The notes below the pieces were generated by a model that was not told the origin of the DNA, ran no database searches, and saw only the letters and a program-made list of their open reading frames with translations. From positions 1-35,260 of IMG/VR virus record IMGVR_UViG_3300017971_000549: a DNA stretch of 35,260 bases; one strand, written 5' to 3'. This DNA comes from a virus. This document shows, one piece after another, positions 1 through 35,260 of this stretch. The stretch's first letter is position 1; every line of letters starts with the position of its first letter. The position numbers and the translations under genes are program-made.

Positions 1-2
1 CA

Positions 3-263
3 GCGGAGGAGGGAGCGCTGGTATCGGTCGTTAGTCGGCCTAGAAAGCCTCCTGACGCCCGTTTGGGCTCGCCTCCTACCCTGAACAAGGCCCAAGGAGA
101 TCTGCTCTTGGAGCTGCTTTCTGAGGCCAGGGATCATATCTACCGCGCGGCGCAGGAGCTGGGGCCGGAGGATCCGTCGAGGGACTCGCTGTGGAAGCTG
201 GCGGGGGAGGTAGACGACTTGAAGGTGGCGCTGCTGCGACGGTGCAAGGAGTGTGGCAGGTGA
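3..263 (+). CDS. Hypothetical protein, 5'-partial at the window edge
   Basis: The frame is open from the left edge to a TGA at 261-263. A TTG at 63 could start a 66-residue protein, but no ribosome binding site precedes it and the frame continues upstream without a stop, so the gene probably begins outside the window. The visible product is mostly helical, with a leucine-rich stretch near LLLELLSEARDHIY and a CKECGR end holding a CxxC pair. I do not recognise the family. The stop overlaps the GTG start of the next gene, which argues for translational coupling. Confidence 0.5.
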   Translation, partial: AEEGALVSVVSRPRKPPDARLGSPPTLNKAQGDLLLELLSEARDHIYRAAQELGPEDPSRDSLWKLAGEVDDLKVALLRRCKECGR

Positions 264-499
264 TCGAACGGCTGAAGCTGGAAGTAGGGTGTGCGTGGTA
301 CCGGGCGAAGGAGCGCGCGTTGTTCGCGTTCGTGTGGGCGCTGCCGCGGGAGGTGATAGAGATCGCCACGATACGCTGCTGGGCCAACGCCACCTCCGGC
401 CCGTTCGGCAACGAGAGCCCCACAGACACGACGGTAGTCACGGCGCTGAAGCGCTGGGACAAACGGGAGGGAGGAGACAGGACATGTGCAAACTCCTGA
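260..499 (+). CDS. Small conserved phage protein (WALPREVIEIATIRCWANATSG type), function unknown
   Basis: The 79-residue product starts at GTG 260, overlapping the preceding TGA. AAGGAG lies 8 nt upstream, which decides this start over an in-frame GTG at 191. Small phage proteins of this sort, with a WxLPR motif followed by an (A/G)ANATSG(x)FGN motif and a terminal ALKRW-like segment, are common in GC-rich phages; this is recall, not a search. Their role is unknown. The central part, FAFVWALPREVIEIATI, is hydrophobic enough to be amphipathic or membrane-associated, but no clear transmembrane helix is visible. Confidence 0.65.
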   Translation: MIERLKLEVGCAWYRAKERALFAFVWALPREVIEIATIRCWANATSGPFGNESPTDTTVVTALKRWDKREGGDRTCANS

Positions 500-543
500 A
501 ATCTAAGAGGCGGGAAACAAAAGGAGTCGGAAGCTTGACCTGA
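484..543 (+). CDS. Possible 19-residue leader peptide
   Basis: ATG 484 opens a 19-codon frame (MCKLLKSKRRETKGVGSLT) ending at TGA 541-543. A strong GGAGGA lies about 8 nt upstream, better than many of the real genes here have. The peptide is very basic. It overlaps the end of the previous gene and spans the -35 box of the promoter at 535-564. It could be a genuine micropeptide, a leader, or an accidental ORF. There is no homology argument. Confidence 0.3.
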   Translation: MCKLLKSKRRETKGVGSLT

Positions 544-564
544 GCAAACGTATCGCGGTACTTC
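535..564 (+). promoter_or_regulatory. Sigma70-like promoter for the leader RNA and replication operon
   Basis: TTGACC (535-540), an 18-nt spacer and TACTTC (559-564), preceded by CGG, resemble the other promoters in this window. Transcription would begin near 571, just before the structured RNA whose first pairing strand is 581-587, and would run into the initiator gene at 737. The -10 box is weaker than at the other sites. Confidence 0.45.
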
Positions 565-570
565 TGGAAG

Positions 571-736
571 GCTTCGGGAACGTAAACCCCGACTGAAAGA
601 CGGGCGGAGGCTCCAGAAGCGAAGGAGGCCCGGGAGTAGGATCTTCGGAAGGTCTTCCCCCCGGACCAAACGATGCCTGTTTACGGCTCTCGGTCCTCCT
701 TCGCCGCTGGAGTAGTGCGCTCCGCGTGAGGGATCT
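571..736 (+). ncRNA. Candidate structured leader RNA with pseudoknot
   Basis: This non-coding stretch folds by eye into a long interrupted stem. GCGGAG (604-609) pairs with CTCCGC (720-725), CTCCAG (611-616) with CTGGAG (707-712), GCGAAGGAGG (619-628) with CCTCCTTCGC (695-704), and 630-637 with 686-693 (two G-U pairs). That gives about 30 base pairs closing one domain. Inside, GATCTT (640-645) can pair with AAGGTC (649-654). CGTAAAC (581-587), outside the stem, is perfectly complementary to GTTTACG (679-685) in the apical loop, making a pseudoknot. It sits directly after a predicted promoter and ends about 11 nt before the initiator ATG. There is no U-tract, so it looks like a 5' leader or processed RNA and not a terminator. 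I do not recognise an RNA family. Confidence 0.5.
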
Positions 737-2092
737 ATGCAAACACTGAGAGGCGAGTACTTCATCAAGCGTGACTTCGGCTTCTACGACACGGGGATAT
801 TGGCCGTGATGGGAGCTACGATCTTCAACCTCTACGAGGTGATTCGACGCTTCACCTGGCGGAGCACCGAAAGGGGGGATCGAGCAGTAAGGAGGCTTGT
901 GTCTCAAGGCTTCGTGATCTCTCGCACCTCCCAAGCGGTACTGGGCAAGCACCTAGGCATCAGCCGCGTGCAGACGAACAAGCTTATCCAGCAGATGAAG
1001 GAGCTAGGATGGCTTGAGGTGTTGGAGCTTAACAAGGGCAGGACCTTCGCCTACAAGCTGGGGGAGCGTGTGCAGGACTCCAGCGGCCGAGGGCACGAGA
1101 TCTTCTACGCCGACGCCTGGATGAGCGAGGTGTTCGGCCTACTCGACGCAGAAGCAAACTGTCGTTTCGGAGAGCAGAAACACCCCGAGGACGAGGACAG
1201 CACAGAAGTCGACTCAGTCGAGGAGTACAACAGAGCCCTTCAATCAATTCGCAGACTTACAATCGAAGAGCGCATCGAATTTCTCAAAGACCGACTGACT
1301 GCGAGTCAGTTTACAGGGGGTGTTAACTCCACTTTACAGGGGGGTGTTAACTCCACTTTACAGGGGGGTGTTAACTCCAGTTTACCGGGGAATAGGGAGA
1401 ATTCTCTGAAGGAAGAGAATGATATAGAAGTCCCGCGGGAGGAGGGGGATTTTAGCCCCGACCAAGAATCAGATCAGCCTGCTTCGGGGCAAGAGGACCC
1501 ACACACCTCGGCCACTGAACAAACGCATAGTCCTCTAAGTCAATTCGACTTGGACGCCGCGGTAGCTCGTGCGGGGGTGGCGGCGAAGCGCCGCGCTGAG
1601 GAGCAGCTGACGAAGAGCAAGCGGAAGAAGCAGAAGGCGGCCAACCTGAAGGGGCGGCCCAAGACGCTCTCGGAGCGAGCGCAGTTGGGGAAGCTGCAGG
1701 ACGTCTGGCTGAGCGGTTGTCAGGAGCGGTGGCCGGACCTGGATTGGGGCAAGTGGGGGAAGACCGAGCGCGGCCAGTGCCGGCAGCTGCTCGAGGCGTA
1801 CAAGTTTGAGACCGTCGAGATGATGCTGCGCTACGTCATCGAGCGGTGGGACGAGATTCAGGAGGAGATGTTCGGGAAGGAGGGCGACCACCCGAGCTTG
1901 GGTATGGTGCTGAAGCTGCGGCAGCGGTTCGCGCCGAAGGCTCAGACCTACGCCAAGGTGTCGGCGGTCTATCGGGAGTATCGGGCGTGGCGCAAGGCCA
2001 ACCCTCGGAAGATGAACGCGCCGGCAGATCTACAAAAGCGCTACGACGCGGCCCGTCCCGAGCTGCGAGCGCTTGGACTCATAAAGCACTGA
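737..2092 (+). CDS. Replication initiator, lambda O-like, with winged-helix N-terminus
   Basis: The 451-residue protein has an N-terminal wHTH-like region at about residues 10-115 (STERGDRAVRRL, AVLGKHLGISRVQTNKLIQQMKELGWLEV), typical of phage and plasmid initiators. Residues about 190-280 are a low-complexity linker in which the segment GGVNSTLQ is tandemly repeated because iteron DNA lies under it. The C-terminal third is a helical domain (LQDVWLSGCQERWPDLDWGKWGK and onwards). It is followed at 4 nt by an AAA+ helicase loader and then a DnaB-like helicase, the same order of functions as lambda O, P and DnaB. Likely role, inferred: it binds the internal origin and recruits the loader-helicase complex. 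The start has a weak GAGGG site and follows the structured leader RNA. Confidence 0.7.
   Translation: MQTLRGEYFIKRDFGFYDTGILAVMGATIFNLYEVIRRFTWRSTERGDRAVRRLVSQGFVISRTSQAVLGKHLGISRVQTNKLIQQMKELGWLEVLELNKGRTFAYKLGERVQDSSGRGHEIFYADAWMSEVFGLLDAEANCRFGEQKHPEDEDSTEVDSVEEYNRALQSIRRLTIEERIEFLKDRLTASQFTGGVNSTLQGGVNSTLQGGVNSSLPGNRENSLKEENDIEVPREEGDFSPDQESDQPASGQEDPHTSATEQTHSPLSQFDLDAAVARAGVAAKRRAEEQLTKSKRKKQKAANLKGRPKTLSERAQLGKLQDVWLSGCQERWPDLDWGKWGKTERGQCRQLLEAYKFETVEMMLRYVIERWDEIQEEMFGKEGDHPSLGMVLKLRQRFAPKAQTYAKVSAVYREYRAWRKANPRKMNAPADLQKRYDAARPELRALGLIKH
1310..1390 (+). repeat. Tandem iterons inside the initiator gene (putative origin)
   Basis: Three direct repeats of 23-24 bp sit head to tail at 1310-1332, 1333-1356 and 1357-1380. 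A partial fourth (TTTACCGGGG) lies at 1381-1390. Each unit starts TTTACAGG, carries a G-run and ends GTGTTAACTCCA, with a near-palindromic GTTAAC core. The first unit is one G shorter, so reading frame phase shifts relative to the repeat while the ORF stays open. A more AT-rich stretch with GAGAATTCTC follows at 1391-1433. Repeated initiator sites next to an AT-rich segment inside the initiator gene are the hallmark of lambdoid origins. Confidence 0.65.
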
Positions 2093-2096
2093 AGCG

Positions 2097-2720
2097 ATGA
2101 CGGACGAGGAGAGACCACAGCGAAAGCTGGATGCTGCCGACCTCGAGCGGATGAACATCCCCGAGGAGCACTGGCGCACGCGAGCTAAGCGCGTGCCTGA
2201 GAGCGTTCGGGAGGTTGTGACGCGCTACCTGCAGAACATCCCTACGCGGATCAAGCGGGGAGCGGGGCTGTGGGTCTCGGGACCTCCCGGCGTAGGCAAG
2301 TCAGCCATCGCTTCGTTGATCTGCAAGGCTGCTCGATCACGCCTGTTCACGGCGTTCTTCATTCAAGTGCCGGAGCTGCGGGAGTGTGTACGGAATAGGA
2401 TCATGTTTGAGGAGGGCGCTTCGATTCTGGACCGCTGTTTTACTGTCGACGTGCTGGCGTTGGACGACCTCTGCGCAGAGGACGCGACGGCGCGGATGTT
2501 CGGGGCCTTCGAAATACGGGACCTGATCAAGAGGAGGGTGAGCAGGCGTAAGGTCACTATCGTCACGACGCCGCTAGATCTGGAGGAGCTGCGAGGTGCA
2601 TTCGGAACGATGGTGAACAGCACGCAGAACGGCATGGTGTACTTCCCCGTCGAGGGACCGAACATTCGCGAGCTGCAGAACGAGCGGCTAGCAGATGACA
2701 TCTTCGAAGGCGAGGGCTGA
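2097..2720 (+). CDS. AAA+ helicase loader, DnaC-like
   Basis: The 207-residue ATPase has Walker A GPPGVGKS at residues 62-69 and Walker B VDVLALDDLC with D123-D124. This is the usual compact form of DnaC/IstB-type helicase loaders, whose job is to open and load the hexameric replicative helicase. A short N-terminal segment (residues 1-60, KLDAADLERMNIPEEHWRTR) probably contacts the helicase. The gene lies 4 nt after the initiator and 3 nt before the DnaB-like helicase, so the three should be co-translated. Family assignment is firm; the partner is inferred from gene order. Confidence 0.85.
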   Translation: MTDEERPQRKLDAADLERMNIPEEHWRTRAKRVPESVREVVTRYLQNIPTRIKRGAGLWVSGPPGVGKSAIASLICKAARSRLFTAFFIQVPELRECVRNRIMFEEGASILDRCFTVDVLALDDLCAEDATARMFGAFEIRDLIKRRVSRRKVTIVTTPLDLEELRGAFGTMVNSTQNGMVYFPVEGPNIRELQNERLADDIFEGEG

Positions 2721-2723
2721 TCT

Positions 2724-4022
2724 ATGGGACTAAGCATCGACAAAGCCCTCATCTCTGCGATCCTTCGGGACGGCTTGGACGCTCTGCGAGAGGTTCGGGA
2801 GAGCGGTGTCGCAGCACACCTGCGCGGCGACGGCAAGCTCGCGTGGGAGTTCATTGACGACTACGCCAAGCAGTACTCGGACCTGCCGTCCAAGTCGACG
2901 GTGGAGGGCCGGATAGACGCCGAGTTCTTCGACGTGAAAGAACCCGTCGACTACTTCATAAAGACGATCTGGGGCCGGCGACTTACGCAGGACATCCTCG
3001 ACGGACGGGACAAGGTCGAGGAGCACATCGGACAAGGGCAGCCTTACGAGGCGCTAGACGAGTTGGAGACGCTGCTGCGGAACCTGCGCAAGGCGCACAC
3101 GCACAGCCGCGCCAAGCTCGAGAGGATTCCCGCCCTGTGGCCCGACGTCATCGACTACTACGACCGTGTCAAGGCCGGCGAGCGCGGCGTTCTGACCCCG
3201 TGGCCTACGGTCAATGACGAGACGTTGGGGTTCTGGCCGGAGGACTTGGCGTTGTTCGTCGCTCGCCTCGGCGTTGGAAAAACGTGGTGCGCTGCTGTCA
3301 TTGCTCACCACGCTTGGAAGAACGGGCACAAGATCTTGTTCGGTACGACCGAGATGTCGAAGCTGCGAATCGCGATGCGCTTCGCTTCGATCCAGTTCCG
3401 GGTGCCCTACCGAGAGCTACGCCTAGGACGGCTTGACGCCTTTGCGGAGAAGCGGTTGAAGGACGGCGTCAAGGAGATCATGGAGGCCGAGGGGCTCTAC
3501 GTCATTGGCGGTGACTTCGACTTCCGCGTGGAGAGCTACGAGAACGCGGTGGAGGAAGCCGAGCCGGACCTGGCTGTTCTGGACGGGGCCTACCTGCTCA
3601 AGACGGAAGGGCGCAACAGGACCGAGCGTGCGGCCAACGCCTTTGACGAGCTGAAGCGGATCTGCAAACGGACCGGAGTTCCGAACGTCGTTACTATGCA
3701 GTTCAATCGCGAGGTAAAGCCCGGATCGAAACAAGCCGCGGACGCAAGCAACATTGCGCTTACCGATGTGGCGGGCTGGAACGCCGACCTCATCTACGGT
3801 CTGATCCAGACCGAGGACATGAAGAAAGACCGGCGGATGATCTTCAAGCCGCTGAAGGTGCGCGAGAGCGAGGGCAAGGAATACGAGATCAACTGGGACA
3901 TCGACAAGTCCAACTTCACGGAGCTACCCCGTGCAGGCGCGGGCGGCTTCGGAAGCACGGACCCGTGGGACTCCGATGACGATGATGACAGCAGTGACGG
4001 CGATTCGGGCGTACCCTTCTAG
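2724..4022 (+). CDS. Replicative DNA helicase, DnaB/RecA-fold, with SSB-like acidic C-terminal tip
   Basis: The 432-residue protein has an N-terminal helical region (about 1-140) and a RecA-fold ATPase. Walker A reads ARLGVGKT (180-187). A Walker B-like strand LAVLDGAYLL and a later VVTMQFNRE match DnaB motif positions, where DnaB has SQLNR. It would unwind DNA ahead of the fork with the loader and primase encoded beside it. The last 18 residues are unusual: an aspartate/serine run ending in GVPF, closely resembling the protein-interaction tip of bacterial SSB (acidic run then IPF). Ordinary DnaB proteins lack this. GAGGG upstream supports the ATG at 2724. Confidence 0.85.
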   Translation: MGLSIDKALISAILRDGLDALREVRESGVAAHLRGDGKLAWEFIDDYAKQYSDLPSKSTVEGRIDAEFFDVKEPVDYFIKTIWGRRLTQDILDGRDKVEEHIGQGQPYEALDELETLLRNLRKAHTHSRAKLERIPALWPDVIDYYDRVKAGERGVLTPWPTVNDETLGFWPEDLALFVARLGVGKTWCAAVIAHHAWKNGHKILFGTTEMSKLRIAMRFASIQFRVPYRELRLGRLDAFAEKRLKDGVKEIMEAEGLYVIGGDFDFRVESYENAVEEAEPDLAVLDGAYLLKTEGRNRTERAANAFDELKRICKRTGVPNVVTMQFNREVKPGSKQAADASNIALTDVAGWNADLIYGLIQTEDMKKDRRMIFKPLKVRESEGKEYEINWDIDKSNFTELPRAGAGGFGSTDPWDSDDDDDSSDGDSGVPF

Positions 4023-4030
4023 GTGAAGCC

Positions 4031-4348
4031 ATGGCAGAGGAGAGCGGCGTAAACATTCCGAGGATCGTCAAGCAGATGTCTATGGCGATCATTCGCAACA
4101 AGGGTGCGCGGACGCTGAAGGCTGCGCTGACGATAGCGCGGGCACAGCTAGTGCGAGGCGGGTACTTGACAAGAGGCTCGGACAGAGGGCCGATAGAAAG
4201 TATAAAGCTTACACCGAAGGGCACAACACGCAACCGCGTGCACATGCGCAAGTCGCGGCGCACGGAGACGGAGTTCGACGCCAAGTTTCAAAAGGAGTTC
4301 GGGTCGATCGAGGTAACGCCGAAGAAGGGAACGGACGCAGGGACCTAG
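4031..4348 (+). CDS. Hypothetical basic protein in the replication operon
   Basis: The 105-residue product is rich in Lys and Arg (KSRRTETEFDAKFQKEFG, KLTPKGTTRNRVHMRKSRR) and has a helical first half. I do not recognise a family. It lies 8 nt after the helicase and 17 nt before the primase, so it is probably a nucleic-acid-binding accessory factor of the replisome. That is inference from position and charge only. Confidence 0.6.
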   Translation: MAEESGVNIPRIVKQMSMAIIRNKGARTLKAALTIARAQLVRGGYLTRGSDRGPIESIKLTPKGTTRNRVHMRKSRRTETEFDAKFQKEFGSIEVTPKKGTDAGT

Positions 4349-4365
4349 AGTTGTAGGAGCTGAAG

Positions 4366-5466
4366 ATGGACTTGGAGCATGTTGGGGATCTGTTACGGAT
4401 CCTTGGGTGTGGGAATATCACTTATCGTGGGGGAGCGTGGATGGACTCGTCCTGCCCGTTCGCGACCTGGAACCATAGGAAGGGCACAGACAAGAAACCC
4501 AGCTTTGGGATCTCCCTAGCGACTGACGGGAGCAGCCGATACCGCTGCTTCGGGTGCGGCGCGGGCGGCGAGCTTAACGTACTGCTGTGGCGCTTGGAGA
4601 GTCTGCGCGGCGGGGGTAAGTGGTTCGCTCGAGCATCCGAGCTGGTGATGGCCCACGACTCCCCATCTCTGGACGAGATAGAGCTGCTGCTCGACTTCGA
4701 GTCTCCTGCTGCTGCGCGGCGCCGAGAGTTCAAACGCAACGGGAGAGGGTTCTTTGCTCGCGCGCCGAAAGGCGAGGGTGGTGGAGGGGCTAAGACGCTC
4801 AGCTTGGATCACATCAAGTACGATACGCTGCCCGAGTCAACGCTGACTCGCCTGCAGGACCTACCGCAAGAAGCGCTCGACTACCTGACCGGTCCCAGAA
4901 GGCACCTTAATGAGCTTGCAGTACGCCTGTGGGGCCTTCGCTGGGACGCCGGCAAGCGGAGGGTCATAATCCCGATACGCGACTGGAAGGGCAAGCTGGT
5001 GGCCACTACGGGGCGGTGCTTGGACCAGCGGATCGAACCACTCCGACCGCGCGACCGAGGGCTGCCGCCGATATGGGGTCCTGAGCAACAGCCGAAGTTC
5101 CTCCACAGTAAGGGGTTCAAGCGCGACTTCTTCCTGTTCGGCGAGCACCTGGTGAAGAAGGGGGAGATGGGGATCCTCGTAGAGGGGCACTTCGATGCGA
5201 TCTACCTGCGGACGGTCGGCTACTCCAACGCCGTCGCAGTTATGGGCAGCCACCTCAGCCGCATCCAGGTGGAGAAGGCGCTCAAGATGTTCTCTGAGGT
5301 TGTGATCTTCCCGGATGGGGATGAGGCTGGCGGGCTCGCGGCCGAGCGCTGGGAACATGCGTTCAAGGGCCGCACTCCCGTACGCGTACTGACTGTCGAG
5401 ACGGGCCGAGACCCGGACGATTACGACCTCGACGAGTTGGACTATATGTTCATTGACGATTCGTAG
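4366..5466 (+). CDS. DNA primase with CHC2 zinc finger and Toprim domain
   Basis: The 366-residue protein has an N-terminal zinc finger using C30, H37, C61 and C64 (CPFxxxxxH, CFGC). A helical basic region follows. The Toprim core has VEGHFDAI at 272-279, with E273 as the conserved glutamate, and DGDEAG at 317-322, with metal-binding D317 and D319. It should synthesise RNA primers for lagging-strand synthesis with the helicase encoded upstream. It is shorter than cellular DnaG (about 580 residues) and lacks a helicase-binding C-terminal domain. TAGGAG upstream supports ATG 4366. Confidence 0.9.
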   Translation: MDLEHVGDLLRILGCGNITYRGGAWMDSSCPFATWNHRKGTDKKPSFGISLATDGSSRYRCFGCGAGGELNVLLWRLESLRGGGKWFARASELVMAHDSPSLDEIELLLDFESPAAARRREFKRNGRGFFARAPKGEGGGGAKTLSLDHIKYDTLPESTLTRLQDLPQEALDYLTGPRRHLNELAVRLWGLRWDAGKRRVIIPIRDWKGKLVATTGRCLDQRIEPLRPRDRGLPPIWGPEQQPKFLHSKGFKRDFFLFGEHLVKKGEMGILVEGHFDAIYLRTVGYSNAVAVMGSHLSRIQVEKALKMFSEVVIFPDGDEAGGLAAERWEHAFKGRTPVRVLTVETGRDPDDYDLDELDYMFIDDS

Positions 5467-5481
5467 AGGACCTGGTAGGGT
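5453..5481 (+). promoter_or_regulatory. Sigma70-like promoter upstream of the SSB-like gene
   Basis: TTGACG (5453-5458), a 17-nt spacer ending in TGG, and TAGGGT (5476-5481) overlap the last primase codons. The predicted start near 5488 coincides with the first base of a small hairpin, CCTGA (5488-5492) with TCAGG (5499-5503). A normal leader of about 50 nt with AAGGAG then reaches ATG 5538. Confidence 0.55.
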
Positions 5482-5537
5482 AGTTTTCCTGACACCGTTC
5501 AGGGTCAGATAAAGTCATAGCGACAAGGAGAGACGAA

Positions 5538-6350
5538 ATGTCAGAGTCATGGCATAGTCAAGGATACGACGGCATTGACAAGGAAGAGGCGCGAATCCAG
5601 GCCTCGAAGGTAGCCAACAGGCTATGGATCCGAGGCGGATCGGGCAAAGACCTGGTGCTGATAGACGACGTTCCGTTTTGCATCAAGGAGCACAACGCCA
5701 AGGTCAACGGGTCTTGGCGGAATCACCACACCTGCATGGAGAACGTCTCCGAGGAAGCGTGCCACTCGTGCGAGACGCTGGGCGAGCGGAGCCGCGCATT
5801 CACGGGGTACCTCACCACCGTGGACTGCTCGCTGTCGGTGGATCGGAAGGGCAACAAGTACCAATTCGAGGTGATGCTCGTCGGTGGGAAGCTCAGCCAG
5901 CTGAAGAAGTGGAAGCGCAAGAAGGAAGACAAGGGCTCGCTGGTGATGACCAAGTGGAAGGTCCACCGCGAGGACGACCAGAAGCCTTCGACTGGCGATG
6001 AGTGGGAGTTTGACGGCGAGGTAAAGAGCCAAGAGAAGCTCTTCGAGGTCGCCAACTATCGAGGGAAGCTCCTGAGCGAGCTGTGGGACGACGCCGAGAA
6101 GGATCCCAAGAAGATGGAGATCCTCAAGAAGACGTTCCAGGTGGAGACCGACGAGAACGGTAAGCTTGTTCGGCGCGTAGTGCCCATCAACTACATGGAG
6201 CAGCTGAAGCCGCGCGGCAACAAGTACATCAAAGATCTTCTTCGGGGTGTGGACCCTGACGAGGCTACCGGACGCTCGGGTACGAGTGCTGGAGGAAGCT
6301 CCGGCTCCTCTGGCGGGGACGAGGGCAAAGAGGATCCAGTGCCTTTCTGA
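5538..6350 (+). CDS. Single-stranded DNA-binding protein, zinc-containing, with SSB-type tip
   Basis: The 270-residue protein has a putative zinc site with C66, C75 and C78 and nearby H63/H64 (HTC, then CHSC), then a beta-rich core with FTGYLTTVDCSLSV and KYQFEVMLVGGK. It closes with a flexible Gly/Ser linker and an acidic tip ending EDPVPF. Zinc in the DNA-binding core plus an acidic C-terminus is the layout of T4 gp32-like phage SSBs, while the PF ending copies bacterial SSB. Likely role: coat single strands at the fork and recruit partners through the tip. The exact family is inferred from layout and neighbours. It has its own promoter and AAGGAG site. Confidence 0.7.
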   Translation: MSESWHSQGYDGIDKEEARIQASKVANRLWIRGGSGKDLVLIDDVPFCIKEHNAKVNGSWRNHHTCMENVSEEACHSCETLGERSRAFTGYLTTVDCSLSVDRKGNKYQFEVMLVGGKLSQLKKWKRKKEDKGSLVMTKWKVHREDDQKPSTGDEWEFDGEVKSQEKLFEVANYRGKLLSELWDDAEKDPKKMEILKKTFQVETDENGKLVRRVVPINYMEQLKPRGNKYIKDLLRGVDPDEATGRSGTSAGGSSGSSGGDEGKEDPVPF

Positions 6351-6373
6351 TGCTGACCTCTTTGGTATAGGAT

Positions 6374-6434
6374 GACAGGGCTCGCCGGTTTACTGAGTCC
6401 CCCCCCCAGTAGGCCGGCGAGCTTCTGTCTTTTT
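6374..6434 (+). terminator. Rho-independent terminator after the SSB-like gene
   Basis: GCTCGCCGG (6380-6388) pairs perfectly with CCGGCGAGC (6414-6422). An outer GACAG (6374-6378) pairs with CTGTC (6425-6429), and an inner TACTG can pair with CAGTA around a C-run. TTTTT (6430-6434) follows immediately. It would end the replication operon. A GGTATAGG box at 6364-6371 could be an extended -10 element, but it has no convincing -35. Confidence 0.75.
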
Positions 6435-6440
6435 AGAGCG

Positions 6441-6653
6441 ATGGCTAAGTACGAGATGGTTTTTTCGGTTCTTCGGCTCGGCGAGAGCAAGCTCGAAGTA
6501 GTTGCGCAGGGGCCGACACGGCGCCGCAAGGTGGAGATAACGTGGAGCAGGAAGGACCCCGACGACGTGCCTCCGGAGAACTGGGCAGATCAGGTGAAGA
6601 AGGAGCTTAGCTATCAAGACAGCGTGGCTCATCTACCGCCGGAGTTGCGCTGA
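6441..6653 (+). CDS. Hypothetical 70-residue protein
   Basis: I start the gene at ATG 6441 (MAKYEMVFSVLRLGES) and not at ATG 6372, because the latter lies within the terminator stem. The product is a small beta-rich N-terminal half followed by an acidic, charged tail (DPDDVPPENWADQVKKEL). No family is recognised. Its TGA overlaps the ATG of the UvsW-like helicase (TGATG), suggesting coupled translation and possibly a helicase accessory role, which is inference. The ribosome binding site is weak. Confidence 0.55.
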   Translation: MAKYEMVFSVLRLGESKLEVVAQGPTRRRKVEITWSRKDPDDVPPENWADQVKKELSYQDSVAHLPPELR

Positions 6654-7999
6654 TGAAGGTGGTAATCGACAGGCTTGCTTGGGTAGCTAAGGCAGATCTG
6701 ACACCGACCAAGTTACAGGTTATCCGAGCCCAGTGTCTGGTACGGCCGCGCAAGGTCGGCGACTTTCCCGGAGACCCCCCCTCGCCTATCGAGTTGTGGA
6801 CGGAGACGGAGACGCACATCGGCGTGCCGCGGGAGTACTACCTGGCCAACCGTAGACCGAGCCACGAGATCGAATACAAGTACACAATGGGAACGGGGCT
6901 GCCGTCTCCTCTGGTATTCGAGGGCGAGCTGCGGGACGACCAGCAGGCGGCGCACGGGGACGTGGTCTTTGCTTTTTCGGAGCCCCACTGTACGGGCGGA
7001 ATTGTGCGCGCGGTGCCGGGGTGGGGAAAGACTGTGCTCTGCTGCGCAGTCATAGCTGCGGTGGACGTTCCGACGCTTGTGGTGGTTCACAAGGAGTTCT
7101 TGATGAATCAGTGGCGGGAGCGGATCGCGAAGTTCCTGCCAGAAGCCGAGGTCGGTTTGGTGCAGCAGGACACCTGCGACTTCGAGGGTAAGCATGTTGT
7201 CATGGCGATGGTGCACAGCCTGGCGCAGAAGGGCTATCCTGCCGCACTGTACCGTCGTTTCGGTTTGCTGATCACAGATGAGGTACACCGCATCGGAGCG
7301 GAGACGTGGAGTCCGGTGCCGGCCAAGTTCGCTTGTCGCTGGCGCTTGGGTGTGTCGGCTACACCGCACCGCAAGGACGGCGCGGACAACGTGTTCAAGT
7401 ACCACATCGGGAAGACCTTGCACTCGACTCGCGCGCAGCGTTTGAAGGTGAAGGTGAAGCGGGTGTGGACCGACTTCAAGCTGATCAAGAGCAACAGCTT
7501 TAACCCCAACCTGGCGCCGCGTTCACTACTCATCCAGTTCCTGACCGGGAGCCGTAAACGGAACACCAGGATCGCCGGACAGCTCGTCGCGGCTGCTGCT
7601 GCGGGTAGGAAGATCTTGGTTCTGAGTGAGCGCTTGAAGCACCTGGACGACATTCACCGATCGCTGATCACGCGCTGGAACAAGGAGCACAGCGGGGAGC
7701 CGGTGCCTTCCACGGGCTACTACGTGGGCGGTCGCTCGGAGGCCCAACTGAAGGAGGCTGCCGAGGCTCGGGTGATCTTCGCCACGAAACAGTACGCAAC
7801 GGAAGGGCTGGACATCCCAGCGCTGGATACTCTCCTGCTGGCGACTCCAATGGGCGACGTCGAGCAGGCAGTCGGGCGGATCCAAAGACCACACGACGGT
7901 AAGAAAGAACCGATCGTGATAGATATACGGGACGACTACGTGCGCCCGTTCAAAGCCGCCGGAGAAATGCGAGACAAGTTCTATCTCAGGGTCACTTGA
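6653..7999 (+). CDS. DEAD/DEAH-type DNA helicase, UvsW-like
   Basis: The 448-residue superfamily 2 helicase has a Q/RDDQ entry (LRDDQQAA, about 93-100), Walker A PGWGKT (122-127), a motif II DEVH (209-212), SATP (235-238) and a C-terminal helicase domain with EGLDIPALDTLLLATP and QAVGRIQR (motif VI). T4 UvsW and relatives unwind branched DNA and reverse stalled forks. An N-terminal region of about 90 residues is unassigned. The gene is coupled to the preceding small ORF, and its stop lies within the -35 box of the promoter that serves the next gene. Confidence 0.85.
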   Translation: MKVVIDRLAWVAKADLTPTKLQVIRAQCLVRPRKVGDFPGDPPSPIELWTETETHIGVPREYYLANRRPSHEIEYKYTMGTGLPSPLVFEGELRDDQQAAHGDVVFAFSEPHCTGGIVRAVPGWGKTVLCCAVIAAVDVPTLVVVHKEFLMNQWRERIAKFLPEAEVGLVQQDTCDFEGKHVVMAMVHSLAQKGYPAALYRRFGLLITDEVHRIGAETWSPVPAKFACRWRLGVSATPHRKDGADNVFKYHIGKTLHSTRAQRLKVKVKRVWTDFKLIKSNSFNPNLAPRSLLIQFLTGSRKRNTRIAGQLVAAAAAGRKILVLSERLKHLDDIHRSLITRWNKEHSGEPVPSTGYYVGGRSEAQLKEAAEARVIFATKQYATEGLDIPALDTLLLATPMGDVEQAVGRIQRPHDGKKEPIVIDIRDDYVRPFKAAGEMRDKFYLRVT

Positions 8000-8024
8000 C
8001 AATTCGGATTCTACCTGCTAAGTT
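7996..8024 (+). promoter_or_regulatory. Sigma70-like promoter, near-leaderless
   Basis: A perfect TTGACA (7996-8001), a 17-nt spacer and TAAGTT (8019-8024) are present. Only 9 nt separate the -10 box from ATG 8034, and no ribosome binding site lies between, so the mRNA would have a leader of about three nucleotides. Confidence 0.65.
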
Positions 8025-8033
8025 GTTGATATC

Positions 8034-8885
8034 ATGGGAAGTGGTGATAACGGAGGAAACGGCGATAGCGGGTTCAACTTCAAGGACTGGTACGCGGAGC
8101 ACGGCGACAAGCTGAATCAGAGTCGGCGCAAGAAGTACGAGAACGATCCGGAGTACCGAGAACGCGTGCTCAAGATGAACCGGGACTCTCGCGAGAGGCG
8201 CCGAAAGGAGCGCGAGGCGGAGAGGCGGAAGGAGCGCAAGTCCGTCAAGACCAAGCCTCTACCAACCCCATTCAAGACGGTAAGCGTGCGCCTCTCGGAC
8301 GGCGAGGACGGCTCACACGCCGAGCTATTCTCTATCGGCGCGCTGGCGCGGGCGTTGGGCTGCTCGGTCCAGGCTATTCGGATCTGGGAGAGAAAAGGCC
8401 AGCTGCCCCCGGCCGAGGTGCGTAACGCCAAAGGCGATCGTCTATACACGGCCCACGGTGTCGAGCTTCGTTGTCGTCTCATGAGGGAGCAGGGGCGTCT
8501 TTCGGCGGAGGACGAGAGCAAACCTTTCGAGTGGGATCAACCCAAACCTGTGGTGCGTCGGGTACGGCTCTCGGACGGCACGACGGAGGAGCTGGAGCTA
8601 TTCAAGATCGGCGTGCTTGCCGCGGCGATAGGACGTACGGTGCTGACGGTCGAGCAGATGGAGTCCCGCGGGGCTTTGCCCGAGACTCCTTTTCGCGCGT
8701 CGAGTACGCGGTATCGGTTGTACACGGGTGAGATGATCGAGGCAGCTGCCGTGGCGATGGATGCGCGAGGTGGGTCTATCAGAGGAGCGGAGCGGTGGCG
8801 TGAGTTCTACGATGAGGTGCACAACAAGTGGGCCGAGTCTGGGGTCCTTGGGGCTGCCTTAGTTGACGAGGGTAAGCGTGGCTAA
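8034..8885 (+). CDS. DNA-binding protein with two tandem MerR/excisionase-type domains
   Basis: The 283-residue protein starts with a very basic helical segment (about 28-75: DPEYRERVLKMNRDSRERRR and on). Two related modules follow, each opening with VRLSDG. The first spans about 85-153 (FSIGALARALGCSVQAIRIWERKGQLP) and the second about 176-246 (FKIGVLAAAIGRTVLTVEQMESRGALP). Each has the helix-turn-helix plus wing signature of MerR-like or excisionase-like domains. The pair looks like an internal duplication. A role as regulator or architectural factor for the recombination genes is inferred. The stop overlaps the RecA-like start. Confidence 0.7.
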   Translation: MGSGDNGGNGDSGFNFKDWYAEHGDKLNQSRRKKYENDPEYRERVLKMNRDSRERRRKEREAERRKERKSVKTKPLPTPFKTVSVRLSDGEDGSHAELFSIGALARALGCSVQAIRIWERKGQLPPAEVRNAKGDRLYTAHGVELRCRLMREQGRLSAEDESKPFEWDQPKPVVRRVRLSDGTTEELELFKIGVLAAAIGRTVLTVEQMESRGALPETPFRASSTRYRLYTGEMIEAAAVAMDARGGSIRGAERWREFYDEVHNKWAESGVLGAALVDEGKRG

Positions 8886-9999
8886 GAAGAAGGATGCGAA
8901 ACCGGGCGTAGAGCTGGAGTCGTCTTCGGCCAAACTCCTAGCGGGGGAGGCGGTGGCTCGAATTCGAAAGGAGCACGGCGCCAACATCTTCGGGCGAGCG
9001 AGCGACTTCGTGAAGCCGCGGCGCAGCATTCCTACTGGGATCTTCCGTCTCGACTACGCGTTGGGCGGCGGGTTTCCTGTGGGGCTTGTGAGCGTTCTCT
9101 GGGGGCACAAGTCGAGCGGCAAGACCACCACGTACTTGAAGGCCATCGCCAACGCTCAGCGGATGTGTGCGGTGTGTTGGGAGTTCACCGAAGCGTGCTC
9201 CTGCGGGAAGAGTTATCGGGATCCAGTGATAGCGTTCCTCGATGTCGAGGGCACGTTGGACTTGGCTTGGGCAAAGCGTCTCGGAGTGGACTTGGATCGG
9301 CTGCTACTCTCGACGCCGGAGTACGCCGAGCAGTCGCTGGACATCGCCGAGGCGGTGCTCCGCCGGGGCGTTGACGTGCTGGTGATGGACAGCCTGGCGT
9401 TTTTGACTCCGGCCAAGGAGATCATGCAGTCGACCATCGAGGACACGGTGGGGCTGCAGGCGCGTCAGATCGGAAAGGGGACGCGCAAGTTCGTGGCGGC
9501 TCTGAACACGGTCAAGAACGCTCGGGGCTTCGCTCCTACGCTCCTGTTCACCAACCAGGTGAGGATGAAGGTGGGCGTGATGTTTGGCAGCCCTGAGACG
9601 CAACCAGGCGGCTTGGCGACGGGCTTCGCGAGCGCGACGGAGACGCGGCTGCGTGCCGGCAAGTACGAGATGGACGAGGTGTTGGGCAAGCCGGTGGCGG
9701 CCGACTTCGGGTTTCGCGTGGACAAGAACAAGGCCAGCTTCGCTCGCATGGAGGGGGAGTTCCGGTTAGCTATGGCTGACACCGAGCACAGGCGAGTGGG
9801 CGACGCGGTCAACGAGGGCGACATGGTCGAGATGGCGCAGAAGGTCGGGCTGGTAGAGGGCTCTGGATCTTCATGGCGCGCGCTCGGCGAGAAGTACCGC
9901 GCGAAGTCTCTCATCGAGAAGGAGATTCTGACCAACCCGGAGTTCCATGACAAGCTGCATCGGGCGCTGACGGCCGTGCTACTGTCGGATCATGAGTAG
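8878..9999 (+). CDS. RecA/UvsX-like recombinase with a cysteine-rich insertion
   Basis: I start at GTG 8878 (MAKKKDAKPG), preceded by GAGGG, giving 373 residues. Walker A is GHKSSGKT (76-83). The Walker B strand is VDVLVMDSLAF. LLFTNQVRMKVGVMFGSPE corresponds to the RecA L2/motif 4 area. It should catalyse strand exchange on ssDNA coated by the phage SSBs. Four cysteines (C97, C100, C107, C109; CAVC and CSC) sit just after Walker A where E. coli RecA has none, forming a possible zinc knuckle. The gene overlaps both neighbours. Confidence 0.85.
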   Translation: MAKKKDAKPGVELESSSAKLLAGEAVARIRKEHGANIFGRASDFVKPRRSIPTGIFRLDYALGGGFPVGLVSVLWGHKSSGKTTTYLKAIANAQRMCAVCWEFTEACSCGKSYRDPVIAFLDVEGTLDLAWAKRLGVDLDRLLLSTPEYAEQSLDIAEAVLRRGVDVLVMDSLAFLTPAKEIMQSTIEDTVGLQARQIGKGTRKFVAALNTVKNARGFAPTLLFTNQVRMKVGVMFGSPETQPGGLATGFASATETRLRAGKYEMDEVLGKPVAADFGFRVDKNKASFARMEGEFRLAMADTEHRRVGDAVNEGDMVEMAQKVGLVEGSGSSWRALGEKYRAKSLIEKEILTNPEFHDKLHRALTAVLLSDHE

Positions 10000-10417
10000 C
10001 GTCAAGAAGCCGGAGCCTGCTTGGCTCGAGCCGGGTGGGGATCGAGGAGCGAGGAACAGGAGATCGAGAAAGAGCGAGGACAAGCTAGCGGGTAGGCTCG
10101 GCGGACGCCGGTTACCAGGGTCAGGAAACAAGCCATGGTCAAGGTTCGACAAGACGACGGCGAAGGGGGATGTAGGGATCAAGGGATTCCACCTCGAGCA
10201 CAAGGAAACAGAGGCTCTGTCGATCGGTCTGAAACTGGCGTGGCTGCACAAGGTGGCGGACGGAGCGCGCCGAGTGATGAAGGACCCGGGGCTGGTAGTA
10301 AAGTACGAGCGTCCGGTCGGGACCGAGGACGAGGAGTTCGTGGTGCTGCCCATCGAGGTCTTCGAGCGCTTGCTCAGGGAATGCGGACTGTTGTCCGATT
10401 CGCCTACTGGAAGCTAG
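9992..10417 (+). CDS. Putative PD-(D/E)XK / Hjc-like endonuclease
   Basis: The 141-residue basic protein opens with a region rich in Arg/Lys/Gly (ARNRRSRKSEDKLAGRLGGRRLPGSG). Its core is GDVGIKGFHLEHKETEALSI, where the D, then E-x-K (EHK), fit a PD-(D/E)XK active site. A following helix (LKLAWLHKVADGARRV) matches the layout of phage Holliday-junction-resolvase-like nucleases. Likely role: DNA branch processing in recombination. This is motif-based; a non-enzymatic DNA-binding protein is possible. The start overlaps the RecA-like stop by 8 nt. Confidence 0.6.
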   Translation: MSSVKKPEPAWLEPGGDRGARNRRSRKSEDKLAGRLGGRRLPGSGNKPWSRFDKTTAKGDVGIKGFHLEHKETEALSIGLKLAWLHKVADGARRVMKDPGLVVKYERPVGTEDEEFVVLPIEVFERLLRECGLLSDSPTGS

Positions 10418-10545
10418 GCGACATCAAGTCAGATCCTCTGCTGCGTGGGGCCATCGACGACGCTTGGTGGAAGGGCTACAGGCGGGGAGACCCGTACATG
10501 CGGGAGCGTGAGGAAGGGAAGCTACGCAAGGAGGATCTCTCCTGA
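10381..10545 (+). CDS. Hypothetical 54-residue protein
   Basis: The product (MRTVVRFAYWKLGDIKSDPL onward) contains WWKGYRRGDPYMREREEGK and overlaps the end of the nuclease gene by 37 nt. An in-frame upstream ATG at 10135 would give a longer but low-complexity extension that mirrors the nuclease frame, so I reject it. AGGGA lies immediately before the ATG, which is poor spacing. Its stop forms a TGATG overlap with the next small ORF. Function unknown. Confidence 0.45.
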   Translation: MRTVVRFAYWKLGDIKSDPLLRGAIDDAWWKGYRRGDPYMREREEGKLRKEDLS

Positions 10546-10649
10546 TGCCCCGTACTCGCTCCAGCTTCGATTCTAAGGCCGCTTCGAGCCCACCAACGAC
10601 TCCGAGGCCCTACCTCGGTACGCGCGCTTCTGGGGGCTTCTGTGGGTGA
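10545..10649 (+). CDS. Possible 34-residue peptide
   Basis: ATG 10545 overlaps the preceding TGA, and AAGGAGG lies about 11 nt upstream. The frame (MPRTRSSFDSKAASSPPTTP onward) ends at TGA 10647-10649, overlapping the GTG of the next gene by 8 nt. It is Pro/Ser/Thr-rich with no fold signature. The chain of overlaps argues it is translated, if only to couple its neighbours. Confidence 0.4.
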   Translation: MPRTRSSFDSKAASSPPTTPRPYLGTRASGGFCG

Positions 10650-11004
10650 GTCTACGGCCAGAGGTTTGGTCGCTCTCAGGACCGAGCTGCGGCTAGATCC
10701 GGATGCCAAGGTGCGGGTGGTATTCGAGGGGGAGCATCGGGTGCCGCTGTTTGAGTGCGACACCTGCGGGGAGCTACTGCGCTGGCTTTCGGACAAATCG
10801 TGGTACGAGTGTCCTACGTGCGAGTACGAGCTAACGGCGCCAGAGGCTGAGGACTTGTTAGGCTTGGGCGTGCGGCGGCTGCAGCTCGTTATCGAGGATG
10901 TTCGCCGTAAGCAGGGTCTCGAGCAGGAGGGGGAGCAAGAGGAGCGGGTAGGCTTATGGCGTCGCGTGGTAGGTTGGTTCTACCGGATCGTCCGTCGATC
11001 CTAA
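10642..11004 (+). CDS. Small zinc-ribbon protein
   Basis: The 120-residue product begins at GTG 10642 after a GGGGG run. Two CxxC pairs (FECDTCGELL and YECPTCEYEL) about 20 residues apart form a classical zinc ribbon in the middle. The C-terminus is acidic (EQEGEQEERV) followed by an aromatic/basic helix (LWRRVVGWFYRIVRRS). Nucleic acid or protein binding is likely; the partner is unknown. It overlaps the next gene, a Cas4-like nuclease, by 49 nt. Confidence 0.6.
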   Translation: MGESTARGLVALRTELRLDPDAKVRVVFEGEHRVPLFECDTCGELLRWLSDKSWYECPTCEYELTAPEAEDLLGLGVRRLQLVIEDVRRKQGLEQEGEQEERVGLWRRVVGWFYRIVRRS

Positions 11005-11807
11005 AGAAGATCACTAAGGGCTTCGTACGGGAAGGCATCGTCCAACCGTTTCACGACGGCTCTTTCGTCCGAGCGTCTTCACTTCCGACGATGTGTGCTC
11101 GGGAAGAGGTGCTCGCGTCTCGGCTGGAGATCGAGCGGGAGGACAAGGTCACGTCCGATGGCTGCCTAGCGATGGCGCAGGGGACGGGCATGCACTGGGT
11201 GATGCAGAACGAGGTGCTTCCTACGATAGGCGCCTACCTAGTAGGCCAGTGGCTGTGCAAGAGCTGCGGCAAGATCAGCGGAGACTCCACCGACCTCGAG
11301 AAGCGCATCCCGTGGTTTTCCGAGTGTCCGCAGTGCGGTTTTATCTCGGAGGATCCGCACGAGGGCGGGCCGGAATATGTCGAGGTAGAGCTGTGCTCTT
11401 CGGAGTATAGGTTTACTGGACATATGGATGGGTTCCTCCGCATTCCTGGTATCGAGGGCGACGGCGCTTTCGAGTTGAAGAGCATCTCGGCGCGCGGGGC
11501 GGAGGACGTGAAGGAGTGTCCGAACATGGGCCACGTGGCGCAGATGCAGGCGTATATGTGGCTGACTGGGTTGCAGTGGGGGCTGCTGCTCTACTGGAAC
11601 AAGGGCGTCTATCGGAGCCCCCTGATAGAGCATTATGTCGAGCGCGATGAGGATGCTGTTGCGGAGATCAAGAAGATGCTGGTAGGTATTTGGCGCGGTT
11701 TGGAGACTGGAGAGCTTCCAGATCGCATCTGCACGTCGTCTACGTGCAACCGTGCGGAGGTGTGTGAGCTGGTAGAACAGTGCTTTGAGGTCGAATCGAA
11801 GGTATAG
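10956..11807 (+). CDS. Cas4/RecB-like PD-(D/E)XK exonuclease with cysteine clusters
   Basis: The 283-residue protein has AMAQGTGMHWVMQNEVL near residues 68-85 (the helix carrying the conserved RecB-type motif). An acidic strand is followed by GAFELKSIS (the E-x-K of the PD-(D/E)XK core), and GHVAQMQAYMWLTG supplies the QxxxY motif. Cysteines occur near the N-terminus (MCAREEVL), in the middle (CKSCGK and CPQCGF) and at the C-terminus (CTSSTCNRAEVCELVEQC). The outer set resembles the four cysteines that hold an iron-sulfur cluster in Cas4/AddB-type nucleases. It probably resects DNA ends for the RecA-like recombinase. Confidence 0.75.
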   Translation: MASRGRLVLPDRPSILKKITKGFVREGIVQPFHDGSFVRASSLPTMCAREEVLASRLEIEREDKVTSDGCLAMAQGTGMHWVMQNEVLPTIGAYLVGQWLCKSCGKISGDSTDLEKRIPWFSECPQCGFISEDPHEGGPEYVEVELCSSEYRFTGHMDGFLRIPGIEGDGAFELKSISARGAEDVKECPNMGHVAQMQAYMWLTGLQWGLLLYWNKGVYRSPLIEHYVERDEDAVAEIKKMLVGIWRGLETGELPDRICTSSTCNRAEVCELVEQCFEVESKV

Positions 11808-11840
11808 TCAGGGCATCATCTGACAGACGAGGGAAGAGTT

Positions 11841-12263
11841 ATGACGGACGACAGCCCATACAGGCAGGGCGCGGATCAGAGCGAGCCGGGGCCGCGTTTG
11901 AAGCCTTTGCTGGTAGACACTCGCATGCTTCGACCGCTTCCGAAGACGTTGTTTCAGTCGCCTTGCAGCAACTGCGACAAGCGGCAGGCGATGTGGGAGA
12001 TGGGGCCGGAGAGATCTGACGAATGTGTGTTCGTCTGCTCGCTGTGCTTCCTCTACGAGTCCCGCTGGGGCGAGTCGCGACGGGAACAGATCGACATCCT
12101 CGTGGACGAGGTGCAAGTCGAGGCGGGGGAGAAGTTCCTACGTGCTACAGATGGAAAGCAGCTGCTGTCGTGTAAGGACGCGGATCGGATTCTGGGCTCT
12201 ATAGCGTTAACCTCGCGGATGTTTCGCTTAGAGGACAAGATGAAAGGCCTACAGGGGAAATGA
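11841..12263 (+). CDS. Hypothetical protein with zinc-ribbon motif
   Basis: The 140-residue product has CSNC at about residues 42-45 and CSLC at about 66-69, a plausible four-cysteine zinc site. An acidic helical C-terminal half follows (REQIDILVDEVQVEAGEKFLR). I do not recognise the family. It precedes the RuvC-like gene with an ATGA overlap and lies 33 nt after the Cas4-like gene. A GGTATAGT box at 11801-11808 could be a -10 element but lacks a good -35. Confidence 0.6.
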   Translation: MTDDSPYRQGADQSEPGPRLKPLLVDTRMLRPLPKTLFQSPCSNCDKRQAMWEMGPERSDECVFVCSLCFLYESRWGESRREQIDILVDEVQVEAGEKFLRATDGKQLLSCKDADRILGSIALTSRMFRLEDKMKGLQGK

Positions 12264-12811
12264 TCCGTGTGGCCGGCATAGATCCAGGCTTTGCTTCCAT
12301 CGGGTACGGCGTCTTGGAGCTGGGCGCCAAAGACATCGAGGCGCTGGGCTTCGGGGTTGTTCGGACCGAGAAGTCAGACAAGAAGCGAGGTGTGAGCGCT
12401 GCGGACGACAACCTGCGGCGCGCGCAGGAGATCTCTCGGATCTTGGTTCCGCTGGTAGATGGGGCGCAGGCGCTCTGCTTCGAGGCGCCTTCGCTACCGC
12501 GCAACGCGGCTACTAGCTTCAAGCTCGGCTTGTGTTATGGGATCATCGCCTGCCTGTCGGAGACGGCCGACGTTCCTATCGTGATGGTTACGCCGAAGGG
12601 TCTGAAGAAGGCTCTCTGCGGCAACGGTTCAGCCTCCAAAGAAGAAGTAGCTGAGGCAGTTACGCGGAGGCTTGGGAGGGACATCACCGACGAGCTTCTA
12701 GCCAAGAAAGTTCCTCGCAGCCAGCACGGTCACGTGTACGACGCTTTCGGCTCGATACTCGCTAACGAGCACGATCAGACGATTCGCGCTCTCCGGAGGA
12801 TTCAGCAATGA
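12260..12811 (+). CDS. ruvC: Holliday junction resolvase, RuvC-like
   Basis: The 183-residue protein shows the RNase H-fold resolvase pattern: an N-terminal GIDPG strand with catalytic D8, FEAP with E75, a lysine-rich VTPKGLKKAL segment, and a C-terminal HVYDAFGSI helix with D161. This matches the four-carboxylate layout and length of RuvC. It should resolve recombination intermediates and debranch replicated DNA before packaging. It overlaps the zinc-ribbon gene upstream and the SSB downstream by 4 nt each. Confidence 0.85.
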   Translation: MIRVAGIDPGFASIGYGVLELGAKDIEALGFGVVRTEKSDKKRGVSAADDNLRRAQEISRILVPLVDGAQALCFEAPSLPRNAATSFKLGLCYGIIACLSETADVPIVMVTPKGLKKALCGNGSASKEEVAEAVTRRLGRDITDELLAKKVPRSQHGHVYDAFGSILANEHDQTIRALRRIQQ

Positions 12812-13101
12812 ACGTGGTTGCGATATCCGGAAACGTATCCGCCAGGATTGAATTTTCCAGCACAGGAAAAGGATCTCCGGTGTGCACGTTCCAGATGGCC
12901 TCGGACAGACGGACGCGGGACACGACCATCACCGCTTGGGTGAAGGTCAACGCGTACGGAGAGGGGCTCGTTGGGGCTTGCCGTAGGAGGCTTACAAAGG
13001 GAACATACGTTGTGGTCGAGGGAGAACTGATGAATCGTGACGGGCGCCTCGGGGAGCTTCTCGAGGTGCGCGCTCGACGCATCGATTTTCCAGAAAGTTG
13101 A
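12808..13101 (+). CDS. ssb: Short OB-fold single-stranded DNA-binding protein
   Basis: The 97-residue product follows the bacterial SSB core: MNVVAISGNVSA, then SPVCTFQMASDRRTRDT, WVKVNAYGEGLVGACRRRLTKGTYVVVEGEL and a closing LLEVRARRIDF. That is one complete OB fold, with none of the flexible linker and acidic tip found in SSB (it ends PES). It is the second SSB-type gene in this window. It may act in recombination with RuvC and the RecA-like protein, while the zinc SSB serves replication; that division is inference. Confidence 0.8.
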   Translation: MNVVAISGNVSARIEFSSTGKGSPVCTFQMASDRRTRDTTITAWVKVNAYGEGLVGACRRRLTKGTYVVVEGELMNRDGRLGELLEVRARRIDFPES

Positions 13102-13112
13102 AGGAGTTGATT

Positions 13113-14069
13113 ATGGGCGCGACGGCATCTGTTGCTAGGATCGGTGTCGGTTCTAAGCAGTGGGCGGACAAGCTGCGGAAGCGCAGCAAGCATCTAGTTA
13201 CGCTGCTGGAGGCGGGCAACGTGGAGCTGGGCATTATCTTGTGGCAGCTGCACAACACGCCGGTCGATGGAGACACGAAGAAGGAGGCCAACTACACACG
13301 TTGGGGTTACTCGACTTTCGGCGAGTTCGTTGAAGTAGATCTAGGCATGCATCGCCGCAAGGCCGAGAGGCTGCGTAGGATCGGCTCGGTGCTGGAAGTA
13401 GAGCTGTCGGCTCTGGACGAGGCTCTGCGAGACCGGGCTAAGTCCATCGGCTGGTCCAAGCTGCGGGAGCTGATAAAGATCTTCGCCAACAAGCACGACC
13501 GCCACACGGTTCAGGAGTGGGTCAGCTTTGCCGAGCAGAACAACTACCGCGCGGTTGAGGCGGCGGTAGGGATGGCTCTGGACAAGATGGGCCTGGAAGA
13601 CGGGAAGGCCTCGGACGACGTAGTGGATGATCTTGTGGACGACAGCGTAGATCCTTGGGACGACTCAGAGGATGCGGACGGCGAGTCCGATGACGGCGAC
13701 GATGCCGAGTACGGTCGGGGGCGCTTGACTGTGAAGGACGCAGCCGACGCGCTGCCGCCTCCGGAGCGGATGAAGGTCTGGTCGTTCACGTGCCTGAACG
13801 AGCAGATCGACATGGTGTCTGCCGCACTTGACAGGGCCAAGGAGCTGTCCGGATCTGACAAGAAGTCGCACAACCTTAGCCTGGTCTGCATGGACTTCGT
13901 GGCCACCAACGACTTCGGGAAGCCGGACGACCCAAAGACGAAGCATGCCTATCTGGCGAAGCTCGAGCGACTGCTAGGCGTCAAGTTGATCGCGGTCGGC
14001 AAGGACGACAACAAGGTGTTCTACGGCTTCAAGGCGTTGAAGCAGCTAGCGGACAGGGAGGAAGAGTGA
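13113..14069 (+). CDS. Putative DNA-binding protein with acidic linker
   Basis: ATG 13113 is preceded by AAGGAG at 6 nt, so I prefer it to TTG 13098; the product has 318 residues. The N-terminal half is helical with a likely helix-turn-helix (STFGEFVEVDLGMHRRKAERLRRIG). Residues about 165-210 are a highly acidic Asp-rich linker, and the C-terminal domain (about 220-318) is alpha/beta (NLSLVCMDFVATN, LERLLGVKLIAV). No family is recognised with certainty. It precedes a ParB-like gene, so a regulatory or partition-like role is possible. Confidence 0.55.
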   Translation: MGATASVARIGVGSKQWADKLRKRSKHLVTLLEAGNVELGIILWQLHNTPVDGDTKKEANYTRWGYSTFGEFVEVDLGMHRRKAERLRRIGSVLEVELSALDEALRDRAKSIGWSKLRELIKIFANKHDRHTVQEWVSFAEQNNYRAVEAAVGMALDKMGLEDGKASDDVVDDLVDDSVDPWDDSEDADGESDDGDDAEYGRGRLTVKDAADALPPPERMKVWSFTCLNEQIDMVSAALDRAKELSGSDKKSHNLSLVCMDFVATNDFGKPDDPKTKHAYLAKLERLLGVKLIAVGKDDNKVFYGFKALKQLADREEE

Positions 14070-14290
14070 TGCTTCCAGTATCTCCCGAGGTGATGAAGAA
14101 CGAGCTGGAGACGGCGCGTGCGATCATGGTCAAGTGGCAGGAGAAGATGGACAATGTTCCGGGAGTTCACCTGCCGGCTAATCCGGAGGAGCTAGAGCGC
14201 TTTCTCCGGGAGCTGATCGGAGAGCTGCAGGTCGTCTCGGGCAAGTGCGATACACTGGCCGAGGCTCTCTCGTCGGCGGTGTTGGGATGA
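14069..14290 (+). CDS. Hypothetical coiled-coil protein
   Basis: ATG 14069 overlaps the preceding TGA (TGATG), with GGGAGGAAG upstream. The 73-residue product is almost entirely helical (VMKNELETARAIMVKWQEKMD and PEELERFLRELIGELQVVSG) and probably forms a coiled coil. Its stop overlaps the ParB-like start. Function unknown; an accessory to one of its neighbours is possible. Confidence 0.6.
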   Translation: MLPVSPEVMKNELETARAIMVKWQEKMDNVPGVHLPANPEELERFLRELIGELQVVSGKCDTLAEALSSAVLG

Positions 14291-15084
14291 CAACGGACAT
14301 CCAGATACCCGACGTGCAGCGCATTCCTGTGGACGAGTTGGAGCCTACGTCTTCCAATCCCAACGAGATGAACTCCGAGGAATTCGACATGCTCGTGGAG
14401 AACATCCGCGAGAACGGCTTCATCGACTTTCCGCAGGTGGTGCCCATGACCGATGGTTCGTACAGGATCATCGGCGGGGAGCATCGTTGGCAGGCGGCCA
14501 AAGCGTTGGGTATGCCGGAGGTTCCTTGCGTAGTCCTTTCCGCCGAACGGTGGGAGGATCAAGATCTGCAGGAGTTCACGGTGGTGCGGCTGAATCAACT
14601 ACACGGCCGCACCAACCCTGAGAAGATGGTCGCGCTCTACCGCAAGATGGCGGCCAAGTACGGGGACAAGGCGCTGCGTCGGATGTTCGCCTACACGGAC
14701 AAGACGGGCTGGCAGAAGATCATCAAGCAGATGAAGAAGGGGATGAAGGCTGCCGGACTCCCGAAGACGGCGCAGGACAAGTTCGACAACGCGACGAAGG
14801 ACACCAAGTCGGTGAAGGACTTGGGCCATGTGCTCAACCATCTGTTTCACGAGTATGGCGACACGCTCGAGTACAGCTTCATGGTGTTCGACTTTGGCGG
14901 CAAGGAGCATCTGTACGTAGCTCTGAGCAAGAAGTCTAAGAAGGTGATGGATCGAGTGGTAGAGGTGTGCAGGAGCTGGGGTCGCGATCTCAACGAGGTG
15001 ATTGCCGAAGTAACAGGAAAGTGGCTTGAAAGAGCCGAGGAGCTAGAGCAGGAAGAGTTGGATGCGGAAGCGGACGCTAGCTGA
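14287..15084 (+). CDS. ParB/Srx-type nuclease domain protein
   Basis: The 265-residue protein begins at ATG 14287, overlapping the previous stop. Residues about 10-100 are a ParB N-terminal domain: IPVDELEPTSSNPNEM, LVENIRENGFIDFPQVV, and the signature GEHRWQAAKALG with the GEHR box. In free-standing phage ParB-like proteins this domain can be an NTPase or nuclease. The remaining 160 residues are helical and lack a recognised partition dimerisation domain. No ParA-like ATPase is visible in the window, so plasmid-type partition is not supported. Confidence 0.7.
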   Translation: MTTDIQIPDVQRIPVDELEPTSSNPNEMNSEEFDMLVENIRENGFIDFPQVVPMTDGSYRIIGGEHRWQAAKALGMPEVPCVVLSAERWEDQDLQEFTVVRLNQLHGRTNPEKMVALYRKMAAKYGDKALRRMFAYTDKTGWQKIIKQMKKGMKAAGLPKTAQDKFDNATKDTKSVKDLGHVLNHLFHEYGDTLEYSFMVFDFGGKEHLYVALSKKSKKVMDRVVEVCRSWGRDLNEVIAEVTGKWLERAEELEQEELDAEADAS

Positions 15085-15110
15085 CCCGATCTACCAACAT
15101 GTGGTAGCCT
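15081..15110 (+). promoter_or_regulatory. Sigma70-like promoter, weaker
   Basis: CTGACC (15081-15086), an 18-nt spacer ending in GTGG and TAGCCT (15105-15110) follow the pattern of the other promoters. Transcription would start near 15117. GGAGG at 15118-15122 then serves ATG 15127, so the leader would be about 10 nt. Confidence 0.4.
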
Positions 15111-15126
15111 TGCTCGCGGAGGCCAC

Positions 15127-15849
15127 ATGCGAACGCTACAGGAGAATATCAACGCGGCCCGGTATCTTCTGACCGAGGCCAACTTGGTAAGAGTGCCCGC
15201 GGTTGGCGTAGCCAACCAGTGGCGCGACTGCGTGAGAATGGGCGATGAGTACCTGTCGCTCATGACGGACGCCGCTTCGGCGGCGGCCCGTGCGGCTAAG
15301 GCTGAAGATCCTCTAACGGCGCGGAGAGCTAACGCTGACGTCTCGAGCGAGATGCGGAAGTTCCTGCCGCTGACCGAGAAGTTCTACGGTGCACATCGCA
15401 CAGGCATGACGTTCTTGGAAGAGGTCGGAAAGCTGTTCAACAACAAGGCGTATCGCAAGTGGCCGAAGGCAAACAAGCTGGCGGCGCTGTCCAACATGAC
15501 CGATGACGAGGTGCGTAAGGAGCTGGAGAAAGCCACCAAGGACGCGCTGAAGAAGTGGCGCGCGATGCTGGAGACCGGAGCATCGGCGTCCCGGAGGTTC
15601 CGAGAGGCGGCGAAGATGAGGGAAACTCCCACCAAGGAGTACGTCGATTCGCTCATCGAGGAGGGCTTAGACTTTCGGGATGAGGTTGGGATAACGGTCT
15701 ACGCCAGGACGAACGGCATTGTCCGTCGCGTCGTGGAGCTATCAAACCGCGCGTGGGAAGCCATGGCGCTGGAGAGTCGTCTGCAGGAGTCTGCTGCTTT
15801 GGTTTGGGATCCTCCGTGGAAAGACGAGATTCCGGGCGAGTTGCTCTAA
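15127..15849 (+). CDS. Hypothetical helical protein
   Basis: The 240-residue product is predominantly alpha-helical and Ala/Lys/Glu-rich (ARRANADVSSEMRKFLPL, DDEVRKELEKATKDALKKW). It has no signal peptide or membrane segment and I do not recognise a family. GGAGG sits 4 nt before the ATG. It directly precedes the giant repeat/kinase coding region at 11 nt and shares its helical, charged character, so it may belong to the same virion or internal-protein unit, which is inference. Confidence 0.65.
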   Translation: MRTLQENINAARYLLTEANLVRVPAVGVANQWRDCVRMGDEYLSLMTDAASAAARAAKAEDPLTARRANADVSSEMRKFLPLTEKFYGAHRTGMTFLEEVGKLFNNKAYRKWPKANKLAALSNMTDDEVRKELEKATKDALKKWRAMLETGASASRRFREAAKMRETPTKEYVDSLIEEGLDFRDEVGITVYARTNGIVRRVVELSNRAWEAMALESRLQESAALVWDPPWKDEIPGELL

Positions 15850-15860
15850 GGGAGTTTGGC

Positions 15861-18800
15861 ATGTTCTTTGGTCGTCCTGCTGGTATTGATATCTGGAAGC
15901 GAATCGGGCTGCTGATCGAGTCCGATAAGTATGTGACTGAGGTCAAGGTTGTCGGCGTCAAGTCGGACAAGGTCTACGTTTGGAAGCAGCCCCCGGGTAA
16001 GGATGCGTTCATCACGAAGATCTCCCCCAAGGCTTTGGCCAAGAAACAGCACGCGCCCTACCTGATTGATCCTCCGGAGGGCACAGAGGACGAGCTGCCC
16101 GCGGTCGGCGACGTTGGCGACCCGGCGGAGTTTTCGGGCGACATCAAGGACATCAAGCCAGTCGGCGGGGCTACCGAGGTCCCGATGATGACGACGTGGC
16201 TCCCGTCCGTGAAGATGAAGAACCTGGCCAAGGAGATCAAGGCTAAGGGGCTCAAGCCGCAGGATACCTTCTCGACAGCTCTCGCCACAGGCGAGCCGCT
16301 ACCGAAGACCTTCCCCGAGCCGGTCGGGTTGGACAAGCTACCCAAGGCGGACGAGCCTCCTACGCCGCCAGAGGAGCCTGTAGAGCCGCCCGTAGAGCCG
16401 GAGGTACCCGAACCCGTACCCGAGCCCGAAAAGCCACCAGAGGCGGAGCCAGCGCTCAGCGATGAGGCGGTAAAGAAGGCCATCAAGGATCAGGACTGGG
16501 CCTTCCTCGGTCAGGCTGTTTTCCAGGACAAGCTATCCAAAGAGCAGGCCACGTGGCTGATCGCCGACATCGACGACGCCGAGATGTTCCAGGACTGGGA
16601 GCGCGCGATAGCTCTATCCAAGCTCGTGCTGAGCTACTCGGAGAAGAACGCCGCCGGCTTCGTGCCGCACTGGAAGGCGATGGTGGACTTCTACGAGAAG
16701 AAGCTCGCCAACAGCCTGAGCGACGAGCAGGTGAAGGAGGCTCTGGGAGCTTTCAAGGCGGAGGCTTTGGCAGGTAAAGAGCTGACCGACGCCCAGCTCC
16801 AGCTGGTTGTTGATGAAGCGTTCAAGGCGGAAGCTCTGGCCACGGTGCCCAACTTGGATTGGGCTGCGGAGCTGTGCGAGATCGTAGCCGCGTGGCACGC
16901 CAAGAAGGGCTCCGAGAACGAGGTGACCACGTCGTGGGCCAAGCAGGCGGAGGACTACAAGAAGAAGGCCAAGAAAGCTGCGGCGGACAAAGCGACGGAG
17001 AAGATCAACAAGAACATCAAGATCATCAAGGAGAAGATCAACGAGAAGCCAGTCAAGGACGTTAAGCTGTGGGCTGGTTGGGTGGTGTCTAAGGCCGATG
17101 CTTTCAACGACGTGCAGGTAGTTGCGCTTGGACAGGTGTACGACGTTTTGACGGGCAAGTGGGTGGACGACACCAAGGACGAAGAGCAAATCGAGAGGAT
17201 GAAGCTCTGGCTGAACGCCATGATCGCCCTACACAAGTCTCGCGGGAACGCCTCCGCCGCGTCTACGTGGGAAGCCATGCTGCAGTCTTTCGAGGCTGAG
17301 GTAGAGCCAGATCCGGAGACGGTCACCGACGAGGAAATCACGAAGGCCGATGCGGACGGGGACTTCCCTTGGTTCGTGGCGAAGGCTCGAGCCTTCACTC
17401 TCAAGCAGCTGCAGCGCGTTCAGGATCTTATCCACTTCATTCCTATCGGGAACGGAGAGTTGGATAAGGCGCTTAAAGGAGCTGCAACGCTGCTAGCCGT
17501 TACGAAGGCGCGTCTAGACGATCCAAAGCTTCCTGTAGATCTAGCTCCGCCGTACTGGCATAACGCCATCGACAACGTCAACGAGATGAAGCAGTTCCAG
17601 GCGCTCTTTGACGAGAACGTTGACGATGCGGACTGGGTGTTGACTCATGCTGAGGAGCTGCAGACCGGGCAGCTGCCAATGATCAACGATAAGTTTGTGG
17701 CAGCGGAGCAAGCGGAGGAGTGGACCAAGGCATCCAAGTATGCTTTCGCTCTGGCACAAGCTCACGAGGATCGAGGCAACTACTCCGCGGCCGACTATTG
17801 GAGAGACGAGGGCAAGAAGTACGAGGCGAAGGCTACTCAGGAGGCGGTAGGTGTTAAGCCTGCGGCAGGTCCCGAGCTTGAGCTACCCGAGGGTCCGTTG
17901 GGCGGTCAGTCAGTAAAGGACGCCTGGAACGCGGGCAACTTTGCTTTGCTCCTGCAGGCCGCGGATGCGGGCAAGCTCGGGCTAAAGGGCCGGATGTTTC
18001 TGATCAACGAGGCTGTTGCCCAATCTCACGAAGGCAACTTCGATACAGCTTCCAAGACCGCGGAGGTGCTGCAGCGCCACTACGTTCACAAGGGTGAATC
18101 AGGCAAAGCTAGCGATTGGGGCTACAAGAAGGGGAAGTGGGAAGAGATGGCGAAGCTTCCTCCGGAGCTGGCGCCTACCTACGACAAGCTCTTGGAGGAG
18201 TTCAAGGACAGCCTATCCCCGCCGTGGACCGAGGCGGTAGCCAAGGCTAAGGAGATCGCAGCGCTATTTGCGAAGGTGGGTCAATCCGACAAGGAGCAGA
18301 AGTGGCTCAAGGCGGCGGACAGCTTTGCGAAGGACGCTGACAAGGAGGACTGGGAGAAGCTGGGTCCGCCTAGCATGTCCTTCGTGAAGTCGTCGCTGAA
18401 CACTGGAGCGGTCGACGCGCTGAAGCCCTACGCCGGCACTTTCACGTTCGATCAGCTGAAGCTCATCGAGCAGGAGTTCGTCGAAGCTTACACCTACGCG
18501 GAAGCGGCCAAGAAGTACGACGAAGACCTGTGGACTTTCCCGCTGGCCGTACCCGAGTTGATGGCCGCTCACTACACGAAGACGTTCTCGGCGACGGGCA
18601 ACACCCTCGACAAGGCGATGATCGAGGACTGGGAGAAGCGGAAGGACAAGGTTCTAGCCGCGCAGAAGAAGCAGAAGGAAGCGAAGCCATCGGGGGAGGT
18701 AGGATACGAAGACGAAAAGCAGGAGCTGCTGGAGAAGCTCGCCGAGGCCACTCAGGAGGGCAAGGAAAACTGGGCGGAAGCCGCGGACGCCGCCAAGGCT

Positions 18801-19541
18801 CTGGCGGACCTTTGCGACATGTACGCGCTCGACACCGAGAAGAAGCACTGGGAGGACGACTACGCCGAGTTTTCAGCGAAGGCGCTTGCTGCGGCCACGT
18901 CGCCCGAGCCTGAGCCCGAGAAGCCTGAGCCGCCGACTTCTACAGTGGACGAGATGAAGGCCAAGGGCGTTGCTGTGATGCCGTGGCAGCCGAAGATGCC
19001 GAAGGGTGGCAAGTGTCCCACGTTCGCGCAGGCCAACAGTATGCGGAAGGACCTCGGGCTGGAGCCCGACGAGTTCGTCATCTCGGTCACCAACGAGATC
19101 ATGAAGATCGTAGATCTCGAGGAGCATGAGTACGTCAATCCCAACAACGGTGTGGTGTGTAAGGCGTTCAAGCAGGTCAAGGCCAAGAAGTGGAACGTCA
19201 TCGAGACGGGCAAGACACTCGATGACGAGGAGCTGACAGCTCCTCGTCCAACCCGCTGCCTGAGTCTCCTCTACCTCCAGCGCCTCCGCCGCCAGCACAG
19301 AAGCCGGCCAAGAACGCAGCCGAGGTGCTCGCGGAGATCCCCCTCCCGAAGGACTTCCCGAAGCCTGACGAGCTTACTCTCGAGGGCAGCGGCAGTAGCA
19401 TGGGCGGAGCCGGCACCAAGACTATCTGGGTCGACAAGAACGGCAAGAAGTGGATCCATAAGGAGGCCTACACCAAGGGGGCCGGAGTCGGAACACCTAA
19501 GCCCTTCAGCGTCGTTGCTCAGCAGGTGTGGTCCGAGCTAG
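15861..19541 (+). CDS. Giant alpha-helical repeat protein (N-terminal part of a frameshifted gene)
   Basis: ATG 15861 has AGGGAG at 6 nt and is preferred over upstream ATG 15753, which lies inside the previous gene. Residues about 1-75 form a small beta-rich domain (KVVGVKSDKVYVWKQPPGKD). Residues about 155-195 are a Pro/Glu-rich linker. After that, repeats of about 60-110 residues each end in a W-x(3)-A-x(2)-[FY] type helix: HWKAMVDFYEKK, SWAKQAEDYKKK, TWEAMLQSFEAE, YWRDEGKKYEAK, KWLKAADSFAKD, HWEDDYAEFSAK and others. This resembles TPR-like solenoids, but the motif is not one I recognise. Past about 19241 the frame becomes Arg/Ser-rich nonsense, and coding character moves to the -1 frame, where the kinase region continues. 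Confidence 0.7.
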   Translation: MFFGRPAGIDIWKRIGLLIESDKYVTEVKVVGVKSDKVYVWKQPPGKDAFITKISPKALAKKQHAPYLIDPPEGTEDELPAVGDVGDPAEFSGDIKDIKPVGGATEVPMMTTWLPSVKMKNLAKEIKAKGLKPQDTFSTALATGEPLPKTFPEPVGLDKLPKADEPPTPPEEPVEPPVEPEVPEPVPEPEKPPEAEPALSDEAVKKAIKDQDWAFLGQAVFQDKLSKEQATWLIADIDDAEMFQDWERAIALSKLVLSYSEKNAAGFVPHWKAMVDFYEKKLANSLSDEQVKEALGAFKAEALAGKELTDAQLQLVVDEAFKAEALATVPNLDWAAELCEIVAAWHAKKGSENEVTTSWAKQAEDYKKKAKKAAADKATEKINKNIKIIKEKINEKPVKDVKLWAGWVVSKADAFNDVQVVALGQVYDVLTGKWVDDTKDEEQIERMKLWLNAMIALHKSRGNASAASTWEAMLQSFEAEVEPDPETVTDEEITKADADGDFPWFVAKARAFTLKQLQRVQDLIHFIPIGNGELDKALKGAATLLAVTKARLDDPKLPVDLAPPYWHNAIDNVNEMKQFQALFDENVDDADWVLTHAEELQTGQLPMINDKFVAAEQAEEWTKASKYAFALAQAHEDRGNYSAADYWRDEGKKYEAKATQEAVGVKPAAGPELELPEGPLGGQSVKDAWNAGNFALLLQAADAGKLGLKGRMFLINEAVAQSHEGNFDTASKTAEVLQRHYVHKGESGKASDWGYKKGKWEEMAKLPPELAPTYDKLLEEFKDSLSPPWTEAVAKAKEIAALFAKVGQSDKEQKWLKAADSFAKDADKEDWEKLGPPSMSFVKSSLNTGAVDALKPYAGTFTFDQLKLIEQEFVEAYTYAEAAKKYDEDLWTFPLAVPELMAAHYTKTFSATGNTLDKAMIEDWEKRKDKVLAAQKKQKEAKPSGEVGYEDEKQELLEKLAEATQEGKENWAEAADAAKALADLCDMYALDTEKKHWEDDYAEFSAKALAAATSPEPEPEKPEPPTSTVDEMKAKGVAVMPWQPKMPKGGKCPTFAQANSMRKDLGLEPDEFVISVTNEIMKIVDLEEHEYVNPNNGVVCKAFKQVKAKKWNVIETGKTLDDEELTAPRPTRCLSLLYLQRLRRQHRSRPRTQPRCSRRSPSRRTSRSLTSLLSRAAAVAWAEPAPRLSGSTRTARSGSIRRPTPRGPESEHLSPSASLLSRCGPS
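19224..19248 (+). repeat. Perfect 11-bp hairpin at the reading-frame switch
   Basis: GACGAGGAGCT (19224-19234), loop GAC, and AGCTCCTCGTC (19238-19248) form a perfect inverted repeat. The -1 frame is closed by TGA at 19223-19225 just upstream, so the frame change must happen inside or just after this hairpin. No X-XXY-YYZ slippery heptamer is visible in the right place. Confidence 0.8.
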
Positions 19542-22162
19542 CGCAGAAGATCTACGGCGAGCACATTCCTGTGGCTTCGATGAAGCTGCAAGGGAAGATC
19601 GGAACGCTTCAGCCGTTGCTCGAGCTGGACGACGACATGCCCGATCTGGAGAATCATCTGGATCCGTCGAAGCTGTCTCCCGAGGATCGAGAGACCATCG
19701 TCAAGGAGCAGGTGCTCGACTGGATGACGTCGCAGCACGACTCCCACGACCGCAATTGGATCAAGACGAAGGACGGCAAGCTGCTCTCCATCGATAAGGA
19801 GCAGGGCTTCCTCTTCTTCGCTAAGAAGTCCCATACCACCGGAGAGTGGGAGTTCGGCCAGGACAAGTTGGACATCAACTACGTCCCCAACTCTGGCGAG
19901 GTGCCCTACGTCAACAGGGTCTGGAAGGGCTGGATCAACGGCGACTTCGATCTCGACCCGAAGGTGCTGGAAGAGGTTCTGAACAAGATCCAGGACATTC
20001 CGATGGCGGAGTACATCGCCATGATTCGACCCTACGCTGAGACGTTGTGGCCTGGCAAACCGAAGCTGCAGAAGACCTTCTTGGAGACCGCTCGACGGCG
20101 CAAGCTAGATCTCCGAAAGGACTTCGAGGGCTTCTTGACGATGGTGTATCGCAAGAAGACGGGCTCGGACGGCAACTTCACGTTCGCCAAGGGATGGTCT
20201 GGCGCGACTCCGGATCCAGCAGGCCCGAAGGTCATCAAGAAGAAGCTGTCGGCTGACCAGTACCTGACCAAGCTGGGCAACGACTCAGGGGCTACAGCGA
20301 AGACTGTGCCCTACAAGAACTTCGACACGGGCAAGATGGAGCCCGACAAGATCACTCTGAAGCTTGCGGGGTCCGTGCCTAATGCGATCGACAAGCTCAA
20401 GAAGCTGGCGGGCGAGTTAGGGCTCGATGTCATCGGTGCGGTGAACGGTCCGCACTACGCTATGATCTTCGTCAACACAGCGAGCTGGAAGGCAGCATCG
20501 ATAGAGTTTGAGGAGATCGAAAAGCCCGAGCCTATCAAGGGTGGCGTTGCTCCCACGCCTGCGAAGCCTCAGTACTTCCCGGACGACCACCAACACCCCG
20601 AGGCCACGCCCAATGCAGAGGACTTGGACAAGATCCAAACTACACCTCTAGGCCGGCAGGGCAAGCGCTACGAGTCGGACGGGACTGCGGTCGAGGGGTC
20701 CACCATGCGCGCCAAGAAGTGGCAGGACTCGAAAGGGGTGTACTACCACTTCAACTTCAAGCTTCGTCCGCAGGTGTGGCAGCAGTTCATCACGGGCGGC
20801 AAATCCAAGTACTACGCTATGCCTGTAGGCAACTTCGACGACTCCTTAGGATCGTACGTCAAGCAGGGTACGGCCAACTTGGGGAGCACGTCGTGTCGCT
20901 ACTGGAAGGTCGGCGACTCAGAGGTATATCTGTCTTCCGCGAAGCGCGTGGAGGACGTGGAGTACACGGTCGAGAAGGACCACTACGGCGATGTTCCTAA
21001 GTGGAAGGATATTGCCGCTATGAATCTCACCCACGGGAAGAACGCGGCGTCTGAGAAGGCGCTTCGTGTAGCCAACAGGATGCTCAAAGGGCAGCCCGAG
21101 CTGGGGCAGACGATCAAGTACCCCGGTTTTTGGACGTGCGAGAACTTCAGCTACATTGGGATGGTCTGGGCGCACATACGACCTGCTCCGGGCGAGACGC
21201 CGAAGGAGGCTTTAGCGAAGGCGCTGAACGCTGTGCAACCTGGCCTAGCTGGCGAGGTGCTGCGGAACGCTACGGATGAAGAGAAGGAGCTTAGGCGCCT
21301 CGGTCAAATCCTTTGGTCGGTTGATCCGCAGATGGCCGACGCTATCTCGACGTCCTACTACAGCACGCCCGAGGACGAAGACCTACGTACCCCCGAGATG
21401 ATGAGGCAGTTCATCCAAAAGGCTGGGCTGGGCGCGGCCGAGGAAAACGTAACGCTCGAGGAAGTTTTCCCGGGCTACTCGTCCTACGTGGAAAAGGGAC
21501 GGCTGAAGCGAATGCAAGACAACGGCTATCGCTATTCGGTTCAGGGCATTGGTCCGGAGTACATCGTCTCTATTGTCACGACAGGGCTGCTCGGGATCAG
21601 CGAACGCACAGAGTATGCTGTCGGCAAGCCTAACGAAGACATCGGCATTTCCGAGACGGCGGACGTCCGGTCGGGATCGGCTGACGGAGCGCTCAGCTAC
21701 ATGGTTCCCGAGGCCAAGTTTCACTTGGACTTTGGCGCGGACTACCCCAAGTGCGCGGGGCAGCCCTTCGCGAAGGGAACGCAGGCGATCATTCATCCGA
21801 AGGAGATAGAGCGTCTGGACGTATATCACCTGTGGGGAGACAGTTACGGGACCACAGATCCGGACGGTAGTTGTGGTGCGAAGTGGGTCGGGAGGCAGCC
21901 CTTGGAGAAAGCCATCAAGAAGATGGGATCTAACTTCGGCACGAACGAGACTTCATTCCGTCGCGGAGTGCCCCCGCAGAGCATTCTGCGGATTACTACC
22001 AGTGATGAGTACAAGAGGAAGCAGATGATCAGCTCCCTTTTGGGTGCGGACATTGTGGAGGTCAACGGCGTTCCTGTGGAGGACTTCATCGTGGTTGAGC
22101 AAAACATGGGCGAGGTCTACAGGAAGTACGTTGAGCCGTTTTTGATGGAGGCTAAGGAGTAG
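19325..22162 (+). CDS. PI3/PI4- or HipA-like kinase domain protein (C-terminal part of a frameshifted gene)
   Basis: The frame is open from 19226. The first possible start is GTG 19325, with no ribosome binding site, which suggests that this is really the continuation of the preceding gene. A proline-rich linker comes first. The kinase-like core has GKKWIHKEAY (possible ATP-binding Lys), a catalytic loop HDSHDRNW (19736-19759) and LSIDKEQG with the metal-binding Asp at 19793, the pattern of PI3/PI4-kinase and HipA-like folds. About 600 further residues are unassigned, with conspicuous Cys/Trp segments and ISETADVRSGSADGALSY. Targets could be proteins or lipids; nothing in the sequence decides. 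If joined to the upstream part, the product would have about 2,100 residues. Confidence 0.7.
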   Translation: MLAEIPLPKDFPKPDELTLEGSGSSMGGAGTKTIWVDKNGKKWIHKEAYTKGAGVGTPKPFSVVAQQVWSELAQKIYGEHIPVASMKLQGKIGTLQPLLELDDDMPDLENHLDPSKLSPEDRETIVKEQVLDWMTSQHDSHDRNWIKTKDGKLLSIDKEQGFLFFAKKSHTTGEWEFGQDKLDINYVPNSGEVPYVNRVWKGWINGDFDLDPKVLEEVLNKIQDIPMAEYIAMIRPYAETLWPGKPKLQKTFLETARRRKLDLRKDFEGFLTMVYRKKTGSDGNFTFAKGWSGATPDPAGPKVIKKKLSADQYLTKLGNDSGATAKTVPYKNFDTGKMEPDKITLKLAGSVPNAIDKLKKLAGELGLDVIGAVNGPHYAMIFVNTASWKAASIEFEEIEKPEPIKGGVAPTPAKPQYFPDDHQHPEATPNAEDLDKIQTTPLGRQGKRYESDGTAVEGSTMRAKKWQDSKGVYYHFNFKLRPQVWQQFITGGKSKYYAMPVGNFDDSLGSYVKQGTANLGSTSCRYWKVGDSEVYLSSAKRVEDVEYTVEKDHYGDVPKWKDIAAMNLTHGKNAASEKALRVANRMLKGQPELGQTIKYPGFWTCENFSYIGMVWAHIRPAPGETPKEALAKALNAVQPGLAGEVLRNATDEEKELRRLGQILWSVDPQMADAISTSYYSTPEDEDLRTPEMMRQFIQKAGLGAAEENVTLEEVFPGYSSYVEKGRLKRMQDNGYRYSVQGIGPEYIVSIVTTGLLGISERTEYAVGKPNEDIGISETADVRSGSADGALSYMVPEAKFHLDFGADYPKCAGQPFAKGTQAIIHPKEIERLDVYHLWGDSYGTTDPDGSCGAKWVGRQPLEKAIKKMGSNFGTNETSFRRGVPPQSILRITTSDEYKRKQMISSLLGADIVEVNGVPVEDFIVVEQNMGEVYRKYVEPFLMEAKE

Positions 22163-22163
22163 G

Positions 22164-22565
22164 ATGAGCTTTGAATTTCGGACGGTATACGCGTACTGGT
22201 GGGACGGGAAGTTTTCGGACATCGCGGTTGGCGTGTTTCCAACTCCTCCGGAGCCTCCGGACGATCGCGAGGGCTTCCGGTGGTTAGTTCTCTCGAGAGG
22301 CTCGACGCCTGGACATTCGGCGCTTGGGGAGGTGGTGGAGAAGGAAAAGGGCGCGCTCGAGATACATTCCGATGTCGGTGTTTTTCGATTCGTGCCTCTC
22401 ACGCTAGAGCTGTGGAACGAACTGGCGGCGGAGGGCTCGGTGGTTTCTAAGCCTGGGTTGTTTTCTGACTACAACATGCTCTACAACACCATCGTCGAAA
22501 GTGTCCTACAGGACTGGTGGGTGGAGGCGCACGAGGCGTATCTCAAGCACGCTGGGAAAGCCTGA
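22164..22565 (+). CDS. Hypothetical 133-residue protein
   Basis: ATG 22164 follows the kinase stop by 1 nt, with AAGGAG upstream (within the kinase gene's last codons). The product is a mixed alpha/beta protein (FEFRTVYAYWWDGKFSDIAVG; FRWLVLSRGS) with an acidic middle and a helical C-terminus (WVEAHEAYLKHAGKA). No family is recognised. It is the last gene of this unit; the 127 nt that follow contain an inverted repeat and a strong promoter. Confidence 0.6.
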   Translation: MSFEFRTVYAYWWDGKFSDIAVGVFPTPPEPPDDREGFRWLVLSRGSTPGHSALGEVVEKEKGALEIHSDVGVFRFVPLTLELWNELAAEGSVVSKPGLFSDYNMLYNTIVESVLQDWWVEAHEAYLKHAGKA

Positions 22566-22593
22566 GATCTTTCTCGCAGCAATCGCAAGATCT
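22565..22593. repeat. Inverted repeat upstream of a strong promoter
   Basis: AGATCTT (22565-22571) and AAGATCT (22587-22593) are perfect complements separated by 15 nt, ending 4 nt before the -35 box of the promoter at 22598. No U-run follows, so it is more likely a protein-binding site than a terminator. Confidence 0.35.
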
Positions 22594-22597
22594 TCGC

Positions 22598-22626
22598 TTG
22601 ACAATCGAATACCGAGTTGCTACGAT
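22598..22626 (+). promoter_or_regulatory. Strong sigma70-like promoter for the histone-like gene and polymerase
   Basis: A perfect TTGACA (22598-22603), a 17-nt spacer and TACGAT (22621-22626) are present. Transcription should start near 22633, two bases before a leader hairpin, and run through the histone-like gene into the polymerase. Confidence 0.7.
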
Positions 22627-22634
22627 GGTGTTGT

Positions 22635-22667
22635 GGGCTTAGATCGGTGTGACACGATCTAGAGCCC
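22635..22667 (+). promoter_or_regulatory. 5'-terminal leader hairpin
   Basis: GGGCT (22635-22639) pairs with AGCCC (22663-22667), and AGATCG (22641-22646) with CGATCT (22655-22660). It begins within two bases of the predicted transcription start. No U-tract follows, so it may stabilise the mRNA 5' end or bind a regulator. Confidence 0.45.
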
Positions 22668-22692
22668 TCTAAGAGCTGTAGGAGAGGACCCG

Positions 22693-23520
22693 ATGTCAGA
22701 GACGAGGACGACGACGAAGAAGATGGCTGTGTCCTTGAAGGACGGCCGTCTTTACCGCGAGGTAACCGTGACGCTCGAGCAGAGCTTCCACCCGAACACG
22801 AAAAAGCTTATCTCCTCCAAGGAGATCGGCCGTGAAGAGGGGCGCCTCATGCGCAAGGCTAAGCCTGGCGAGAAGAACGCGGTTCAGCTAATGGACGACA
22901 ACTACGAGGTGGTGAACCTCGTAGAGGTGCCCGACAAGGCACCCGAGACGAAAACCGAGACGACGGAAACGACGGAGAAGGACGACATGGCAAAGAAGGC
23001 CGAGAAGCAGAAGGCAACCAAGGCGCCAGCGGCGAAGAAAGCCGCGACCAAGAAGGCGTCCAAGAAGCCCGCAACCAAGAAGAAGGCAGCGAAGAAGGCT
23101 GCTCCCAAGAAGAAAGCCGCGCCGAAGAAGAAGGCGCCAGCAAAGAAGGCGACCAAGAAGGCAGCTCCGAAGAAGAAGGCGACCAAGAAGGCAGCTCCGA
23201 AGAAGAAGGCAGCTCCGGCGAAGAAGGCTGCGAGCGGTCCGAAGCAGGCGCCTACCAGTGGTCAGTCCGGACCTCCTGTCGACTTGGCGGAGAAGAAGCT
23301 GAACGCCAAGGAGGAGAGGGTGCTGGGCGCGCTGTCCAACGGCGCGGGTGAGCAGACGCTCTCTGACCTCGCAGGCGTGTTCAAGGGTAAGCCGAAGGAT
23401 CAGGCCAACAGCTGGGTGCGGAACAGCCTTCGCCGGCTGGTCCGCGGCGCTCTGGTCGAGCAAGTATCGCGCGGCACGTACAAGGCCACGAAGGCGGGCA
23501 AGGCGCGCGCGGCCAAGTGA
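22693..23520 (+). CDS. Histone H1-like Lys/Ala-rich DNA-binding protein with terminal winged helix
   Basis: The 275-residue protein has three parts. Residues 1-80 are a folded domain (MAVSLKDGRLYREVTVTLEQ). About 95-185 is a low-complexity tail of repeated KKAAPKKKA/KKAT units, like histone H1 and bacterial HctB/AlgP-type proteins. About 195-275 looks like a winged helix (NAKEERVLGALSNGAGEQTLSDLA, VRNSLRRLVRGALVEQV). It should bind DNA non-specifically and could condense or organise phage or host DNA. GGAG lies upstream of the ATG, and the stop overlaps the GTG of the polymerase. Confidence 0.8.
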   Translation: MSETRTTTKKMAVSLKDGRLYREVTVTLEQSFHPNTKKLISSKEIGREEGRLMRKAKPGEKNAVQLMDDNYEVVNLVEVPDKAPETKTETTETTEKDDMAKKAEKQKATKAPAAKKAATKKASKKPATKKKAAKKAAPKKKAAPKKKAPAKKATKKAAPKKKATKKAAPKKKAAPAKKAASGPKQAPTSGQSGPPVDLAEKKLNAKEERVLGALSNGAGEQTLSDLAGVFKGKPKDQANSWVRNSLRRLVRGALVEQVSRGTYKATKAGKARAAK

Positions 23521-26297
23521 TCAGCTACGAGCTAGTCCTAGAGCCGGAGCGGCTCGGTCACATCGCCAACGAGATCGACCGCAACCCGGTTCTAGGGCTA
23601 GACATCGAGGCGACGTCTCTGTCGCCTCACCACGGTGACATTCGCCTTGTCCAGCTCAACACTGGGCAGGGCATCTACGTCATTGATCTGTTCGCGACGA
23701 AGACGCTCGGCCCCGTGCTCGACGCCATCCGCAGCGAGAGCACTATCAAGGTCATACAGCACGGGAAGTTTGAACAGTCGTGGTTTTTGCAGAAGTACGA
23801 CTGCGAGCTGTGGCCGTTGTTCGACACGTTTCGCTCGTCGGCGATGATCCACAACGGCAAGAACCTCAGCCACGGCCTGTACGATCTCTACAGCCGAGAG
23901 CTGAAGGTTCCTCCGGGCGTAGACGACATGTCCCATTCAGATTGGGGCGGCGAACTGAACCCCACGCAGCTGGAGTACGCGGCGGAGGACGTCACCTATC
24001 TTCTCAAGCTTCGCGAGTCGTTGAAGCCTAAGCTGGCGAAGGCCGGACTCAACAAGATCGCCCTGTTGGAGTTCGGCGCCATCATCGGCGAGGCGCGCAT
24101 CGAGACGAATGGCTTTGCGCTCGATAGCGAGCGCTGGTTGAAGGTGGCTGAGAAGAACAAGGCGCGTACGGAAGAGCTGCGCGTCCAGTTGGATCAGATG
24201 CTACCGCACCCGAAAGGGTTGCTCTGCCTTCCCGGCATCGATGCCGGGTTCAACCTCAACAGCCCGCAGCAGGTGCTCGAGAGCTTTCAGCGGCTGCTGG
24301 GTAAGAAGACCCCGCTCACAAACACGCGGTCCGACACGTTCGCGATGATCGCGACGAAGCACAAGGCCATTCCGGTCTTCATGGAGTATCGGACGGCGAG
24401 TAAGCGGGTCAACGCCTTCGGTCCGAAGTACCTCGAGCATCTCGATCCAGTAACCGGTCGCATCCACACAAGCTTCTGGCCACTGACCGGCGCAGGCCGG
24501 TACAGTTCAGGCGATCCAAACCTGCAGCAAATTCCTCGGGAGTTCGATTACCGTGACTGCTTCCGCCCGGGACCGGGGCGAATAATCGTTGTGTGTGACT
24601 ACGGGCAGATCGAGCTTCGGATAGCTGCGGAGATCACCCAGGACCCGACGCTGAAGGGCATTTATCTGAAGGGCGAAGACGCGCACAGGCGAACGGCTTC
24701 TCTTGTTTCGGGGAAGGCTTACGATGAGGTTACGAAGGGCCAACGGCAGGCGGCCAAGCCCGTCAACTTCGGGCTCATCTACGGGCTCGGGGCTGACTCT
24801 CTGGTCGTCTATTCGAAGGCCAACTACAACGTGACCATTTCGCTCAATGACGCGAAGCGCTTCATCAAGAAGTACTTCGAGGGCTACCCGCGAGTCAGGG
24901 CCTGGCAGGACCGAGTGCTGCGGGACGCCAAACGAGCCCCTTTCGCAAAGACTATTTGGGGGCGGCGGCGCTTTCTTGATCCTGAGAAGAAGCGCAACGA
25001 GTTCTATAACTGCCTGGACTTCGAGACAGAAGCGCTGACTCGAAGGGGTTGGGTCAGGGGTCCGGATCTGACGATGGACGATGAGATTCTTACGAAGAAT
25101 CCAGCTTCCGGTGTGTTGGAGTGGCAGGCGCCCAGCGACCTAAGAGTGTTCGCGCCAGAGGATCGGGAGCTGGTGGAGTTCAAGTCGAGATCCTTCCATG
25201 CTGTCTCGACGGACGACCACAGATGGTGGGTGTACAGCAAGGGGGCTAAGAGGGACGTGGAGCGACGCACCTCGACGATCTCTCGTCACGGGGACGACAG
25301 GATCCATAGGACGGGGAGGTACGTTGGGCCAGAGAGCGGACCTTTTTCAGACGACTTTGTCGAACTGGCTGGCTGGTGGCTAACTGATGGAGGGATCCAA
25401 AAGACTCGGCGAGTCTACGACCGTCCAGGCAAGAGCGGCCCGAAGCCCAGCGGGGTGTCGCTCAAGCTGTACCAGAGCGAGACCGCGAATGCGCACAAGG
25501 CTGCCAGGATAGAGTCGCTGTTGGGGAGGATGGGTATTGAATTCAGCAAGCACCCGAACGAGGAGTCGGGTGTGGCTATGTGGTACTTCCGCCATCCAGT
25601 CAACGAGGTACTAGTCGAGCTGTGCCCCCAGCGGTTGCTGACAATGGACTTACTCAACCACCTTCCGTCGCGCCAGTGTCACTTGCTGCTTCGGACGATG
25701 ATTGATGGGGATGGGTGGCGCAGCGGAAAGACTGGGTTCGTTTGCCGAAAGAGAGCCGGAGCCGAGGCTTTTCAGATCTTGTGTACTCTTTGTGGAGCTG
25801 CTGCTTCGATCGTCGAGAGGGATATGCGCAAATACCGCCCGCGGTCAGGCAAGCTCAAAAACGTTCCGAAAGGAAAGAAGCACTGGCAGGTAACAGTACT
25901 GAGACGAGACAAGGTACAAGTGCTGAAGCGCCATGTGACGAGGCTACGGGGACGCTTCGGCATTTGGTGTCCGATCGTGCCTAACACGTTCTTCGTGGCT
26001 CGGCGCAGCGGTCACGTTTTTGTCACGGGCAACACGCCAGTGCAAGGTACGGGGGCGGACGGCCTGAAGCGCGCTCTGCGCAACGTCTACTATCGGCTGA
26101 AGAAGTACGGCAAGCGTGCGCAGATGGTCCACATGGTCCACGATGAGATCGTGGTGGAGTGTGATGATGATCCCGAGCTGGTCGCGGAGATAAAGCCGGA
26201 GATCGAACAGGGCATGATAGAGGGCATCCAGCCGATGCTCCGCACGGTGCCTGTTACCGCGGACGCCGACGTGGGACCTTCGTGGGCGGCACACTGA
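23517..26297 (+). CDS. polA: Family A DNA polymerase interrupted by an intein
   Basis: The 926-codon frame encodes a 585-residue polymerase after splicing. An N-terminal 3'-5' exonuclease domain has DIE (D29, E31) and YLLKL-type motifs. Polymerase motif A is DYGQIELR from D361, motif B is RQAAKPVNFGLIYG from R410, and motif C is HDEIVVE from H875, all typical of PolA. There is no 5'-3' exonuclease. Residues 499-839 (25011-26033) are an intein inserted between NEFYN and TPVQGTGADG, a conserved spot in the polymerase active-site region, so the enzyme cannot work until spliced. The GTG start overlaps the preceding stop. Confidence 0.92.
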   Translation: MISYELVLEPERLGHIANEIDRNPVLGLDIEATSLSPHHGDIRLVQLNTGQGIYVIDLFATKTLGPVLDAIRSESTIKVIQHGKFEQSWFLQKYDCELWPLFDTFRSSAMIHNGKNLSHGLYDLYSRELKVPPGVDDMSHSDWGGELNPTQLEYAAEDVTYLLKLRESLKPKLAKAGLNKIALLEFGAIIGEARIETNGFALDSERWLKVAEKNKARTEELRVQLDQMLPHPKGLLCLPGIDAGFNLNSPQQVLESFQRLLGKKTPLTNTRSDTFAMIATKHKAIPVFMEYRTASKRVNAFGPKYLEHLDPVTGRIHTSFWPLTGAGRYSSGDPNLQQIPREFDYRDCFRPGPGRIIVVCDYGQIELRIAAEITQDPTLKGIYLKGEDAHRRTASLVSGKAYDEVTKGQRQAAKPVNFGLIYGLGADSLVVYSKANYNVTISLNDAKRFIKKYFEGYPRVRAWQDRVLRDAKRAPFAKTIWGRRRFLDPEKKRNEFYNCLDFETEALTRRGWVRGPDLTMDDEILTKNPASGVLEWQAPSDLRVFAPEDRELVEFKSRSFHAVSTDDHRWWVYSKGAKRDVERRTSTISRHGDDRIHRTGRYVGPESGPFSDDFVELAGWWLTDGGIQKTRRVYDRPGKSGPKPSGVSLKLYQSETANAHKAARIESLLGRMGIEFSKHPNEESGVAMWYFRHPVNEVLVELCPQRLLTMDLLNHLPSRQCHLLLRTMIDGDGWRSGKTGFVCRKRAGAEAFQILCTLCGAAASIVERDMRKYRPRSGKLKNVPKGKKHWQVTVLRRDKVQVLKRHVTRLRGRFGIWCPIVPNTFFVARRSGHVFVTGNTPVQGTGADGLKRALRNVYYRLKKYGKRAQMVHMVHDEIVVECDDDPELVAEIKPEIEQGMIEGIQPMLRTVPVTADADVGPSWAAH
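25011..26033 (+). mobile_element. Intein with LAGLIDADG homing endonuclease in the polymerase
   Basis: This 341-residue element begins with C499 (CLDFETEALTRRGW, block A). Block B is VSTDDHRWWV, with the T-x-x-H signature. Two LAGLIDADG-type motifs follow: LAGWWLTDGG (617-626) and LLRTMIDGDG (724-733), both with the catalytic aspartate. The end is VARRSGHVFVTGN with N839 and T840 as the +1 nucleophile. The residue before the terminal Asn is Gly where most inteins have His, which can slow or alter Asn cyclisation. Both endonuclease aspartates are present, so the element may still be mobile. Confidence 0.9.
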
Positions 26298-26334
26298 GCG
26301 CAAATAATGGCACGTCTGACAGCTGGGCAGCTCA

Positions 26335-26363
26335 TTGACAATCCCCTAACCACATGGTAGCGT
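26335..26363 (+). promoter_or_regulatory. Sigma70-like promoter, apparently leaderless
   Basis: TTGACA (26335-26340), a 17-nt spacer ending in TGG and TAGCGT (26358-26363) are present. Counting seven bases on gives a start exactly at ATG 26370. No ribosome binding site precedes that ATG. Confidence 0.6.
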
Positions 26364-26369
26364 GGTAGC

Positions 26370-26945
26370 ATGAGCTACGTAGAGGTATTCAGGGTGGACA
26401 AGGACGGTGATGTGGTGTCGTACGACACGGCGCGCAACAACCACGGCTTTGCACCGCTTGTGTGGGAGAAGCTGGGCGAGAAGTACGAGGTGCCGCGGAC
26501 GAACGAGTACTATCTCATGATGGACAAGCCTGCGCTGGAGGCGACATGGAAGCTACGCGGCGAGGGTAAGCTAGACCGGCTCGACAACGTGCTCATGGGG
26601 GCCACGTTCGACCGCGTGTGGGTGAAGCGCGAAGACGTGCCGCTGCTTGTCGAAGCCTGCCGCCGATTCCATCGGGATCACATTGCGGGGGCGAAGTTGG
26701 TGGACACCGTAGACAGGACAGCCGACCTGCTGGAGGAGATGTTCAAGGAGTTCTCGGACGATCTCGGAGTAGCCTTCAACATGTGCTCGGCCAATGGGGC
26801 GTTCTGGCACGTACGCGTACCTTGCTCCGAGTGCGGCTGTACTTGCAACGGCGACACAAGGCCCTACAACGTCAAGACCGACGACGAGCAACCGGACGGC
26901 GAGTACTACGGCGAGAGTGCTTGGGTGTTGGAGGTGCCGTCGTGA
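26370..26945 (+). CDS. Hypothetical protein with a C-terminal cysteine cluster
   Basis: The 191-residue product has an alpha/beta N-terminal part (VEVFRVDKDGDVVSYDTA) and helical middle. A late VPCSECGCTCNG segment holds four cysteines, a likely metal site. No family is recognised. Its start lies just after a promoter -10 box without a Shine-Dalgarno sequence, suggesting a leaderless message. The stop overlaps the GTG of the next gene. Confidence 0.6.
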   Translation: MSYVEVFRVDKDGDVVSYDTARNNHGFAPLVWEKLGEKYEVPRTNEYYLMMDKPALEATWKLRGEGKLDRLDNVLMGATFDRVWVKREDVPLLVEACRRFHRDHIAGAKLVDTVDRTADLLEEMFKEFSDDLGVAFNMCSANGAFWHVRVPCSECGCTCNGDTRPYNVKTDDEQPDGEYYGESAWVLEVPS

Positions 26946-27133
26946 CCATCGAGGAGCTGAAGCGGCGGTATAAGGAAGCGAAAGCGCTTGCCGAGGCGGA
27001 GCGCGCTCGTCTTGAGGAGATGCGGTCTGCCTTTGCGGCTCAGTGTTCGACAGTGGAGAGCTTGGAGGCGGAGGTGAGGAGACTCAAGGAGTCTCTAACC
27101 GGAGAGCTTTTGGCGCAGGAGGGTCTGTCATGA
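26942..27133 (+). CDS. Small coiled-coil protein
   Basis: GTG 26942 overlaps the previous TGA and has GGAGG at about 7 nt, which decides it against starts further upstream in the same frame. The 63-residue product is one long charged helix (TIEELKRRYKEAKALAEAER; ESLEAEVRRLKESL) with heptad character. It is probably a dimeric coiled coil. Function unknown. It overlaps the next gene by 4 nt. Confidence 0.6.
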   Translation: MTIEELKRRYKEAKALAEAERARLEEMRSAFAAQCSTVESLEAEVRRLKESLTGELLAQEGLS

Positions 27134-28083
27134 TGACGCTGAAGATGCTGCGAGCCCTCAAGACCTTCGTGAGACACGGGCTCGACTTTCTCGAGGCGGA
27201 CGCCAACACAGCGGGGGTGCCGCTAGAGCGCGTTCTGACGGCCTTTCGCCGGGCGGCGCAGCGGAACCAAGCCGAGCTGGAAAAGCTCGCTGGGGAGGAT
27301 TCTGACGCGACCGAAGGCCGTTTGGCTGTGGACCGCGAGTCTCTCGGTCGGCTCGTCCGCGCGGTGTGGGTGGAGTGGGCTGAGGAGCAGGACGCCCCGA
27401 AGGAGAGTTGGCTGCTTCCTTGGGAGCAGCTGGACGAGGAGATGCGGGAGGTCGACCGAGACATCGGCGAGGCGGTAGCGATGCGCGCGCAGCGGAGGCT
27501 TGCGCGGCAGATGGAGATCCGAGAGAAGAACCAGGAAGAGCGGGAGGCGTGGTCTCGCAACCAGCAGGAGGAGGTTGACGGCATTTTCACTCTGCTGGAC
27601 GACCTCAAGGCGGAGGACGAGACGAGGCTCGAGACGCTGAAGCGGATTCTCAAGTACTCGCCATACGTGCCGCCAGTGGTTGGAGCTGAGGTCGGGGCCG
27701 AGGTTCACGACTGGGAGGCACTGCATCCGGAAGGGCTAGAAGTCCGGTGCAGGCGTTGTGGCATCTACGATAGCCCGTGGAGCGGTGAGATTCTTAGCGA
27801 CTCTACTCGAGCTTGCATTCCTGCCGACCTCGACAAGACGAAGACGCTCTACTTGACGATCCGTTTCGACGACAGGGAGGGGCGCGAAACGATGGAGGCA
27901 CGAGCGCCTTGGGACATGCTCGAGGACCTGCAGGCGATCAGCGGCATCGACGCTGAGGTAGAGTGGGCGACGGTGCTAGCGTTTGAGATCAACGCCAGGC
28001 GCATGGTCCGTCTCGCGCTCGCTCGGATGATGGGAGATCGAAGTGGTACCTTGCGACCATCCAAACAGAGAGAAGACGGGTAG
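27130..28083 (+). CDS. Hypothetical 317-residue protein with long helical middle
   Basis: ATG 27130 (a second ATG follows at 27133) has GGAGG at about 7 nt. Residues about 100-190 are a long charged helix (MREVDRDIGEAVAMRAQRRL; QMEIREKNQEEREAWSRNQQ). The remainder is mixed, with CRRCGIYDSPWSGE, a possible half of a metal site. No family is recognised. It overlaps the following zinc-binding protein by 41 nt and is upstream of the terminase genes, but there is no evidence it is structural. Confidence 0.6.
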   Translation: MMTLKMLRALKTFVRHGLDFLEADANTAGVPLERVLTAFRRAAQRNQAELEKLAGEDSDATEGRLAVDRESLGRLVRAVWVEWAEEQDAPKESWLLPWEQLDEEMREVDRDIGEAVAMRAQRRLARQMEIREKNQEEREAWSRNQQEEVDGIFTLLDDLKAEDETRLETLKRILKYSPYVPPVVGAEVGAEVHDWEALHPEGLEVRCRRCGIYDSPWSGEILSDSTRACIPADLDKTKTLYLTIRFDDREGRETMEARAPWDMLEDLQAISGIDAEVEWATVLAFEINARRMVRLALARMMGDRSGTLRPSKQREDG

Positions 28084-28237
28084 GGTTTTCTACACCGACC
28101 CCTTGCTCGAGGAGTGGCGTTGTTTGGACTGCGGCACCACTTGGAACGAAGACGAGCCCGAGTCGAAGGCCGACTGGGATCGACGCATGGCTCCCTGCGG
28201 GCCTTCTTGCCGGCTCTGTAATCCGGACGACTCCTAG
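28043..28237 (+). CDS. Small zinc-binding protein
   Basis: GTG 28043 has GGGAG about 6 nt upstream and overlaps the preceding gene. The 64-residue product carries C4/H6 (PCDHP), a CLDC pair in WRCLDCGTTW, and a C-terminal CGPSCRLC cluster, enough ligands for one or two zinc sites. No family is recognised. The next 100 nt hold a 6-bp inverted repeat (CGAGAA/TTCTCG) and a promoter but no gene. Confidence 0.55.
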   Translation: MVPCDHPNREKTGRVFYTDPLLEEWRCLDCGTTWNEDEPESKADWDRRMAPCGPSCRLCNPDDS

Positions 28238-28303
28238 TCCGTCTCCGGCGAGAAAGTCGCTCCTGTGTGCCTTCTCGGCCGACTACGGGCTGCTCTGAAC
28301 CGC

Positions 28304-28331
28304 CTGACCATCCGTCCCTTTGTGGTACACT
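28304..28331 (+). promoter_or_regulatory. Promoter for the packaging operon, apparently leaderless
   Basis: CTGACC (28304-28309), a 16-nt spacer ending in TGTGG (extended -10) and TACACT (28326-28331). Seven bases downstream is exactly GTG 28338, the start of the terminase small-subunit candidate. It would drive terminase and possibly head genes. Confidence 0.55.
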
Positions 28332-28337
28332 GGGAGC

Positions 28338-29057
28338 GTGGCGAAAAATAACGGAAAGAAGCCGCGCCCTGCAGCGTTCAGAACGAAGGCGACTGACAGG
28401 CGCAGGGGATTCAAGAAGATCCGCATGCTCAAGTGCTTCGACGAGCTGCACAGTCGGATCTGTGAGGGTTGGACTCCCCGCGTGTTGGCTACGTGGGTAC
28501 AGGAAGAGCAGAAGGAGTACACGGATGTCTCGCACGAGGGGCTCACTTCACTGATTCGCCGGTATCGCGACTCGCTGCCTCCGGCCGAGCTAGTGAAGAA
28601 CGGCATGCCGCGCTACATGGACATCGCGAAGGAGCGTCTGGACGAAGGCATGAACGAGCTGGACGAGCTGTGGGACCTGTACGCGCTTCAGAAGAAGCGG
28701 CTGCAGATCGAGTTCGAAAACGAGCAGACAGTGCGCAAGCTCTTTCCGACGATGACGCAGGAGATCCGAGCCACGCGCGAGGTGCTATCGACCATCGCGC
28801 AGCTGAAGATGGACCTCGGCCTGAACGATCGGCATCTCGGGACGGTGGACGTCGATGCTCACATCACAGCACACGTCGATGGCAAGTATTCCGATCCGAC
28901 TGTCGCTAAGGTGCTGTCCGATCCGGTCAAGAGGCAGAAACTTTTGGGCATTGCTAAGCGAATCACCAAGCGCGTAGACAAACCGGTCATTGAGGCTGAG
29001 GCGGAGGTGGTGGTCCGCGAAGACGAGGGGGAAGGGCTGCAGGAGACCGGCGCGTGA
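28338..29057 (+). CDS. Terminase small subunit candidate
   Basis: I start at GTG 28338 (MAKNNGKKPRPAAFRTKATD) because upstream TTG 28320 would place codons inside the -10 box. The 239-residue protein has a basic N-terminus, a likely HTH (CEGWTPRVLATWVQEEQKEY, then SLIRRYRDSLPP), a long central helix (DIAKERLDEGMNELDELWDLY) and a charged C-terminus. DNA-binding N-terminus, oligomerising helices and position directly before the large terminase fit a small terminase subunit. No sequence signature makes this certain. The stop overlaps the GTG of the large subunit. Confidence 0.65.
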   Translation: MAKNNGKKPRPAAFRTKATDRRRGFKKIRMLKCFDELHSRICEGWTPRVLATWVQEEQKEYTDVSHEGLTSLIRRYRDSLPPAELVKNGMPRYMDIAKERLDEGMNELDELWDLYALQKKRLQIEFENEQTVRKLFPTMTQEIRATREVLSTIAQLKMDLGLNDRHLGTVDVDAHITAHVDGKYSDPTVAKVLSDPVKRQKLLGIAKRITKRVDKPVIEAEAEVVVREDEGEGLQETGA

Positions 29058-31156
29058 TTATCGATCGCTCAGGGAGATCCCACAGCCGTCTCACAGACGC
29101 GGAAGAAGAAGCTGCACTACAGAAGGAGCTGGCCGCGCTCTCGCCCGACGAGCGCAAAGCCCTGCTGCTGATGCTGGCGGAGCTGGAGGGAGATCAAGAG
29201 GAAGGCGAGACTCCCCTCATCGTCAAGGTGGGCGAAGCCGAGTTCAAACACACGCCGGTCGACATCGAGACGTTCGTCAAGGACGACTACTACCTCGGGG
29301 CTACAAGCAGCATGCTCTATCCGAAGCTGCTGAAGGACATGGAGGAGCTGTTTTCGGGCGGCTTCGTCGGGGGGTATAACGAGGCGATCCTTACCGGAAG
29401 CATTGGCTGGGGAAAGACGTTCTTCTCGTCGATAGGCATCTGTCGGATCTTGTACGAGCTATCCTGCCTTACCGACCCACACCGCTCGCTCGGACTTGCG
29501 CCCGACACAGACATCTCGATCATATGCCTCTCGGTCAACGAGGCGCTCGCAATGAAGGTTGCGTTTGACAACGTAGCCAGCAAGCTGAAGGCGAGCCCCT
29601 ACTTCGCCGAGCACTTCCCGTTCAAGCCTACGCGCAAGGAGCTACGGTTTCCACACAACGTCTGGATCGCAGCGCGCGCGACGACCGACACATCCGCGCT
29701 CGGTCTGAACGTTGTGAGCGCGCTCGTGGACGAGTCGAACTTTTTGGATAGGGGTAAGAAAGTCGACAAGCGCTACGGAGCCATCGACCACGCAGAGACG
29801 ATCTACACCGGCCTGAAGCGACGTATCAAGTCCCGGTTCATGAAGCTCGGAGCGCTGCCGGGGATCATGTTCTTGGTGTCTTCTAAGAAGACCACGGACG
29901 ACTTTACGGCGCGGCGCATCCGCGAAAGCAGGAACGAGACCTCTGTGTTCGTCCGAGACTATGCGACGTGGGACGTGCGGCCCGAGGACTTTGCTCACTC
30001 ACCTCGCTTCTTTGTGGTCTGCGGAAACGAGCAGGCCCCGTCGCGTATTCTAGATCCCGGCGAGGCGAAGGTTGTGACTGAGGAGTCGCTGCCGGACGGC
30101 TGCTCGCTCGTGAAGGTGCCAGAGGAGTTTCGGCCCGACTTCGAGAACGATCTAGAAGGCGCGTTGCGAGACATCGCGGGGCTCTCGACGGTAGCCATCG
30201 CTCCGTTCATTCAGCGGCGCGACAAGCTCGTATACAACCCTGACAGGACACATCCGTTTAGTGTGGAGATATACGATCCTTCGAAGCCGGGTACGTTCAT
30301 GTGGGATCGAATGATACGGGAGGGCACCGTCAAGGACTTCTCTGGGTTCACGCACAAGGTCATTCGCCCGATCGTCAATCCCAAGGCTGCGCGGCACATT
30401 CACATCGACCCTGCGTATCGAAAGGACGCTGTCGGTTTCTGCATGGGCCACATCAGCGACTGGAAGGACGTGGTTAGGAGGTCGGAGAGCGGCGAGGTGT
30501 ATCAGGAGCGCGCGCCGGTCCTCTACGTGGACTTGATTCTACAGATCGTTCCTCCCGTGGGAGACGAGATTATACTGGGGGACTTGCGCCGGATGGTCTA
30601 CGAGCTGAGCGACCACGGGTACATGATCACCTACATCACCTTGGATACCTGGCAGTCGGTCGAGGCGCTACAGCAGCTGAAGGCGAAGGGCTTCTATGCG
30701 GAGCACCTGTCTGTCGACACGAAGATGGACCCGTACGAGAAGCTCAAGTCGGCGTTCTACGAGGGGCGCATCAACGTCTATAACTATCCTGTGTTGTTCA
30801 GGGAGCTGAAGCAGCTGGAGAAGGACGAGAAGAAGAGGAAGATCGACCATCCGCCGCGCGGCAGCAAGGACGTGGCCGACGCGCTGGCGGGTTGTGTGTA
30901 CACGCTGACAGAGCATCAATCAACACAACCCCTTCCGATCTTGCAGGGGGTGTCGTATTCTCCAGACGCTTGGATGGAAGAGCAACTGCAACACGCCGCC
31001 GCTTCAAGGGAGAGCGCTCCGGACAACGGGCGCTTCTTCCCACCGACGCGTAATTCGCCCGGTGGGGGCTTTCCCCTTCAGGTTCTCCCACCGATCATAG
31101 GCGGCCAATCAGGCGGCTTTGGTCAAGGCGGCGACAGCAACGGATGGGGACCGTAG
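29054..31156 (+). CDS. terL: Terminase large subunit
   Basis: The 700-residue packaging motor has an N-terminal ATPase with Walker A GSIGWGKT (115-122) and Walker B VSALVDES with D226-E227. The C-terminal RNase H-fold nuclease starts at HIHIDPAYRKDAVGF (Asp near residue 452) and ends with a VADALAG segment near 605. This is the T4 gp17-type layout that cuts and pumps DNA into proheads. The C-terminal 60 residues are Gly/Pro-rich and probably flexible. The GTG start overlaps the small-subunit stop by 4 nt. Confidence 0.92.
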   Translation: MIIDRSGRSHSRLTDAEEEAALQKELAALSPDERKALLLMLAELEGDQEEGETPLIVKVGEAEFKHTPVDIETFVKDDYYLGATSSMLYPKLLKDMEELFSGGFVGGYNEAILTGSIGWGKTFFSSIGICRILYELSCLTDPHRSLGLAPDTDISIICLSVNEALAMKVAFDNVASKLKASPYFAEHFPFKPTRKELRFPHNVWIAARATTDTSALGLNVVSALVDESNFLDRGKKVDKRYGAIDHAETIYTGLKRRIKSRFMKLGALPGIMFLVSSKKTTDDFTARRIRESRNETSVFVRDYATWDVRPEDFAHSPRFFVVCGNEQAPSRILDPGEAKVVTEESLPDGCSLVKVPEEFRPDFENDLEGALRDIAGLSTVAIAPFIQRRDKLVYNPDRTHPFSVEIYDPSKPGTFMWDRMIREGTVKDFSGFTHKVIRPIVNPKAARHIHIDPAYRKDAVGFCMGHISDWKDVVRRSESGEVYQERAPVLYVDLILQIVPPVGDEIILGDLRRMVYELSDHGYMITYITLDTWQSVEALQQLKAKGFYAEHLSVDTKMDPYEKLKSAFYEGRINVYNYPVLFRELKQLEKDEKKRKIDHPPRGSKDVADALAGCVYTLTEHQSTQPLPILQGVSYSPDAWMEEQLQHAAASRESAPDNGRFFPPTRNSPGGGFPLQVLPPIIGGQSGGFGQGGDSNGWGP

Positions 31157-31160
31157 GATA

Positions 31161-31174
31161 CGACCGCGCGGTCG
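31161..31174. repeat. 14-bp perfect palindrome in a short intergenic gap
   Basis: CGACCGCGCGGTCG is self-complementary over 14 bp and sits between the terminase stop and the AGGAGG of the next gene. It could be an operator, a processing site, or a small hairpin masking translation. No promoter boxes are visible beside it. Confidence 0.5.
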
Positions 31175-31191
31175 CATAGGAGGATGACAGG

Positions 31192-31533
31192 ATGGCTAAG
31201 ATTCCCGAGCTGATAGAGAATCTCAGGATTCTCATGCTAGAGCCTCCGTGGGATCAATTCGTTCGGCTGCAACGCGCGGTGGATTCGGCGACGGAGTCTC
31301 CGGAGCTAGAGCGCTTGACGAACGACGAGCTTCGAGCGATCAAGGGCTTTCGGATAACGCTCCACCGCTGCGCCACTATGGAGCCCGACGCTATGTTGAA
31401 GCACGTAGCGGCTCACTGGTTGGGGACGGTCGAGCAGGCTGTGCGAAAACTTCCCATCGGGCCGGAGGCGGTGAAGGCCATGAACGGCATGATGGGGTAT
31501 CCGGGAAGTGGAACTTATGGGACCCTTACGTGA
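31192..31533 (+). CDS. Hypothetical 113-residue protein between terminase and portal
   Basis: AGGAGG lies about 9 nt before ATG 31192. The product is helical (IPELIENLRILMLEPPWDQF, ELERLTNDELRAIKGFRI) with a glycine-rich end. No family is recognised. Lying between terminase and portal, it is probably a head or packaging accessory, by position only. The stop overlaps the next ATG (TGATG). Confidence 0.6.
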   Translation: MAKIPELIENLRILMLEPPWDQFVRLQRAVDSATESPELERLTNDELRAIKGFRITLHRCATMEPDAMLKHVAAHWLGTVEQAVRKLPIGPEAVKAMNGMMGYPGSGTYGTLT

Positions 31534-31871
31534 TGAACAGCAGGCACAGACGGCTGTTGGAGCACGCTAAGGGGCTCCAAGAAGGCCCAGTAAGCACCGG
31601 AGTGGTATTGATCTCGCCGTCTACGACGGGACGGCAGGAAGCGCTTGCAGCGGCCGAGGGGGTGCGCCTTAATGGGCTCATGAAGGACTTGGGGGAGTTA
31701 GTTGGACGTTTGGTTGCTGCCGAGTTGGAGGCTGAGAACTACCGACCGGCGGATTATGCGAGGGTGCCGGAGATCAGCCAGCGAATGCGGGAGCGCATCG
31801 CTGGACGTCTAACCAAAGGCTGTAGGATCTTCGACGCGGCGCTCGCCGACGCGCTGAGCATGCGTGGGTGA
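31533..31871 (+). CDS. Hypothetical 112-residue protein upstream of portal
   Basis: ATG 31533 overlaps the previous TGA; earlier in-frame codons read through another gene in Arg/Gly-rich nonsense, so they are excluded. The product is helical (LMKDLGELVGRLVAAELEAE; SQRMRERIAGRLTKGC). No family is recognised and the ribosome binding site is weak, consistent with coupling to the upstream gene. Confidence 0.55.
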   Translation: MNSRHRRLLEHAKGLQEGPVSTGVVLISPSTTGRQEALAAAEGVRLNGLMKDLGELVGRLVAAELEAENYRPADYARVPEISQRMRERIAGRLTKGCRIFDAALADALSMRG

Positions 31872-31886
31872 GGATAGGTGACGTGA

Positions 31887-33656
31887 GTGGGCTTCTTCAG
31901 CAACATAGCCAATCGCATCAGGCAGGCCTGGACGAAGGATAAGGAACAGGTTGCGATCCAGCTGGCCAAGGGAGCCACGGCGGCGGGCTATCCCTCATCT
32001 GGGTACGATATTCTTCAGGCCTACGGCTACGAGGTTCTCGCCGACTACTTGCGGCTGGAGCAGGACCTGCTTTCTCGGTACGTCGACTATGAGGAGATGG
32101 ACGACTACCCCGAGATCAGCGCGGCGATTGACGTGTTTGCTGATGACGCTACTCAGCCCGATACGCAGCTGAACAGGACGGTGTGGATCACCGCTGCCAA
32201 CAAGAACGTTCAAGAGAACCTCGACGACATGATTAACCGTCGTTTGAGGATCGACGAGGAGATCTGGGAGATCGCCCGTACCATGGTCAAGTACGGGAAC
32301 GACTTCGAGGAGCTGCTGGTCACGGGCGATGGAGTTGTGGGGCTCAACTACCTACCGCCCCCAACCGTGCGGCGCATAGAAGGCCCGCGCGGCGAGCTGT
32401 ACGGCTTCATTCAAGACTTCCAAGGCCGCTTCGGCTGGTCACCGGAGGAGTTCAAGACGATCTTGGCGCAGCGCACGGCGTCTATTCAAGGGCAGATAAC
32501 GTCCAACGACCCGGTGACGCAGACGTGGGCGGACGATTCGGTGGCCGCGTTGGAGGACTGGGAGGTGGTGCACTTTCGGATGCGCGGCAAGCACCGAAGG
32601 TCCATCTACGGGTTCTCCGTGCTCGAGGCTGCACGGTGGATTTGGAAGCGCCTCATGCTGTTGGAGGACTCAGCGCTCATCTACCGCCTTCAGCGAGCGC
32701 CTGAGCGCTACGCCTTCTACATCGACATCGGCAACCTCCCCCCGGCCGAGGCGCTCGCCTACGTGAGCCGGGTGCGGCAGCAGTATAAGAAGCGCAAGTA
32801 CGTCAATCCGGAGACAGGAAAGCTAGACCTGCGCTTTGAGACGATCGCACCAGACGAAGACTTCTTCCTACCAACGAGACAAGGGCAGGAGGGTACGAGG
32901 ATCGACGTGTTGCAGAGCCCGCAGTGGCAGCACATGGACGACGTCGAGTACTTCCAAGGCAAGCTCTTTTCGGCGATAAAGATCCCAAAGGCATATCTCC
33001 AGCAGGACGACAGCACGGCGCGAGCGGTGCTCTCTACCGAGGACGTGCGGTTTGCTCGTACGGTGCTGCGCATTCAGCGAGAGCTGCGAAACGGCCTGGG
33101 CAAGGTCTGTCGCGTGCACCTGGCGGCAGTGGGTATCGACCCTCACCGCGAGGAGTACGAGGTGCACATGACCGTACCGTCCTCGATCTTCGAGTTGGCT
33201 CAGCTCGAGGTGCGCAATGCTCGCGCAGACCTAGGGTCAAGGATGCGCGAATTCATGTCGCTCTACTGGCTCTACAAGAACGTCTTCAGTCTCAGCGACG
33301 AGGAGATCGAAGAGGTCTCTAAGCAGCGCGCGCAGGACATCAAGGACGAGGCTGTTTGGGCTGCAGCAGCAGAGGCGGCGGCGTCCGAGGTGGCGGGCGG
33401 AGAGGAAGAGGGCGGTGGCGGCGGGATGTTCGGTTCCGTCGAGAGAGAAAGGGCTTTGGCGTCAGGTCGGCGCATCAAAGCGCTCGGTCCCGCGCGGGGC
33501 ATTTCTGAGCGGGAGCTAATGAAGGGGAAGGGAAGCGCGTCCGAGCAGCGCGCACAGGTAAAGCTCGACAAGATCATCCAGAACGATGCGACTTTGCGCC
33601 GCCGGCTGGACCAGCTGCGCGGTTTGGTAACTGAATTGGCTCGATCTCGGCGTTGA
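31887..33656 (+). CDS. Portal protein, T4 gp20-like
   Basis: The 589-residue protein matches T4-type portals in its ordered segments: YPEISAAIDVFADDATQPD near the N-terminus, KSIYGFSVLE-like RRSIYGFSVLEAARWIWKRL, LIYRLQRAPERYAFYIDIG, the KKRKYVNPETGKLD loop, DVEYFQGKLFSAIKIPKAYL and the DVRFARTVLRIQREL stem. It would form the dodecameric ring through which DNA is packaged. The C-terminus is Ala/Gly/Glu-rich and then basic. GTG 31887 is preceded by GAGGATAGG. It follows terminase by two small genes, the usual head-module order. Confidence 0.88.
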   Translation: MGFFSNIANRIRQAWTKDKEQVAIQLAKGATAAGYPSSGYDILQAYGYEVLADYLRLEQDLLSRYVDYEEMDDYPEISAAIDVFADDATQPDTQLNRTVWITAANKNVQENLDDMINRRLRIDEEIWEIARTMVKYGNDFEELLVTGDGVVGLNYLPPPTVRRIEGPRGELYGFIQDFQGRFGWSPEEFKTILAQRTASIQGQITSNDPVTQTWADDSVAALEDWEVVHFRMRGKHRRSIYGFSVLEAARWIWKRLMLLEDSALIYRLQRAPERYAFYIDIGNLPPAEALAYVSRVRQQYKKRKYVNPETGKLDLRFETIAPDEDFFLPTRQGQEGTRIDVLQSPQWQHMDDVEYFQGKLFSAIKIPKAYLQQDDSTARAVLSTEDVRFARTVLRIQRELRNGLGKVCRVHLAAVGIDPHREEYEVHMTVPSSIFELAQLEVRNARADLGSRMREFMSLYWLYKNVFSLSDEEIEEVSKQRAQDIKDEAVWAAAAEAAASEVAGGEEEGGGGGMFGSVERERALASGRRIKALGPARGISERELMKGKGSASEQRAQVKLDKIIQNDATLRRRLDQLRGLVTELARSRR

Positions 33657-33682
33657 CACTTCGTCCGAGGAACAGGTAGGGT
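33653..33682 (+). promoter_or_regulatory. Possible promoter after the portal gene
   Basis: TTGACA (33653-33658) overlaps the portal stop; an 18-nt spacer ends in GG before TAGGGT (33677-33682), the same -10 as at 5476. The predicted start near 33689 would fall just after the GGAGG (33684-33688) that serves GTG 33694, so either the mRNA is nearly leaderless or the site is fortuitous. Confidence 0.4.
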
Positions 33683-33693
33683 TGGAGGCAACC

Positions 33694-34644
33694 GTGCCCA
33701 CAAATAGGTACATCCCAGTAGACTCCATTAGGTCCTTAACTCGCGGCAGTTACGAGCACGTGATCTCCGCGGTAGAGCAGGTGGTTCAGGAGAACGCGGA
33801 TCACATCTTCGGCAAGAAGATCGGAATTCGTCTTTTGGGCACCTTTCCGGACAAGGCGCTCGCGCTATCGGAGGACGGCGCACTCGCTCAGGTCCGCTTC
33901 GAGTCAACGGGTAACGGGTCGGTACGGCTGACGCATTACTCGCTGTTGGATTCGGTGCCGACCTTCACGGAAGATCGCTTGGAGGACTTTGCGCGGGGCC
34001 AGGTTCGGCGTGCGCTTAGCTTGTGGCTGTCGGGCAAGGTCGACAGAGCGCACGAGATCATCGCCGAGGCTGCTCCTTACGTGGAGGACAGACCAAGGCT
34101 AGACGACCGCGAGATAGTGGACACACTCACGGCGTCCTTCGAAGCACCGCGCCCCTGGAAGCATCTCTATGGAGAGCGCAGGGATCAGATCAGGGAGTCC
34201 TTAGGGCACGCGGCGAAGGCGCTGATCGAGAGTTCCACGTTGCAGCCCAAGTTCGGTGCGCTCTACGAGGGTGCGGTGGACGAGGGGTCTATGGCCCGGT
34301 ACCACGATCTGGTGGAATCGGACATGGCTTACCTCGGAGGGCGAGTAGGGGAGCTGAAAGATCTTGTCGAGCGGAGTTACGAGTCTCTAAGATCTGTGAT
34401 AGGGTCTGATGACCTGGAGGATGAGACGGTTTACACCCTCGCTCTTTTTTCGGAGGATCTGTTAGCAGATCTTCGACGGCTTCACAACGTGATCACCGAG
34501 TCTGCAAAGAAGCTAACCCAGACCGATAGTCTCGGTCGGCTGTATGACACCGTCGCCGAGGGTCTGAACGATTACGAGACTGCGAGCCGTTTTGTAGCTA
34601 CTATGAGCAAGCGGCTGTGCGCGGCCAGCACCAGCACCACGTAG
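33694..34644 (+). CDS. Hypothetical 316-residue protein in the head module
   Basis: GTG 33694 has GGAGG at 5 nt and is preferred over TTG 33682. The N-terminal third is alpha/beta (FGKKIGIRLLGTFPDKALAL, QVRFESTGNGSVRLTHYSLL). The rest is strongly helical (QVRRALSLWLSGKVDRAHEI; LRSVIGSDDLEDETVYTLAL). I do not recognise a family. Lying between portal and an acidic scaffold-like gene, where T4-like phages have prohead core or protease genes, it is probably a head-assembly factor, but no protease triad is visible. Confidence 0.6.
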   Translation: MPTNRYIPVDSIRSLTRGSYEHVISAVEQVVQENADHIFGKKIGIRLLGTFPDKALALSEDGALAQVRFESTGNGSVRLTHYSLLDSVPTFTEDRLEDFARGQVRRALSLWLSGKVDRAHEIIAEAAPYVEDRPRLDDREIVDTLTASFEAPRPWKHLYGERRDQIRESLGHAAKALIESSTLQPKFGALYEGAVDEGSMARYHDLVESDMAYLGGRVGELKDLVERSYESLRSVIGSDDLEDETVYTLALFSEDLLADLRRLHNVITESAKKLTQTDSLGRLYDTVAEGLNDYETASRFVATMSKRLCAASTSTT

Positions 34645-34655
34645 GAGAGACGGAG

Positions 34656-35260
34656 ATGGCAAGGCAACCGATTGTGATCACCACCCTGCAGGAAGATCTG
34701 AAGAAGATCGGACTGTACACCGAAACGGACCAAGAAGCGCCAGGCCCCGAGCCGGATCAAGAGGGTGGCTACACAGGCGACAGCGACGAGGAGCCCGAGG
34801 ACGAGCCCGACACCATCAGCGAGATGGACGAGCCTGAAGACGAGCCCGCGGAGGAGCCTGAGATGGATGACGACGATGCCGAAGAGGCTATCGAAGCCAT
34901 GGGCACTCTCGCACGCCACTTTCTGCATCAGCATGAGCCCCTCGGCAAGCCTGTGGGAGCAGTCACGGAGTCGCGTCGTCGGCGCCGTCAGTCTCGCTAT
35001 GCCAAGGCGCAGCGGTCTAGCAACCCCACGGTGCGGATCAATTCCCTGCTCGAGGAGGTGTCCGACATCGTCGGTGACATCCACCGGACGCGCAAGGAAG
35101 AGCAGATCAAGGGATTTGCGAACATCGCCGTGATCGCCGACAAGCTGGCCGGCACCTTCAGCGGCTGGGGCATGTCTCTCGAGGAAGGCAACCTGTACAA
35201 GGTTGGCGCCGTCATGAAGAAGCTCTCCGAGGATGCTGCCACCATGGCCGTACGGCTGGA
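34656..35260 (+). CDS. Acidic prohead core/scaffold-like protein, 3'-partial
   Basis: ATG 34656, with GGAGAGACGGAG upstream, opens a frame that continues to the right edge without a stop (201 codons visible). Residues 1-25 are a short folded start (MARQPIVITTLQEDLKKIGL). About 38-82 is an intensely acidic Asp/Glu/Pro stretch (DEEPEDEPDTISEMDEPEDE and on). A basic patch follows (SRRRRRQSRYAKAQR), then helices (SLLEEVSDIVGDIHR; NIAVIADKLAGTFSGWG). Acidic low-complexity proteins beside the portal often act as scaffold or core; the assignment rests on composition and place. Confidence 0.6.
   Translation, partial: MARQPIVITTLQEDLKKIGLYTETDQEAPGPEPDQEGGYTGDSDEEPEDEPDTISEMDEPEDEPAEEPEMDDDDAEEAIEAMGTLARHFLHQHEPLGKPVGAVTESRRRRRQSRYAKAQRSSNPTVRINSLLEEVSDIVGDIHRTRKEEQIKGFANIAVIADKLAGTFSGWGMSLEEGNLYKVGAVMKKLSEDAATMAVRL

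Follow-up and report, generated by a model that had tools for sequence, protein, structure and literature searches.

The window analysed here is the whole of virus record IMGVR_UViG_3300017971_000549 (35,260 bases; one strand, positions 1 to 35,260), and its main genes all run in one direction. The replication initiator gene, rep, occupies positions 737-2092 of the plus strand and encodes a protein of 451 aa, with a start that agrees with the N-terminal end of the initiator in a related contig, L002. Behind it lie genes for a DnaC-like loader, a DnaB-like helicase, and a primase. No convincing gene is present over the ~240 bases between the end of a small gene near 499 and the initiator ATG at 737, and this region holds a structured element at 574-725. 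Upstream of the element, 484-543 may encode a basic peptide of 19 residues (MCKLLKSKRRETKGVGSLT) preceded by a ribosome site; no counterpart was seen in the relatives.

The element, composed of a 5′ hairpin (H1), a long helix (P2) with a 6-bp basal extension (P2a), and a 7-bp pseudoknot, reads on the plus strand. H1 (574-592) consists of 5 bp and a 9-nt loop, TCGGG-AACGTAAAC-CCCGA, with the loop carrying the pseudoknot 5′ strand CGTAAAC (581-587). A linker (593-603) connects H1 to the 5′ strand of P2a (GCGGAG, 604-609), which continues into the 5′ strand of P2 (610-637). The apical domain (638-678) comprises P4 (638-640/676-678), an inner hairpin, and a C-run loop (657-662). The pseudoknot 3′ strand GTTTACG (679-685) adjoins the P2 3′ strand (686-713, the partner of 610-637) with zero spare bases, and the fold of the window closes with the P2a 3′ strand CTCCGC (720-725). 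GAGGG at 728-732, judged from the sequence to be the likely rep ribosome site, falls outside this fold.

All four long-range pairings listed in the initial annotation (604-609/720-725, 611-616/707-712, 619-628/695-704, and 630-637/686-693; 30 pairs) are there, as is its 7-bp match between 581-587 and 679-685, with seven perfect pairs. The pairing of CGTAAAC with GTTTACG stands, but CGTAAAC is the loop of its own hairpin, H1, which had gone unnoticed, and not a free 5′ strand. The assignment of 679-685 as the pseudoknot partner also holds in a refined form: the segment directly abuts the P2 3′ strand, and the apical domain holds a further hairpin.

Retrieval of related viral contigs via the neighbouring DnaB-like helicase, followed for one lineage (L015) by folding of the regions in front of rep and an architecture search, revealed the same architecture and spacing in three further lineages of uncultured phages: L012, L013/L014, and L015. 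L012 shares two short stretches exactly with the element, at the correct spacing, and L013/L014 adopts the same fold with little sequence in common. In all four lineages, the element sits directly upstream of the initiator gene in the same direction, 11-100 nt from the start codon, with one copy per record among the records searched. H1 is found in four of four lineages (consensus NCNGG/CCNGN), 14-19 nt ahead of P2 proper, which is 28-29 positions long. The distance from H1 to the P2 apex is 41-47 nt and that from the apex to the pseudoknot 35-46 nt. Pseudoknot and P2 meet with no base to spare in every lineage, and since P4 also abuts in the window, L012, and L013, the P2/P4/pseudoknot junction there has no unpaired bases. 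P4 and the C-run are both seen in these three lineages, the C-run being absent from L015. P2a has a counterpart in L013 (GAGGTC/GACCTC); none is evident when the L012 sequence is read. By lineage, the pseudoknot strands are CGTAAAC/GTTTACG, CTAAGCC/GGCTTAG, TCGATTC/GAATCGA, and GAGCGCGT/ACGCGCTC, forming 7 bp, or 8 in L015. In three lineages, the central part of P2, CGAAGRAG/CTCCTTCG, is strongly conserved, more than pairing alone would demand.

Three related contigs (L002, L005, and L204) lack the element; it is thus optional, and production of Rep does not depend on it. No fitting site occurs in nine annotated phage regions that surround related DnaB/DnaC genes. In L011, a long stem-loop followed by six T lies just upstream of rep (2645-2735); this terminator-like structure does not match the pseudoknot architecture and was rejected as a candidate.

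Among inverted repeats of the 35-kb window whose arms lie no more than 200 nt apart, this stem is the longest. The minimum free energy of 571-736 is -76.4 kcal/mol (z = -2.6), a value at least equalled by one of 200 shuffles, and within one sequence the 7-bp match counts for little, a lone 7-nt complement being not rare. Comparison across lineages is far more telling: when P2 was fixed and the H1 region shuffled, a hairpin with a matching loop arose in 10-17 of 20,000 trials in each of the four lineages separately. In the core alignment of three lineages, two-sided changes occur at 14 pairs, compared with 5.6 in shuffles; none of 500 shuffles reached that count, and a one-base shift of the partner abolishes the signal. 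With L015 joined in a manual register, P2 is paired in 103 of 112 cells with two-sided changes at 20 of its 28 pairs, and the pseudoknot is paired in 28 of 28 cells with two-sided changes at all seven pairs; these covariation counts derive from four sequences with the phylogeny not modelled. G-U pairs number 11 on the rep-sense strand versus six on the other. Uncompensated pair breaks in relatives had been named at the outset as evidence against the element; the reverse is found, namely extensive compensation. Since the shape is kept in four distantly related lineages while the letters change, the fold is real and selected, and we hold the structure, pseudoknot included, with very high confidence. 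The original description of the element, as a non-coding leader with a pseudoknot preceding the initiator gene, is supported.

A geometry search over 2.35 Mb, both strands, gave scores of at least 50 only at the element sites of the four lineages, with a best score of 42.1 elsewhere and 33.9 in 3 Mb of shuffled viral sequence. A covariance model (R1) was built from three lineages with L015 left out; its strong scores for the window, L012, and L013 are not independent evidence because the model was built from these, and L015 reached 22.6 bits on the sense strand when filters were switched off. A covariance-model search of 969 bacterial genomes from three phyla returned one match, which was rejected as a plain palindrome without H1 or pseudoknot; for want of a genome that could serve as positive control, this null carries little weight. 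An extended inverted repeat by itself scores 45-48 bits, so the pseudoknot is the discriminating feature. Rescoring genome-contig pattern matches with the covariance model, for the first part of the matches listed, gave nothing credible; the architecture search included all genome loci among the matches listed. Motif scans of viral contigs recovered the known relatives and nothing else, and DNA similarity searches of phage and plasmid records gave no credible match. Rfam 15 yields no match in the window at the gathering threshold, which supports the earlier remark that no riboswitch, ribozyme, or phage ncRNA is known with this arrangement, and relaxed scans of the window, L012, and L013 list only miRNA and snoRNA models far below threshold. 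No report of the element was found in the part of the literature covered. The element represents a structured RNA family absent from Rfam, in which shape and not letters is kept in front of the initiator of four uncultured phage lineages.

A -35-like box, TTGACC, is located at 535-540 of the plus strand, its single occurrence on that strand of the window. It precedes H1 by 39 nt in the window, 39 nt in L012, and 38 nt in L013, and in the latter two, though not in the window, it overlaps the stop codon that ends the small gene upstream; L015 carries TTGACA-17-TAGTTG 86 nt before H1. In the window, L012, and L013, weak -10 boxes follow TTGACC after a 17-nt spacer; that of the window, GTACTT (17-nt spacer) or TACTTC (18), is assigned by position only (558-564, plus strand). 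The constant placing of TTGACC, 38-39 nt ahead of H1 in three lineages, suggests that H1 is probably where the RNA begins, with a predicted start near 570-571 in the window. Because a sigma-70 scan called no promoter in the window, we infer this start; the earlier placement of the element just after a predicted promoter is supported by the conserved box. None of the four lineages has a U-run terminator between the element and rep. A long C-rich, G-poor stretch resembling a Rho-loading site separates the two in L015 (2490-2585).

Translation of the region itself was also considered. Short frames in the window, L012, and L013 end near rep without a ribosome site, and no conserved leader peptide was found. 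A coding explanation for the 3′ half (frame 673-729 in the window, 1122-1193 in L012) was rejected because non-synonymous changes fall exactly at the covarying pairs and the conserved stretch is identical at third positions too.

Confidence in the function of the element is moderate at best. We tentatively favour a cis-acting 5′ leader that regulates initiator synthesis via the pseudoknot, at a probability of roughly 0.45. The leader of rep mRNA would be ~155 nt long, probably starting 3-4 nt before H1 at its own promoter, and would read into rep with no terminator in between. The leader folds into a 5′-terminal H1 and P2, a 28-bp rod capped by an apical hairpin, and the pseudoknot ties the H1 loop to the rod's top. 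Whether the pseudoknot is formed or is held open, be it by the ribosome, by a protein of phage or host, or by an RNA that competes for pairing, may then set rep translation, and the genes behind rep would be tuned likewise; the action on rep as a translational switch is our inference. Covariation of P2 and the pseudoknot, the fixed geometry, the near-unique occurrence, the constant site upstream of rep in the same direction, the -35-like box, and the G-U bias to the rep-sense strand all argue for such a leader. Control of initiator synthesis, as suggested initially from the sequence, would fit the position of the element in four lineages. Against it, the ribosome site (728-732 in the window) lies outside the drawn fold at a distance that varies among lineages, the predicted accessibility of the start region follows no common pattern, L002, L005, and L204 manage without the element, and neither a conserved leader peptide nor an antisense promoter was found. 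Pairing of the C-run loop with the rep ribosome site was rejected, amounting by eye to ~4 bp and not being common to the lineages.

RNA-level control of an initiator is classic in plasmids and little described in phages. In ColIb-P9 IncI-alpha repZ, IncB, and IncL/M, the loop of stem-loop I, near the 5′ end, pairs with a distant downstream segment. Plasmid rep genes are switched by a leader pseudoknot whose formation controls translation, according to PMC10724649 and its references, and the likeness extends to an initiator mRNA leader in which a 5′ hairpin loop pairs with a distant segment. This pairing is present here and covaries in four lineages. In the plasmid systems, the distal strand lies beside the rep ribosome site; here, the P2 3′ strand intervenes between 679-685 and 728-732, and the partner sits at the top of a long persistent stem, tens of bases from the ribosome site. 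The plasmid leaders also encode a peptide whose translation opens the stem and is coupled to rep, whereas the changes observed here follow pairing, not coding. The element further differs in belonging to phages and having no plasmid sequence match. By analogy, it would work like the IncI/IncB/IncL plasmid rep leaders in principle alone, and it is not a member of that group. Copy control via an antisense RNA, which the initial annotation had raised, has no positive evidence: the opposite strand of the leader contains no TTGAC-like box, although host promoter rules may differ.

The strongest rival is processive antitermination of the HK022 put type, in which the nascent RNA would bind RNA polymerase and permit read-through of the long one-way replication operon, because this accounts both for where the element lies, near +1, and for its independence of the Rep domain. 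We consider it unlikely. The predicted 5′ end at the element recalls putL, a cis-acting phage RNA positioned early in a long operon that likewise follows closely on its promoter (PMC9378689); the main genes of the window are all oriented one way, and the RNA is kept despite exchange of the Rep N-terminal domain. However, put is ~70 nt long with two stem-loops in a V (PMC9378689) and binds RNA polymerase, whereas the element here, at ~150 nt, is built from a 28-bp rod plus a loop pseudoknot, and antitermination has no requirement for the tie to rep seen in all four lineages. Equally doubtful is a new class of phage regulatory RNA, defined by the 28-bp rod and the tied-back 5′ hairpin, that would act on RNA polymerase or the ribosome by an undescribed mechanism; factor-independent antitermination with a fold unrelated to put may be an example. 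If the element does bind RNA polymerase or the ribosome, the fold would be new for that task. The element is defined, small, and testable.

The rod is long, near-perfect double-stranded RNA just upstream of a gene, so RNase III might cut it, or the fold might shield the 5′ end, setting the life of rep mRNA; simple cleavage would not call for a pseudoknot, yet this one is retained and fully covaries, and we regard this reading as quite unlikely. Release by processing of a separate trans-acting RNA (a decoy for a host RNA or protein would be one case), in which the pseudoknot forms within one molecule or between two, is improbable as a whole. The promoter-like box of the element and the conservation in P2 beyond pairing need suit such an RNA, and covariation cannot separate intramolecular from intermolecular pairing; the absence of a terminator, the constant junction to rep, and the single copy per record speak against it. 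A phage RNA with loop-loop pairing is familiar in the packaging RNA (pRNA) of phi29, but the present element lies at replication, not packaging, and has no Rfam match. The packaging role floated in the initial annotation is unsupported, as the element is located at the replication block. That the site acts as DNA, as a cruciform, an origin, or a protein site, is highly improbable: a long inverted repeat close to a replication gene with iterons would be compatible with it, but duplex DNA does not explain a pseudoknot covarying between a hairpin loop and a second site, the sense strand has more G-U than A-C cells, and the iterons are ~600 bp off.

Those iterons, a 24-bp direct repeat in 3.4 copies inside rep (1310-1390), probably belong to a lambda-O-type origin, and 23-24-bp iterons of differing sequence are found mid-gene in the window, L012, L013, and L002, relatives having unrelated 23-bp repeats where the window has its own. 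GTTTAC is common to the pseudoknot and the window iterons; a connection was rejected, since neither L012 nor L013 shows such a match. In the initiator, the N-terminal DNA-binding domain varies by lineage while the C-terminal part is common (window 737-2092, L012 1196-2470, L015 2589-4331), and retention of the RNA while this end is exchanged speaks against that end as its partner. The Rep proteins of L012 and L015 match "replication initiation" O-like families (HTH_36/O-like N-terminal domain); those of the window, L013, and L002 have no match to these families and show only weak matches, to a different winged helix.

Further along the window, a Family A DNA polymerase (23517-26297) contains a ~340-residue insert that starts with CLDFETEALTRRGW and ends with FVTGN/TPVQGTG. 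It looks like an intein in which Gly replaces the usual penultimate His, and it has no Pfam intein match. The DnaB-like helicases of L012 (3138-5714) and L013 (3216-5825) carry an intein at the P-loop (GKC...HNTW), which the window helicase lacks.
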